A stretch of 43,522 nt of DNA, from the IMG/VR virus record IMGVR_UViG_3300027823_000002, positions 1 through 43,522 of that record; one strand, written 5' to 3'. This stretch comes from a virus. The notes beneath the pieces were generated by a model. That model made no database searches. It worked only from the letters and a program-made list of their open reading frames with translations, and had not been told where the DNA came from. Positions 1-43,522 of the stretch are shown here, one piece after another. The translations under genes were made by a program, and so were the position numbers. Position 1 is the stretch's first letter, and every line of letters starts with the position of its first letter.

Positions 1-223
1 CGATGCCATTGGTTCCGTCGTCTCCCGGTAATCCGTTGGTTCCGTTGGTTCCGTTGGTTCCATTTAATCCATCAGCTCCGTTCGTGCCGTTCGTGCCGTT
101 CGTGCCCGGTAATCCGTCGATGCCATTGGTTCCGTCGTCTCCCGGTAATCCGTTGGTTCCGTTGGTTCCGTTGGTTCCATTTAATCCATCAGCTCCGTTC
201 GTGCCGTTCGTGCCGTTCGTGCC
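1..223 (-). repeat. 117-bp tandem repeat encoding collagen-like Gly-X-Y triplets
   Basis: Positions 1-106 recur exactly at 118-223, so the unit is 117 bp (39 codons, 13 Gly-X-Y triplets). A further partial copy lies at 43399-43522. Shorter internal repeats of GTTGGTTCC and GTTCGTGCC make it internally repetitive. Copy number in the real genome may differ, because such repeats collapse in short-read assembly. Confidence 0.9.
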
Positions 224-343
224 GTTCGTGCCGCCACCACCGCCGAGAGTACCCTGATAGATTTTTAATTTGAGCACCAGTGGCGGTGCGATTTTTAATT
301 TGAATACAGGAGGCGCTGTTATTTTTAATTTGTACGTGTTCAT
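1..343 (-). CDS. Collagen-like tail fibre protein, N-terminal part (cut by the window edge)
   Basis: This is the beginning of a tail fibre gene that runs off the left edge. The ATG at 343 overlaps the upstream TGA (ATGA). The product starts with three short copies of a Lys-Leu-Lys-Ile motif (about residues 5-28), then Y-Q-G-T-L and a run of glycines, then Gly-X-Y triplets (TNG, ADG, LNG, LPG, DDG, IDG). Gly-X-Y tracts in phage fibres form collagen-like triple-helical stalks (family knowledge). The N-terminal segment probably docks on the tail tip, as the gene follows the tip genes (inference). If the window ends are joined through their 59-base identity, the frame continues into the fragment at 42715-43522, giving a protein of about 363 residues. 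Confidence 0.85.
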   Translation of the reverse strand, partial: MNTYKLKITAPPVFKLKIAPPLVLKLKIYQGTLGGGGGTNGTNGTNGTNGADGLNGTNGTNGTNGLPGDDGTNGIDGLPGTNGTNGTNGADGLNGTNGTNGTNGLPGDDGTNGI

Positions 344-723
344 GGTGTATTCGGTTTCGTGGCTTCCTGGCTGAGTATGACTGGGCCTTCGACAATGCGC
401 TCTACGGCTGCGCCTAAAGTCATTTCAATATCGAAAACTCCCATAAGCTCTTCGCGAATGTCTGATGCACTCACTGGAGAAAGCGCTGCTGTCTGTGTTG
501 GTGTTAAGTCAACGTCAAATCTTCCAGCGGTGTGCGCGCCGATTATAGTAATTGCAAAATCAGCAAGCGCCAAAGCATCAGAGAACTTGCGTCGGATTTT
601 TCCCGCGAGCGTGCGTCCGGTCAAGTCAAATGGGAGTCCAGTCAATTCGTTTGTCATTTCAACCTCCCAATGGAAGTTGGATCCTTGATAGATTGTGATG
701 GTGGTGGTTGCTGGGGTGGTCAT
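340..723 (-). CDS. Hypothetical tail protein upstream of the fibre gene
   Basis: A 127-residue protein of unknown function between the tail-hub-like gene and the collagen-like fibre. The N-terminus (about residues 8-40, T-I-T-I-Y-Q-G-S-N-F-H-W then D-L-T-G-R-T-L-A-G) resembles a small beta-rich domain common in phage tail-tip or baseplate-associated proteins. That resemblance is from memory, not a search. It has no signal peptide or membrane span. It is coupled to the fibre gene by a 4-base ATGA overlap, so the two are probably made in related amounts. A role as adaptor between hub and fibre is inference only. Confidence 0.75.
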   Translation of the reverse strand: MTTPATTTITIYQGSNFHWEVEMTNELTGLPFDLTGRTLAGKIRRKFSDALALADFAITIIGAHTAGRFDVDLTPTQTAALSPVSASDIREELMGVFDIEMTLGAAVERIVEGPVILSQEATKPNTP

Positions 724-727
724 TGTT

Positions 728-2608
728 TTAGCCGATCACATAGCCGGGATCGCCATTTAGCATGGTCCCGTCGTTTTGAGAGATAAAGAGATAGCGATTG
801 CGAAAAGCTTCGCTTGCTGCGGAGTAATCCGGGAATACACCGCCGGCAATTGCATCCACTAAGTCGCCGACATCATCCGCCAGAATAGTCCCCACAGCAT
901 CGATGAGCGTCCCAGCCGGTGAATTGTCCGGAGTGATAAATGCAACGCGACCACCGGTGGCGACTTCAATTCCTGTGTATGCATAGCGCGCGCCGCTTTC
1001 ACTGATTAATTCCTCTGCTTCCAGAACAAGAAAGGTAGTTGAAATGGGCCGGCCGTGTTCGTCCTGAAGCTGGCGGGTGGTCAATTGAAAGCGATCGCCG
1101 GTCCATATGTCATCGTCTTTAGGATCGACCAGCACTTTCGTTTTCACTTTAGTATCTTTATACTCATTCAATAATCTTCCAGCAACTTCTAAAGCAATTC
1201 CACCCTGCTCTGCAGTGAGCCATTCACTGTAGATAATGCGCTGACGTGCACTACCATAGCGCTGCTCCTCTTCCTGGGAAAGGTCGGCGGATACTTGGGC
1301 CAGCCGGTAGGACGCAGCTTTCTTTGCGTCAGCAAGCGGCGTGCGCATTCCAAACCAAACAAATACGCGCGACAGTCGGCTCTCGCTTCTGCGCTCTAGG
1401 GCCGGACCATTTGCAATAATATGCGCGGAGTCATTCCATGCAGGCGTGATTCCGAAACCGCCCTGCCGCAGAACATCCAGCTTAATTAATTGTGAGCGGT
1501 CATCCCACCACAGCAAAGCCAAATGCTCAGTCAAGCCTGTCAGTAATTCCTTCACGCCAACCGGCTCTGTCAATAATCGCTTGAAGTTAAAGGACGCCAT
1601 CCATTGATTGGTAATAACCTGCCACGCCGCATAGTCAATGAATGCCGGATCAATTCCCGCGGCATTTACTAGCAGGTCGTAAATCAACGCATCGATTCGA
1701 GTGCCGTCATAAAGAATGCAGTTCTGAACAGTAGTGCCAGCGTCGTGGTCATCAGCAATTATCACACCGGCTTGATAAAATAAAGGGAGTGTAGCGCGCA
1801 AAACAGTAATGCGATCGAGCGCCGTATTCACGCCCACGACTTTCATCACCTCTTCACCGAGGCGGATATACTCCGAGGCGACGTACTCCGCGGCCTGCCC
1901 GGTACTTAATTGCAGGACGGTATCGCTGTCGATTATATCCAAGGCCAATGCGCCGTTGGAAAGCTGGGGCCACAGTGCGCGGTCACGATCAGCGGCTCGC
2001 AGCGGGTCGCGGCCCTTAATGATTACATTACCTTGAGCATCCGGCCCGGTAATTCTTTCAATTAAATAGGTGCGCTTTTTGAAGTTGGCAATATCGTATT
2101 TTCCAGCCTGATCTAAATAACCTGTATGGATTTCAATTTTCCGGCCTTCCCAATAAGGTTGCCGTTTTAGGAGCTTCCCAAAGAACGATCCGACGCTCTC
2201 GGGCTGGGCCACCGGTCTGTGGGCTTGGCCTATATATGGATCAGTCCCTTGGTCCGTCCACGGAGCATCTTGCAGGGCCACGGAACAAGAGGCGCGCACC
2301 CCCAGGCCTTCACTGGGTGTGATGACGGATGGCTCTGTACTAATTTTCATTAGCCATGGGAATGGCGGAATGGATCCAGTTTGTAAGCCAGGAATGTATT
2401 CACTAGTGAAAGTGAGAACCTGCTCGGCACTTCCATCAAAATCGGTCGGTACTTGGCAGGTGGATAATGTATTGAAGCATTTAGTGCCACTGCCGAGAAC
2501 TGCCGAGCACGCGCCGATGCCAAAGTCCAATGCACAATAGGGCAAATACACTCGCACTATTGTTGCGAGGCGGCGACCGTATTTAATTTTCTCAGTGGCG
2601 TATGTCAT
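728..2608 (-). CDS. Tail hub/tip protein (minor tail protein)
   Basis: A 626-residue protein encoded after the tape measure and two minor tail proteins, the usual place for the central tail hub or tip. The middle (about residues 130-420) alternates beta-rich blocks with a helical patch, and the C-terminal third contains D-D-D-I-W-T-G-D-R-F-Q-L-T and a tail ending in G-Y-V-I-G. Several cysteines cluster in the first 50 residues (C-A-L-D-F-G-I-G-A-C, then two more), which is unusual for a structural phage protein. I recognise no enzymatic motif, so a peptidoglycan-degrading role cannot be assigned. Function rests mainly on position and size; tail fibre adaptor is the alternative. Confidence 0.7.
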   Translation of the reverse strand: MTYATEKIKYGRRLATIVRVYLPYCALDFGIGACSAVLGSGTKCFNTLSTCQVPTDFDGSAEQVLTFTSEYIPGLQTGSIPPFPWLMKISTEPSVITPSEGLGVRASCSVALQDAPWTDQGTDPYIGQAHRPVAQPESVGSFFGKLLKRQPYWEGRKIEIHTGYLDQAGKYDIANFKKRTYLIERITGPDAQGNVIIKGRDPLRAADRDRALWPQLSNGALALDIIDSDTVLQLSTGQAAEYVASEYIRLGEEVMKVVGVNTALDRITVLRATLPLFYQAGVIIADDHDAGTTVQNCILYDGTRIDALIYDLLVNAAGIDPAFIDYAAWQVITNQWMASFNFKRLLTEPVGVKELLTGLTEHLALLWWDDRSQLIKLDVLRQGGFGITPAWNDSAHIIANGPALERRSESRLSRVFVWFGMRTPLADAKKAASYRLAQVSADLSQEEEQRYGSARQRIIYSEWLTAEQGGIALEVAGRLLNEYKDTKVKTKVLVDPKDDDIWTGDRFQLTTRQLQDEHGRPISTTFLVLEAEELISESGARYAYTGIEVATGGRVAFITPDNSPAGTLIDAVGTILADDVGDLVDAIAGGVFPDYSAASEAFRNRYLFISQNDGTMLNGDPGYVIG

Positions 2609-2611
2609 GAA

Positions 2612-3583
2612 TTAAACTCTAAAATTGCAAAGCCGCAGACAGTCCGCCGCGATGTCAGTGCGGGCAGAGAATGCGAAGCTGCTGCCAGCCGGACCGGGCA
2701 GAGTGTCGCCATAGGTGCCGCGCGGCCCGAAAGCGATCTGTCGCAATTTACCGCCAAACCGGCCGTTGGTGATGTCGGCAATAACGACAGGAATGTACAT
2801 TGCCAAGCTCGCACTGCGGAAAGCGACGCCTCCACCTTCTACAGGCAGGGTCGTCATTCCCATCGGGAATGCTGCTTGCACTATCGTTCCCGCCGATAAC
2901 CGCATGCGCGCCCGTGCCACATTGGCAGGCGCATCGAAATTGAAGGGTAGCAGCCTGCCGCCTGCAACCGCCGGTCCAAGTCCGCCCGCAATCAGCAGGG
3001 AGTCCGACCCCCACGCGACATCTAGGACCGCCGTGTCTGCCGCATTAACGGCTAGCCCACCCAAGAAACCGCAGAAAGCTACAGAAGCACCGGCCATTAA
3101 CTCGGAGCCAAGCATGAGTGCTATACCGTCTGCATTCTCGAAATACCTACATCCGTGATTTGCACCGCCAAATGCGAAGTTAAAACCAATCGATCCCGAG
3201 CCCACCCAATCCCCTGTGGTAAACGGGGCGCCGGTCCCGTATGCCTGTTGGGGTGAGTCCACGTTTGCAGTGGGAGCAGTGCCGCCGTACAAATAGGCCG
3301 CACTTGCTGTTGCCCCGCCTGTCGCCGCTGTGTTAGGACTTACCCCGCCGAAAAACATTAAACGGCGGGTGGCTAAACCTATCGTGTTGTTAGTGCTTGG
3401 CTTGAGCACCAGCGTGCCATTGCCCGCGGAATAATTCGCCACCACCCATAAATGCGTAGACGGGTTTGCGGCCGCCTCGGAATTCACCGCCGCGTTTATT
3501 GCGGCCAGCCCCCACGCCACGTTCGTCGCACCTGCCCACGGGAAAAATGCGGATTGGCGCCAAGTAAGTAAAGTGGTAGGCAT
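2612..3583 (-). CDS. Minor tail protein, Ala/Gly-rich
   Basis: A 323-residue protein, low in charge and rich in Ala, Gly and Thr, typical of beta-structured tail or fibre components. The longer open frame begins at 3646, but the ATG at 3583 overlaps the stop of the upstream gene by one base (TAATG), the coupling used throughout this operon, so I chose it. The product then begins M-P-T-T-L-L-T-W. The C-terminus carries two cysteines (D-C-L-R-L-C). No catalytic motif was recognised. Its place between the putative distal tail protein and the hub points to the tail tip; the exact role is unknown. Confidence 0.72.
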   Translation of the reverse strand: MPTTLLTWRQSAFFPWAGATNVAWGLAAINAAVNSEAAANPSTHLWVVANYSAGNGTLVLKPSTNNTIGLATRRLMFFGGVSPNTAATGGATASAAYLYGGTAPTANVDSPQQAYGTGAPFTTGDWVGSGSIGFNFAFGGANHGCRYFENADGIALMLGSELMAGASVAFCGFLGGLAVNAADTAVLDVAWGSDSLLIAGGLGPAVAGGRLLPFNFDAPANVARARMRLSAGTIVQAAFPMGMTTLPVEGGGVAFRSASLAMYIPVVIADITNGRFGGKLRQIAFGPRGTYGDTLPGPAGSSFAFSARTDIAADCLRLCNFRV

Positions 3584-4509
3584 TAGATTATTCCGATCAA
3601 GGGGGTGAGAACTGTTTGTGTATATGCTAATGTTTCCACATTGCACACTTCGTCTTCTGGCGGCGGCACCGGATCGAGCACTTCAGCGTATGGCGTTTCC
3701 GGCAGCGGCTCAACCAAGCCAGACCATGGGAGTGTAACTTTCATACGTGTAGGCGCCGCGAATTCCGGTCCATTTAATTCATCGGCCCAAGCAAACACTA
3801 CGTCTGCTGGGTGGTCCGTTAAATCCCAGGCATACACAAAAGCGTAGCGGACAGCGTGCTTTGCGAAGTCATTCCAGTATGCTCGCACCCAAACTTCAGA
3901 GAGGTGGTCGAGAGCAATTGTACCTTTTACCTCACGGCGAATTAAGTCCCTGCCAATAAAGCTGCCGTTTACGCTCACAACATTGGTGGGCGTGAATGAT
4001 CCCTGCAAAGGAGCTGGTGCAATTCCAACGTGCTGGCCGATTGGAAACTCGAGCAAATATCCTGGAGCAAGCTGGCGAACATTTAATGTCTGGCCAACAG
4101 GAATGCCGAATAGGATTCTAACCTGCGCACCGATAGGAAGTGCAATCTCAGCAAAGCGCGCAATGCCGAGCAGGCCACTGTCATTAATGACTATCGTTGC
4201 CAATGTCGCCCAGCCGCCAACTGCACTATTGCGATACTGAACCGCCATCGAAAAGTCACCGGCAGTTAAATCATTCGGTGCCGTAACCAGCCAGGCGAAT
4301 CCCGAAAGCAGTCGATCCTCGGTCATCGTCGCTTGGATTGTTTCCGCGCCAGCAGTAATGGTGCAGGACGTCCAGTCGCGCCAATCGGAAACATTCAATA
4401 CAGGGTAGCCGGCAATTGGCGTGCCGGAATATGTGAGAGCTAATTGCGAGCGGCTATCCAGTGTACGGAATGCCGAGCGGTATAGAACATTGCCCAGAGT
4501 TTGGCTCAT
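3583..4509 (-). CDS. Putative distal tail / minor tail protein
   Basis: A 308-residue protein directly downstream of the tape measure gene. In siphophages this slot usually holds the distal tail protein that joins the tube to the hub. The sequence is beta-rich with many Trp and Tyr residues (W-R-D-W near residue 43, W-V-R-A-Y-W near 207) and a proline-rich stretch (V-P-P-P-E-D-E) near residue 285. The start overlaps the tape measure stop. I recognise no specific family motif, so the call depends on synteny. Confidence 0.68.
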   Translation of the reverse strand: MSQTLGNVLYRSAFRTLDSRSQLALTYSGTPIAGYPVLNVSDWRDWTSCTITAGAETIQATMTEDRLLSGFAWLVTAPNDLTAGDFSMAVQYRNSAVGGWATLATIVINDSGLLGIARFAEIALPIGAQVRILFGIPVGQTLNVRQLAPGYLLEFPIGQHVGIAPAPLQGSFTPTNVVSVNGSFIGRDLIRREVKGTIALDHLSEVWVRAYWNDFAKHAVRYAFVYAWDLTDHPADVVFAWADELNGPEFAAPTRMKVTLPWSGLVEPLPETPYAEVLDPVPPPEDEVCNVETLAYTQTVLTPLIGII

Positions 4510-6716
4510 TAGAATGCCCTCAGTTTTACGTTGTCACCAACAGCATCATCTATTTGTGCAATTAAATCGCGGACACCACCGCTACCGAATGAGCTTCCAT
4601 TCAATGCGATATTAATGTTGGTGCTTCGCTGAGCGCCACTGCCCTGCCCGGACGATGGAGCGGCTGCTCCGGCGGATGCGCCAGCAGATGCACCACCGCC
4701 GCCACCACCTCCGCCTTTATCGCCGAATTTAGTGGAGCTGATTTTCTGAACATTCGTAAAGCCAGCAGCAATAGCAGCGGCAGCAGCAGCAATACCTAAT
4801 GCTGGACCGACAATTGGAATGGCGGACAATGCAGAGTATGCACCAGTCGCAGACTTATAGGTATTGATTACAGTCTCCGCAATAGCTGCGGCTTTACCTA
4901 CTTCGAATGCTTTCTTGGAGTGCGAAGTTTGCAACACAGCAAGATCATTCAATATGCCGGAAGCAATGGTCAGTCGACCTTCGAAACCACTTTCCCAAAG
5001 GTAAGTCATTTGCGCCTGGTGCTCAGCCTCCGCGCGCTCTGCATTCGCGTATTGGCCGGCAATCATCGCGTCCATTTCGAGACCGAGGTTTTCCTGGAAG
5101 AAAAGCCGCGTCTCGTTGGTGTCCGTGAGGCTTTGCTCGAGCGCAATCTTATAATCCTCCGCACGCTTTAATGACCCGTCCGGATCGGCATTAGGGGGCG
5201 GAGGCGGAGGCGCAGCAGCAGCAGCAATTTTAGCAGCAATTTCGTCAATTACCACTCGAGCATTGTCCGCCCAATTCAATAATGCCTCTCCACTCAACGG
5301 CTTATTGACAGCCTCATCGAGTGAGGCGCGCGCGGCTAGGAAGTTTGCCTTTGCAATAGCTGCAAGTTCACCGGTAGCTTCCGCGATGGGTCCAGTGGCC
5401 GGCGGAATATCAAATACGCCACTCCATGCGGCCTTCATTTTTTCGGCAGAGTCTACAGCACTGTTAGAGGTTGCCTCAAATTCTTTCCGTGCAATTTCTG
5501 ATTGTACGTGCGCACTAATGTATAATTTATGCGCCGCTTCAACCATGGCCGTGGACACTTCAGCACTCAAATAGCCGGCGCTTTTAGCCGTAACAGATAT
5601 TAGGTCTGCCATTTGTCTTTGTGTAAAAGCAACAAACTCTATGATAACAACCCTCAAACCTTTCCACCCCATTTTCAATCCATCGATAGCCACGTCCCCA
5701 GTAGACACTAATGCGGTAAAGAAATTGCTCAAAAACTTTCCGAGATAATCGAAAGCCTCTACGCCAGCATCCACAACATCATAGAAGGAAGTTGCAATAC
5801 TTGCGGAGCCCAGGACAACGCCCCTCAGTGCAATTTCTACAGGACGCCAAGCATCGACAATCCACGCAGCGCCTTTCACAGCAGAATTCACAGCATTTTG
5901 AATTTCTGTTTTGAATCCACCGCTGGCCGTTGCAGCTGCAGTGAAGTCCTTCGCCGCCTGTGTTAGGAATGGCGATAGTGCAATAGCTAATGTCTGGCCC
6001 ACGCCGCTAATTGCTTTACCGCTTTCAGTGAATGCGTCATTGACCTGTTCAATTTTCGCTGCATCAAATCGAGTTAATGATATGCCTAATTCATCGGCTC
6101 GCTTCTTCGATTCTTTCATTCCCTCGGAGCCAATAGCCAAGAAGCTCGCCGCCTCCACAGCACCGCGGCCGAGCAATTTCATTCGAAGCGTGGTTTGATC
6201 GGATGCGCTCGTTAATGAATTCGAGGCATCGACAATTCGATAGTAAGCCTCTTCAGTAGATAGCCCTGCTAATTCATCCGCGCTCAAGCCAACTCGCATG
6301 AATGAATCTGCCAACTCGACATTACCATTGCGTGCTTCGGAGATAGCTTTTTGACTGTAATTAAGTGACTTAGCAACAGTCTGAATGCTGGTTCCCGCCA
6401 AATCCGCAGCAAGGGCTAATCCAGAAAGTGTCTCAACACTTACCTTTGTTCTATCCGACAATTTAGCCAGTGCATCGCCGGACTCAAGAGCCTTTTTCAC
6501 GAGCACAGTGCCCATCGCAACACCGGCAACGCCGATGCCGATTCCGACATTTTTTAATGTTTTGAGAATTGAACCGAAAGCCTGATCGATGCCCTGCAGC
6601 GATGGCTTCAATTGGCGCTTCCACGCCTGCGCGGAGAATAGTGTACGACTGAGACCGGTCGCAAAACCGGTGTCGTCAATTGTTAGCCGCGTAACCAGCT
6701 CGTCTAATACGGTCAT
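4509..6716 (-). CDS. Tail tape measure protein
   Basis: This 735-residue protein sets tail length and probably travels with the DNA during ejection. It is the longest open frame in the window, mostly helical, with a hydrophobic Gly/Val segment near residues 52-75 (V-G-I-G-I-G-V-A-G-V-A-M-G) and further hydrophobic stretches at about 265-345 and 625-660. The last quarter has a poly-Pro run near 508-514 and a Gly/Ala/Ser-rich linker before a small conserved-looking tail. By the usual rule of about 1.5 angstrom per residue the tail would be about 110 nm. It is translationally coupled to the chaperone frame upstream (ATGA overlap at 6713-6716), as in lambda-like G/T-H arrangements. Confidence 0.92.
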   Translation of the reverse strand: MTVLDELVTRLTIDDTGFATGLSRTLFSAQAWKRQLKPSLQGIDQAFGSILKTLKNVGIGIGVAGVAMGTVLVKKALESGDALAKLSDRTKVSVETLSGLALAADLAGTSIQTVAKSLNYSQKAISEARNGNVELADSFMRVGLSADELAGLSTEEAYYRIVDASNSLTSASDQTTLRMKLLGRGAVEAASFLAIGSEGMKESKKRADELGISLTRFDAAKIEQVNDAFTESGKAISGVGQTLAIALSPFLTQAAKDFTAAATASGGFKTEIQNAVNSAVKGAAWIVDAWRPVEIALRGVVLGSASIATSFYDVVDAGVEAFDYLGKFLSNFFTALVSTGDVAIDGLKMGWKGLRVVIIEFVAFTQRQMADLISVTAKSAGYLSAEVSTAMVEAAHKLYISAHVQSEIARKEFEATSNSAVDSAEKMKAAWSGVFDIPPATGPIAEATGELAAIAKANFLAARASLDEAVNKPLSGEALLNWADNARVVIDEIAAKIAAAAAPPPPPPNADPDGSLKRAEDYKIALEQSLTDTNETRLFFQENLGLEMDAMIAGQYANAERAEAEHQAQMTYLWESGFEGRLTIASGILNDLAVLQTSHSKKAFEVGKAAAIAETVINTYKSATGAYSALSAIPIVGPALGIAAAAAAIAAGFTNVQKISSTKFGDKGGGGGGGGASAGASAGAAAPSSGQGSGAQRSTNINIALNGSSFGSGGVRDLIAQIDDAVGDNVKLRAF

Positions 6717-6925
6717 ATTTTGCCTAGACGTTTGAGGTGAGCGATTAAGTCATTACCTTCTTCAGCCGATATTGTCTTCCTGGAGGCGGAAGTTTTTCCA
6801 TTTAATTCGCACCACGAATCATATAGACGCCAATATGATTGCGGAGTTAAAAGCCACGCCTCGGATGGCTGGACGTGGAAAACAATCGTAGCCGAAGCTA
6901 TGAATCTCCCCCAGTCCACCCCCAA
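6713..6925 (-). CDS. Tail assembly chaperone, second frame (T-like domain)
   Basis: This frame encodes about 70 residues from a poor TTG at 6925, beginning G-V-D-W-G-R-F and containing L-L-T-P-Q-S-Y-W. The W...LTP pattern resembles the small tail chaperone family found next to tape measure genes (Phage_TAC / gene transfer agent type; from memory). There is no convincing Shine-Dalgarno sequence. The frame is open upstream through 6949-6952, where the preceding gene carries a slippery heptamer. I therefore think it is made mainly as the C-terminal half of a -1 frameshift fusion of about 191 residues rather than as a free protein. Confidence 0.75.
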   Translation of the reverse strand: MGVDWGRFIASATIVFHVQPSEAWLLTPQSYWRLYDSWCELNGKTSASRKTISAEEGNDLIAHLKRLGKI

Positions 6926-6945
6926 CCCACCACCCGAGACGGTGC

Positions 6946-7287
6946 TTAGTTTCCCGATGAAGCTCCGCCGTCATTTTCCGGTTTAGCGGTAACGGCAGAG
7001 CTCAAAAAATTAGCGATCACAGGCATGAATTTGCCTAGGCGCCCGACAATTTCAATTCCAATTTGTTCCACGGTATACGGCGGAGCTTTTTCATCTCCCT
7101 GGAGACCGTGGTGAATAATCACAGCAGCGTCGTTCAAGCCAAAATCGCCAATTGCCATGCCGCGCATTAGGGTGAGCAATTTAACTCCCAGCTCTTTTTC
7201 GATCCGAACAAGGCTCTTAAAGGTGGGAGTTAATTCGCGGTCTTTGCCAAACAGATTGATGGTAGTCGAGTCGAGGGGGTTGGACAT
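6946..7287 (-). CDS. Tail assembly chaperone, first frame (G-like)
   Basis: A 113-residue protein between the tail tube gene and the tape measure gene, the constant position of tail assembly chaperones. It resembles gene transfer agent gp11-like chaperones (L-V-R-I-E-K-E-L-G followed by a helical core). It should bind the tape measure protein during tail assembly. The last sense codons before the TAA are TCG GGA AAC, which form the -1 slippery heptamer GGGAAAC in the correct phase. Ribosomes that slip continue into the next frame, giving the longer GT-like fusion; those that do not stop here. Confidence 0.85.
   Translation of the reverse strand: MSNPLDSTTINLFGKDRELTPTFKSLVRIEKELGVKLLTLMRGMAIGDFGLNDAAVIIHHGLQGDEKAPPYTVEQIGIEIVGRLGKFMPVIANFLSSAVTAKPENDGGASSGN
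6949..6955 (-). promoter_or_regulatory. -1 programmed frameshift site GGGAAAC
   Basis: On the minus strand the sequence reads TCG GGA AAC TAA, so the heptamer G-GGA-AAC has the X-XXY-YYZ form in phase with the first chaperone frame. After a -1 slip the ribosome reads CTA AGC ACC GTC and stays open into the second chaperone frame, ending at 6713. The stop codon directly after the heptamer can promote slippage. Lambda uses GGGAAAG for gpG/gpGT. Confidence 0.85.
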
Positions 7288-7299
7288 GACTTTCCTTGA

Positions 7300-7707
7300 T
7301 TATGGGGTGTATGCGATTTCGCCGGAGGATTCCAGCGAAAGGGAGTAAGTCTCTTCAGCGGTGTGCTCGCCGCCAAGTTCAAGGCTGACAACCTGGAACT
7401 TACCGATGAACGTATAGCCGAGACCGGAAACAATTTTGAAATATCGAATTTGACCGGCGACAGCTGCCGCGCGCATGGTAACCAATGTGGCGGCATCGGA
7501 GATAGGCCCGGAAAGCGAAATACTCATCGAGCGCAAACCGCCTTCGAGTAATTCACGCCAGGGCATTCCGCCTTTGTCGGTGACGTCAATTGTTTCATTG
7601 TTGATCGTCATGGTGGTAGAGCGCATTGCTGCGACGGTGGCGAAATTGGTTGCAGCGGCGATGTCGCCGACTTGTACAACAAAATCCTTGCCGAGATATT
7701 TAGTCAT
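7300..7707 (-). CDS. Major tail tube protein (TP901-1-like)
   Basis: This 135-residue protein probably polymerises into the tail tube. The pattern fits the TP901-1 major tail protein family: G-K-D-F-V-V-Q-V near the start, a central T-M-T-I-N-N-E-T-I-D-V-T-D-K-G-G motif (about residues 31-47), and F-Q-V-V-S-L-E-L-G-G-E-H near residue 105. The size matches that family. It lies between the tail completion genes and the tail chaperones, the standard order. A single tube protein with no sheath gene nearby is why the phage is called a siphovirus. Confidence 0.9.
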   Translation of the reverse strand: MTKYLGKDFVVQVGDIAAATNFATVAAMRSTTMTINNETIDVTDKGGMPWRELLEGGLRSMSISLSGPISDAATLVTMRAAAVAGQIRYFKIVSGLGYTFIGKFQVVSLELGGEHTAEETYSLSLESSGEIAYTP

Positions 7708-7710
7708 GGC

Positions 7711-8058
7711 TTAGCTTTCCTGAGTGAGGGTGATGGCGGCGACGGTGACGGTGGTGACAGACGAAAAAGTAATCGTAACAAGCTTGTCGGCGCTATTGTA
7801 CGGAGCCGAAGGGAAGGGACCAATGATGCGCGCTTCACCGGCGGGAATTGCCACGGTTCTGTCGGTAACGGCCTGGCCATCAATTGTTTGCACAATATCG
7901 AGCGTCACAGTTATCGAGCTGCCGCTGCCGTTTGCAACGTAGAAAGCGGTGCGGCCGTCATTGACAATTGTATTGCCAGTGACATCGGCAGCAACGTCAA
8001 TTGCCACCAAATTAACACCAGCCCGGGTGAGAGGCGTTTTAGTAAGAGCAACAGGCAT
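7711..8058 (-). CDS. Hypothetical structural protein, Ig-like/beta-rich
   Basis: A 115-residue protein with almost continuous beta-strand character (many alternating Thr, Val and Ile) and no cysteine. It sits between the tail terminator and tail tube genes. Small beta-sandwich proteins in this region are often tail or head ornaments, but I recognise no family signature. The gap to the tail tube gene is only 3 bases. Function unknown; virion component is an inference from position and composition. Confidence 0.72.
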   Translation of the reverse strand: MPVALTKTPLTRAGVNLVAIDVAADVTGNTIVNDGRTAFYVANGSGSSITVTLDIVQTIDGQAVTDRTVAIPAGEARIIGPFPSAPYNSADKLVTITFSSVTTVTVAAITLTQES

Positions 8059-8067
8059 AGGTTTCCT

Positions 8068-8484
8068 TTAGTTGGAAGTGAGGGCACGGTAGCGAGTAGC
8101 TGCATGCCAAGACACACCGTCCGGCGAACGCCGAACAAATGATTGTGAAAATCGAAGGAGGTAAGTCAATTGGAGGCCGCCAAGATCAAGCTGCTTTTCG
8201 TGCAGTAAATCGTATATGCGCGCGCATATTTGATTTAATTTTAATTGGCCGCGGCTAGGAGAGGATTGATCGTACGCATTAATTACCACATTATGCTCTT
8301 GACCGTGCTCCGATTTGGTGCCGTAATCATTGACGGTATTTTCTGAAATGTCAATGTAGGGGTAGGCGGTTCCCTGAGGAACATTATCATACACGCGCGC
8401 GCCCACGAGTACAATCAAAGCGGCATCCGTGGAAAGGGTTTGCCATAGCGCACGGCGCACAGCAATAGTTTTTTCAGCGCTCAT
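8068..8484 (-). CDS. Tail terminator / completion protein (DUF3168-like)
   Basis: A 138-residue protein with the layout of the DUF3168 family: an N-terminal helix (A-L-W-Q-T-L-S-T-D-A), a V-Y-D-N-V-P-Q-G strand near residue 31, Y-P-Y-I-D-I near 42, and a C-terminal strand pair. Members cap the tail tube and set its upper end. The ATG overlaps the upstream stop by 4 bases (8481-8484), and the gene follows the gp10-like gene, which is the usual order. Confidence 0.83.
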   Translation of the reverse strand: MSAEKTIAVRRALWQTLSTDAALIVLVGARVYDNVPQGTAYPYIDISENTVNDYGTKSEHGQEHNVVINAYDQSSPSRGQLKLNQICARIYDLLHEKQLDLGGLQLTYLLRFSQSFVRRSPDGVSWHAATRYRALTSN

Positions 8485-8912
8485 TTAAGCCTCCGCGCAT
8501 TTCGAAGGTCCATGCGAATTTGCGGCAGGTGCTTATTGTACGCGGGAAACATGAAAGGACGGGCAGCAATACGGCCGTCTTCACTTCCAAATTCCAGCGT
8601 AAGTGAATAAGGTTCTTTGGATACAACGTCCACCTGGTTGCCGTCAATTTCCACGCGCACCGATATTCCGCGCACGAGTGCACCGGTATTTGTTGCGGGC
8701 GCTTCCCCTGGAGCAGAGGCGGTGTGGATTCCGTATTGACGGCCGCTTTTAGGACCGCGTTGAACGGCGAGAACCGCATCATTCCGAATGCTAAAGGCGC
8801 CCTTCAAAATGATCTTCCTCTGCGTAGCAATAATTGCCGCAGCGAGTTTCTTGCCGCGCTCTTGCAAGCGCTCGACATTATTAATTGAAACGCGGATCAT
8901 TCCAAAAGCCAT
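8481..8912 (-). CDS. HK97 gp10-like neck/tail completion protein
   Basis: A 143-residue protein of the HK97 gp10 type. It shows an N-terminal helix with many Lys and Arg residues, a central S-A-P-G-E-A-P-A-T-N-T-G-A-L segment (about residues 65-78) typical of the family, then Y-S-L-T-L-E-F-G and a C-terminal A-R-P-F-M-F-P-A-Y motif. Members act at the head-tail joint or tail end. The ATG at 8912 shares one base with the upstream stop; a second Met at residue 5 is possible. Confidence 0.87.
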   Translation of the reverse strand: MAFGMIRVSINNVERLQERGKKLAAAIIATQRKIILKGAFSIRNDAVLAVQRGPKSGRQYGIHTASAPGEAPATNTGALVRGISVRVEIDGNQVDVVSKEPYSLTLEFGSEDGRIAARPFMFPAYNKHLPQIRMDLRNARRLK

Positions 8913-9253
8913 TAGGATCCCACTCCTTCCTCTGCCGTCATCTTGGTGAATTCGTGGCGCAATTCAACGTCGTCCACAAAGCGGATATTGAGAATTTTGC
9001 CGCCGACCAACAGCCGCATTTTCTCAGTGATTACCGGATTGAATCGAGTAACCACATCATATAATTTAACAACAGTAATTTGCGCATTGACATCGCGCTC
9101 GTTCCCAGAAGAGCGCTTTATTGCGCACCACAGAATAGCGCGGTTGGTCCACGTAGCAGTCTGACCGCCGTCCATTTCAGGATTAGTGACGAGCACTTCT
9201 TCCTGGAGCAGGAGCTCGGTGCGAAAGTCTTTAGTGCAATACCTGGGCTTCAT
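8912..9253 (-). CDS. Head-tail joining / head closure protein
   Basis: A 113-residue protein starting M-K-P-R-Y-C-T-K-D-F. The open frame can be extended to a TTG at 9301, but the ATG at 9253 overlaps the upstream TGA (ATGA), so I chose it. Size, charge pattern (L-L-L-Q-E-E-V near 15, K-M-R-L-L-V-G-G-K-I-L-N-I near 77) and position match the SPP1 gp16 / HK97 gp7-type stopper that closes the portal after packaging. Alternative: another neck component. Confidence 0.8.
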   Translation of the reverse strand: MKPRYCTKDFRTELLLQEEVLVTNPEMDGGQTATWTNRAILWCAIKRSSGNERDVNAQITVVKLYDVVTRFNPVITEKMRLLVGGKILNIRFVDDVELRHEFTKMTAEEGVGS

Positions 9254-9906
9254 GGGGGGTCCATAACAACGAATTGATTTAATGTAGCAGCCAATCCGCA
9301 ATTTTCGATGCAGCCGTCGCAGTCGCCGCGATTAGTGTAGAGGTAAGCGGCCAAACGCATTACGCCTAATTTCAAGCCAGCAGGCACATTACCGTTTGCA
9401 TAACCAGCTTCGTAGATAACCCTGATGCCGCCGCTTGTGCGATTAATGGCTGGCCACGTGGAACTTCCGTGCAGGCCAATCCGTCCAGGCTTCAGCATCG
9501 TTGCCGTTTGAACAACGTAATTTGAAGCATTCCAAACAGTCACGGCGTTGGCATTATCGATTGTTGCGATGGAGGTTATTGAAGCCAAAGGGGGCCGCGG
9601 CAATTCATAGAACTGCGCGAATTGCATTACATTTTGAATAGCTCCCGCGCGCACGCCGGACCACCATTCAGTATTGCCGTTGTTGAATTCCATGGGCCAC
9701 GTATCGGCGAGGAGAGTAATTGTCTTGCGAATAATTGAGATTCGGCAGTACAATTCTACCTGCTCGCGCGCGGCCGTAATCAGTAATTGCAGCGTACTTG
9801 TTTCGCTGCTGCCGTAAAGACGCAGCCACGAAGCCAATTCCGCGGCGGTAACCGGTTCATCCCCAGTCACTACCTCAGTCCAGATCTTTTGTGGCCGCGT
9901 GCTCAT
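9250..9906 (-). CDS. Head-tail connector (gp6-like adaptor)
   Basis: A 218-residue protein of the phage gp6-like / phiE125 gp8 connector family. Diagnostic features are the N-terminal E-P-V-T-A-A-E-L-A-S-W-L-R motif (about residues 17-30), an I-T-A-A-R-E-Q-V-E-L-Y-C helix near 43-54, and a C-terminal A-Y-L-Y-T-N-R-G-D-C segment. It forms the ring under the portal. Two late cysteines (D-C-D-G-C-I-E-N-C) are notable. The ATG overlaps the upstream gene's stop by one base. Confidence 0.88.
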   Translation of the reverse strand: MSTRPQKIWTEVVTGDEPVTAAELASWLRLYGSSETSTLQLLITAAREQVELYCRISIIRKTITLLADTWPMEFNNGNTEWWSGVRAGAIQNVMQFAQFYELPRPPLASITSIATIDNANAVTVWNASNYVVQTATMLKPGRIGLHGSSTWPAINRTSGGIRVIYEAGYANGNVPAGLKLGVMRLAAYLYTNRGDCDGCIENCGLAATLNQFVVMDPP

Positions 9907-10184
9907 TACTTGACTTTCTTCTTCTTGGCTTTGCCGAGCTGAACAGGCGCGGCGTCATCCGGTTTAATTACCGGCTTACCGTCGCTGTCGAGCTCTTCTT
10001 CGTCTTCGTCTTCTTCGACGTCGTCTTCGTTCATGTCGGGAACAGTGAAAGCGGCGTTGTCTTCATCGAGAACAGCGCGCAATAAGCGCTCGTCTTCGGT
10101 GTCGATTTCCTGGTCCTTGATAAAGTTCTGAATCGTAAAGCCATCCGCTGCATACGCGTAGGATTTGGTGAATCGAATTTTCAT
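9906..10184 (-). CDS. Small acidic protein of the head module
   Basis: A 92-residue protein. The first half looks folded (M-K-I-R-F-T-K-S-Y then a helix), the second half is a strongly acidic stretch (about residues 52-72, mostly Asp and Glu), and it ends in a lysine cluster (K-K-K-K-V-K). Genes of this kind between capsid and connector genes are common but unassigned. The acidic/basic tail suggests a DNA-mimic or assembly role; that is speculation. A strong hairpin separates it from the gene upstream. Confidence 0.75.
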   Translation of the reverse strand: MKIRFTKSYAYAADGFTIQNFIKDQEIDTEDERLLRAVLDEDNAAFTVPDMNEDDVEEDEDEEELDSDGKPVIKPDDAAPVQLGKAKKKKVK

Positions 10185-10215
10185 GATTTACTTTCTGGGA
10201 GGGGGAGGGAAAAGC

Positions 10216-10245
10216 GCGGCGCCTACTGGAATTAATAGGCGCCGC
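10216..10245 (-). terminator. Strong hairpin, 10-bp stem, downstream of the possible decoration gene
   Basis: GCGGCGCCTA at 10216-10225 pairs perfectly with 10236-10245 across a 10-base loop. On the minus strand it is followed by a short CTTTTCCC tract, weak for an intrinsic terminator. It lies in the 71-base gap between two late genes, so it may act as a partial terminator or an mRNA-stabilising 3' end for the capsid genes. Confidence 0.7.
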
Positions 10246-10255
10246 ATTAAATCAA

Positions 10256-10642
10256 TTAAACGCTGGGCTCAATGTGCAGATGACCCAGAACAGCAGTTGC
10301 AGCGATAGCAACAGAGGTGCCGGAATCCAGGGTGCCAATAGCGCGGATATACCGCTTGGTGCCCACATAACCAATGCGCTGCACGGTCTGCGCAACGGCG
10401 GGAGTGACAACAGTTCCGTCCAGACCAGCTGCAGCAACGTCGCCGAAAGTCGAATTGTCGTCGGAGTCCTGCAGTTTGACGGTCATAGCGCCCGCACCGG
10501 CAATTGCGCCGATGAGGAAGATAATCATTGCAGAATCGGCATTGCGCAAATCAATGCCGGCGCCGGTCTGAGTTGCGCCTGCAACAATTGGAGCAATGGA
10601 TTGGGTGATAGTCAGGCGGCTTTTAATGCCTCGAAGAGTCAT
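10256..10642 (-). CDS. Possible head decoration/cement protein
   Basis: A 128-residue protein with almost no charged residues in its first half, rich in Ala, Ile, Thr and Gly, predicted to be beta-structured. It follows the major capsid gene and is enclosed by two strong hairpins, suggesting separately tuned, high expression like the capsid itself. The pattern S-D-D-N-S-T-F-G-D-V-A-A-A (about residues 60-72) followed by Y-V-G-T-K-R-Y-I-R-A is frequent in proteins encoded beside HK97-like capsid genes. Decoration is inferred from position; no experimentally defined family was recognised. Confidence 0.7.
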   Translation of the reverse strand: MTLRGIKSRLTITQSIAPIVAGATQTGAGIDLRNADSAMIIFLIGAIAGAGAMTVKLQDSDDNSTFGDVAAAGLDGTVVTPAVAQTVQRIGYVGTKRYIRAIGTLDSGTSVAIAATAVLGHLHIEPSV

Positions 10643-10667
10643 GATGTTTTCCTTGGAAAAGAGTATC

Positions 10668-10706
10668 CACTCTCTGCCACCACCAACAAGGTAATGGCAG
10701 AGAGTG
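10668..10706 (-). terminator. Strong hairpin, 12-bp stem, directly after the major capsid gene
   Basis: CACTCTCTGCCA at 10668-10679 pairs perfectly with 10695-10706 across a 15-base loop. It starts 16 bases past the capsid stop codon. On the minus strand it is followed by GATACTCTTTTCC, so only a short T run. It may be a partial terminator or an mRNA 3' end stabiliser that favours capsid over downstream genes. Confidence 0.75.
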
Positions 10707-10721
10707 AAGTTAATTGCTAGC

Positions 10722-11990
10722 TTAGGTGCCCTGCTTGTACAGCTTGATCGCTTCGAAATTCACAACGTCACCGCCAACGCGCTTGGTGGTGTAGAAGTGA
10801 ATGTACGGCTTGTTGGTGAAGGGGTCGCGCAGAACGCGAAGACCAACACGGTCAACAATCTGATACGCTTCACTGAGGTTGCCGAAGAACAATGCGAGCG
10901 CATTGGTCGCGGGCACGGGCATATCCGGGAAGTCAACAATGCCATAGCCGAGCACGGTGCTTTGGCTACCACCATTAAAGCCGGGGCTCCAAAGGTAATT
11001 GTTTTGACCATCTTTCAATTTGCGAATTTGCGCAATGACCATACGGTTTGCACCGAAGATCGAGCCAGCAAGATAGCTCGACTTAATGCTAAACATCAAG
11101 TCAATAATCGTGTCAGCGGTGACAGCACCATTCGAGCCACTGATAACCTGCTGGAGCTGGCCAGTCTGATTGGTGCCAGCAGGATAGGTCAGAATACCGC
11201 GTGGCTTAGCAACACCATCACCGGTGAGGAAGGCGGTATTTTCCATGCGACCGAATTTGCGGCCGACTTTATCGGACAGCCACGATTCGATATTCAAGCT
11301 GCTGTCGTCGAGCAATTTCTGGGTAACGGCAGGATTCGCATACATTTCGTGCACGGGAATGCGGTACTTACCAAGCTGCGGCGTGGTGGTTTCTGGACGA
11401 GCTTGGGTTTCTCCAACCCAACCGGCGCCAGCTTCATCATTATCATACAAACCTTCGAGTGCATCAGTCGAAATGGTTTGTGAATTCGCATACGCGCGAA
11501 AGGGACTGGTTTCAAAAATCTTCTTAATCACGCGGCCGGACATGTCGGCGGTAACGGTGTAACCACCATCAGGGTCGGAAATAACCGACATTGCTTTGCG
11601 CTCGACAGCACTTGCGGACTTAACCGAGAAGCCGTCAGTTGATGCTTCACCAGCAACAATACCCTTACGCAAATACAAATTGTACGCTGCTTTGGCTTCG
11701 TTGGTGGCTTTCGCGTCGGTATTTTCATCGTCCAGCAAAGCGATGCTGCCATTACTGGAGGCAAGGCGGGCGAGGGCGGATTTGACACGCAGCAATTCAT
11801 CTTTGCGCGTGGCACTGTCGGCAAGGACGGTGTCCAGCTTTTCCAGCTTTTCCTTCAGCATCGGATCGGCAACATTGCCTTTCTTTTCCATCGCTTCGAT
11901 GCGATTATTCACTTGCTTGAATTCTTCGTGCACAGTGTTCAGGGTTTTCGTGAGACTCTTGACTTCGTCAAGCATGTCGGAATCAGCCAT
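10722..11990 (-). CDS. Major capsid protein (HK97 fold)
   Basis: This 422-residue protein forms the capsid shell. It has the classical layout: an N-terminal scaffolding-like helical delta domain (about residues 1-110, coiled coil rich in Glu, Lys and Leu), then the HK97-fold part with S-D-P-D-G-G-Y-T-V near 136, a G-W-V-G-E-T-Q-A-R-P-E motif near 190 and F-A-L-F-F-G-N-L-type strands near the C-terminus. The delta domain is expected to be removed by the protease encoded just upstream. The start is preceded by AAAGGACAATACC, a good ribosome-binding site. Confidence 0.95.
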   Translation of the reverse strand: MADSDMLDEVKSLTKTLNTVHEEFKQVNNRIEAMEKKGNVADPMLKEKLEKLDTVLADSATRKDELLRVKSALARLASSNGSIALLDDENTDAKATNEAKAAYNLYLRKGIVAGEASTDGFSVKSASAVERKAMSVISDPDGGYTVTADMSGRVIKKIFETSPFRAYANSQTISTDALEGLYDNDEAGAGWVGETQARPETTTPQLGKYRIPVHEMYANPAVTQKLLDDSSLNIESWLSDKVGRKFGRMENTAFLTGDGVAKPRGILTYPAGTNQTGQLQQVISGSNGAVTADTIIDLMFSIKSSYLAGSIFGANRMVIAQIRKLKDGQNNYLWSPGFNGGSQSTVLGYGIVDFPDMPVPATNALALFFGNLSEAYQIVDRVGLRVLRDPFTNKPYIHFYTTKRVGGDVVNFEAIKLYKQGT

Positions 11991-12026
11991 GGTATTGTCC
12001 TTTGGGTTTCTTAGGCCCGGTCGAGG

Positions 12027-12692
12027 TTATTTGACTTTGAATTCAGCAATTGCTTTGCGCAATAATGTAGCCGCTTGAATCGTTGCCGCGTCAGCTTCCC
12101 GCTCACGCAGTATTGACTTTTTCAGCAGACTAATAAAGCTCTTAGCTTCTGAGGCGCTTAAGTTTCCTGCATCCCGCAGGAATTCTTCGGCGTCCCTAAT
12201 TGACAAATCCTCTTTCAATGATTTAACAGAAAAGATTGTAGCCTGATCATTAATCGGCATGGTGGTCAGGCTTACTTCAGCCACCGAAAGCACTTCCAAT
12301 TTGCGAATTGACTTACCTTCAAGCAGCCCGCGGCTGGATTTTTTGGTGCGGTAGCCGATGGACATGCCCTTGCGCGCGCGCCCTTTCAATGCTAAATATG
12401 CGCGCTCGGCATCAGGAATTCCGTGGCCCACATAAATTTGGCCCTCAGTCAATAAGCCTTTGGCGTCAACGGACCACTCAAGGTAGTCGCCAATAACCAG
12501 ATGGGACTTGTGTTCCCACAGCATAGATGGCATTGTATTGGCGGCTTTATATTCCGCAATAGTTTCATCGAAAGCGCCGGGCTGGATAACGTCTCCAACA
12601 AAATCGACGTTGCCGAAAATTGCACCGTAGCCGGTGAATCGGCCTTTATCGTCAATTGATTTGATTTCAATAGGGATATTGAGGAAGTCCAT
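12027..12692 (-). CDS. Prohead maturation protease (HK97 U35-type)
   Basis: A 221-residue serine protease that should cleave the capsid delta domain during maturation. The N-terminus carries G-Y-G-A-I-F-G-N-V-D (residues 21-30) and G-D-V-I-Q-P-G-A-F (33-41), typical of the family. The catalytic histidine lies in W-E-H-K-S-H (H61 or H64) and the serine in K-G-M-S-I-G-Y (S111). A C-terminal helical region after about residue 155 may be the scaffold-interacting tail. It is encoded between MuF-like and capsid genes, the standard order. Confidence 0.93.
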   Translation of the reverse strand: MDFLNIPIEIKSIDDKGRFTGYGAIFGNVDFVGDVIQPGAFDETIAEYKAANTMPSMLWEHKSHLVIGDYLEWSVDAKGLLTEGQIYVGHGIPDAERAYLALKGRARKGMSIGYRTKKSSRGLLEGKSIRKLEVLSVAEVSLTTMPINDQATIFSVKSLKEDLSIRDAEEFLRDAGNLSASEAKSFISLLKKSILREREADAATIQAATLLRKAIAEFKVK

Positions 12693-12695
12693 GTT

Positions 12696-13409
12696 TTATT
12701 TCACCTTGTAAACAACCGCGCATCGGCAGTTGATAATGTTTGCAGCAGAACCAGACGGATCGCCGGGGAACATGAGCTCCTCGCCGTCAACAATAAAAGG
12801 CTCATCCAAATCCACGGTTTGTCCATCCGCTTCATTATGCGCTGGCCTTGTTCTATCATCTTCAGCTGATACCCAAACCTTTTTCAAAACAACACCGACA
12901 TTTTTAGCCACTTCTAATTGGCCCGCTTGTGCTGCTGCTTGCGATTCTGTTCTCGCAATAGTGGTAGCGCGCGCGCCTCCAACATAACGCCGCAATTCAT
13001 TGACTAAATCGGCTGTGGATCCGCTGGTTTCCGCGTTGCGCTGGATGGCTTTGTTGATTCGTTTCCTGGTGGAGTCGGATATCTCGGTGACCTTTAAGCC
13101 AGACCACTTGCCTGCGAATTCGCTCGCTGCTAATTCAAAGGAATCGTCTTTGAATTCCAAATTGAGGTAACCGAGTGACTTCAATTCGGGGCGCATTTTA
13201 TTTCCGGCCATGCGGAATGCTTTTATGTAAAAAGCAAAAAGTAATCCGCGGAGCCTATCCTCGTGCCCCCATATTGCAGTATGCGCATCGCCCGCTTTCT
13301 TGATTTGGTAAATCAAGATTCTGAATTCTCGCACAAGCTGGACCCGGAGCGTCTTCTCTAATGAGCGACGCACTAAATCCTGCCGGCGTAATTCGGAGCG
13401 CTTACTCAT
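12696..13409 (-). CDS. MuF-like head morphogenesis protein
   Basis: A 237-residue minor head protein of the Mu gpF / SPP1 gp7 type, a few copies of which bind the portal inside the head. The C-terminal domain shows the family signature: A-R-T-E-S-Q-A-A-A-Q near 155, then W-V-S-A-E-D-D-R-T-R-P-A-H and a closing N-C-R-C. Two starts are possible: 13427 or the Met at 13409, the latter giving an 8-base overlap with the portal gene, which I prefer. No toxin domain is fused to it, unlike some long MuF proteins. Confidence 0.88.
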   Translation of the reverse strand: MSKRSELRRQDLVRRSLEKTLRVQLVREFRILIYQIKKAGDAHTAIWGHEDRLRGLLFAFYIKAFRMAGNKMRPELKSLGYLNLEFKDDSFELAASEFAGKWSGLKVTEISDSTRKRINKAIQRNAETSGSTADLVNELRRYVGGARATTIARTESQAAAQAGQLEVAKNVGVVLKKVWVSAEDDRTRPAHNEADGQTVDLDEPFIVDGEELMFPGDPSGSAANIINCRCAVVYKVK

Positions 13410-14823
13410 CGGAGCCCGGCTCGTCATTATCCGCGTTATCGGTTACCTTCAGATTATTACCTACTCCCGGGGAATTGACACTACTATTCTTAGGGTCGGT
13501 CTTTAGCTTATTAGTTTCGTCAATTAAACCGCTTCCGTCCGAATTAGCATCGTCTTCAATTCCCACGCCAATTTCCGAGAGGGGGATAAGTGAACCTTCA
13601 ATGAGAATATCGTCTGCCATCGGATCTTCGTGCCGAGGATATTTCAACGCCTCGCGCTTTTCGTTGATAGTCAGGAATCGCGAGCCGGTAAGCATTTCCC
13701 ACCGTGCTTTTTGGCGGGGGAAAAGCGCTTTAATTGCATCCTCGTCGATAACCAATTCAGCACCCTGCAAATCGGGAAAGCTTGGAACCAGCCATACATT
13801 CAATGCATCCACTTCATCCTCTGAAACGGGGATAACCGTTTCCTCGTAAAAACCTACGCGCGCCTCTTCCATATTGGCGTAGGTATTATCACCAGGAATA
13901 CCGAGCATTTGACCGGGCACGCCGAAAGCCCAGGCGATTTCTCGCGCGGACATTCTGCGGCCTTCAACCTGCTCAATATCCACTGAGCTCATACCCATTT
14001 GCTGCCATTCAAGCCCGCCATCAAGAATTAAAGGGCGGCCAGCATTTTGTGCGCCTGACATTTTCTCTTCGATTTGCGCGCGCACGCGCTCGAATACTGG
14101 ATCGGGCATAAGCGCACCGGATTGGCCGGATGGCTTATACACCATCGCACCGCTCGGTCGCGCGCCCTGTTGGAGCAGCGATTTATTCCACTCGCTACTC
14201 TGATTGTGCAAATCAATAGGAAAGCGCGCTGCTTCTACTGGAGAAAGGCCGTACCAATCGTTGGTAGGGTGGAAGAATTTCAACTGCATCATCTGGCCGC
14301 TGCCATCGGTCGGATCGACTAGCCACGTTTTTTCAACGCCGCCATAATTGTAGATAAATCCAGCGGGCACGCCTAGGTCCGATGTTTTTATTGCAATGCG
14401 ATCGGGCCTGTGCGTGTACAATTCAAATGGCGGCGCAGCGTCATTCGCGCTCACGCCTTCAATGTACGAATTCCCTGAGAGCAGGAGGAACGCGGTCCAA
14501 TTTTCGCGGAGACGTCGACCGCTTTGGTAAGGATTCGGCTTCTTGAGCAAATCCAAAATTGGATGCGACGTGATTTCTTTATCACCCTTTTTCAAAAGTA
14601 GCGGCACGCGCGATACCGCGCGCGATACTAAATTCACACAGCGATAACCAACGACATTTTGCTCGTAGCCTGCCTGCGCCAAGCGATCATACTGACGCGG
14701 CGTCCATACTGGATTTGCCATTGTTAAGTATTGAATGACTGCACCGGCGGCGGATGATTTACCATCCAGCCTGGGCAACATCGCGAGAGTTAAGCGCGCT
14801 TTCAGATTTTGGATTAAACCCAT
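13402..14823 (-). CDS. Portal protein (HK97 family)
   Basis: A 473-residue protein that forms the dodecameric DNA entry ring. Typical motifs are N-P-V-W-T-P-R-Q-Y near the start, N-V-V-G-Y-R-C-V-N-L-V (about 50-60), the L-L-K-K-P-N-P-Y-Q-S-G motif near 90 and W-A-F-G-V-P-G-Q-M-L-G-I near 300. The frame extends to 14853, but only the ATG at 14823 has a good ribosome-binding site (AAGGG, 9 bases upstream) and sits one base past the terminase stop. The C-terminal 60 residues are Asp/Ser/Asn-rich and probably disordered. Confidence 0.94.
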   Translation of the reverse strand: MGLIQNLKARLTLAMLPRLDGKSSAAGAVIQYLTMANPVWTPRQYDRLAQAGYEQNVVGYRCVNLVSRAVSRVPLLLKKGDKEITSHPILDLLKKPNPYQSGRRLRENWTAFLLLSGNSYIEGVSANDAAPPFELYTHRPDRIAIKTSDLGVPAGFIYNYGGVEKTWLVDPTDGSGQMMQLKFFHPTNDWYGLSPVEAARFPIDLHNQSSEWNKSLLQQGARPSGAMVYKPSGQSGALMPDPVFERVRAQIEEKMSGAQNAGRPLILDGGLEWQQMGMSSVDIEQVEGRRMSAREIAWAFGVPGQMLGIPGDNTYANMEEARVGFYEETVIPVSEDEVDALNVWLVPSFPDLQGAELVIDEDAIKALFPRQKARWEMLTGSRFLTINEKREALKYPRHEDPMADDILIEGSLIPLSEIGVGIEDDANSDGSGLIDETNKLKTDPKNSSVNSPGVGNNLKVTDNADNDEPGSDE

Positions 14824-14824
14824 T

Positions 14825-16288
14825 TTAGCGTACCCTTGGAATAGCGGTTTCATTTAAGCGATTGAATGCGCCGGAAGAGCCATCCACCTGGTCGTCGTGA
14901 TAACCGTCGGAGGCTTTCATTTGCCCCTCATCAATAAACAAATCCAATTCGCGTAGATAAGCTGAATTCCACGCGCCACGCAATAAACAAACATTACCCG
15001 CCTCTACCTGGGAAGCGTAAGGCTTGGCTCTGACGAATTTTGCGGCGGTTACCTTGTTAATGAATAAAGCTTTGCCCGATAAATCGCGGCGCAGATCATC
15101 AATTTCTGAAACGCCAGCAGAACCTGGGTCCTGCTCAAGACCAACTTCCGTGCCCATACCATCGAGTTCTGAAGTCAATTTAATTCGGGACTTTACTTCG
15201 AAAGGACGGGCACGGAAACGGGAAACATCTGTAATGTAGAAAATGCCGCCGTGCTTTATCATATGCACGCCAGCGGTCCAGTCAGGATCAGGCGCAGCAA
15301 CGGTTTTCTCAGTCGCGGCTCTGTCCCAATACCGGATTGCATTTTCTGGAGCAGCGGGGAGCGCATCGACAATGCGGATTTTCGATATATCGAATAGCAT
15401 GCCCTGTGATTTGCTCGTGTTCCAATTACCATCGCGGAGCATGGCCCTGTCGTAGGGGTTTAATGCATCCAGCTTCGATTTGTAGGTTGGGTCCGCTTTA
15501 ATTAAAATTTTATTATCATCGAGCTTTGCGGGAATAAAGGTAAAGGATAGCGGATTCTCGTATCCTTGTGCATGCAGCTCCTCGGCGGTATCAGCCCAAA
15601 TCTCAGCGCCCGCATCAACAGCAAACCAGCGAATAATCCCCGCGCGCGCGATAATCGGATAGCCGTCTTCATCGAGCCACCATGCAATAAATTCCTTAAG
15701 CCAGCTTTCTGGGTCGGGGTTTAAGCCTCCGCGTACATACGGCCGAATGCCGCACATAGAGCGCAGGCGAGAAAGCATATAAAAGAATTGGCGCTTAGAG
15801 AATTGGGTTAATTCATCAAATGCAATTACCCCCAATTGAGCAGACTGCCAATCGTTCACAGTATCCTCATGCTGGAGCTGCGATAATTTAACCACAGAGC
15901 CGTTTGGCCAGCGCCATTCCAATAGCGAACGATTTAGCACGCCGCCCATCTTCGGAAACAGGCTTTCAGTCTCTGCGAGAAAGCCGCCTGGATTGGTAAT
16001 CATCGGAAGTGATCGCCGAAAGACCGCGCCTGCAAAACCACTGTAGCGCATTGCATTGATTCCCTGGTCGTAGGCCAATGCCCACGATTTTCCGCCGCCT
16101 GCAGCGCCACCATAAAAGGCTACGTCTGCAGGACAATTTAAGAATTGCTCTTGCGGACCCTCTTGCGGGCGGATAACGATTGACTTCTGCTTATTATCGA
16201 AAGCCACTCTCTTGAGCAGTTTTTTCGGTTTCCGCAACCATAGGGGCGTTGGTTGGTTTTCATCTACACGGCGGATTTTGAGCTTCAT
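14825..16288 (-). CDS. terL: Terminase large subunit
   Basis: This 487-residue motor ATPase and nuclease packages DNA. Walker A is G-G-A-A-G-G-G-K-S at residues 60-68 and Walker B is V-I-A-F-D-E at 154-159. The RNase H-like nuclease domain shows W-D-R-A (D322), G-L-E-Q-D-P-G-S-A-G (near 383-392) and D-G-Y-H-D-D-Q-V-D (461-469), giving the acidic metal-binding set. The start overlaps the small subunit stop by 4 bases. The packaging strategy cannot be assigned from motifs by eye; a phylogeny of this protein would indicate cos or headful type. Confidence 0.96.
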   Translation of the reverse strand: MKLKIRRVDENQPTPLWLRKPKKLLKRVAFDNKQKSIVIRPQEGPQEQFLNCPADVAFYGGAAGGGKSWALAYDQGINAMRYSGFAGAVFRRSLPMITNPGGFLAETESLFPKMGGVLNRSLLEWRWPNGSVVKLSQLQHEDTVNDWQSAQLGVIAFDELTQFSKRQFFYMLSRLRSMCGIRPYVRGGLNPDPESWLKEFIAWWLDEDGYPIIARAGIIRWFAVDAGAEIWADTAEELHAQGYENPLSFTFIPAKLDDNKILIKADPTYKSKLDALNPYDRAMLRDGNWNTSKSQGMLFDISKIRIVDALPAAPENAIRYWDRAATEKTVAAPDPDWTAGVHMIKHGGIFYITDVSRFRARPFEVKSRIKLTSELDGMGTEVGLEQDPGSAGVSEIDDLRRDLSGKALFINKVTAAKFVRAKPYASQVEAGNVCLLRGAWNSAYLRELDLFIDEGQMKASDGYHDDQVDGSSGAFNRLNETAIPRVR

Positions 16289-16701
16289 TCGCCACCGCCG
16301 TTTCGGCCATTGTCCGGCGTGTAGAATACCAATTGAGGGGTAATCGTTTTTCCCTCTTTATCGAGGAAAGTCGTGGCGGCTAGCTTGGGCTTACAATACT
16401 GCGCCAACTCCTTAGCCGCCAAGAACCTCGCCATGGGTGGGATTAAATCGATTGCCTTGTGGCGACCGCTTGGAATGAAAATCCGCTTTTCCCCGAAGGT
16501 GAATTCTTTGGCGGGTTTTGCTAATTCGTCTGCGGTCATCAGATCTAATCCAACCACATCGCCCATTGCGATTCTCGCCATGATTGCAAACGGATCGCAA
16601 CCGTGTTCGTTAATCAATTTATCGAAAATCAGCACGCCCCGATCTAGGTCGGTATCCTTGGGCGATTTAATTCCGGCTCGGGGAATGGGGGTGCGTGACA
16701 T
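16285..16701 (-). CDS. Terminase small subunit (putative)
   Basis: A 138-residue basic, helical protein, first gene of the leftward late operon and coupled by ATGA to the large terminase, the usual place of the DNA-recognising small subunit. It has P-R-A-G-I-K-S-P-K near the start and a helical centre (M-A-R-F-L-A-A-K-E-L-A-Q-Y near 88-100). I do not recognise a classical helix-turn-helix sequence, so the call is mainly positional. The ATG is preceded by GGGAG at a suitable distance. Confidence 0.75.
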   Translation of the reverse strand: MSRTPIPRAGIKSPKDTDLDRGVLIFDKLINEHGCDPFAIMARIAMGDVVGLDLMTADELAKPAKEFTFGEKRIFIPSGRHKAIDLIPPMARFLAAKELAQYCKPKLAATTFLDKEGKTITPQLVFYTPDNGRNGGGE

Positions 16702-16872
16702 GGTACTCCCACTATATCTACCTCCGTACGACTACTCTATAAGTAATCTAAGCCGATTACCTCCACCCCAATCGGCGGGCGGGATAATGTACACTGAGAC
16801 CGTCGTTTTCCTGGGAGCGCGCGGAATTGCGGAATAATCGCCGACCGTCAATCCGCCTAGAGCGTACATTTA

Positions 16873-16961
16873 ATTGATCCAATCGCTAGAAAACCTCCTA
16901 CCGGCCAAGAGTGTACATTTAATTGTCAGTCTATTGATCCAATCGCTAGAAAACCTCCTAC
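16873..16961 (+). repeat. Two 29-base direct repeats following a GTACATTTAATTG box
   Basis: The 29-base sequence beginning ATTGATCCAATCGCTAG and ending CCTCCTAC occurs at 16873-16901 and again at 16933-16961. Each lies downstream of GTACATTTAATTG (from 16865 and 16912). The second unit has an extra 11 bases between box and repeat. This may be a duplicated operator or origin iteron; two copies are too few and too close for CRISPR. Confidence 0.85.
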
Positions 16962-17124
16962 GTACGTTTGAAATAATTTCTTTGCCTTTTCGAGGGGTAT
17001 ATATAGCGTACTAGCTCTTATAATTACTTCTTATTTATCTCTCAACGTTAGGTTACGTTAGTAATAAGTAGACAATGCACTGTATATACCTGTCAAAAGG
17101 GGAAAGAAATTATTTCAAATGTAC
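16962..17124. repeat. Large inverted repeat, 45-base arms, AT-rich loop
   Basis: The arm at 16962-17006 and the reverse complement of 17080-17124 match at 38 of 45 positions without gaps. Both begin GTACRTTTGAAATAATTTC and end near GGTATATA. The 73-base AT-rich loop contains two ACGTTAG copies. The structure could be a replication origin, a cruciform or paired operators. The right arm ends in the same GTACATTTG box seen in the phage promoters, in the opposite orientation. Confidence 0.88.
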
Positions 17125-17282
17125 TTATGCAAATCCACGCGCTATTTTTCCCTCTCCCTCGCATTAAACCTCCAAAACAAAAGTACGCTAGGCCTTCCCC
17201 TCCCATTCTGAGTTGGGTTACGCCCTTAGTGGGAGAGTCTTTTCCGACCCATGTTTTCCAGAGAGGAGCCCGGATTTAGCTG

Positions 17283-17310
17283 TGTACATTTGATTCCCAT
17301 AGGGTAGAAT
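17283..17310 (+). promoter_or_regulatory. Promoter-like element TGTACA-N16-TAGAAT
   Basis: TGTACA at 17283-17288 and TAGAAT at 17305-17310, 16 bases apart, match the spacing and boxes of the four conserved cassettes. It is followed 5 bases later by an ATG at 17316, but that frame runs through the next promoter and gene and looks non-coding. It probably adds transcription into the rightward operon. Confidence 0.55.
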
Positions 17311-17465
17311 AAAAGATGGGTTATTACCGACCCATGCCCGCCCAAAAACGCGGTCCTTATTCCCGCAAATTCAAATGTACAAGCCCTCTACTGAGAACCA
17401 TTCTCAACAACTTTGTGGGTTCCTACTTAGGGCCTAGCCTAGAAAGGAGTCCGAAAAGACGCCTA

Positions 17466-17493
17466 TGTACATTTGTTTTCCAAGCTGTAAGAT
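17466..17493 (+). promoter_or_regulatory. Conserved phage promoter cassette 1 (leaderless)
   Basis: TGTACA (17466-17471), 16 bases, TAAGAT (17488-17493), then exactly 6 bases (ACATTC) to the ATG at 17500. The upstream flank CCGAAAAGACGCCTA is shared with the other cassettes. A transcript starting about 7 bases past the -10 box would begin at or next to the ATG, so the mRNA should have no leader. Confidence 0.75.
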
Positions 17494-17499
17494 ACATTC

Positions 17500-17688
17500 A
17501 TGAACACGCGCACCACTCCTCCCCCCGCCTCCCTCGTCCTTGCTTTCGCCAAGCTGGAAGAGCGGATCGCTTCTCTCAAAGCAGAAGCCGCTCGGATCGT
17601 CAAGGAGTCGCCGAACATTGGGCAGGCAGCCGCTCGCATCAATGCGATGAATGACCAGCTCCTGGACGTCCTGACCCAAGCCGAATGA
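17500..17688 (+). CDS. Small coiled-coil protein, paralogue family member A
   Basis: A 62-residue protein of unknown function, first clear gene of the rightward operon, under conserved promoter cassette 1. After a Pro-rich start it is one helix with heptad-like Leu/Ile spacing: L-E-E-R-I-A-S-L-K (residues 20-28) and I-N-A-M-N-D-Q-L-L-D-V-L near the end. The same pattern recurs in three other proteins of this phage (C-terminus of 19661-20119; 35855-36061; 36073-36291). No Shine-Dalgarno sequence can fit between the -10 box and the ATG. Possibly an early host-interaction protein (inference). Confidence 0.8.
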   Translation: MNTRTTPPPASLVLAFAKLEERIASLKAEAARIVKESPNIGQAAARINAMNDQLLDVLTQAE

Positions 17689-17746
17689 GCAGGCTGAACC
17701 AGGGCCAAAAAGAGCCCCGTCAGTCTAGGGTCGAAAAAGACACCTA

Positions 17747-17774
17747 TGTACATTTGTTTTCCTCATGCTAAGAT
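17747..17774 (+). promoter_or_regulatory. Conserved phage promoter cassette 2 (leaderless)
   Basis: TGTACA (17747-17752), 16 bases, TAAGAT (17769-17774), ACATTC, ATG at 17781. The flank GGTCGAAAAAGACACCTA is identical to cassette 3 near 34.9 kb. Same leaderless geometry as the other copies. Confidence 0.77.
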
Positions 17775-17780
17775 ACATTC

Positions 17781-18005
17781 ATGAACACTGACCAAACCCC
17801 CGCCTTCACCGCCCAGCCCGAAGATGGCGACATGAAAATCGCCCCCTCGCCGTACAAGCCCGGAAAGTTTGAGCTGCAGGTTTTCACTGTTGGTTATCGC
17901 CGCGGCGGAGAATGGTCCTACGCTGGAATTTTCGACACCATCGAAGAAGCCAAACAAGCTGCGGCCGACGCCGACTATTCCGCCCCCCTCACCATCGAAG
18001 GATAA
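17781..18005 (+). CDS. Hypothetical small protein
   Basis: A 74-residue protein of unknown function expressed from conserved promoter cassette 2. The central part looks like a small alpha/beta fold (F-E-L-Q-V-F-T-V-G-Y, then W-S-Y-A-G-I-F-D-T-I-E-E-A-K-Q-A-A). The start codon lies 6 bases past the -10 box, so it probably lacks an upstream ribosome-binding site. Its last codons GAA GGA TAA form the Shine-Dalgarno sequence of the next gene, so the two are tightly linked. Confidence 0.8.
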   Translation: MNTDQTPAFTAQPEDGDMKIAPSPYKPGKFELQVFTVGYRRGGEWSYAGIFDTIEEAKQAAADADYSAPLTIEG

Positions 18006-18010
18006 TTCCA

Positions 18011-18214
18011 ATGTACTCTCTCGTTCTCCACAGCGTCGCTTCAACCAAGCCCCTCTATGTGCATGAGGTTATTGTCAGCAATGGTGGTAACCATGTGACC
18101 ACTACTTTTGACAAGAGCAAGGCATTGACCTTTGATGAAAAGCAACCCGCCGACCAACTGGCCGTCTTCATCAATGCCATCCGCAATAGCGAAGGCTATT
18201 GGGTTGTGACCTAA
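18011..18214 (+). CDS. Hypothetical small protein
   Basis: A 67-residue protein of unknown function starting M-Y-S-L-V-L-H-S. The frame opens earlier, but the ATG at 18011 follows GAAGGATAATTCCA, the recurrent ribosome-binding sequence of this phage, so I chose it. It is a mixed alpha/beta protein (Y-V-H-E-V-I-V-S strand, then D-Q-L-A-V-F-I-N-A-I helix) with no membrane span or metal motif. It is the second gene of the first small-gene array. Confidence 0.8.
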   Translation: MYSLVLHSVASTKPLYVHEVIVSNGGNHVTTTFDKSKALTFDEKQPADQLAVFINAIRNSEGYWVVT

Positions 18215-18246
18215 TAACCTCCCCCTCGCCGACGAAGGATAATCCC

Positions 18247-18477
18247 ATGAACACTGCATCTACCGCCATCACCACTGCCCTTCCTATTAAAGAGGGTGCG
18301 AAGGTCTACCATCCGCTTTTCGGAAAGGGCACCGTTAGAGCGGTTACCCCGCAGAGCAGTAATCCAACCGCCGACACCACCATTGTGGCGATTCATTTTC
18401 CTGAATACAACATTGGTGTCCGCGAATTTATTTGGGGCCTTGCCAAAGCCGAGTTCACCCTCTACGCTAAAGAATAA
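18247..18477 (+). CDS. Hypothetical small protein with KOW/SH3-like pattern
   Basis: A 76-residue protein. The start at 18247 is set by GAAGGATAATCCC directly upstream, rather than the earlier in-frame ATG. The sequence I-K-E-G-A-K-V-Y-H-P-L-F-G-K-G-T-V (about residues 14-30) resembles small SH3-like domains that begin with a G-x-x-V-x-H-x-x-F-G-x-G-x-V motif, as seen in CarD/UvrD-C-type beta barrels. That suggests nucleic-acid or RNA polymerase contact, which is only an inference from a short pattern. Confidence 0.75.
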   Translation: MNTASTAITTALPIKEGAKVYHPLFGKGTVRAVTPQSSNPTADTTIVAIHFPEYNIGVREFIWGLAKAEFTLYAKE

Positions 18478-18555
18478 ATTATCTCCACCCTCTGCAATGC
18501 AGCGCGGTCGAGACAAAAGGAGAATACTGCTATGGACTAACCTAGCTACGGTTCC

Positions 18556-18586
18556 GCCGAGCCACCGCCTGCAACAACGGCTCGGC
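18556..18586 (+). terminator. Hairpin, possible partial terminator
   Basis: GCCGAGCC (18556-18563) pairs with GGCTCGGC (18579-18586) across a 15-base loop, followed after about 15 bases by a CTTTTTC tract. It lies in the 155-base gap between two genes of the array. The gap also holds a Shine-Dalgarno-like AAAGGAG followed by ATG GAC TAA at 18532, a two-codon frame. Confidence 0.5.
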
Positions 18587-18632
18587 CCATATTGCCCGCT
18601 CCCTTTTTCTTTCAGCCCCTTAGGATAGTCCC

Positions 18633-18854
18633 ATGCTCGCAATCGGAATTGAACCAATCAGTCCAGCCTACGGCCGCGACTATAAAAGCAAAGCGGAAGT
18701 CCTTGCGGATTTTGACGCTAATAAAGATTTTGTGAGCCCCTCCGGTAGGTACGGCACCAAAAAAGAATTTATTGCGCTCGGCATGAAGACGATTACCGTC
18801 CGCTATAAAAAGCTCCGCGAAACTTTCGTCATTAATCTTAAGCCCAAGGGATAA
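18633..18854 (+). CDS. Hypothetical small protein
   Basis: A 73-residue basic protein of unknown function starting at an ATG behind TTAGGATAGTCCC. Its centre (S-K-A-E-V-L-A-D-F-D-A-N-K-D-F) looks helical, and the C-terminus T-I-T-V-R-Y-K-K-L looks like a strand pair. It ends P-K-G-stop, where AAGGGATAA doubles as the next gene's Shine-Dalgarno sequence. The next protein shares the C-terminal pattern F-(V/I)-I-N-x-x-P-K-G, so the two may be related or constrained by that overlap. Confidence 0.8.
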   Translation: MLAIGIEPISPAYGRDYKSKAEVLADFDANKDFVSPSGRYGTKKEFIALGMKTITVRYKKLRETFVINLKPKG

Positions 18855-18857
18855 CCG

Positions 18858-19127
18858 ATGAACCTTGCAGAGAATCAGCCGGCTCGCGTTTCCAAATTCC
18901 ATGTGGTGCTCACAGCGGTCATTCGGGAAGCTTTCAAAAAGAAATTGGCGGTACGCTGGCTGCTTGGGCTGAACCTCGAAATCCGCGGCCCTAGCCTCAA
19001 GGCCTTTACCGAGCTCGACATTCTTTTGGACGCCATTGAATTCAAAATTGAAACTACATGGAAAGCATCGCCAACAGGGCCAAGCCGTGAATATATTTTC
19101 ATCATCAATTTCGAACCCAAGGGATAA
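18858..19127 (+). CDS. Hypothetical small protein
   Basis: An 89-residue protein of unknown function, 3 bases after the preceding stop. It has an N-terminal basic helix (V-I-R-E-A-F-K-K-K-L near residues 21-30) and ends with strands Y-I-F-I-I-N-F-E-P-K-G. No catalytic or metal-binding motif was seen. The AAGGGATAACCCA around its stop is the ribosome-binding site of the next gene. Confidence 0.8.
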   Translation: MNLAENQPARVSKFHVVLTAVIREAFKKKLAVRWLLGLNLEIRGPSLKAFTELDILLDAIEFKIETTWKASPTGPSREYIFIINFEPKG

Positions 19128-19131
19128 CCCA

Positions 19132-19350
19132 ATGCTCGGTATCGTCGACAGCTCCATCCTCCCCACCCTCCGCAAGCGGATAGCCAAGCTCGCACAAGAG
19201 CGCTGGCTTTTTCTGAAGCAAGAGGGCGAGCCGAAGCTTAATTACACGCTCGACACGGAGCGCGAATTAATTATCGCCACGGCCGTTCTCGACAATCGAC
19301 TGCCTGCGGTTTTAGCCGTGGTCCGCTTCGACAATCCCGTCTACGGCTGA
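19132..19350 (+). CDS. Hypothetical small protein
   Basis: A 72-residue protein of unknown function. The frame opens at 19036, but AAGGGATAACCCA in front of the ATG at 19132 fixes the start. It has an N-terminal helix (L-R-K-R-I-A-K-L-A-Q-E-R-W) followed by strand-like segments (L-I-I-A-T-A-V-L). No homologue was recognised. The next gene follows after 34 bases with its own TAAGGAATAA site. Confidence 0.78.
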   Translation: MLGIVDSSILPTLRKRIAKLAQERWLFLKQEGEPKLNYTLDTERELIIATAVLDNRLPAVLAVVRFDNPVYG

Positions 19351-19384
19351 CCTTCCCCCTCCCCCTTTATTCTAAGGAATAAAA

Positions 19385-19645
19385 ATGGCCCGCAAGTACA
19401 TTCTCAAAACCATCCACTCCGACTATGAAGTCGTGGTTGAAAAAATCGACACAGATTGTTACCACGCCTTTTACTTGGGCAAGTGCAAGGAGGTTACCAA
19501 AGATCCTCTTCTCGCAAAGCTCTTCTCGCGCGAAAAAGCAACCAACCACTGCATCCCCGGAGAATTCATTGAATTGCACGGCTCCGATAAAGTCATGCTG
19601 CAATTCACCACGGTTGAAGGCACCAACTTCTACCTCACGGAATAA
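19385..19645 (+). CDS. Hypothetical small protein
   Basis: An 86-residue protein of unknown function behind a TAAGGAATAAAA ribosome-binding site. It contains three cysteines (D-C-Y-H, K-C-K-E, H-C-I-P) that are not arranged as a clear zinc knuckle. The pattern of alternating hydrophobics suggests a small beta-rich fold. It is part of the first small-gene array. Confidence 0.8.
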   Translation: MARKYILKTIHSDYEVVVEKIDTDCYHAFYLGKCKEVTKDPLLAKLFSREKATNHCIPGEFIELHGSDKVMLQFTTVEGTNFYLTE

Positions 19646-19660
19646 CCCAAGGATACGCCA

Positions 19661-20119
19661 GTGAAGCGCAACCGCACCACAATCACAACCTACCAAAAGA
19701 CCGTCACCGTGACTTACAGCGAGCACCCCGGCCCCCTGCCAACGCCACTCGAAAAAGAAGCAAGCCCGCCGCCTGCTGGATTATCGCCTGGACAGTGGAA
19801 GTGGAAAATGGATTGGTGTAAAAGTCGGTCACTAGCTCCTGCGCAAAAAACCGCATGGGACGCCGCCGACATTGCATGGCACGCATATATGCTCGACTGT
19901 AAAGAAGTGGACGCCGAAGATGCTGAAGATGCTAAAGTCGCCGCTCCGCCCTCGCCCATGGCAATTGCTATGGATGAACTCGAAAGCAAAATCCTTTTCC
20001 TGAAAGAAGAGCACAGCAGAATCAAGAAAAGAATACCGAACGCCGAAATGGCCGCCGAAGTAGAAAAGGTGAACGCCCAACTCCTGGACTGTATCGCCGC
20101 CCTCACCGTAATCTATTGA
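19661..20119 (+). CDS. Two-part protein with C-terminal coiled-coil paralogue domain
   Basis: A 152-residue protein starting with GTG behind AAGGATACGCCA. The N-terminal two thirds are unique: a Thr-rich start, a Pro-rich stretch (residues 24-42) and W-K-W-K-M-D-W. After an acidic linker (D-A-E-D-A-E-D-A-K) the last 50 residues repeat the coiled-coil family found in three stand-alone proteins here: M-D-E-L-E-S-K-I-L-F-L-K then V-N-A-Q-L-L-D-C-I-A-A-L. It looks like a fusion of a unique head to this shared module. Function unknown. Confidence 0.78.
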   Translation: MKRNRTTITTYQKTVTVTYSEHPGPLPTPLEKEASPPPAGLSPGQWKWKMDWCKSRSLAPAQKTAWDAADIAWHAYMLDCKEVDAEDAEDAKVAAPPSPMAIAMDELESKILFLKEEHSRIKKRIPNAEMAAEVEKVNAQLLDCIAALTVIY

Positions 20120-20130
20120 AAGACAATCCC

Positions 20131-20616
20131 ATGAAATACCTCTTTATTCTCCTCACCATTATCGCCTTCGCTGGCTGCGGTTCTTCTGGAGGCAGCGGAT
20201 CGCCCAATCCTCCAGTAGTAACCGACCCTATTCCATTGGCTGGTTGGGTTGGTACCTACACCGGCCCGACAATCAACATTCTCGAAGCCAGCAGCTTAAT
20301 GGCTGCCACCACCGCCACCATTTACCATGCCAACGGCGTCTATAGTGTTGGCGTGAATAATGGCTACGGTGCGATTACCCTCGCGCCGAACGCGAACGCG
20401 CCGGGGCAATGGATAGGCCACAGCCTTTACCAGCACATTCCCGGCAATTACAGCGAGTATTTTAGGGCGCAAGTCCGCAGCAATACTTCGGGCGGAATTA
20501 CGGTCATCATTTTTATTGTGTACGGAATTACTGGCACGCCGACCGCCGAAATGACCTGGCATCCGATCAATCGTTCGCGCTTCATTGCTGATTTGAAGAT
20601 TATCTCCAATGGATAA
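20131..20616 (+). CDS. Lipoprotein with secretion signal
   Basis: A 161-residue predicted lipoprotein: M-K-Y-L-F-I-L-L-T-I-I-A signal peptide followed by the lipobox F-A-G-C, so Cys15 would be lipidated. A Ser/Gly/Pro-rich linker precedes a beta-rich domain. The start at 20131 is fixed by AAAGACAATCCC rather than the earlier in-frame ATG. An early-expressed lipoprotein in a lytic phage may block superinfection or DNA entry, as T5 Llp and similar proteins do; that is analogy, and no sequence relation was seen. Confidence 0.82.
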   Translation: MKYLFILLTIIAFAGCGSSGGSGSPNPPVVTDPIPLAGWVGTYTGPTINILEASSLMAATTATIYHANGVYSVGVNNGYGAITLAPNANAPGQWIGHSLYQHIPGNYSEYFRAQVRSNTSGGITVIIFIVYGITGTPTAEMTWHPINRSRFIADLKIISNG

Positions 20617-20920
20617 TCGCGAGCCCGCATCATTCAGTGTCAACCGTCGCAATTACGGTCATTGGGATTTTGTCACCCGCGAAAAAGGCCGCGTGTATAA
20701 AATCCGCGGCGGCCCCGGCTGCTACAAAGCAATGGACGAACGCACGCACCCGTATCCAGTATTCACGTTTAAAACATTGCCCGCAGCTGTAGCGTTTATC
20801 TGCGACCAGCTCATGTTTGAATTGATTATCGCAGACGGCCAAAAGCCAGCGATTATCGAAGACTGGAATGTTCCCGAGTCCACCAGTCCCGAAAGGACAC
20901 CCAATGTTGAACACTCCTGA
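20609..20920 (+). CDS. Hypothetical protein
   Basis: A 103-residue protein of unknown function. Its ATG lies inside the end of the lipoprotein gene (overlap of 8 bases), so translation is coupled. It contains G-H-W-D-F-V-T-R-E-K-G-R-V-Y-K-I-R-G-G-P-G (about residues 17-37), which looks like two strands with a Gly turn, followed by a helix. No known motif was recognised. Confidence 0.78.
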   Translation: MDNREPASFSVNRRNYGHWDFVTREKGRVYKIRGGPGCYKAMDERTHPYPVFTFKTLPAAVAFICDQLMFELIIADGQKPAIIEDWNVPESTSPERTPNVEHS

Positions 20921-21170
20921 AAGCACCAAACCACCAGTCCAAGGAGACAAAATACCCGCGCTGCCCGCAGACATTCCGTTAGCTGGTGAGACCTGGGTTC
21001 ACTGGAAGAAAGTTTGTGCGGTCAAAGTTATTGGTTGCGGATTGCACACGGAAACCATGGAAGCTATGGTGGTGTACTCCCACAAAGACAACATTTGGAT
21101 TCGACCACTGTCCATGTGGGATGACCAAGCGCGCCCCGGCGTGCAGCGATTCACACGAATTCAACATTGA
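20904..21170 (+). CDS. DUF1653-like small protein
   Basis: An 88-residue protein with the start fixed by GAAAGGACACCCA before the ATG at 20904. The core H-T-E-T-M-E-A-M-V-V-Y (about residues 48-58) followed by W-I-R-P-L-S-M-W matches the pattern of DUF1653 proteins, which usually read H-S-E-T-L-E, then V-V-Y and W-V-R-P-L. The biochemical role of that family is not established. It overlaps the preceding gene by 17 bases. Confidence 0.75.
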   Translation: MLNTPESTKPPVQGDKIPALPADIPLAGETWVHWKKVCAVKVIGCGLHTETMEAMVVYSHKDNIWIRPLSMWDDQARPGVQRFTRIQH

Positions 21171-21197
21171 ATTCACCACTATCATAAGAATTTAATC

Positions 21198-21422
21198 ATG
21201 GCAAGTTTCACCCCCGAAGAATTGCGCGTCTTAGCTGCTGGCGATGCCGTTATCGAAGAGCATAGCGAAACTAAGCGCGAAAAATTAAACCGCGCGGCAG
21301 CCGAATCTCGTGTGCGACGACGCGCTCGCATCGGCCACGCAGCGTGGTTAAAAATTCGAAGAGAAGAAGGCATCAGAGCAACCATTAAACGCCAGCAACT
21401 CGCTGGTAGAAAGACCAAGTAA
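21198..21422 (+). CDS. Small highly basic protein
   Basis: A 74-residue, strongly basic, helical protein (S-R-V-R-R-R-A-R-I near 37-45, then I-K-R-Q-Q). The first part is acidic, with A-A-G-D-A-V-I-E-E-H. Charge suggests nucleic-acid binding, but no helix-turn-helix or zinc motif is visible. The next gene starts 2 bases after its stop. Confidence 0.72.
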   Translation: MASFTPEELRVLAAGDAVIEEHSETKREKLNRAAAESRVRRRARIGHAAWLKIRREEGIRATIKRQQLAGRKTK

Positions 21423-21424
21423 TC

Positions 21425-21982
21425 ATGCCCCGTTTCACCAGTAGAGTGCAAACAATTACGGCTGTGCAAATCACTGCCGCCACTTTCGACGATCCCCACC
21501 CCAATCTCGAGCACATTCCCGGGATTCTTTACCACACGCCAACGCGCGCCGTCTTTATTCCCACGCCTGACGGTCGAGCGGTGGGCAGCATCGGCGATTG
21601 GATTATCACTGGAATTGACGGCCAGTATTGTATCTGCCGCGACGACGTTTTCCAAGCCAGCTACGTGGCAACCTCCACGCCCGAAACCTCCGCAATCGAA
21701 AAGCTGCCCTTCAATATAGTGCTCATGATTGCAACGGTCCTGGCTTTGCGCGCCCGCGGCCCAACGCACCTCAATGCGCTCATACACGCCTATATAGGCA
21801 TTGACAACGACCCTACGGCTTTTTATTCAATGATGATTATGCTCTACGATCGTGGCCTTGCCGTTATCGATGACAACTTCATTGTGAGCTATGTGGTGCC
21901 CGCGGTGGGATCAGAGCAAGAACAAGTTATGTCTGAATTTGAAGGGTTGGTTCCTCCCAGCGTATTGGCGGCCATGTCATGA
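21425..21982 (+). CDS. Hypothetical phage protein with GDWI motif
   Basis: A 185-residue protein. The N-terminal half ends with G-D-W-I-I-T-G-I-D-G-Q-Y-C-I-C then D-D-V-F-Q-A-S-Y (about residues 57-80). This corresponds to a motif (G-D-W-I-x-x-G-x-x-G-E, then F-x-x-x-Y) common in small phage proteins of unknown function. The C-terminal half is helical and may be a separate domain. Its stop overlaps the next start by 4 bases. Confidence 0.8.
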   Translation: MPRFTSRVQTITAVQITAATFDDPHPNLEHIPGILYHTPTRAVFIPTPDGRAVGSIGDWIITGIDGQYCICRDDVFQASYVATSTPETSAIEKLPFNIVLMIATVLALRARGPTHLNALIHAYIGIDNDPTAFYSMMIMLYDRGLAVIDDNFIVSYVVPAVGSEQEQVMSEFEGLVPPSVLAAMS

Positions 21983-22338
21983 ATGACAAACCCGAAAACC
22001 TAGAGTGGGATCAGCCATTTACTGTGGCGCAATTCGTTGCTGTAGCTTTATTGCTGCGCCGCGACAAGCACTTACCGATGGACGTCCTGGCTATTTTGCT
22101 GCGCGACTCAATGCCCGAATACACGGACATGACGGCAGCAGCGCTTGCGGTAATGTTGTTGGCAAAACGCTTTGCCACTTTGATAGCGCCGGCGACTTTG
22201 GTTTTCATTGAGCCGGAGCCGGGATCGCAGCAAGCGGAAGCCTTTGCGTATTTCGACGGTATCTCCGCGAAGGTGGCAGCCCTCAAGGCAGCAGCACACA
22301 CAAAAACACAAGCAGCTGCGAACGCACTGAATAATTGA
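21979..22338 (+). CDS. Hypothetical helical protein
   Basis: A 119-residue, mostly helical, Ala/Leu-rich protein of unknown function. A hydrophobic stretch near residues 53-75 (A-A-L-A-V-M-L-L-A-K-R-F-A-T) is probably an amphipathic helix rather than a membrane span because of the basic residues in it. It lies directly before the helicase gene with a 1-base gap, so it may belong to the replication block. Confidence 0.75.
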   Translation: MNDKPENLEWDQPFTVAQFVAVALLLRRDKHLPMDVLAILLRDSMPEYTDMTAAALAVMLLAKRFATLIAPATLVFIEPEPGSQQAEAFAYFDGISAKVAALKAAAHTKTQAAANALNN

Positions 22339-22339
22339 A

Positions 22340-23578
22340 ATGGATAATCCTCTCCGACCGCTGCTCGCATACCAACAGAAAATCTTCGATCGCTTTAAGA
22401 ATAGCGATGAATTAGGCTTGCAAATGCAGCAGCGGTTGGGGAAGACTTTGGTCTGCTGCCATTGGATGAAGCACCGCGGCTACAAGAATCCGCTCATAGC
22501 GGCGCCGTTGTCGGCAAGGGCTGAATGGTTGGCCAACATTCCCAATGCCAATTTAATTACCTACCAAAAAATTTCTAGGAATCCCGCCCTCGTCGACCCT
22601 AAAAAGTACGACTGCTTTATCATCGATGAATCGTCCTGCATTAAAAGCCCACGCTCAAACTGCACGAAGGCAATTCTAAAGCAAGCCCATCGTTTTCTGG
22701 GCCGTGCGATTCTCACCGGCATCCTCGTTCCAGAAAAAATCCAGGACGTATACTGCCAGCTTGCGTTTTTGAAAGGCGGCGCTTTTATGGGCTACGGTAC
22801 TTTCTGGGGTTGGCAGTCGAAATTCTTTATGCAAGAGGGGTATGATTGGCATCCCATGCTCGGTACCCTTCCGCTTATTAAAGCAAGCGTTGCCGAGGCT
22901 ATGGCTATTTTATCCCGTAAAGAAGCGGACGTTGGCTCGATTAAAGAGAGGAAAATAATCGAAGTGCCTATGAGCGCGGGAATTCGCGAAGTGTACAGGA
23001 CACTACCAACAAAGTGGCGCCTACCTAATGGGCTTGAAACAAAGTTTGCCCCTGTGGCTGCCATATGGCTTCACCGAGCAAGCGGCGGACACTACAAGCC
23101 AAACGTAATCATGGAATGTGCGAAATACCAAGCGGTTTTAGCCCTTGCTCAAGAGCATAAAAAGCTGGTAGTCTGGTGCGCATACTCCTTGGAGATATTG
23201 CGCCTATGGCGATTCTTGAAAGAGCACGGGATCGACCGCACATTCATCCAGGGAAAAACCGACAAAGACGTTCGAGAAAAGCGGCGCCAATTATTCTTCA
23301 AAGCAAAGCGCTGCGTTATGATAGCGCAGCCTACTTGTGCGCGCTTTGGCCTTGATTTATCCGCTGCAAATAACGCGGTATATTTATCCTGCCCTTGGTC
23401 CTACAATACCCGCATGCAATCGGAGGATAGAATTATTCACCCATTCAAAAGAGGAAAGGTTTTCATTCATGACATAATTATGCGAGAAGCCGTCGACGAA
23501 ACCATATTGACGGCCGTTCTCAACAAGCAAGACGCCTCCCGAGCTGTCATCGGAAAAGGCTATGTACAATCCTTCTGA
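22340..23578 (+). CDS. SF2 (SNF2-like) helicase
   Basis: A 412-residue helicase or translocase that probably acts in replication or recombination. The P-loop is atypical: Q-M-Q-Q-R-L-G-K-T (residues 28-36) instead of the usual M-G-L-G-K-T. Motif II is I-I-D-E-S-S (near 93-98), a variant seen in phage SF2 proteins. The C-terminal RecA lobe carries Q-S-E-D-R-I-I-H (near 359-366), the motif VI region. It lacks accessory domains and is short for SNF2 enzymes. It opens the replication block. Confidence 0.87.
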   Translation: MDNPLRPLLAYQQKIFDRFKNSDELGLQMQQRLGKTLVCCHWMKHRGYKNPLIAAPLSARAEWLANIPNANLITYQKISRNPALVDPKKYDCFIIDESSCIKSPRSNCTKAILKQAHRFLGRAILTGILVPEKIQDVYCQLAFLKGGAFMGYGTFWGWQSKFFMQEGYDWHPMLGTLPLIKASVAEAMAILSRKEADVGSIKERKIIEVPMSAGIREVYRTLPTKWRLPNGLETKFAPVAAIWLHRASGGHYKPNVIMECAKYQAVLALAQEHKKLVVWCAYSLEILRLWRFLKEHGIDRTFIQGKTDKDVREKRRQLFFKAKRCVMIAQPTCARFGLDLSAANNAVYLSCPWSYNTRMQSEDRIIHPFKRGKVFIHDIIMREAVDETILTAVLNKQDASRAVIGKGYVQSF

Positions 23579-23590
23579 CCCTGTTAAGGT
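23563..23590 (+). promoter_or_regulatory. Possible promoter TGTACA-N16-TAAGGT
   Basis: TGTACA (23563-23568) and TAAGGT (23585-23590) are 16 bases apart, as in the conserved cassettes, and CTATGTACA is shared with them. The element overlaps the end of the helicase gene. TAAGGT may instead serve only as the ribosome-binding site of the gene at 23601, and flanking similarity is limited. Confidence 0.35.
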
Positions 23591-23600
23591 ATACCCCACC

Positions 23601-23921
23601 ATGAAACTCACCATCGGCAAAAAGCCCGCCCTCAAAGCTGCGGCACCCACCAAACCCCAACTCGCAAAAGCAAAAACGAAAGTAAAAACTGTTGCGGTCC
23701 GTGAGCGCAAACGCTCGCCGAAAGAATTGGCGCTGCTCTGGTTCAATGACCAGATGAACAGCCTGGTTGAAAAAATGAAATTGGAAGAGCTCGAACAATT
23801 TTCCGACGGCGCAACCGTGAACCAAACCACGCACGCCAAGGCCAAGCAATTTCTCGCTGGTCGCATTGATCGGGTTCTCATGCCCGTGCTCAAGCTGCTG
23901 AATAAGCGCAGCCTGCTGTGA
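23601..23921 (+). CDS. Lys/Ala-rich basic protein
   Basis: A 106-residue protein with a histone H1-like basic N-terminus (K-K-P-A-L-K-A-A-A-P-T-K, then A-K-A-K-T-K-V-K-T) and a helical C-terminal half containing N-D-Q-M-N-S-L-V-E-K. The start at 23601 follows TTAAGG; an upstream ATG at 23562 overlaps the helicase and is less likely. It probably binds DNA or RNA non-specifically (inference from charge). A similar N-terminus occurs in the protein at 27653. Confidence 0.75.
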   Translation: MKLTIGKKPALKAAAPTKPQLAKAKTKVKTVAVRERKRSPKELALLWFNDQMNSLVEKMKLEELEQFSDGATVNQTTHAKAKQFLAGRIDRVLMPVLKLLNKRSLL

Positions 23922-24469
23922 AATTAAAGCGGCGGATTGTTGCAGCCCCTCCAATAATTAAAAGCCAACCGCGGCGCTTATTTATTACGATCGATCCGGG
24001 CATTGGCGGCACGGGGGTTGCAGTTTGGGACTACGACTATTTCGGTAGATTAGTCCCGCCAATAGCAAGCACGAGCTTTGGCGGCAAAGTCAAAAACGGC
24101 TGGGAAAACAGTGTCGCAGAAATTTCTAGGCAGTTTGGTATTTATGTTCGTTTGTATATGCCTGAGAAAATCTACTTCGAATTGCCAGCCCTGATGAACT
24201 CTGCTGTCGGCCATATTGCCTCTCAAAAAGGCGATTTAGTAAAGCTCGCGATTGCAGCCGGTGCAATTATTGGCGCCGCCGCTTTTACTGCGCGCACATC
24301 ATTCGAAGCAATTCCTGTAGCCACGTGGAAAGGACAACTTCCAAAAGCCGAATCCACACGCCGTATTTTGGAACGCCTCCCACGTGGCTACTTTGCCTCC
24401 TACTATAAACCTACCTCCCACGAAATCGATGCCATCGGCATTGGGCTCCATGTGAAAGGCTGCTTATGA
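23918..24469 (+). CDS. RuvC-like Holliday junction resolvase
   Basis: A 183-residue protein with the RuvC/RNase H fold motifs: I-D-P-G-I-G-G-T-G-V-A-V-W (D26 in the first strand), F-E-L-P-A near residue 88 (glutamate), and S-H-E-I-D-A-I-G-I-G near 167-176 (aspartate). It should resolve branched replication and recombination intermediates before packaging. It starts with GTG overlapping the upstream stop (GTGA), a coupling frequent in this operon. The first 20 residues are basic and precede the fold. Confidence 0.87.
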   Translation: MKLKRRIVAAPPIIKSQPRRLFITIDPGIGGTGVAVWDYDYFGRLVPPIASTSFGGKVKNGWENSVAEISRQFGIYVRLYMPEKIYFELPALMNSAVGHIASQKGDLVKLAIAAGAIIGAAAFTARTSFEAIPVATWKGQLPKAESTRRILERLPRGYFASYYKPTSHEIDAIGIGLHVKGCL

Positions 24470-24864
24470 CCCGCGTAAATGTTGGCATCGGCGCGCAAGA
24501 GCTTTGCGACCAGCATTTAATTGCTGAATACCGCGAGCTTCCGCGCTGCATTAGCCACAGATTAAAAGCGCCCATTGACGGCTTGTTCAGATTAGGCACT
24601 GGCCACGTTAAATGGTGCGCCCAATTCAAGGGCAGCTTAGCGATGCGCCAAAATTGTCTTGTAGAAGAAATGCAACGGCGTGGCTTTAAGCCGCTCTTTA
24701 CTGCTTTAATTGTGCCGGCTACGATTGTGCTCAAGTACTGGACAGAGCTCGATAGCGCATATGCACGCGAGCTATTGATAGTTCGAATTAATTCCAAGCT
24801 CGTGAATATGAAGCGAGCAACTTGGACCAAATCAAAGCAGCCAACCTGGGCAACCCTCTCATGA
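24466..24864 (+). CDS. Pyrimidine dimer DNA glycosylase (T4 endonuclease V-like)
   Basis: A 132-residue repair enzyme of the T4 DenV family. The N-terminus M-T-R-V-N-V then E-L-C-D-Q-H-L-I-A-E-Y-R-E-L-P-R aligns closely with T4 endonuclease V. After Met removal Thr2 is the nucleophile, and E24 corresponds to catalytic Glu23 of T4 with one inserted residue upstream. L-G-T-G-H-V (near 43-48) matches the second conserved block, and M-Q-R-R-G-F (near 69-74) a third. It should excise UV-induced cyclobutane dimers. It overlaps both neighbours by 4 bases, within the replication and repair block. Confidence 0.92.
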   Translation: MTRVNVGIGAQELCDQHLIAEYRELPRCISHRLKAPIDGLFRLGTGHVKWCAQFKGSLAMRQNCLVEEMQRRGFKPLFTALIVPATIVLKYWTELDSAYARELLIVRINSKLVNMKRATWTKSKQPTWATLS

Positions 24865-25862
24865 AACTTACAATCAAAAAATCCCACCGCGCGCAAATCA
24901 AAAAAGGCTACTCGTACGATCCAAAACGCGACGGCGTATCGCAGTCAATTCTCCATGAATTTTTGGCGTGTAAAGAATCCGCGCGCATGTCGGTTATTCA
25001 CGGGCGCTATGTGGACATGGCCAAATGGCCTTTGGTATACGGCTCCATCGCGCATGACCTTCTTGAATATGGCTACAAGCAGCGCGGCGATTTCACTCGC
25101 AGCGAGATAATGGCAGCAGCAGGCAAAGCAGCCGCAGCCCAGCTGACCAGAGAAGGCAACTCCTCAGACCGCGCTGAAATGGCTGAAATAGCCGGCTTAA
25201 TTGCGGCGGAAATTATCACCGCCTATTTCAAATACTACTGGAAGAAGTCGGACAGCAAAGTGGAGTGGACGGTTATTGAATCGCAGTTCCGCTACAGCTT
25301 TGGCTTAGATGCTGATGCCGTCGGTAAAATAGACGGCGGTTTCATCGATAAAAATGGCGAGCATGTTCTATTCGAAACAAAGAACAAATCCCGCTTCGAT
25401 AAAGACTTCGAGAATTGGCTGGGCATTGACATGCAGCTCGGCTATTACCTCTTCGGCTACGCGTCGCTTTTTCCTGGAGCCAAGCCGAAGCGCGCGCTCT
25501 ACAATCTTCTTCGCCGCCCTAACAAGCCGAAGTTTGATAAGAATTTCAGCACGTGCATGGTAGCCTTGGAAAATGATTTAATAAAGCGGCCGGACTTTTA
25601 CTTCCAGCGCTACTCCGTCAAATTTTCCGACCAAGAAATCGTGCGCCACAAACGCAGCATTGAATTCAAGATTGCGCTCTTCGTTAACTGGTTCAATAAG
25701 GCGCGGCATACTCCGCTAGAGCAAATCGATTTGGAATACAATCCAGGAGCGTGCGAACGCTTCGGCTCTAAGTGCGCTTTCCTAAGCCACTGCTCACTTG
25801 GCGATATTTCTGGACTCGACATTAAACCCCAACCCCACATGGAGCTCGAAACCAATGGCTAA
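24861..25862 (+). CDS. Cas4/RecB-family PD-(D/E)XK nuclease
   Basis: A 333-residue nuclease. The motif residues are D in G-K-I-D-G-G-F (near 158) and E-x-K in F-E-T-K-N-K (near 172-174). One cysteine near residue 36 (L-A-C-K-E-S) and a C-terminal cluster C-x6-C-x5-C (near 298-311) resemble the four cysteines that hold an iron-sulphur cluster in Cas4 and AddB nucleases. It probably resects DNA ends for the Sak4-like ATPase encoded next. The ATG at 24861 overlaps the upstream stop; the earlier in-frame ATG at 24822 lies inside the glycosylase gene. Confidence 0.88.
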   Translation: MKLTIKKSHRAQIKKGYSYDPKRDGVSQSILHEFLACKESARMSVIHGRYVDMAKWPLVYGSIAHDLLEYGYKQRGDFTRSEIMAAAGKAAAAQLTREGNSSDRAEMAEIAGLIAAEIITAYFKYYWKKSDSKVEWTVIESQFRYSFGLDADAVGKIDGGFIDKNGEHVLFETKNKSRFDKDFENWLGIDMQLGYYLFGYASLFPGAKPKRALYNLLRRPNKPKFDKNFSTCMVALENDLIKRPDFYFQRYSVKFSDQEIVRHKRSIEFKIALFVNWFNKARHTPLEQIDLEYNPGACERFGSKCAFLSHCSLGDISGLDIKPQPHMELETNG

Positions 25863-26727
25863 GGTCATGAAATTAGGACCGGCGAAAGCCGATAAAATTA
25901 CCACGATGAAAAGCAAAACGCTTTTGAATATCTCCTTGGATGAGGATATTAATCAGCCGCCCGATACGTTGACTCGGTACTCGTGGCTATTGTACGGCAA
26001 CAAAGGCATCGGCAAAACCAGCATCACAACCCACTTCCCCAATCCAATTCTCCTCGCCCTCGAGCCGGGATATAAAGGCTTGACGGTAAACGCAAAGAAG
26101 GTTCCCGATTGGGCCCACTTTCTGGGGTATGTCGATTTGCTGATGAAAGAAAACGACGAGACAAGAACCGTGATTGTCGACACGGTGGATTTAATGTATG
26201 ACCACGCCTATGATGCGGAATGCGCAAGGCTGAAGATCAACAACCCCACCGAGGAAAACGATTTTGGTGCGACGTGGCGCAAAATCCGCAAAATGTTTCG
26301 GCAGCAAATTGAGCGTCTGCTCTCTCTGCCGGGCTGCGTGATTTTTATCTCGCACGATACCGAAAAAGAAATCGACGTGATTGGTAGCGAGGGCTCGGAA
26401 AAACGGGAGCGCGTCCAACCGACAATTGCAAAGCAGGGCCTGCAAGAGGTGGAAGGCTTGATGGACATGATCGGCTATTACGGTTATGACGGAGACGACC
26501 GCTTTCTTTGGATATCCGGTTCACAAGTCCGCGTCGGCAAGTGCCGCCCAGAAAAACACTTCCTCACAAAAAGTGGAGAACGCATTTCTCGCATTCCAAT
26601 GGGAAAATCCGCAGCAGAAGCTTTCCGCAATTTACAAACCGCCTTCGACAATAAACAGGAAACCGTTGGCGGCGTGGTTGAAAAAGAAATCAAAAAGAAA
26701 AGTGCTTTACAATTGAAAAAGCCCTGA
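25855..26727 (+). CDS. Sak4-like RecA-fold ATPase
   Basis: A 290-residue P-loop ATPase. Walker A is G-N-K-G-I-G-K-T-S (near 48-56) and Walker B is T-V-I-V-D-T-V-D (near 105-112). The pattern of a short N-terminus, a P-loop after Y-S-W-L-L-Y-G and a F-I-S-H-D-T segment (near 165-170) matches phage AAA_24/Sak4 single-strand annealing or recombinase-like proteins. It is followed by an SSB-like protein, and Sak4 proteins usually work with SSB. The start is set by an 8-base overlap with the nuclease gene. Confidence 0.88.
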   Translation: MAKVMKLGPAKADKITTMKSKTLLNISLDEDINQPPDTLTRYSWLLYGNKGIGKTSITTHFPNPILLALEPGYKGLTVNAKKVPDWAHFLGYVDLLMKENDETRTVIVDTVDLMYDHAYDAECARLKINNPTEENDFGATWRKIRKMFRQQIERLLSLPGCVIFISHDTEKEIDVIGSEGSEKRERVQPTIAKQGLQEVEGLMDMIGYYGYDGDDRFLWISGSQVRVGKCRPEKHFLTKSGERISRIPMGKSAAEAFRNLQTAFDNKQETVGGVVEKEIKKKSALQLKKP

Positions 26728-26733
26728 TATACT
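26706..26733 (+). promoter_or_regulatory. Sigma70-like promoter TTTACA-N16-TATACT
   Basis: TTTACA (26706-26711) and TATACT (26728-26733) are 16 bases apart, close to the bacterial consensus. The element lies at the end of the Sak4-like gene and in the 53-base gap before the SSB-like gene, which has its own GAAAGGAACAACCC site. It could give extra expression of the SSB-like protein. Confidence 0.6.
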
Positions 26734-26780
26734 AAGCTTCTTACGCCACCCCCAAACTCGTTCTTTGAAAGGAACAACCC

Positions 26781-27533
26781 ATGGGCAAGTTGAATTTGAA
26801 AATCACGAGCAAAGCTTTTGCCACCGCAAAGGAAAAGCTCGAAGAGTTCGGTGAAGACGTCACGCTCGATGCAGGCCGGTACAATGGCCAAATCACTGAC
26901 GTCCGTTCGCCGAAAGCCGGCCTTGTCATTATCGACATCAAGGAAGAGGAAAGCGGCGGCCGCGTTTCCATTATCTTCTCGACCGACGAGGAGAAGCTGG
27001 TTTGGCTGCTCCAAACGCTGAAGAAGTTCGGCCTTGCGCCTACCGACGGCGACGAGGTTGTTGCTGCTCTCGAAGAATTGAAGAGCGCAAAGCCCACCAT
27101 TCTGTTCTCGGTCAAAGAAAAAGACGGCTACACCAATGCGCGCATTGAGAAAATGCTTGGCGAAGGCGATGAGGCTGACGCCGAGGAAACCTCCGCCGTG
27201 GATGAAGATGCGGGCGATGCTTCCGCTGGCGCCAAGAAGGATTCGCCCAAGGCGAAAGCCGGTAAGGCGAAACCTGCCAAGGGCAAGGCCAAGGCCGTAG
27301 TCGAAGAAGAAGAAGAAGAAGAAGAAGAAGAAGCAGTCGAAGAAGAAGAACCCGCCGACGAAGAAGAAGAGGTCGAGATTAAGCCCGGCCTGAAGCTGAA
27401 GGCCACCATCCAGGGTGAAGAAGGCGTGAAGTGCGAAATCATCGAAGTCTTCGAAGCCGATGGAAAGGTTACCGTTAAGCGCACTGCTGACGGCAAGAAG
27501 TTCAAAATCCCCGTCGATCGTCTCAGCCTGTAA
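26781..27533 (+). CDS. SSB-like protein with internal acidic tract
   Basis: A 250-residue protein. Residues 1-125 look like a DUF669-type single-strand DNA-binding domain (L-D-A-G-R-Y-N-G-Q-I-T-D-V, then a G-L-V-I-I-D-I-K strand). Residues 130-170 are Ala/Lys-rich, and 172-198 are almost all Glu, including ten in a row. A second small beta domain follows (I-K-P-G-L-K-L-K-A-T-I, V-T-V-K-R-T-A-D-G-K-K-F), of SH3/KOW-like appearance. In classic SSBs the acidic tail is C-terminal; here it is an internal linker. It is encoded beside the Sak4-like ATPase. Confidence 0.78.
   Translation: MGKLNLKITSKAFATAKEKLEEFGEDVTLDAGRYNGQITDVRSPKAGLVIIDIKEEESGGRVSIIFSTDEEKLVWLLQTLKKFGLAPTDGDEVVAALEELKSAKPTILFSVKEKDGYTNARIEKMLGEGDEADAEETSAVDEDAGDASAGAKKDSPKAKAGKAKPAKGKAKAVVEEEEEEEEEEAVEEEEPADEEEEVEIKPGLKLKATIQGEEGVKCEIIEVFEADGKVTVKRTADGKKFKIPVDRLSL
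27303..27332 (+). repeat. GAA trinucleotide run encoding poly-Glu
   Basis: Ten consecutive GAA codons, with further GAA runs just downstream to about 27371. The tract may vary in length between isolates and supplies the acidic linker of the SSB-like protein. Confidence 0.9.
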
Positions 27534-27548
27534 TTGAATTGAATTGAA

Positions 27549-27578
27549 CCGTGCAATAAGACCGAGATTATTGCACGG
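27549..27578 (+). terminator. Perfect 11-bp hairpin in the leader between SSB-like and basic protein genes
   Basis: CCGTGCAATAA (27549-27559) pairs exactly with 27568-27578 across an 8-base loop. No T run follows (CTCCGTTG), so intrinsic termination is doubtful; an mRNA-processing or stability element is possible. A smaller hairpin GACAAG/CTTGTC follows near 27611-27630. Confidence 0.65.
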
Positions 27579-27652
27579 CTCCGTTGTTGCTTGAAGTTAA
27601 ACCCCCAACAGACAAGGCATCCGTCTTGTCGCCAACAAAGAAAGAGCTCGCC

Positions 27653-27937
27653 ATGATTATCTTGAAGTCGAAAATCCCCGCGGCCCTGGTTACCGGAAAG
27701 CCCGCCAAAGCCGCAAAGATCAAAGCCGAAAAGGCTAAGACCGAGCGCACCCCCAAGGTCAAAGCCAAAGCCGCGCCCAAAGCCAAAGTGGTTTCCAAAG
27801 ATGGCGACGCATTGAAGCATAAGCTTATTGCTTCCTATGACAAGCGCGAGCGCGCTTTGCAACGCCTGGTTACCCTCGTCGCCAAAAAGAAGGAAATCCT
27901 TAAGGGTATTATTCAGAAGATTCGCAAGATCAAGTAA
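27653..27937 (+). CDS. Histone H1-like Lys/Ala-rich protein
   Basis: A 94-residue, very basic protein. After M-I-I-L-K-S-K-I-P it has an Ala/Lys/Pro-rich tail (K-P-A-K-A-A-K-I-K-A-E-K, then K-A-K-A-A-P-K-A-K) and ends in a helical segment rich in Lys and Ile. It probably binds nucleic acid non-specifically and may assist the polymerase encoded next (TAATG overlap). The ATG at 27653 is preceded by AAAGAG; an upstream alternative start overlaps the hairpin leader and is unlikely. Confidence 0.75.
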   Translation: MIILKSKIPAALVTGKPAKAAKIKAEKAKTERTPKVKAKAAPKAKVVSKDGDALKHKLIASYDKRERALQRLVTLVAKKKEILKGIIQKIRKIK

Positions 27938-30126
27938 TGTTTCTAAAAATCAATAAAGCCCAAGGTCCGATAGCCTCGGATCTTGGGCTTCTTAATCTAA
28001 CGGATGGATGGATAGCGCTGGATACTGAGGGCACTGGGTTGGACGCTTGGGGAACCAAGGGAATCGACCGAGCCGCGGAGCCAGCGCGCACCTTTGCAGT
28101 TTCCTTCTGTGATGCGGATGGCAATTTCGGCTTTGAACGTTGGCGCGTCGATCCTAAAACCAGGAAGGTTCACGCCACGCCCAGCAAAGAATTGCGCAAG
28201 CTGCTAGCCGATAAAACCGTGAAGAAGGTTTTATACAACGCCAATTTTGACGTGCGTTTTCTGGAGAAAGCGGGGCTTGAAGTTAGCGGCCCGATTATTG
28301 ACGTCCTTTTGATGGTCCACGTTTTGGATCCAGATTCATTTGATAAGCGGCTGAAGCCTACTGCTAAGAAAATCGTCAACATCCCAATGGATGACGAAGA
28401 GGATTTGAAGCAGTCAATAAAGAAAGTCCGAGCTCGCACGCGCGCGGCTCGGTTACGCGTTAAATCCGGAATTGCAACCGCTGAGGATCTTGAATTTTCG
28501 CTGTATGCAATCCACGAGCCCGAGGGAAACGAATGGCAGGAATTAAAGACAAGCGATGACTCTTCCACCATGGCGGACTGCTTTCTAGGCGATCACGCCG
28601 CCCTCAGAAAATACGCTTGTGTGGATGCGCTTAGAACCGCGATGCTTTATCTAGCATGCGTCGATGCGCTGGACCGAGATAAAGCCGACGGCGGTAAGCT
28701 CTGGGAGATTTACAACATGGAGCAAGAGCTTCAGGTGGTTGTCAAGTCTATGGAGGATAGAGGTATCCGCGTTGACCCGGCCCGAAATGAGGAGGTTATC
28801 GCTTTTTATCTAAAGCTTATTGCAAAGCACGGCAAGGCGGTTCGAGCAATTGCCGGCGAAGATTTTAATGCTAAGAGCTGGCGATTCAAGCAGCGCTATT
28901 TTTTCAAGGACCGTGATTTTGTTCCCATCCGGTATTCCGAAAACAAAAGCAAAACCACGCAGCGGACCAAGAAGTATCCTGCCTGCCAATGGTGCAAAGG
29001 AATAGGCTGCAAAGTCTGCCAAGGCACCGGGCGCTCGCCTAAGTGCGATGGTGAATTTCTGGAAAGCGTGGGCGTAGATAAGACCGGCGATGAACCGAAA
29101 AAGAAAGAGCCGCTGGCTTGGGAATTACTCCACTACACAGCGGCCTCTTCAATGCTTTCCTTTTGCGCTGCTTTCCAGCGCTTTGGTTGTGTCGAAAAAG
29201 ACGGCACTATATTGCACCCGAATTTCAAGCAAGCCGGTCCGGTTACGGGACGCTTCTCATCGGAGAACCCTAACCTCCAAAATATCGCAGACGACGACAG
29301 CGGCAAAAAACGGGTGGCAATACCGTACCGCAGCCGCGAGCCGATTATCCCGCGCGCTGAGCATGTGCTTTACCTTCCAGACTACAGTCAGATTGAAATC
29401 TGGATTCTTTTTCTGCGGTCTAAGGATAAAGCACTCGGAGAGATTTTGCTAGCTGGCGGTGATACCCACGGCCGAGTCGCGCAAACAGTTGTTCCAGGCG
29501 CGTTCGATTTGGAGCAAGCCCTCAAGGATAAGAACAAAGACCCGAACGCCCTTACTCCAGGAAAATTGGCAAACCTAAAAGCGTACGTCACAACGCGCAA
29601 GAAAGCAAAGAATACGCAATTCTGTAAAGTGTACGGCGGCGGTCCAAAGAAAATTGCGCAAGTCGCCGGCTGCTCTTTAATTGATGCGGAAGAATTCGTT
29701 GAGCGGTACGAGGCAACGTTTTCCGGCGTAACAGAGTTCATGCAAAGCAATTTATTGTTCGTCCGGAAGAACGGCTACATCACCAACGCCTACGGCCGCG
29801 TTTATCCAATCGACCGCGATCGCGCTTATGTCGGCACCAATTACGACATTCAAGGAACCGCTGCCGATTTAATTAAGCGTGCTATGATAAGGGTCTACAA
29901 AAATGTTTGCCAAACCGCCTACAAGGGAAAGGTATTTCTGGAGCTAACCATGCACGACGAGCTTTGCTTGGACGTGCACAAATCAGTTGATAATAAAACC
30001 ACAATGCGCGCTATCGTTACCGAAATGCAGGCCGACTATAAATTGCTGGGCTGCCCGATCCCATTCCCGGTAGGAATGAAAATATCAACAGCGCGCTGGA
30101 GCGAAACCATGGAAGTTAAATTATGA
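27937..30126 (+). CDS. DNA polymerase, family A, with proofreading exonuclease and a Cys-rich insertion
   Basis: The 729-residue replicative polymerase. The 3'-5' exonuclease is intact: L-D-T-E-G-T-G (Exo I, near 28-34), Y-N-A-N-F-D (Exo II, near 100-105), Y-A-C-V-D (Exo III, near 227-231). Polymerase motifs are P-D-Y-S-Q-I-E (motif A, near 480), K-N-T-Q-F-C-K-V-Y-G (motif B, near 555) and M-H-D-E-L (motif C, near 673). Between the domains, residues about 348-372 hold C-x2-C-x4-C-x2-C with Gly spacing like a DnaJ zinc knuckle, plus a further Cys, which is unusual for family A. It lacks a 5'-3' exonuclease domain. Confidence 0.95.
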   Translation: MFLKINKAQGPIASDLGLLNLTDGWIALDTEGTGLDAWGTKGIDRAAEPARTFAVSFCDADGNFGFERWRVDPKTRKVHATPSKELRKLLADKTVKKVLYNANFDVRFLEKAGLEVSGPIIDVLLMVHVLDPDSFDKRLKPTAKKIVNIPMDDEEDLKQSIKKVRARTRAARLRVKSGIATAEDLEFSLYAIHEPEGNEWQELKTSDDSSTMADCFLGDHAALRKYACVDALRTAMLYLACVDALDRDKADGGKLWEIYNMEQELQVVVKSMEDRGIRVDPARNEEVIAFYLKLIAKHGKAVRAIAGEDFNAKSWRFKQRYFFKDRDFVPIRYSENKSKTTQRTKKYPACQWCKGIGCKVCQGTGRSPKCDGEFLESVGVDKTGDEPKKKEPLAWELLHYTAASSMLSFCAAFQRFGCVEKDGTILHPNFKQAGPVTGRFSSENPNLQNIADDDSGKKRVAIPYRSREPIIPRAEHVLYLPDYSQIEIWILFLRSKDKALGEILLAGGDTHGRVAQTVVPGAFDLEQALKDKNKDPNALTPGKLANLKAYVTTRKKAKNTQFCKVYGGGPKKIAQVAGCSLIDAEEFVERYEATFSGVTEFMQSNLLFVRKNGYITNAYGRVYPIDRDRAYVGTNYDIQGTAADLIKRAMIRVYKNVCQTAYKGKVFLELTMHDELCLDVHKSVDNKTTMRAIVTEMQADYKLLGCPIPFPVGMKISTARWSETMEVKL

Positions 30127-32210
30127 GACCCGCAAAGAAAAAAGTGGACTATAATTTGGCGGCAATCATGAATACGTTTGGGGCCAACATTGAAGAGTCG
30201 GCCGACGTTGAGTGGAATGGAGATTGTTTAATTTGCGGCGGCAAGAAAAAGGTTTGGGTAAATACCGACAAGCAGCTTTTCGATTGTAAGGTCTGCGGCG
30301 CTACGGGTAACGTCTACAGCTTTTACAAATTATTCCACGCGGCTTGCGCGGCTAAACCACCCGGCCTTGCGGATTGGCTAAAGCTTTCAGAAAGCCGCGG
30401 CATTCCTAAGTATGTTCTTGAAAAATTCGGCTTGGTTCGGCGCAAGTCAGAATGGTATCTGCCCATCCGTGGCTATACCGGAAACATTGTCGATTTGCGC
30501 CGGTACGCTTTGAATAAATTGCTGTCGGCAAAGGGTTCTGAATTATCGCTGTGGAATGCCGACTCGTTAAAGGACTTAAAGAAACCCACAACGGTTTGGT
30601 GGTGCGAAGGCGAGTGGGACGGAATGGCGGTGTGGTGGTTTTTGGAAAAGCTGAATATGCTGGACGACAATGTTGTCGTTGCAGTTCCCGGCGCGGTTAC
30701 TCTCAAGCCCGCGTGGATGGACTGGATTAAAGGCCACCATGTAATTGCCCTGTACGATAATGACGAGGCTGGGATTAAGGGTGAGCGGAAAGTAGCGGAG
30801 CGGTTCAAGGGCATTGCTAAAAGCGTCAAGTATGTGCATTGGCCTGCGTCCAAGCCGAACGGCTACGACGCTCGCGATTACATAACTCAAGGCTTTGCAA
30901 ACAATGAGACACCCGAAAATTTACTTGCGGCTTTGAAGGTAATAATAAAAAATAGCTGCCGCTTTGACATGCGCGAAGGTGCGGGAGAAGCAGCCGAAGC
31001 ATTGTCATCGGCGGACGCAATTAATTTCGAGGGCTTGCTTGCGGCTTTTGAAAAGCGTATGAAAATGACAACCGACTTGCGGCAGGCGTTGCACATATGC
31101 GCGGCCGTTTGTTTGTCTATAGATATTCCCGGCGATCCAATATGGCTTTATCTAGTCGGAGCTCCGGGCTTCGGTAAGACAATGATTCTCGGCTCGACAG
31201 CCGACTCGGAGCGCTGCGTACTGCGGTCCACCGTAACCGCGCACTCGTTTGTTTCTGGGTGGCGTGGCGAAGGCGCAAATGATCCGAGTTTAATTCCCAA
31301 GCTGGTTGGCAAGACGTTTGTGTGCAAAGACTTTACCGAAATTTTGACTATGCCTAAAATTGCGCAAGACGAGGTTTTCAGTACTCTCCGCGGTGCATAC
31401 GACGGCGTGGTCCAGAAAACATTTGGCAATGGCGTTACGCGCGAATATAAAGACTGCCGCTTTGCATTGTTGGCCGGCGTAACGCATTCAATTAATGGTC
31501 ACAAGCAAAGCTCTATGGGAGAGCGCTTTTTGAAATTCCAAATGCGGCGAATGGAAGGGAAGCAAACCGAAGACGTTATCGATGCCGCGATTGCATCCGT
31601 TGGTAATGAAGCAACCACCGAAGCCGAGCTGCGTGATGCCTTTACTAAATTCTTGTTAAATAAAATCGACATTGAAAACCTTCCGACATTCGCCGACCGA
31701 CTGAAGAATAGGCTTCGCGGCCTTGTTCAATTAATTGCTTTCTTGCGAGCTCAAGTTGAACGGAACGAGCGGACAAACAATGTGATCTTTCGGCCTGAAC
31801 CAGAAGCAGGCACGCGCTTAGCCAAGCAGTTAACCAAGCTGGGAATGTGCTTGGCTGTGGTCAAGCGCGAGGATACAATTACGGAAGAAACCTACAATCT
31901 TCTGGAGCGTGTGGCATTGGATACTGCCGTCGGTTTTCACTTGGATATTGTGGACATTGTTGTCAAGCACAATGGACCGATCGACCGCGAAAGTCTTGGC
32001 AAATTAGCGGATATATCCTACGGTGCTATCGGCAGTTATTTAGAGGATTTGATTATGCTGAAAATCGTTATCGAAACCAAGCAGAATGATAAAGTATCGG
32101 TTGGACGTCCCAAACGATTTTATCATTTAACCCCAACCCTGGAGCGACTATGGAAACAAACCAAAGGTATGCAAACGACCCTCAAGCTAAAGCGGTCGCG
32201 AGCTTCATAA
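30123..32210 (+). CDS. Bifunctional primase-helicase
   Basis: A 695-residue protein. The N-terminus has a zinc-binding motif C-x2-C (35, 38) and C-x2-C (55, 58). A TOPRIM domain follows with W-C-E-G-E-W-D-G (near 158-165) and L-Y-D-N-D-E-A-G (near 209-216). The second half is a P-loop ATPase with V-G-A-P-G-F-G-K-T-M (Walker A, near 344-353). The C-terminus looks like a winged helix. It should both prime and unwind at the fork, like other phage primase-helicases. The ATG overlaps the polymerase stop by 4 bases. Confidence 0.92.
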   Translation: MRPAKKKVDYNLAAIMNTFGANIEESADVEWNGDCLICGGKKKVWVNTDKQLFDCKVCGATGNVYSFYKLFHAACAAKPPGLADWLKLSESRGIPKYVLEKFGLVRRKSEWYLPIRGYTGNIVDLRRYALNKLLSAKGSELSLWNADSLKDLKKPTTVWWCEGEWDGMAVWWFLEKLNMLDDNVVVAVPGAVTLKPAWMDWIKGHHVIALYDNDEAGIKGERKVAERFKGIAKSVKYVHWPASKPNGYDARDYITQGFANNETPENLLAALKVIIKNSCRFDMREGAGEAAEALSSADAINFEGLLAAFEKRMKMTTDLRQALHICAAVCLSIDIPGDPIWLYLVGAPGFGKTMILGSTADSERCVLRSTVTAHSFVSGWRGEGANDPSLIPKLVGKTFVCKDFTEILTMPKIAQDEVFSTLRGAYDGVVQKTFGNGVTREYKDCRFALLAGVTHSINGHKQSSMGERFLKFQMRRMEGKQTEDVIDAAIASVGNEATTEAELRDAFTKFLLNKIDIENLPTFADRLKNRLRGLVQLIAFLRAQVERNERTNNVIFRPEPEAGTRLAKQLTKLGMCLAVVKREDTITEETYNLLERVALDTAVGFHLDIVDIVVKHNGPIDRESLGKLADISYGAIGSYLEDLIMLKIVIETKQNDKVSVGRPKRFYHLTPTLERLWKQTKGMQTTLKLKRSRAS

Positions 32211-32653
32211 CAATGATCGGCGCAACCGCAATGATCGATATCCTCAGAATGGAAAAATCTGTAGCATCGAATCATGAATTGATTTTGGCAGGCGACCGAT
32301 GCCAAACAATGTCGAATGAATTTGCGAAGAGGTATAAAGCCTGCCCCGGTGACGAGCGCTTATTGCGCGCGCGTTTATTACTGGAGGAGCTGGGCGAATT
32401 ACTGCTTGCAATGGCTGCATCGGACGAAGTCCAGATGGTTGACGCCATTGCGGATTTGGCCTATGTGACAATCGGCACAGCGGTTACCTTCGACCTGCCA
32501 TTTGCCCCCGCGCTCGCGGAAGCACATCGATCGAATTTAACTAAGGACTCGCACGTCGACCACGCCGCAGGAATTAAAGGCAAGGGCGAATCGTTCAGCC
32601 AGCCGGATTTTCAAGCCGTTCTCATAGCGCATAGAATGGGCAAATACCAATGA
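32150..32653 (+). CDS. MazG-like nucleotide pyrophosphohydrolase
   Basis: A 167-residue protein with the all-alpha NTP pyrophosphatase pattern: L-L-L-E-E-L-G-E-L-L (E-E-x-x-E near 82-86) and a second helix V-D-A-I-A-D-L-A-Y-V (near 97-106), which together bind magnesium. It would cleave dNTPs or (p)ppGpp-like nucleotides, fitting the nucleotide block. The start at 32150 has GGAG upstream but overlaps the primase-helicase by 61 bases; an ATG at 32213, just after the primase stop, is the alternative. Confidence 0.82.
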   Translation: METNQRYANDPQAKAVASFITMIGATAMIDILRMEKSVASNHELILAGDRCQTMSNEFAKRYKACPGDERLLRARLLLEELGELLLAMAASDEVQMVDAIADLAYVTIGTAVTFDLPFAPALAEAHRSNLTKDSHVDHAAGIKGKGESFSQPDFQAVLIAHRMGKYQ

Positions 32654-33111
32654 GCAGTATCCGCACCTCTAGCGAAACCATTGAGCAGTCGATTTTCAAG
32701 GTGACCAAGCTGTGGGCTGAAATGCGCAGCAAGGATCCACGCACAAAAGTAGGCGCCGCAATTTACGACCCAGAGAATGGCGGCTTGTTTTTGGGTTACA
32801 ACGGATTTGCCAAGGGTCTTCCCGATGAAGCCTACATGTGGGAATCCCCGCTAAAATATGATTATGTAATTCATGCCGAAATGAATGCATTAATTAAAGC
32901 GCTTTTGAGCGGTGCCGACATTAAAACCTGTTGGCTTGTGTGCACGCATCTGCCCTGCGAGAAGTGCATTCGCGACGTCGTTGCTGTGCACAAGCCCTGC
33001 CGCTTATTGTATGGCAACGGTAATTCTAATCTCCACGGATCGAACACTTTAGCATTTGCAAAAACCATTTGCGATACCCTCCACATCAGCCTCGAAGCCC
33101 TTAAGGAATAA
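32650..33111 (+). CDS. dCMP deaminase
   Basis: A 153-residue zinc-dependent deaminase converting dCMP to dUMP. The signature is H-A-E-M-N-A (about residues 75-80, zinc His and catalytic Glu) and L-P-C-E-K-C (near 101-106, zinc cysteines), with the dCMP-type G-Y-N-G-F segment near 54-58. It supplies dUMP for the thymidylate synthase-family enzyme encoded directly downstream. The ATG overlaps the MazG-like gene by 4 bases. Confidence 0.93.
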   Translation: MSSIRTSSETIEQSIFKVTKLWAEMRSKDPRTKVGAAIYDPENGGLFLGYNGFAKGLPDEAYMWESPLKYDYVIHAEMNALIKALLSGADIKTCWLVCTHLPCEKCIRDVVAVHKPCRLLYGNGNSNLHGSNTLAFAKTICDTLHISLEALKE

Positions 33112-33115
33112 GCCC

Positions 33116-34072
33116 GTGATTAACGCATACCCAACCGTCGACCATGCTTGGCGCGGTGTCATTAATGATATTTTAGCAAAGGGCAGACATACGCCGTCGC
33201 GCGTTGGCGACTGCTTAGAAATTCTCGGCTACACTGTCACAATCGAAAATCCAAGCTACAGAATGCTGATGAACCCGCGGCGCAAAATGTCTCGCAAATA
33301 TGTCGGCGCGGAATTCTTTTGGTACTTCGCGGGCGAGAAATCGATTGCTCGATTACTTCCTTACGCGCCTACATACGGGCGCTTTACCAATGACGGTAAA
33401 GAAACAACCGGTGGCTACGGTTGGCGCATGAGCGGTAATTCTTTCGGCGGCGCCAATCAATTCGTTGACGTCTATTCTATTCTGTCGGAGATAAAAGAAT
33501 CCCGCCAATGCGTCATCAGTATTTGGAATCCGCAGGATCTTGCGGTTGCCCGCGTCGGTGGTTGCAAAGATACGCCGTGCGCATTAAATCTCCAATTCTT
33601 TATTCGAGATAATAAATTGCACATGGTTAGCTATATCCGATCCAACGACGTGTGGCTCGGTATGCCTTATGACTTCTATTGCTTTATGAGCATTCAATCG
33701 GTTCTCGCCACCGCGCTTGGTATCGGCATGGGTACCTACACGCACACAATCGGCTCCGTGCATATTTATTCCAAATATCTTACCAACTGCGAAGAAGCAT
33801 TGTCCCCACCGCTCCCAGGAAACGAAGCTGAAATTGACGAGCGCATGTCTTCGTCGTTATTTTCGTCGAACACAATCCTCAACGGCTCGGCGCGAATTTT
33901 CGAAATGCACGCGGCGTTGCATACTACCGCGGACACGTATGCCGGTGAGAGTAGTGATAATTGGATTGAAGATATGTTCACGGCTTGCGCCCTCGCACTG
34001 AGTGGCTTGTCCGACTGCACCTTCGATCGGAGTGTGCTTAATCAACCCGCTATCTTTGGAGAAATCACATGA
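33116..34072 (+). CDS. Thymidylate synthase-family enzyme with Asn-to-Asp substitution (possible dCMP-acting)
   Basis: A 318-residue enzyme. The catalytic Cys is C155 (D-T-P-C-A). Spacing to R175, D178, H216 and Y218 equals E. coli ThyA C146, R166, D169, H207 and Y209 without gaps. At the place of ThyA N177, which reads the dUMP base, there is D186 (G-M-P-Y-D-F). In T4 dCMP hydroxymethylase the equivalent is Asp, and it selects dCMP. This enzyme may therefore make 5-methyl- or 5-hydroxymethyl-dCMP rather than dTMP. The start is GTG at 33116 behind TAAGGAATAAGCCC; the open frame from 33056 overlaps the deaminase gene. Confidence 0.9.
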   Translation: MINAYPTVDHAWRGVINDILAKGRHTPSRVGDCLEILGYTVTIENPSYRMLMNPRRKMSRKYVGAEFFWYFAGEKSIARLLPYAPTYGRFTNDGKETTGGYGWRMSGNSFGGANQFVDVYSILSEIKESRQCVISIWNPQDLAVARVGGCKDTPCALNLQFFIRDNKLHMVSYIRSNDVWLGMPYDFYCFMSIQSVLATALGIGMGTYTHTIGSVHIYSKYLTNCEEALSPPLPGNEAEIDERMSSSLFSSNTILNGSARIFEMHAALHTTADTYAGESSDNWIEDMFTACALALSGLSDCTFDRSVLNQPAIFGEIT

Positions 34073-34617
34073 AGCACCGCATTATGATCGAGGGCGCTGA
34101 CACGCTCGGCAAAACAACTGCTATGGATACTGCACGCGCGAAGCTGCAGCATAAGCAAAGCGGCATTGCTCCGAGCCATCGCAAAATGGGATTGCCGGAA
34201 GCAGAATGGTCCGAATCCGATTGGCTGCACTGGGCTTCCAGGGAGGACAGCTGCTTTGTTGATCGCGGTCCATTGAGTGAAATTATTTACGGGCATGTTG
34301 CTCGTGGTCGCGCAGCATTAAGCTCACCAGGATTTATGCTTGCCCTGGGAATGCTCGCCCGTGCCCAGTACAGAATTGTCATAGTCACTGCGCCGTCATT
34401 TGTGTATGGTGACATTCTGGCGAAGCGATACGATGCTAGCCGAGAGGCTTTCGATAAGCCAACCATTCTGAAAGTGAATAATTGCTACCGGCGATTAGCT
34501 ACAACAGGCATTTTCAGAGACTATGAGATTCCGGAGTGGTTCCTGAAAAATCACGTCATTCACATTGACATAAAGTCAGTCGAGTCATTCCCCTCAATTT
34601 CGGATTTAATTCAATGA
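34069..34617 (+). CDS. Deoxynucleoside monophosphate kinase-like P-loop protein
   Basis: A 182-residue kinase of the thymidylate kinase-like fold. The P-loop is E-G-A-D-T-L-G-K-T-T (residues 8-17); V-D-R-G-P-L-S-E (near 64-71) matches the D-R motif; K-R-Y-D-A-S-R-E may be the lid. It probably phosphorylates the product of the preceding thymidylate synthase-family enzyme, with which it overlaps by 4 bases. A modified pyrimidine monophosphate is a possible substrate given that enzyme's Asp residue. Confidence 0.85.
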   Translation: MKHRIMIEGADTLGKTTAMDTARAKLQHKQSGIAPSHRKMGLPEAEWSESDWLHWASREDSCFVDRGPLSEIIYGHVARGRAALSSPGFMLALGMLARAQYRIVIVTAPSFVYGDILAKRYDASREAFDKPTILKVNNCYRRLATTGIFRDYEIPEWFLKNHVIHIDIKSVESFPSISDLIQ

Positions 34618-34895
34618 AATTAAAGCTGCCGATTAAAGGCGATGGCTTGAAGGTGGGCGAAACATTTTCTCAGTTTCCTGGAAACGGTACGATAACCATT
34701 TTGAAATTGGGCGTGGACTCGGCGCGGATTAAAGTGATTTTCTGGGTGGGGAGTGAGCGTCGCACCTATAATTGCACGGGCATGCGGTGGGCCATCGCGG
34801 CGGAAAAAGCTCAGGATCGCGGCATACTGGGTATGAGTCCATCCGCCACCCCAAAAACCCCGAAAAAACTCTACTTACGCCCTAGCGGTAAGTAG
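34614..34895 (+). CDS. Hypothetical protein ending the nucleotide block
   Basis: A 93-residue basic protein of unknown function. It has a strand-rich N-terminal part (M-K-L-K-L-P-I-K-G-D-G, then T-I-T-I-L-K-L) and a Pro/Lys-rich tail (K-T-P-K-K-L-Y-L-R-P). It overlaps the kinase gene by 4 bases. Its final codons form one arm of a hairpin that ends the replication operon. Confidence 0.78.
   Translation: MKLKLPIKGDGLKVGETFSQFPGNGTITILKLGVDSARIKVIFWVGSERRTYNCTGMRWAIAAEKAQDRGILGMSPSATPKTPKKLYLRPSGK
34871..34895 (+). terminator. 8-bp hairpin at the end of the nucleotide block
   Basis: CTACTTAC (34871-34878) pairs with GTAAGTAG (34888-34895) across a 9-base loop, overlapping the stop codon. It is followed by GGTCGAAAAAGAC, not by a T run. 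It sits just before promoter cassette 3, so it may insulate the two units. Confidence 0.5.
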
Positions 34896-34913
34896 GGTCG
34901 AAAAAGACACCTA

Positions 34914-34941
34914 TGTACATTTGTTTGGGAGGGTGTAGGAT
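34914..34941 (+). promoter_or_regulatory. Conserved phage promoter cassette 3 (leaderless)
   Basis: TGTACA (34914-34919), 16 bases, TAGGAT (34936-34941), ACATTC, ATG at 34948. The 18-base upstream flank is identical to cassette 2. Here TAGGA could also act as a weak ribosome-binding site, unlike the other copies. Confidence 0.75.
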
Positions 34942-34947
34942 ACATTC

Positions 34948-35187
34948 ATGAACACTGACCATCCCACCGCTGACTTCTTGCTGGCCGAAATTGCCAAGGG
35001 AAAAACCTTGTACATTCAGACCGCCACGCACATCACGAAGGTCGACCAAGCTTGTGTGGACCGCTTCAACCAAGCTGGGCGCCAACCAGTGCTTGCTAAT
35101 GGCTCCCGCACCAAGAAGCTGCTGGTGGCCAAGGGTGAGCTCTATGTTGTCCTGGACAAGTACAACCACAAGCTTGAGCTGGTTTGA
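34948..35187 (+). CDS. Hypothetical small protein
   Basis: A 79-residue protein of unknown function under promoter cassette 3. It contains alternating strands and helices (L-Y-I-Q-T-A-T-H-I-T, V-D-R-F-N-Q-A-G, then K-K-L-L-V-A-K-G-E-L-Y-V-V-L). It begins M-N-T like the other proteins behind these cassettes, because the cassette conservation extends into the first codons. No homologue was recognised. Confidence 0.8.
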   Translation: MNTDHPTADFLLAEIAKGKTLYIQTATHITKVDQACVDRFNQAGRQPVLANGSRTKKLLVAKGELYVVLDKYNHKLELV

Positions 35188-35210
35188 ATCAGAGTCCGAA
35201 AAGACACCTA

Positions 35211-35238
35211 TGTACATTTGTTTTCCCCATGCTAGAAT
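35211..35238 (+). promoter_or_regulatory. Conserved phage promoter cassette 4 (leaderless)
   Basis: TGTACA (35211-35216), 16 bases, TAGAAT (35233-35238), ACATTC, ATG at 35245. TAGAAT is the closest of the set to the sigma70 -10 consensus. Confidence 0.77.
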
Positions 35239-35244
35239 ACATTC

Positions 35245-35487
35245 ATGAACACTGCACCCACCCACTTCCCCAACCCACTCCACCCCACTTTTCTGCACAC
35301 CATTCAAGGACAAGAGCACAAGCTGACCTTTAATCCCGACCTTGCATTGCGCATGGGTAAAGTCAAAGCGTGCAACCACAAGCTCCTCGCGCTCGTTCGT
35401 CCGTGCCCCAAAAATAAGCGCGCATTTTATCTTGAAGTTTATTCAAACGGTTGGCCGTTTTCGGGTCCCGTCTACCTCGCCGCTTAA
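35245..35487 (+). CDS. Hypothetical small protein
   Basis: An 80-residue basic protein of unknown function under promoter cassette 4. After a Pro/His-rich start it contains K-L-T-F-N-P-D-L-A-L-R-M-G-K and C-N-H-K-L-L-A-L-V-R-P-C; the two cysteines do not form a clear metal site. It is followed by two hairpins, so it may be expressed as a single-gene transcript. Confidence 0.8.
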   Translation: MNTAPTHFPNPLHPTFLHTIQGQEHKLTFNPDLALRMGKVKACNHKLLALVRPCPKNKRAFYLEVYSNGWPFSGPVYLAA

Positions 35488-35539
35488 TCTACAAATAGAT
35501 TACCGCCATCGCTTCCCTCAGTGCATTGTGCACTGAGGG
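35485..35539 (+). terminator. Two tandem hairpins after the cassette 4 gene
   Basis: TAATCTA (35485-35491) pairs with 35496-35502 around CAAA, and CCCTCAGTGCA (35515-35525) pairs perfectly with 35529-35539 around a 3-base loop. The first overlaps the stop codon. No T run follows, so this may be a processing or stabilising structure, or a terminator used by a non-standard mechanism. Confidence 0.65.
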
Positions 35540-35575
35540 CTCGAGCAGTAGATAACCCAACCCACAGGATTCCGC

Positions 35576-35845
35576 ATGGCCATCACCATTTCAGACATTG
35601 CAAACCTTGCAAAAGAATTCACCGTGGTTCTTCAGCACTGGTTGACAGTCGAGGAACTTGCAGCGGTCAATGCGGAAAACCTTATTGACTTGGAATGCTG
35701 TGCGAGCCACAAATACTGCGACGCCGACGATGCGATGATCGCGGCTCAGATTATTTGCGGCTTTACCTACAGCGAAATTGGCGAACACAAAGCCACCGCG
35801 GCCGCAGCTTGGGCTCTTGCCAAAGCTGGTCGCTTTACCCTCTAA
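35576..35845 (+). CDS. Hypothetical acidic helical protein
   Basis: An 89-residue acidic, helical protein of unknown function behind CAGGATTCCGC. It has a cluster C-C-A-S-H-K-Y-C-D (near 41-49) that could bind a metal but matches no known motif. The C-terminal half is Ala-rich helix. TAAGGAATAACC at its stop is the ribosome-binding site of the next gene. Confidence 0.8.
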   Translation: MAITISDIANLAKEFTVVLQHWLTVEELAAVNAENLIDLECCASHKYCDADDAMIAAQIICGFTYSEIGEHKATAAAAWALAKAGRFTL

Positions 35846-35854
35846 GGAATAACC

Positions 35855-36061
35855 ATGCCCCATGCACCTACCCGCACGGCCCTTTCGCTCCCCGCACAGC
35901 TTGACGATTTTGACAGACGCATTGCCGAGCTCCAAGCAATGGCCGCCGAAATTCGAAAAGAAAAAGGCGACCTTAAGCACCAATCCGCTGGAGCGGAATC
36001 GGTCAGGGAAGTGAACAATATGCTCCTCGACTGCTTAATCCACCTCGACCATTTCGTCTAA
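35855..36061 (+). CDS. Small coiled-coil protein, paralogue family member B
   Basis: A 68-residue helical protein closely related to the next gene's product and, more distantly, to those at 17500 and the end of 19661-20119. The shared core is L-D-D-F-D-R-R-I-A-E-L-Q-A-M then A-E-S-V-R-E-V-N-N-M-L-L-D-C-L, with heptad spacing that suggests a coiled-coil dimer. It ends H-F-V-stop. Function unknown; four copies in one phage suggest dosage or partner variation. Confidence 0.82.
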   Translation: MPHAPTRTALSLPAQLDDFDRRIAELQAMAAEIRKEKGDLKHQSAGAESVREVNNMLLDCLIHLDHFV

Positions 36062-36072
36062 GGGATAACCCA

Positions 36073-36291
36073 ATGCACACCACCGATCCCACCCTGTTTG
36101 CCGTCCCCGTCCCCTCCATTGCAGTACAGCTCGAAAAGCTGAACGAGCGCATCGCTGCGCTCAAGGCAATGTCCGAGAAAATCGGAAGGGAGAAGGCCGA
36201 CTCTGGGCTAAAGTACGTCGGAGCAGAGTCAATCAGAGACGTGAATAATATCTTAGACGACTGCCTGATGCAGCTCGACTATTTTGTCTAA
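36073..36291 (+). CDS. Small coiled-coil protein, paralogue family member C
   Basis: A 72-residue protein, tandem duplicate of the preceding gene: L-E-K-L-N-E-R-I-A-A-L-K-A-M then G-A-E-S-I-R-D-V-N-N-I-L-D-D-C-L, ending Y-F-V-stop as its neighbour ends H-F-V. The duplication includes the TAAGGGATAACCCA ribosome-binding region. It is predicted to be a coiled coil; no enzymatic motif was seen. Confidence 0.82.
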   Translation: MHTTDPTLFAVPVPSIAVQLEKLNERIAALKAMSEKIGREKADSGLKYVGAESIRDVNNILDDCLMQLDYFV

Positions 36292-36301
36292 GGGAATAAG
36301 C

Positions 36302-36448
36302 ATGTACACAATCTCCGGCCGTCTTCGCTCCGTCCGCCTTGGCAACCACCTCACTGAAAGGGGCCGCGGTATTCTCCGCCTCCTCCCCTTCCAGGAAAGA
36401 ATGAAATTCCTTCGCCGCATGCGTCGCATTATTGTTGGCGTATTTTGA
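36302..36448 (+). CDS. Very small Arg-rich protein
   Basis: A 48-residue frame with the phage's standard TAAGGGAATAAGC site before its ATG. The product is Arg-rich and helical (G-R-L-R-S-V-R-L, R-G-I-L-R-L-L, F-L-R-R-M-R-R-I-I-V). Such a peptide could bind RNA or lie on a membrane. The close fit of spacing and ribosome-binding site to its neighbours supports it as a real gene. Confidence 0.65.
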   Translation: MYTISGRLRSVRLGNHLTERGRGILRLLPFQERMKFLRRMRRIIVGVF

Positions 36449-36494
36449 ACCACCCCCCCGCCGAATTACTCGGCACCGTCCCGAAAGGACCGCA

Positions 36495-37166
36495 ATGAAG
36501 TTTGCATTTATCCCCCACCCCATCACCAAAGACGGTGACACGGAAACCATTACCCTCGAAGTCGGTCGTTATGGCGATCAAACGAAAACCATTAAAGTGG
36601 TTTGGACTCGAATCAAGGGAACTGATTGGAGCAATGCCCGCGTGCTCGGGGTTTCCGCACTCCACCAAGTGCTTGCTGTGGCCGGATCGAATATGCGCAC
36701 GCTCGCAAAATTCGTTGAAGATCACGAGCTCGACATGGACGATCCGGATGCTTTGATTAGCATGATCGAGCGCGAAGGCGGTTCTTGTTATGTGCGCAAC
36801 GCCGCTGGGCAGCTGGTTTGCTATTCCGACGTCTCAAAGAATGGCGACCGCAAAGAATTCATTACCACCACCGCCGCTGGTATGAACCACGAATACTCCG
36901 TATTCGCCGAGGATGAAGATCGCGCGAAGGCGATGGTCACCCGCTTGCTTGTGTCGGGCGCGGAGGATAACGATGCGCTTTATGATGAGCTTAAGCATTG
37001 GGGCAAAGCCGGAAAGCCGATCAAAGAAGTTGAAAAGAAATCAACTGTCAAAGCTCCCGACCTTGGGCTCTACTGCAAGCGCGGCCATCAGCGCAAAGCC
37101 CTTGCAATGAAGCTGAAATTGAAGGAAAAAGTCAAAGAGGGCGGCGACGCCAAACCTACGAAGTGA
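36495..37166 (+). CDS. Hypothetical protein upstream of the hammerhead ribozyme
   Basis: A 223-residue protein of unknown function. The start is fixed by CGAAAGGACCGCA before the ATG at 36495. The N-terminal 45 residues look beta-rich, followed by helices; C-Y-V-R-N-A-A-G-Q-L-V-C-Y (near 98-110) is a strand pair with two cysteines. The C-terminal 40 residues are Lys-rich. Its stop codon lies 2 bases before the first stem of the hammerhead ribozyme, so self-cleavage would leave that structure on its 3' end. Confidence 0.82.
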   Translation: MKFAFIPHPITKDGDTETITLEVGRYGDQTKTIKVVWTRIKGTDWSNARVLGVSALHQVLAVAGSNMRTLAKFVEDHELDMDDPDALISMIEREGGSCYVRNAAGQLVCYSDVSKNGDRKEFITTTAAGMNHEYSVFAEDEDRAKAMVTRLLVSGAEDNDALYDELKHWGKAGKPIKEVEKKSTVKAPDLGLYCKRGHQRKALAMKLKLKEKVKEGGDAKPTK

Positions 37167-37167
37167 C

Positions 37168-37225
37168 TTCTACCTGAGGAGGCTGGATGGGTACCAGCCG
37201 AAACCGTCGGGAGACGGTCGTAGAA
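37168..37225 (+). ncRNA. Hammerhead ribozyme, type I
   Basis: All core elements are present in order. Stem I 5' strand TTCTAC (37168-37173); catalytic CTGAGGA (37174-37180); stem II GGCTGG/CCAGCC (37181-37186 / 37194-37199, 7-base loop); GAAA (37200-37203); stem III CCGTC/GACGG (37204-37208 / 37213-37217, loop GGGA); TC (37218-37219) completing GUC; stem I 3' strand GTAGAA (37220-37225). Predicted cleavage is after C37219. Every invariant position of the hammerhead consensus (CUGANGAG, CGAAAC, GUC) is matched. Cleavage would leave a 5'-OH mRNA with a 25-base leader containing AAGGAG for the gene at 37245. Confidence 0.92.
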
Positions 37226-37244
37226 ACCCTACAAGGAGATTATC

Positions 37245-37466
37245 ATGGTAAGCAAATGGGGACAGCGCGGAACATTCTTGGAGGCGGATTTGAAAGCCGC
37301 AGCCGATGCTTATTCCGCCGGGCTTGCTGGATGCTCGGGCATTCCTATTTCATTGACCGAGGCGGCGTCCATGGTGCCCTGTGACAGGCTCCACTTGATG
37401 CGCTACCTGCGAGCTCACAAAAAACCTATCCGCGCGCGGGGTCGACCTGTGGACGGTGAATTGTGA
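37245..37466 (+). CDS. Hypothetical protein downstream of the hammerhead ribozyme
   Basis: A 73-residue protein of unknown function. Unlike most genes here it has a classical ribosome-binding site, AAGGAG, 7 bases before the ATG. The sequence S-L-T-E-A-A-S-M-V-P-C-D-R-L-H-L-M-R-Y-L (about residues 36-55) looks like a helix-turn-helix, and the Arg-rich tail fits DNA binding; this is inference. Its mRNA would begin 25 bases upstream after ribozyme cleavage. Confidence 0.82.
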   Translation: MVSKWGQRGTFLEADLKAAADAYSAGLAGCSGIPISLTEAASMVPCDRLHLMRYLRAHKKPIRARGRPVDGEL

Positions 37467-37744
37467 AATTGATGCTGGCCAAAAAGCGCCTTGTATTAAA
37501 GCGAGCAGTCGCTGCAATAAACTTGGAGCTATTGGAAGCGCACATCCGAGCGGTGGGTTCTGCTGGAATAACCGCTCGGGGCTACGGTAAGAAGCACAAG
37601 CTCGACCCAATGATTGTTTTGAAAGCGCTAGGTAAACTCTACAAGAAGTACAGACGCCACGGGCTCCATCAAGAATGGGTTCCGTGTAGCGACTTCGCAA
37701 TCCAACAGGGACGCTATTGGTTCCAGAAAGACGATAATGGATAA
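37463..37744 (+). CDS. Hypothetical basic protein, possible helix-turn-helix
   Basis: A 93-residue basic protein starting with GTG overlapping the upstream stop (GTGA); an ATG at 37472 is the alternative. The region S-A-G-I-T-A-R-G-Y-G-K-K-H then D-P-M-I-V-L-K-A-L-G-K-L (near 33-58) has helix-turn-helix spacing. The C-terminus is aromatic (R-Y-W-F-Q-K). It may be a small regulator; no family was recognised. Confidence 0.78.
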   Translation: MKLMLAKKRLVLKRAVAAINLELLEAHIRAVGSAGITARGYGKKHKLDPMIVLKALGKLYKKYRRHGLHQEWVPCSDFAIQQGRYWFQKDDNG

Positions 37745-37970
37745 GCCCTTCGTTAGCCGCTCCAGGTATTCACTGGAGAAAATGATTGCGCGCGAGGAGG
37801 CGCGTGCATTAGCTGCCAAACTCCGAAAACCACGGTGCAGCGCCAAGGTCCAAGTTCCTTGCGTGGTTTGCGGCCGACTATTCCGCTCCGATGCAAAGCA
37901 GTATAATGGCTGCTGCAGTAATGTCTGCGCTGAACGCGACCGCACCAACCCCAAAGGATTAAAGCCGTGA
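37737..37970 (+). CDS. Small zinc-finger protein
   Basis: A 77-residue basic protein with a likely zinc site: C-V-V-C-G-R-L-F (C-x2-C near 42-45) and C-C-S-N-V-C (near 59-64), a treble-clef-like arrangement seen in small phage DNA-binding proteins. The N-terminal half is an Arg/Ala helix. It overlaps the preceding gene by 8 bases. Function unknown beyond probable nucleic-acid binding. Confidence 0.78.
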   Translation: MDKPFVSRSRYSLEKMIAREEARALAAKLRKPRCSAKVQVPCVVCGRLFRSDAKQYNGCCSNVCAERDRTNPKGLKP

Positions 37971-38419
37971 CCACCACCGCCTTCCAAGATCTTGTCCGCC
38001 TGTGCGAGAAGCTCGAAGCATTCAAGAATTACGTGCACCAGAGGCTCGATGCAATGGGCATTGAAAAAGAGCCCAATGGCAAGCACTCCGCAAATGGTTG
38101 TAGGATCGGCGATCGCCTGGATTTACTGGAGGAGCGTACGAAGAAAGCGGGAGCGGGAGTGGAAGCCGAGTATCGTCGCAAGCGCTTGGAGATTATCACG
38201 GCACTATTGACAGCGCCTAATTCTGGGGGGAACATTGAGGGGGCCGTGAATTTCGCCGATAAGCTTATGCTTATTAATGAACTTGCGCCTATTCCAGCCG
38301 GAGCGACCCATAAAAAATTAGAGCCGGGGCCACCGCCTTGGTGGTGCACAGCACCACTGCAGCCGCCGTTCATTTCCACGTGCCAAACCGACCAAGTCGC
38401 GAACGGAAAGCCAAAGTGA
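37967..38419 (+). CDS. Hypothetical protein
   Basis: A 150-residue protein starting with GTG (GTGA overlap). The first 45 residues are a helix (L-V-R-L-C-E-K-L-E-A-F-K-N-Y-V), followed by another helical block and a Pro-rich tail (K-K-L-E-P-G-P-P-P-W-W-C). No known motif. The Trp/Pro/Cys-rich C-terminus overlaps the region before the methyltransferase start and may be less constrained. Confidence 0.72.
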   Translation: MTTTAFQDLVRLCEKLEAFKNYVHQRLDAMGIEKEPNGKHSANGCRIGDRLDLLEERTKKAGAGVEAEYRRKRLEIITALLTAPNSGGNIEGAVNFADKLMLINELAPIPAGATHKKLEPGPPPWWCTAPLQPPFISTCQTDQVANGKPK

Positions 38420-39177
38420 ATACCAAAGAGCGAGTCGGCCCGTTTTTCAAGCAATTCGGATCCAAGTGGAGCGCCGCTAAACTTTATCCGGAACCGGAAT
38501 GGAGCTCAATAATTGAACCATTTGCTGGCGGCGCCGGCTATGCGTGCCTGTATCCCACGAAAAATGTAGTGCTTTACGACACCGACGAAAACCTGAGCGC
38601 ATTGTGGCGGTGGCTAATTAAAGAGGCGACCCCAGGTCTTATCCGAGCAATACCACTTCACACCCAAGAAGGCACCGACATCCGCACAATGAATCTGCTC
38701 CCCGGCCAACAGTTGCTTCTTAAGCATTGGCAGCGCACAAATAATGTTGGTAATTGCTGGACCATTTCTGCGTGGGGTAATATGCCCGGGCAATTTACAG
38801 AATCCACGCGCTCTAGGCTTGCCGATCAAATCGGTGCAATAAAGCACTGGAGCTTCGCGCAGCCCGACTACAGCAAATCTGCAACGTGGTTTTTTGATCC
38901 GCCCTACCAAAGCAATTATGCCTACCGGCAACCGCTAATAGACTTCAGCGCTCTTGCAATACTGGTCAAGTCCCTGTACGGGCAAGTGATAGTATGCGAG
39001 GGTGGGGAGTCCCCGAATTGGCTTCCATTTAAACCGCTGGCAACACGCGTTACTTCCCGGCGCACCGCCTCCAATAACCATCACTGCAAAGAATGGATTT
39101 GGACTAGTAGCCGTGTTGCCTTAACATTGAAAAAGCATGCGCCAAACCAACCCACAACCCACAGAAAGACAACGTGA
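38416..39177 (+). CDS. DNA adenine methyltransferase (Dam/D12 class)
   Basis: A 253-residue N6-adenine methyltransferase. The S-adenosylmethionine-binding motif is E-P-F-A-G-G-A-G (near 37-44), followed by Y-D-T-D-E-N-L, and the catalytic D-P-P-Y lies near 161-164. The order (FxGxG before DPPY) is the alpha or D12 class. It probably protects phage DNA from restriction by methylating GATC-like sites; the site itself cannot be read here. The GTG start at 38416 overlaps the upstream stop; the longer frame from 38338 duplicates upstream coding. Confidence 0.9.
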   Translation: MNTKERVGPFFKQFGSKWSAAKLYPEPEWSSIIEPFAGGAGYACLYPTKNVVLYDTDENLSALWRWLIKEATPGLIRAIPLHTQEGTDIRTMNLLPGQQLLLKHWQRTNNVGNCWTISAWGNMPGQFTESTRSRLADQIGAIKHWSFAQPDYSKSATWFFDPPYQSNYAYRQPLIDFSALAILVKSLYGQVIVCEGGESPNWLPFKPLATRVTSRRTASNNHHCKEWIWTSSRVALTLKKHAPNQPTTHRKTT

Positions 39178-39353
39178 AAAATCCATTCTTTACCGCCCTT
39201 ATATTGCTCGCCGCTTTTGCCATGAGCGCATTGGCAGCAGTTGGTATGCTTGTGCATGCCGATAAAAGTGACTTCAGAACCGCTGTGGTGTTTGCTATAA
39301 TTATGCTGACAGGTGTTTTGGTCATAATAGTCGCGCTGAAGGATGAAGATTAA
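39174..39353 (+). CDS. Small two-span membrane protein (holin candidate)
   Basis: A 59-residue protein between the methyltransferase and the last rightward gene. It has two hydrophobic segments: about residues 5-27 (F-F-T-A-L-I-L-L-A-A-F-A-M-S-A-L) and 37-54 (V-V-F-A-I-I-M-L-T-G-V-L-V-I-I-V), separated by a charged loop (H-A-D-K-S-D), and ends K-D-E-D. It starts with GTG overlapping the upstream stop and shares TAATG with the next gene. Size and topology fit a class II holin, but no endolysin is beside it. Confidence 0.75.
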   Translation: MKNPFFTALILLAAFAMSALAAVGMLVHADKSDFRTAVVFAIIMLTGVLVIIVALKDED

Positions 39354-39595
39354 TGGACTTCCAGACTGCGCGCGATTATCGACTACCGTTTGGAAAGCAC
39401 AAAGGCAAACGCATAGGATTAGTGGCTCGAACGCCAGAGGGCATTTGCTATTTGAATTGGCTTGACTCGGCCCGCGCAATTGATCGTCTGCGCGGGGCGG
39501 GTACTCGTTTCGATGCGGCCTTGAGTATCTACCTGAGCCATCCGAAGGTTATCTCTTATCTCGCCGCCGCCGCCAGGGTTACCAAAGGCGATTAG
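39353..39595 (+). CDS. DUF3820-like small protein
   Basis: An 80-residue protein. L-P-F-G-K-H-K-G-K-R-I-G-L (residues 11-23), then Y-L-N-W-L-D, matches the pattern P-F-G-K-x-K-G and Y-L-x-W-L typical of DUF3820 and of the C-terminal region of some exonucleases. A nucleic-acid role is likely but not shown. Its TAG overlaps the stop of the convergent late operon, so the two transcription units meet here with no visible terminator. Confidence 0.78.
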   Translation: MDFQTARDYRLPFGKHKGKRIGLVARTPEGICYLNWLDSARAIDRLRGAGTRFDAALSIYLSHPKVISYLAAAARVTKGD

Positions 39596-40197
39596 GGTTT
39601 ATTCTTCATAGCTAAATCCCAACCTTCATCGCCATCGCGCTCGGCTTTTTCGCGACGAGCAGTTTCAGCCTGGGCTTTTGCTTGGGCTGTAGCCATTTCT
39701 ATTTCTGCTTGCTGCTTGCTTTCCCGATCCTTCTTGCTGTCCATGGCTTTCTTTGTGCCGAATATAAGCGCAAGAATCGCCGAGCCTCCAGTAATAATTC
39801 CCTCCGGGCTGAGCAAACCCCCGAATAAACTGGACAAACCACCTGTACCAATACCGCCGAATTTCTGCAGCATGGCGAGCAGCGCGGCGGTATCTACCTC
39901 GGCACCGGAACGCTTTTCCGCGGTGGCTTGTTCTTTGGTTAGGCGCTCGCTAAATGTAGTCCGTTTGACATTGCCGACAACGGGCTGCGGCCCTGTAGGG
40001 GTGGTGATAATTAAATCAATTTCAAAATTATCCTCGGTCTTTGTGACCTGCGTTTCCTCCCGCTTCGTTTCCTCCGTGGCAGTGCGCACAAATGGCGAGC
40101 GCCACGTGCATCCGCCGGCCGCTAAACATAAAAGCAGCACCGCCAAAATTGTGAGGAGTACTCTAATTCGGATTGCGGTTTCACGTGAGGCGCTCAT
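39592..40197 (-). CDS. Lipoprotein with internal membrane segment (possible o-spanin)
   Basis: A 201-residue protein, last gene of the leftward operon. The signal peptide (V-L-L-T-I-L-A-V-L-L-L-C) ends in L-A-A-G-G-C, a lipobox-like site, so it is probably lipidated. The middle holds a Gly-rich hydrophobic segment (I-I-T-G-G-S-A-I-L-A-L-I-F-G), and the C-terminus is a charged Ala/Lys/Glu helix. Coupled to a one-span coiled-coil protein (ATGA overlap), it resembles a two-gene spanin pair, but it is longer than usual outer spanins. A tail or channel protein is the alternative. Confidence 0.7.
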   Translation of the reverse strand: MSASRETAIRIRVLLTILAVLLLCLAAGGCTWRSPFVRTATEETKREETQVTKTEDNFEIDLIITTPTGPQPVVGNVKRTTFSERLTKEQATAEKRSGAEVDTAALLAMLQKFGGIGTGGLSSLFGGLLSPEGIITGGSAILALIFGTKKAMDSKKDRESKQQAEIEMATAQAKAQAETARREKAERDGDEGWDLAMKNKP

Positions 40198-40562
40198 TGT
40201 TTCACCTCTCTGCGCATCTGCTGAACCTCGACAAGAATTCCCTTAATGTCGCCCTTCATTTCCTGAAGCGAGCCGGCGGTGTAGCGAGCATTTATCTCCG
40301 AGCTATTTACTCGAATGCTCATGTCTTCATAGCGAGCGGCATTTGCTTTAGCGCTTTCCAACGCTTCGGCTATGTCCCTGCGCATGGCAATTGCATTGGC
40401 TTCTATTTTATCCAAGTCGCGCTGCCGCACTGTATCCAACGCCCACCAGGCAATTGAGCATACCAAAATTAATGGGATGGCTATTTTCGTTTGCGGAGTC
40501 ATTACACTATCCACTTTCTTTGTCATTGCTTTAAAGGCTTCGCCGGGCGTGGGAGTATTCAC
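40194..40562 (-). CDS. One-span membrane protein with coiled coil (possible i-spanin)
   Basis: A 122-residue protein starting with GTG. A single membrane span lies near residues 27-43 (I-A-I-P-L-I-L-V-C-S-I-A-W-W-A), followed by about 75 residues of charged helix with heptad spacing (D-K-I-E-A-N-A-I-A-M-R-R-D-I). This is the layout of inner-membrane spanins, which bridge to an outer lipoprotein during lysis. The next gene encodes a lipoprotein, supporting the pair. Function remains an inference from topology and order. Confidence 0.72.
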   Translation of the reverse strand: MNTPTPGEAFKAMTKKVDSVMTPQTKIAIPLILVCSIAWWALDTVRQRDLDKIEANAIAMRRDIAEALESAKANAARYEDMSIRVNSSEINARYTAGSLQEMKGDIKGILVEVQQMRREVKQ

Positions 40563-40571
40563 TGCGTTCCC

Positions 40572-41441
40572 TTACACGGCTATGGGTTGTTCGAGACGAA
40601 TAGATGACAGAGCAGCAGTAATTGTATTCGCAACATTTGCTGTGCCCCAAGCAATTGTGGCATCCACAAGTAGAGCAATTGTGGTGTCGATGGTTGTGAT
40701 TGCAGTTCCGAGAATTCGGTAAGCTACACCGTCAATTCGCAACACTCCCTGCGCAATTACCGTGCCACTTACTGGACCAGCGGTGGTTGGGATGCGACAG
40801 ATAATTTCCGCATCCAACTCGTAAGTGGCATCAGTCAGAGTGCCGAGGGTTGGCGTGCCGAAATTCAGAACAACAGTGCCACCGATTGCTATTCTGAAAT
40901 TGATTGTCGGGGTTGCAGTTGTGCTTATTTTCCCGCTGCTTTTCAATCGAATCACAGAGCCATAATCCAGTGCATTCACTGGAAGAGTATTATTACCAAC
41001 GGCAGTTCTCGTACCGATGACGCCAGTATCCACCCCGAGAATGGTGGTCTCTGTTGTGGTGTTTGCAATTGTCACATTCGAAGTCTGTGCGGAAATAACT
41101 CCGGATGCAGCAATTGCTCTGCGTGTAGTCAGAGGATTTGACAGAGCAATTAACAGCAAGCCAAAAGCTGATGCATTGCTAGCGACGGTACTTAGTGTGG
41201 CCGAAGCCAATTGGAAGTCACTAGCTGCTGATTGTGCTGCCGAGCCGAGACCGAGATTCGATCGTGCGGTTGGTATGCTCGCAAGATCGGAGAGATTATT
41301 GCCGCGCCTAGAGTATGTAGCATTAAGCTCAGTAGCTAAGTCGGTTACCATTTGTGCAGGAGTGCGGCCCTCCATAACAGTGCGGCCGATAGCGTCTATT
41401 GCACCGGTTGCGCGCGCGTAGGAGTTTATTGCAATGGGCAT
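40572..41441 (-). CDS. Tail fibre protein with NLSDL repeat
   Basis: A 289-residue protein. The motif N-N-L-S-D-L-A-S-I-P-T-A-R-S-N-L-G-L (about residues 48-65) is the classical phage tail-fibre repeat (N-L-S-D-L, A-R-x-N-L-G-L). The rest is Thr/Ala/Ile-rich and beta-structured, as in fibre shafts and tips. It is encoded after the other fibre genes and before the putative lysis pair, so it is probably a distal or side fibre. Confidence 0.82.
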   Translation of the reverse strand: MPIAINSYARATGAIDAIGRTVMEGRTPAQMVTDLATELNATYSRRGNNLSDLASIPTARSNLGLGSAAQSAASDFQLASATLSTVASNASAFGLLLIALSNPLTTRRAIAASGVISAQTSNVTIANTTTETTILGVDTGVIGTRTAVGNNTLPVNALDYGSVIRLKSSGKISTTATPTINFRIAIGGTVVLNFGTPTLGTLTDATYELDAEIICRIPTTAGPVSGTVIAQGVLRIDGVAYRILGTAITTIDTTIALLVDATIAWGTANVANTITAALSSIRLEQPIAV

Positions 41442-41445
41442 TTAA

Positions 41446-42411
41446 TTACCTTAGAAGAAGCGCATTGATTTGCGCCTCGGTTAATGTTTCAGTTTCCACA
41501 TAGCCAGCACCGCCGTCGGTAGCACTCGATGGACCAGCGCCGCCAGCAACATCGATTGTCTGCACGCCAGCAAATGCAGCGGCGATTAGCGCAATGTATC
41601 CACCGCCACCGCCACCGCCGTCTTCGCCTGAACCGGACACACCATTGCCGCCATTCGCCAGGTAGGTTCCGCCAGTTATTGTACCGGTGCAAATAATTGT
41701 TATTGAACCGCCACCACCACCACCGGGCGACTGATCGGTTCCGGGCTTGCCTTGGGTTTGGCCGGACACATCGAATGTGCCACCTGTTGCAATTAAATTG
41801 CCTGCAATAATTAATAGCAAACTACCACCACCCTTCGCGCGCCAGGGCTCGGTGGTGAATGCTCCGATGCCACCAACCATCGGTTTCTGCGCCATCCAAG
41901 TACGCTTTGTGCCAGCAAATGATGGGCCAGCAATACCACCTGCAGCACTCGGTCCGGCAGCACTACCGCCAGCACTACCGCCAGCGCCAGCGCCACCCCC
42001 ACCAGTGATATCGCCACCACTTACAACAGCCACACCATTTTCCGCTATGACGGTATTGAGTAATGGTAGTTGAAGACGGTTTGCGGTGGAGACACGCGTC
42101 AGGCTGAGCACTGCAGCTAAAGTCACATCACCGGCCACTCTAATTATGGAAACCACCGGAAAGGTTTTTGCAGCAGTCAATTCAATAGACGCATACTCGT
42201 AAAAGCCCATCGAGGTTGGTGCTGCATCCGCATTAACAAAAGCACCATCCAGTCCCGCGCCACCTGGAGTAATTGCACGGCGGGAAACGCGAGGAGCACC
42301 CGCATCGCCGTTTGCAATTGCAATGGGATTATCGCGAAAGCGAAAAGTAAGCGAGGTAGCGAGCGGACTATCGGGATCGATTTCGCTATTGGTAATTGGG
42401 ATATATGCCAT
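41446..42411 (-). CDS. Gly-rich tail fibre / adhesin-like protein
   Basis: A 321-residue protein. The N-terminal 120 residues look folded, followed by long glycine-rich stretches (near 135-165 and again at 225-310) separated by a few strands. Such polyglycine-rich regions in phage tail proteins can form polyglycine-II bundles used as receptor-binding tips (as in Salmonella phage S16 gp38). No sequence relation beyond composition is claimed. It sits among fibre genes. Confidence 0.72.
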   Translation of the reverse strand: MAYIPITNSEIDPDSPLATSLTFRFRDNPIAIANGDAGAPRVSRRAITPGGAGLDGAFVNADAAPTSMGFYEYASIELTAAKTFPVVSIIRVAGDVTLAAVLSLTRVSTANRLQLPLLNTVIAENGVAVVSGGDITGGGGAGAGGSAGGSAAGPSAAGGIAGPSFAGTKRTWMAQKPMVGGIGAFTTEPWRAKGGGSLLLIIAGNLIATGGTFDVSGQTQGKPGTDQSPGGGGGGSITIICTGTITGGTYLANGGNGVSGSGEDGGGGGGGYIALIAAAFAGVQTIDVAGGAGPSSATDGGAGYVETETLTEAQINALLLR

Positions 42412-42460
42412 GGTGATTCCTTAAGTTAATTCCGTGGAGCTGAGATTGGTAGGAGTAAAG

Positions 42461-42718
42461 TCACCACTCATACTTTTCACGCGGCGCAATCTCTGCCGAC
42501 CTCTCGACACCTTTCGTGTCGACACGCGTCAGCACCTTTGGCGACACAACGACTGGATCCTCTGAGGGCTCGCCTTTATACTCGGGCACACGCTCGTCAA
42601 TAATGGCGCCGCCCAGGCCGTGCTGTGCGAGTGCTGCGTTTATTTCTTTCGCTGCATTAAGGCGGTACTCGATGTATCCGCGCTCAGTGGTTACGCGAAA
42701 TTTGCGAAGGGTGATCAT
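42461..42718 (-). CDS. Hypothetical protein between fibre genes
   Basis: An 85-residue, charged, mixed alpha/beta protein of unknown function. It overlaps the collagen-like fibre gene by 4 bases (ATGA), so it is translationally coupled to it. Small proteins in this position can be fibre assembly chaperones or caps; no motif here proves it. The 49-base gap to the next gene holds a usable AAGGAATC ribosome-binding site. Confidence 0.72.
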   Translation of the reverse strand: MITLRKFRVTTERGYIEYRLNAAKEINAALAQHGLGGAIIDERVPEYKGEPSEDPVVVSPKVLTRVDTKGVERSAEIAPREKYEW

Positions 42719-43522
42719 ACGGTTTCCGTGAATCCGAGGGGTGCGGTGTAGATAAGATCTAAGTAAAGCCAGTCGACCGCAATGCCGACGCTCGTGCCGG
42801 TTGCAGGGACGCGAATAATAAAAAACCCTATGCCCGTCACTCGGGCCGCGCCGGTGGGGATGTTGGTTGTAATGGTCGCATAAAGGACGTTATCGATGAA
42901 GAATGTCGCCGACGTTCCTGTGGCGTTGACCCTGACATCGAAGTTTCGGTATACGTCCAGGGCGCCAAGGGCGATGCCGGTATCCGTCGCGGTTTCCACG
43001 TTATCGGCCCGGCAAACGGCGAACCAGTTGCCGCCGTTTGTCGAGCGGAAAAACACGCCGTCGACCGATTCCGCCGCTATTGAGTCGATAAAGCCAATTC
43101 GGATTGCTCCGGTCAGCGCGCCGGTCAGGAACGCGACCGTTGGCGCCATGCACACAATAATGCGATAGGCGTCTGCCCCGAAAGCGATGGATGTCCCCGC
43201 GCTGATAACGCCCGCCCGCTGATTCGCGCTAGCGCTGGCGCCGCTTGTGGACCGCAGGACGCCGAACCTGTTGCCAACATTGATCGCCGCATTCGAGCCA
43301 CCGGCGGTGGCGGCGGCCATGCCAAGGCCCAGGCCAACGGTTCCCGATGGAAATTGTTCCATATGGGTGAACCGATCCGGGCCGACGCGGGCGACAGCGT
43401 TGGTTCCATTTAATCCATCAGCTCCGTTCGTGCCGTTCGTGCCGTTCGTGCCCGGTAATCCGTCGATGCCATTGGTTCCGTCGTCTCCCGGTAATCCGTT
43501 GGTTCCGTTGGTTCCGTTGGTT
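42715..43522 (-). CDS. Collagen-like tail fibre protein, C-terminal part (cut by the window edge)
   Basis: This is the rest of the fibre gene that starts at 343 on the other side of the window junction. From the right edge down to about 43405 it encodes Gly-X-Y triplets (TNG, LPG, DDG, IDG, ADG, LNG), then A-V-A-R-V-G-P-D-R-F and a globular C-terminal domain of about 215 residues. The ATG at 43362 is internal, not the start. The C-terminal domain is beta-rich with no catalytic motif and probably binds the receptor. By eye its DNA is more GC-rich and lacks the AATT-rich style of neighbouring genes, suggesting exchange of the tip. Confidence 0.82.
   Translation of the reverse strand, partial: TNGTNGTNGLPGDDGTNGIDGLPGTNGTNGTNGADGLNGTNAVARVGPDRFTHMEQFPSGTVGLGLGMAAATAGGSNAAINVGNRFGVLRSTSGASASANQRAGVISAGTSIAFGADAYRIIVCMAPTVAFLTGALTGAIRIGFIDSIAAESVDGVFFRSTNGGNWFAVCRADNVETATDTGIALGALDVYRNFDVRVNATGTSATFFIDNVLYATITTNIPTGAARVTGIGFFIIRVPATGTSVGIAVDWLYLDLIYTAPLGFTETV
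43464..43522. repeat. Terminal 59-base direct repeat (identical to 1-59)
   Basis: The last 59 bases are identical to the first 59. Joining the window ends through this overlap gives a circle of 43463 bp in which the collagen-like gene is in frame. Because the overlap is part of the 117-bp tandem repeat, it may reflect assembly within a repeat rather than true DNA ends. Confidence 0.85.

What the first reader, a model, noticed from the sequence alone, without database searches (positions are those of the whole stretch)
37168..37225. Consensus hammerhead ribozyme inside a phage early operon
The sequence folds into three stems around the invariant core CTGAGGAG, CGAAAC and GTC, with perfect pairing in stem I (6 bp), stem II (6 bp) and stem III (5 bp). 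It begins 2 bases after one stop codon and ends 19 bases before the next ATG. Hammerheads are known from some phages and bacteria (established), but here it would split a polycistronic mRNA between two unknown small genes. That would leave a 5'-OH end with a 25-base leader bearing the operon's only clear AAGGAG site. This suggests post-transcriptional separation of upstream and downstream expression (inference).
Basis: partly seen in the sequence, partly recalled or inferred. Interest (0 to 1): 0.92.

Follow-up and report, generated by a model that had tools for sequence, protein, structure and literature searches.

The report
Phage hammerhead ribozyme between two genes
A small self-cutting RNA (a type I hammerhead ribozyme) lies between two genes of an uncultivated bacterial virus; it is very probably real, and it belongs to a large, little-catalogued group of phage ribozymes that sit at gene junctions and probably cut long viral messages into separate ones.

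Summary
Window 37168-37225 (+) is a complete type I hammerhead: core CUGAGGA/GAA/GUC, stems 6/6/6 bp, cleavage after C37219. None of 4000 shuffled windows gave one as good. Rfam 15 misses it. It also misses every one of dozens of similar phage hammerheads, so that negative reflects weak models. A covariance model built from 29 other phage hammerheads, window excluded, finds the window at 57.9 bits, E 2.9e-16, as its only hit. The same model finds the PaP3 phage hammerhead, which is reported active in vitro (PMC3088659). Loop II GGGU (37189-37192) can pair with ACCC (37226-37229); the family supports this pseudoknot. 84% of 147 family members lie exactly between two genes, against 7% of random positions. 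Cleavage leaves a median 26-nt leader to the next ATG; the window has 25. Most likely it cuts a polycistronic phage mRNA. "Freeing" the ribosome-binding site is not supported. The kind was described in 2011 (Perreault et al.). What seems less known is its abundance, its strict junction geometry and the frequent use of the core UGA as a stop codon. Activity is inferred, not shown.

The parts
37164..37166 (+). stop codon (TGA) of the upstream gene (36495 or 36432 to 37166; 223 or 244 aa, no known family)
37168..37225 (+). type I hammerhead ribozyme, whole
37168..37173 (+). stem I, 5' strand (UUCUAC; the conserved part is CUAC 37170-37173)
37174..37180 (+). core box CUGAGGA (N7 = G, the only G among 155 members)
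37181..37199 (+). stem II hairpin GGCUGG-AUGGGUA-CCAGCC
37189..37192 (+). GGGU in loop II, 5' strand of the proposed pseudoknot
37200..37202 (+). core GAA
37203..37218 (+). stem III hairpin ACCGUC-GGGA-GACGGU; becomes the 3'-end hairpin of the upstream product
37219..37220 (+). predicted cleavage site, between C37219 and G37220
   Evidence: position of C17 by homology
37220..37225 (+). stem I, 3' strand (GUAG + AA linker); first bases of the downstream product
37226..37229 (+). ACCC, 3' strand of the proposed pseudoknot
37233..37238 (+). Shine-Dalgarno AAGGAG of the downstream gene
37245..37466 (+). downstream gene, 73 aa, unknown family; low-confidence three-helix model

Best explanation
It is a self-cleaving type I hammerhead ribozyme that acts in cis on a polycistronic phage mRNA. 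As the junction is transcribed, three stems form around the CUGAGGA/GAA core, and loop II docks on the ACCC just downstream of stem I. The chain is cut after C37219. The upstream message keeps its whole reading frame and stop codon and ends in the stem II and stem III hairpins with a 2',3'-cyclic phosphate. The downstream message starts with a 5'-OH at G37220 and a short 25-nt leader holding AAGGAG. The role is processing: it fixes the ends of two messages, so that each can be translated and decay on its own without a host nuclease, much as RNase III cuts T7 early mRNA at gene junctions. Shown here: sequence, structure class, family relation, junction geometry, support for the pseudoknot. Inferred: self-cleavage, end chemistry (established for hammerheads), and the effect on stability and expression.
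For: Complete consensus core and stems, 0 of 4000 shuffles as good. Independent covariance model hit, E 2.9e-16, unique in the window. Relatives: 134 of 141 pattern matches in viral contigs form all three stems, while in bacterial and archaeal genomes there were 120 pattern matches and only 30 hammerheads with all stems. On 144 distinct sequences 97.8% of paired cells are standard, 13 of 15 pairs show changes on both sides, covariation 0.695 against 0.151 shuffled and at most 0.091 for slid controls. Pseudoknot: 24 of 50 members with short stem I have 4 or more Watson-Crick pairs, permutation mean 6.5, maximum 14 in 500; register peaks at stem I + 2. Geometry: stop codon and ATG flank the ribozyme in 124 of 147 (7% at random positions), leader median 26 nt. 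All 25 loci with several ribozymes carry them on one strand, median spacing 600 bases, about a gene. The model finds the PaP3 ribozyme, listed among active hammerheads in PMC3088659; tandem prophage arrays cleave in vitro and in E. coli, and a halovirus early mRNA 5' end maps within 3 nt of a hammerhead site.
Against: No cleavage or transcript data for this phage. In native context the predicted free energy favours a competing fold by about 4 kcal/mol (-30.9 against -26.9, pseudoknot not counted), in which CUACG 37156-37160 pairs with CGUAG 37219-37223; only 8% of relatives have as large a gap. N7 is G, seen in no other of 155 members, although position 7 is described as a spacer (PMC4075628). 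The phage has no close relatives, so conservation at this very junction could not be tested. It is single here, while many relatives carry arrays. In the 2011 study, 4 of 18 consensus-like hammerheads showed no activity.
Confidence: 0.85

Rival explanations
1. Regulated ribozyme: cleavage is switched by translation of the upstream gene or by a competing fold. The site strand CGUAG can pair with an upstream decoy CUACG (37156-37160, in the last codons of the upstream gene) or with CUAC 37229-37232; a ribosome on the last codons would mask the first decoy.
For: Three CUAC copies lie around one GUAG; the competing fold is predicted about 4 kcal/mol better than the hammerhead in context; in 39 of 147 relatives the upstream stop codon is the UGA of the core itself.
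Against: Short repeats of 4 bases are common by chance; 5'-terminal hairpins are only mildly enriched in the family (5 bp or more: 20 observed, 8.5 expected); stop codons in the core may only reflect compact packing; energy rules ignore the pseudoknot.
Confidence: 0.15
2. Cleavage unmasks the ribosome-binding site of the downstream gene, so the ribozyme is an on-switch for that gene.
For: AAGGAG lies 13 nt after the cut; across 134 relatives the start region is slightly more open after cleavage (0.62 against 0.57).
Against: The average effect is small, and in the window the start region is no more open after cleavage (0.48 against 0.51).
Confidence: 0.07
3. The ends serve RNA ligation: the 5'-OH and cyclic phosphate feed a ligase to make circular or trans-spliced RNA.
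For: Hammerheads leave the right ends, and arrays flank single genes in relatives.
Against: Only one ribozyme in this window; Perreault et al. looked for spliced or circular products and found none.
Confidence: 0.04
4. A decayed or chance hammerhead without function.
For: N7 = G is unique in the set; competing folds; no conserved copy at this junction could be examined.
Against: All invariant core bases and every stem pair are intact, standard junction geometry, 0 of 4000 shuffles.
Confidence: 0.05

Closest known systems
Phage and prophage hammerheads of Perreault et al. 2011 (PMC3088659), including Pseudomonas phage PaP3
   Same: Core, three stems, loop II to 3'-tail pseudoknot (PaP3: UGAU/AUCA), position between a stop codon and the next Shine-Dalgarno site; our model finds the PaP3 ribozyme at 49.5 bits, E 2.9e-13.
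   Different: Window has N7 = G and a short GGGA-capped stem III; PaP3 has a long stem III and is listed as a core variant.
HHphage of haloviruses HF1 and HF2
   Same: Hammerhead a few nucleotides upstream of an early replication gene; mRNA 5' end maps to the cleavage site in vivo (PMC3088659).
   Different: Archaeal virus; core variant resembling one that needs high Mg2+; there it precedes the first gene of the transcript.
Rfam RF00163 Hammerhead_1 and RF03152 RAGATH-1 hammerhead
   Same: Same core and three-way junction.
   Different: Window does not reach the gathering score of either; loop and tail features differ.
RNase III processing sites of T7 early mRNA (from own knowledge)
   Same: Cuts a phage polycistronic mRNA at gene junctions, leaving hairpins at 3' ends.
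   Different: Needs a host protein and leaves 5'-phosphate ends; the hammerhead needs none and leaves 5'-OH.

Membership tests
Hammerhead ribozyme (type I) | Invariant core CUGANGA ... GAA ... H17, with A15.1-U16.1 | tested here: met
Hammerhead ribozyme (type I) | Three stems around the core, stem I open-ended | tested here: met
   6/6/6 pairs; stems covary in relatives
[quoted passage not shown]
   GGGU 37189-37192 can pair with ACCC 37226-37229 in the register supported in relatives, but this is complementarity only; 4 pairs in this register occur in about 8% of permuted members
Hammerhead ribozyme (type I) | Site-specific self-cleavage giving 2',3'-cyclic phosphate and 5'-OH | not testable with these tools
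   needs an in vitro transcript
Phage gene-junction type I hammerheads (group modelled here, R1) | Match to a covariance model that excludes the candidate | tested here: met
   57.9 bits, E 2.9e-16; PaP3 as positive control
Phage gene-junction type I hammerheads (group modelled here, R1) | Between the stop codon of one gene and the start of the next, leader about 26 nt | tested here: met
   stop 37164-37166, ATG 37245, leader 25 nt
Rfam RF00163 Hammerhead_1 (as curated) | Score at or above the gathering score of 34 bits | tested here: not met
   a relative scores 25.1, and 15 loci rich in relatives give no hit
Rfam RF03152 RAGATH-1 hammerhead | Score at or above the gathering score of 56.3 bits | tested here: not met
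   16.7 bits, E 1.6

The most novel reading that the evidence does not exclude
Type I hammerheads are a general punctuation system of many phages: one ribozyme per gene junction cuts operons into single-gene messages with uniform 5'-OH leaders, and the embedding of the upstream stop codon in or beside the catalytic core couples cleavage to translation termination. The window is one such site, with decoy CUAC copies that could make its cleavage depend on ribosomes.
Probability: 0.2. Interest if true: 0.75.

Novelty: new member of a known kind. Interest (0 to 1): 0.48.

Why it matters
If it cleaves, this phage uses RNA rather than a nuclease to define message ends. The wider result is that such ribozymes are very common in viral contigs, sit at gene junctions with a narrow geometry, and are missed by current Rfam models, so annotation pipelines overlook them. 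The open question of what bacterial and phage hammerheads are for becomes testable in cultured phages such as PaP3.

Tried and rejected
Rfam gathering and E-value searches: no useful hit; shown to be model weakness. Search for relatives of this phage by the upstream gene, primase, DNA polymerase and terminase: no close relatives in IMG/VR, only distant terminases; distant phages with related terminases carry no such ribozyme in the stretches held (best E 0.65). A second hammerhead-like site in the window (type II, 12855-12918 -) is at chance level and is not found by the model. Ribosome-binding-site release: not supported. 5'-terminal hairpin GUAG/CUAC after cleavage: present but only mildly enriched in the family, so not claimed as a function. 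Promoter and terminator scan around the site: no more than shuffled sequence gives, uninformative. AlphaFold model of the 73-aa downstream protein: pLDDT 48, not used. The MAFFT alignment does not keep the pseudoknot in register, so it was tested by permutation instead.

Full report
Observation. The bases 37168-37225 read TTCTAC CTGAGGA GGCTGG ATGGGTA CCAGCC GAA ACCGTC GGGA GACGGT C GTAGAA. This is a complete type I hammerhead, with the open end on stem I. The stop codon of the upstream gene ends at 37166 and the next ATG is at 37245, so the cut after C37219 would leave 25 nt before the start codon. In 4000 Markov shuffles of the window, on both strands and with all three topologies allowed, none reached the same stem lengths.

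Rfam. No family reached its gathering score. The best hammerhead match was RAGATH-1 at 16.7 bits, E 1.6, and RF00163 gave nothing in the window. Rfam found none at gathering score in 15 of these loci, which hold dozens of them. RF00163 gave 25.1 bits against a cut-off of 34 for one. The negative is therefore a limit of the models.

Independent model. I built a covariance model from 29 relatives, excluding the window. Its only hit in the window is 37170-37237, 57.9 bits, E 2.9e-16. As a positive control it finds a hammerhead in phage PaP3 (49.5 bits, E 2.9e-13), lying just after the stop codon of ORF67 and just before a Shine-Dalgarno site. Perreault et al. list the PaP3 ribozyme among active hammerheads (PMC3088659). 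On 144 distinct family sequences the stems covary strongly; that alignment was fitted to the structure, but the shuffled and slid controls are far below. The retrieval pattern fixed the core and part of stem II but not stem I, whose four pairs are 100% standard with many double changes.

Tertiary contact. In members with a short stem I, loop II is complementary to bases just after stem I: 24 of 50 have at least 4 Watson-Crick pairs, against a permutation mean of 6.5 and a maximum of 14 in 500. The register peaks two bases after a 4-bp stem I. In the window this is GGGU 37189-37192 with ACCC 37226-37229, if stem I is CUAC/GUAG followed by an AA linker. A pseudoknot of this kind was shown by mutation and rescue to speed cleavage in a type II hammerhead (PMC3088659).

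Position and role. Of 147 family members away from contig ends, 124 have both the stop codon of a long upstream frame within 30 bases and an ATG of a downstream frame within 60 bases; random positions in the same loci and strand give 7%. The distance from cut to ATG has a median of 26. In 39 cases the stop codon is the UGA of the core. Where a locus has several, all are on one strand, median spacing 600 bases. So, where both genes can be called, the cut falls between reading frames and gives the downstream gene a short leader. Downstream genes are mostly small and unknown; the commonest recognised class is ArdC-type anti-restriction protein, 4 of 94, in line with the ardA association reported earlier. 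I take mRNA processing as the best explanation. Release of the ribosome-binding site is not supported.

Caveats. Activity is not shown. N7 is G only here; position 7 is regarded as a spacer. A competing fold is predicted to be about 4 kcal/mol better in native context, without the pseudoknot being counted. The phage has no close relatives, so this very site could not be followed in evolution.

Place among known things. The defining sequence and structure features of a type I hammerhead are met; cleavage could not be tested. The kind is known since 2011, including the idea that phage transcripts are cut into gene-length messages and a halovirus case with a mapped 5' end. I found no later paper in the open library that treats the phage group as a whole, but subscription papers are missing, so priority for the family-level points is not claimed.

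Noticed in passing
L265 386-437, 2146-2200; L266 183-236, 393-444, 2147-2203: Streptomyces phages R4 and Paedore (cultured) carry type II hammerheads at successive gene junctions; a further similar site at about 1500 in both has a mismatched first stem II pair.
   Followed up: partly
39 of 147 family members in the viral loci L008-L127: The upstream gene's stop codon is the UGA of the hammerhead core CUGA, so coding and catalytic constraints share bases.
   Followed up: partly
L076, L086, L108, L069, L049, L112, L122: Arrays of 4 to 7 hammerheads at consecutive gene junctions of one phage contig, all on one strand.
   Followed up: partly
Rfam RF00163 and related models: Rfam 15 detects none of dozens of phage type I hammerheads at gathering score, so annotation misses them.
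   Followed up: yes
L134, L138, L141, L155, L168, L203: Nostoc and Anabaena genomes carry type I hammerheads whose loop II and 3' tail look complementary and differ between loci (AACCC with GGGT, AACACA with TGTGT).
   Followed up: no
window 32150-34617 (+): Nucleotide pyrophosphohydrolase, dCMP deaminase, thymidylate synthase-like and weak thymidylate kinase-like genes in a row suggest altered pyrimidine metabolism, perhaps a modified DNA base.
   Followed up: no
window 37156-37159, 37170-37173, 37229-37232: Three CUAC copies surround the single site-strand GUAG; they allow alternative pairings before and after cleavage.
   Followed up: partly
window whole: A tailed-phage genome (terminase, portal, head, tape measure on - strand; replication genes on +) with no close relative in IMG/VR or GenBank phages; nearest terminase 47.5% identical, MW202897 from a spring.
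   Followed up: partly
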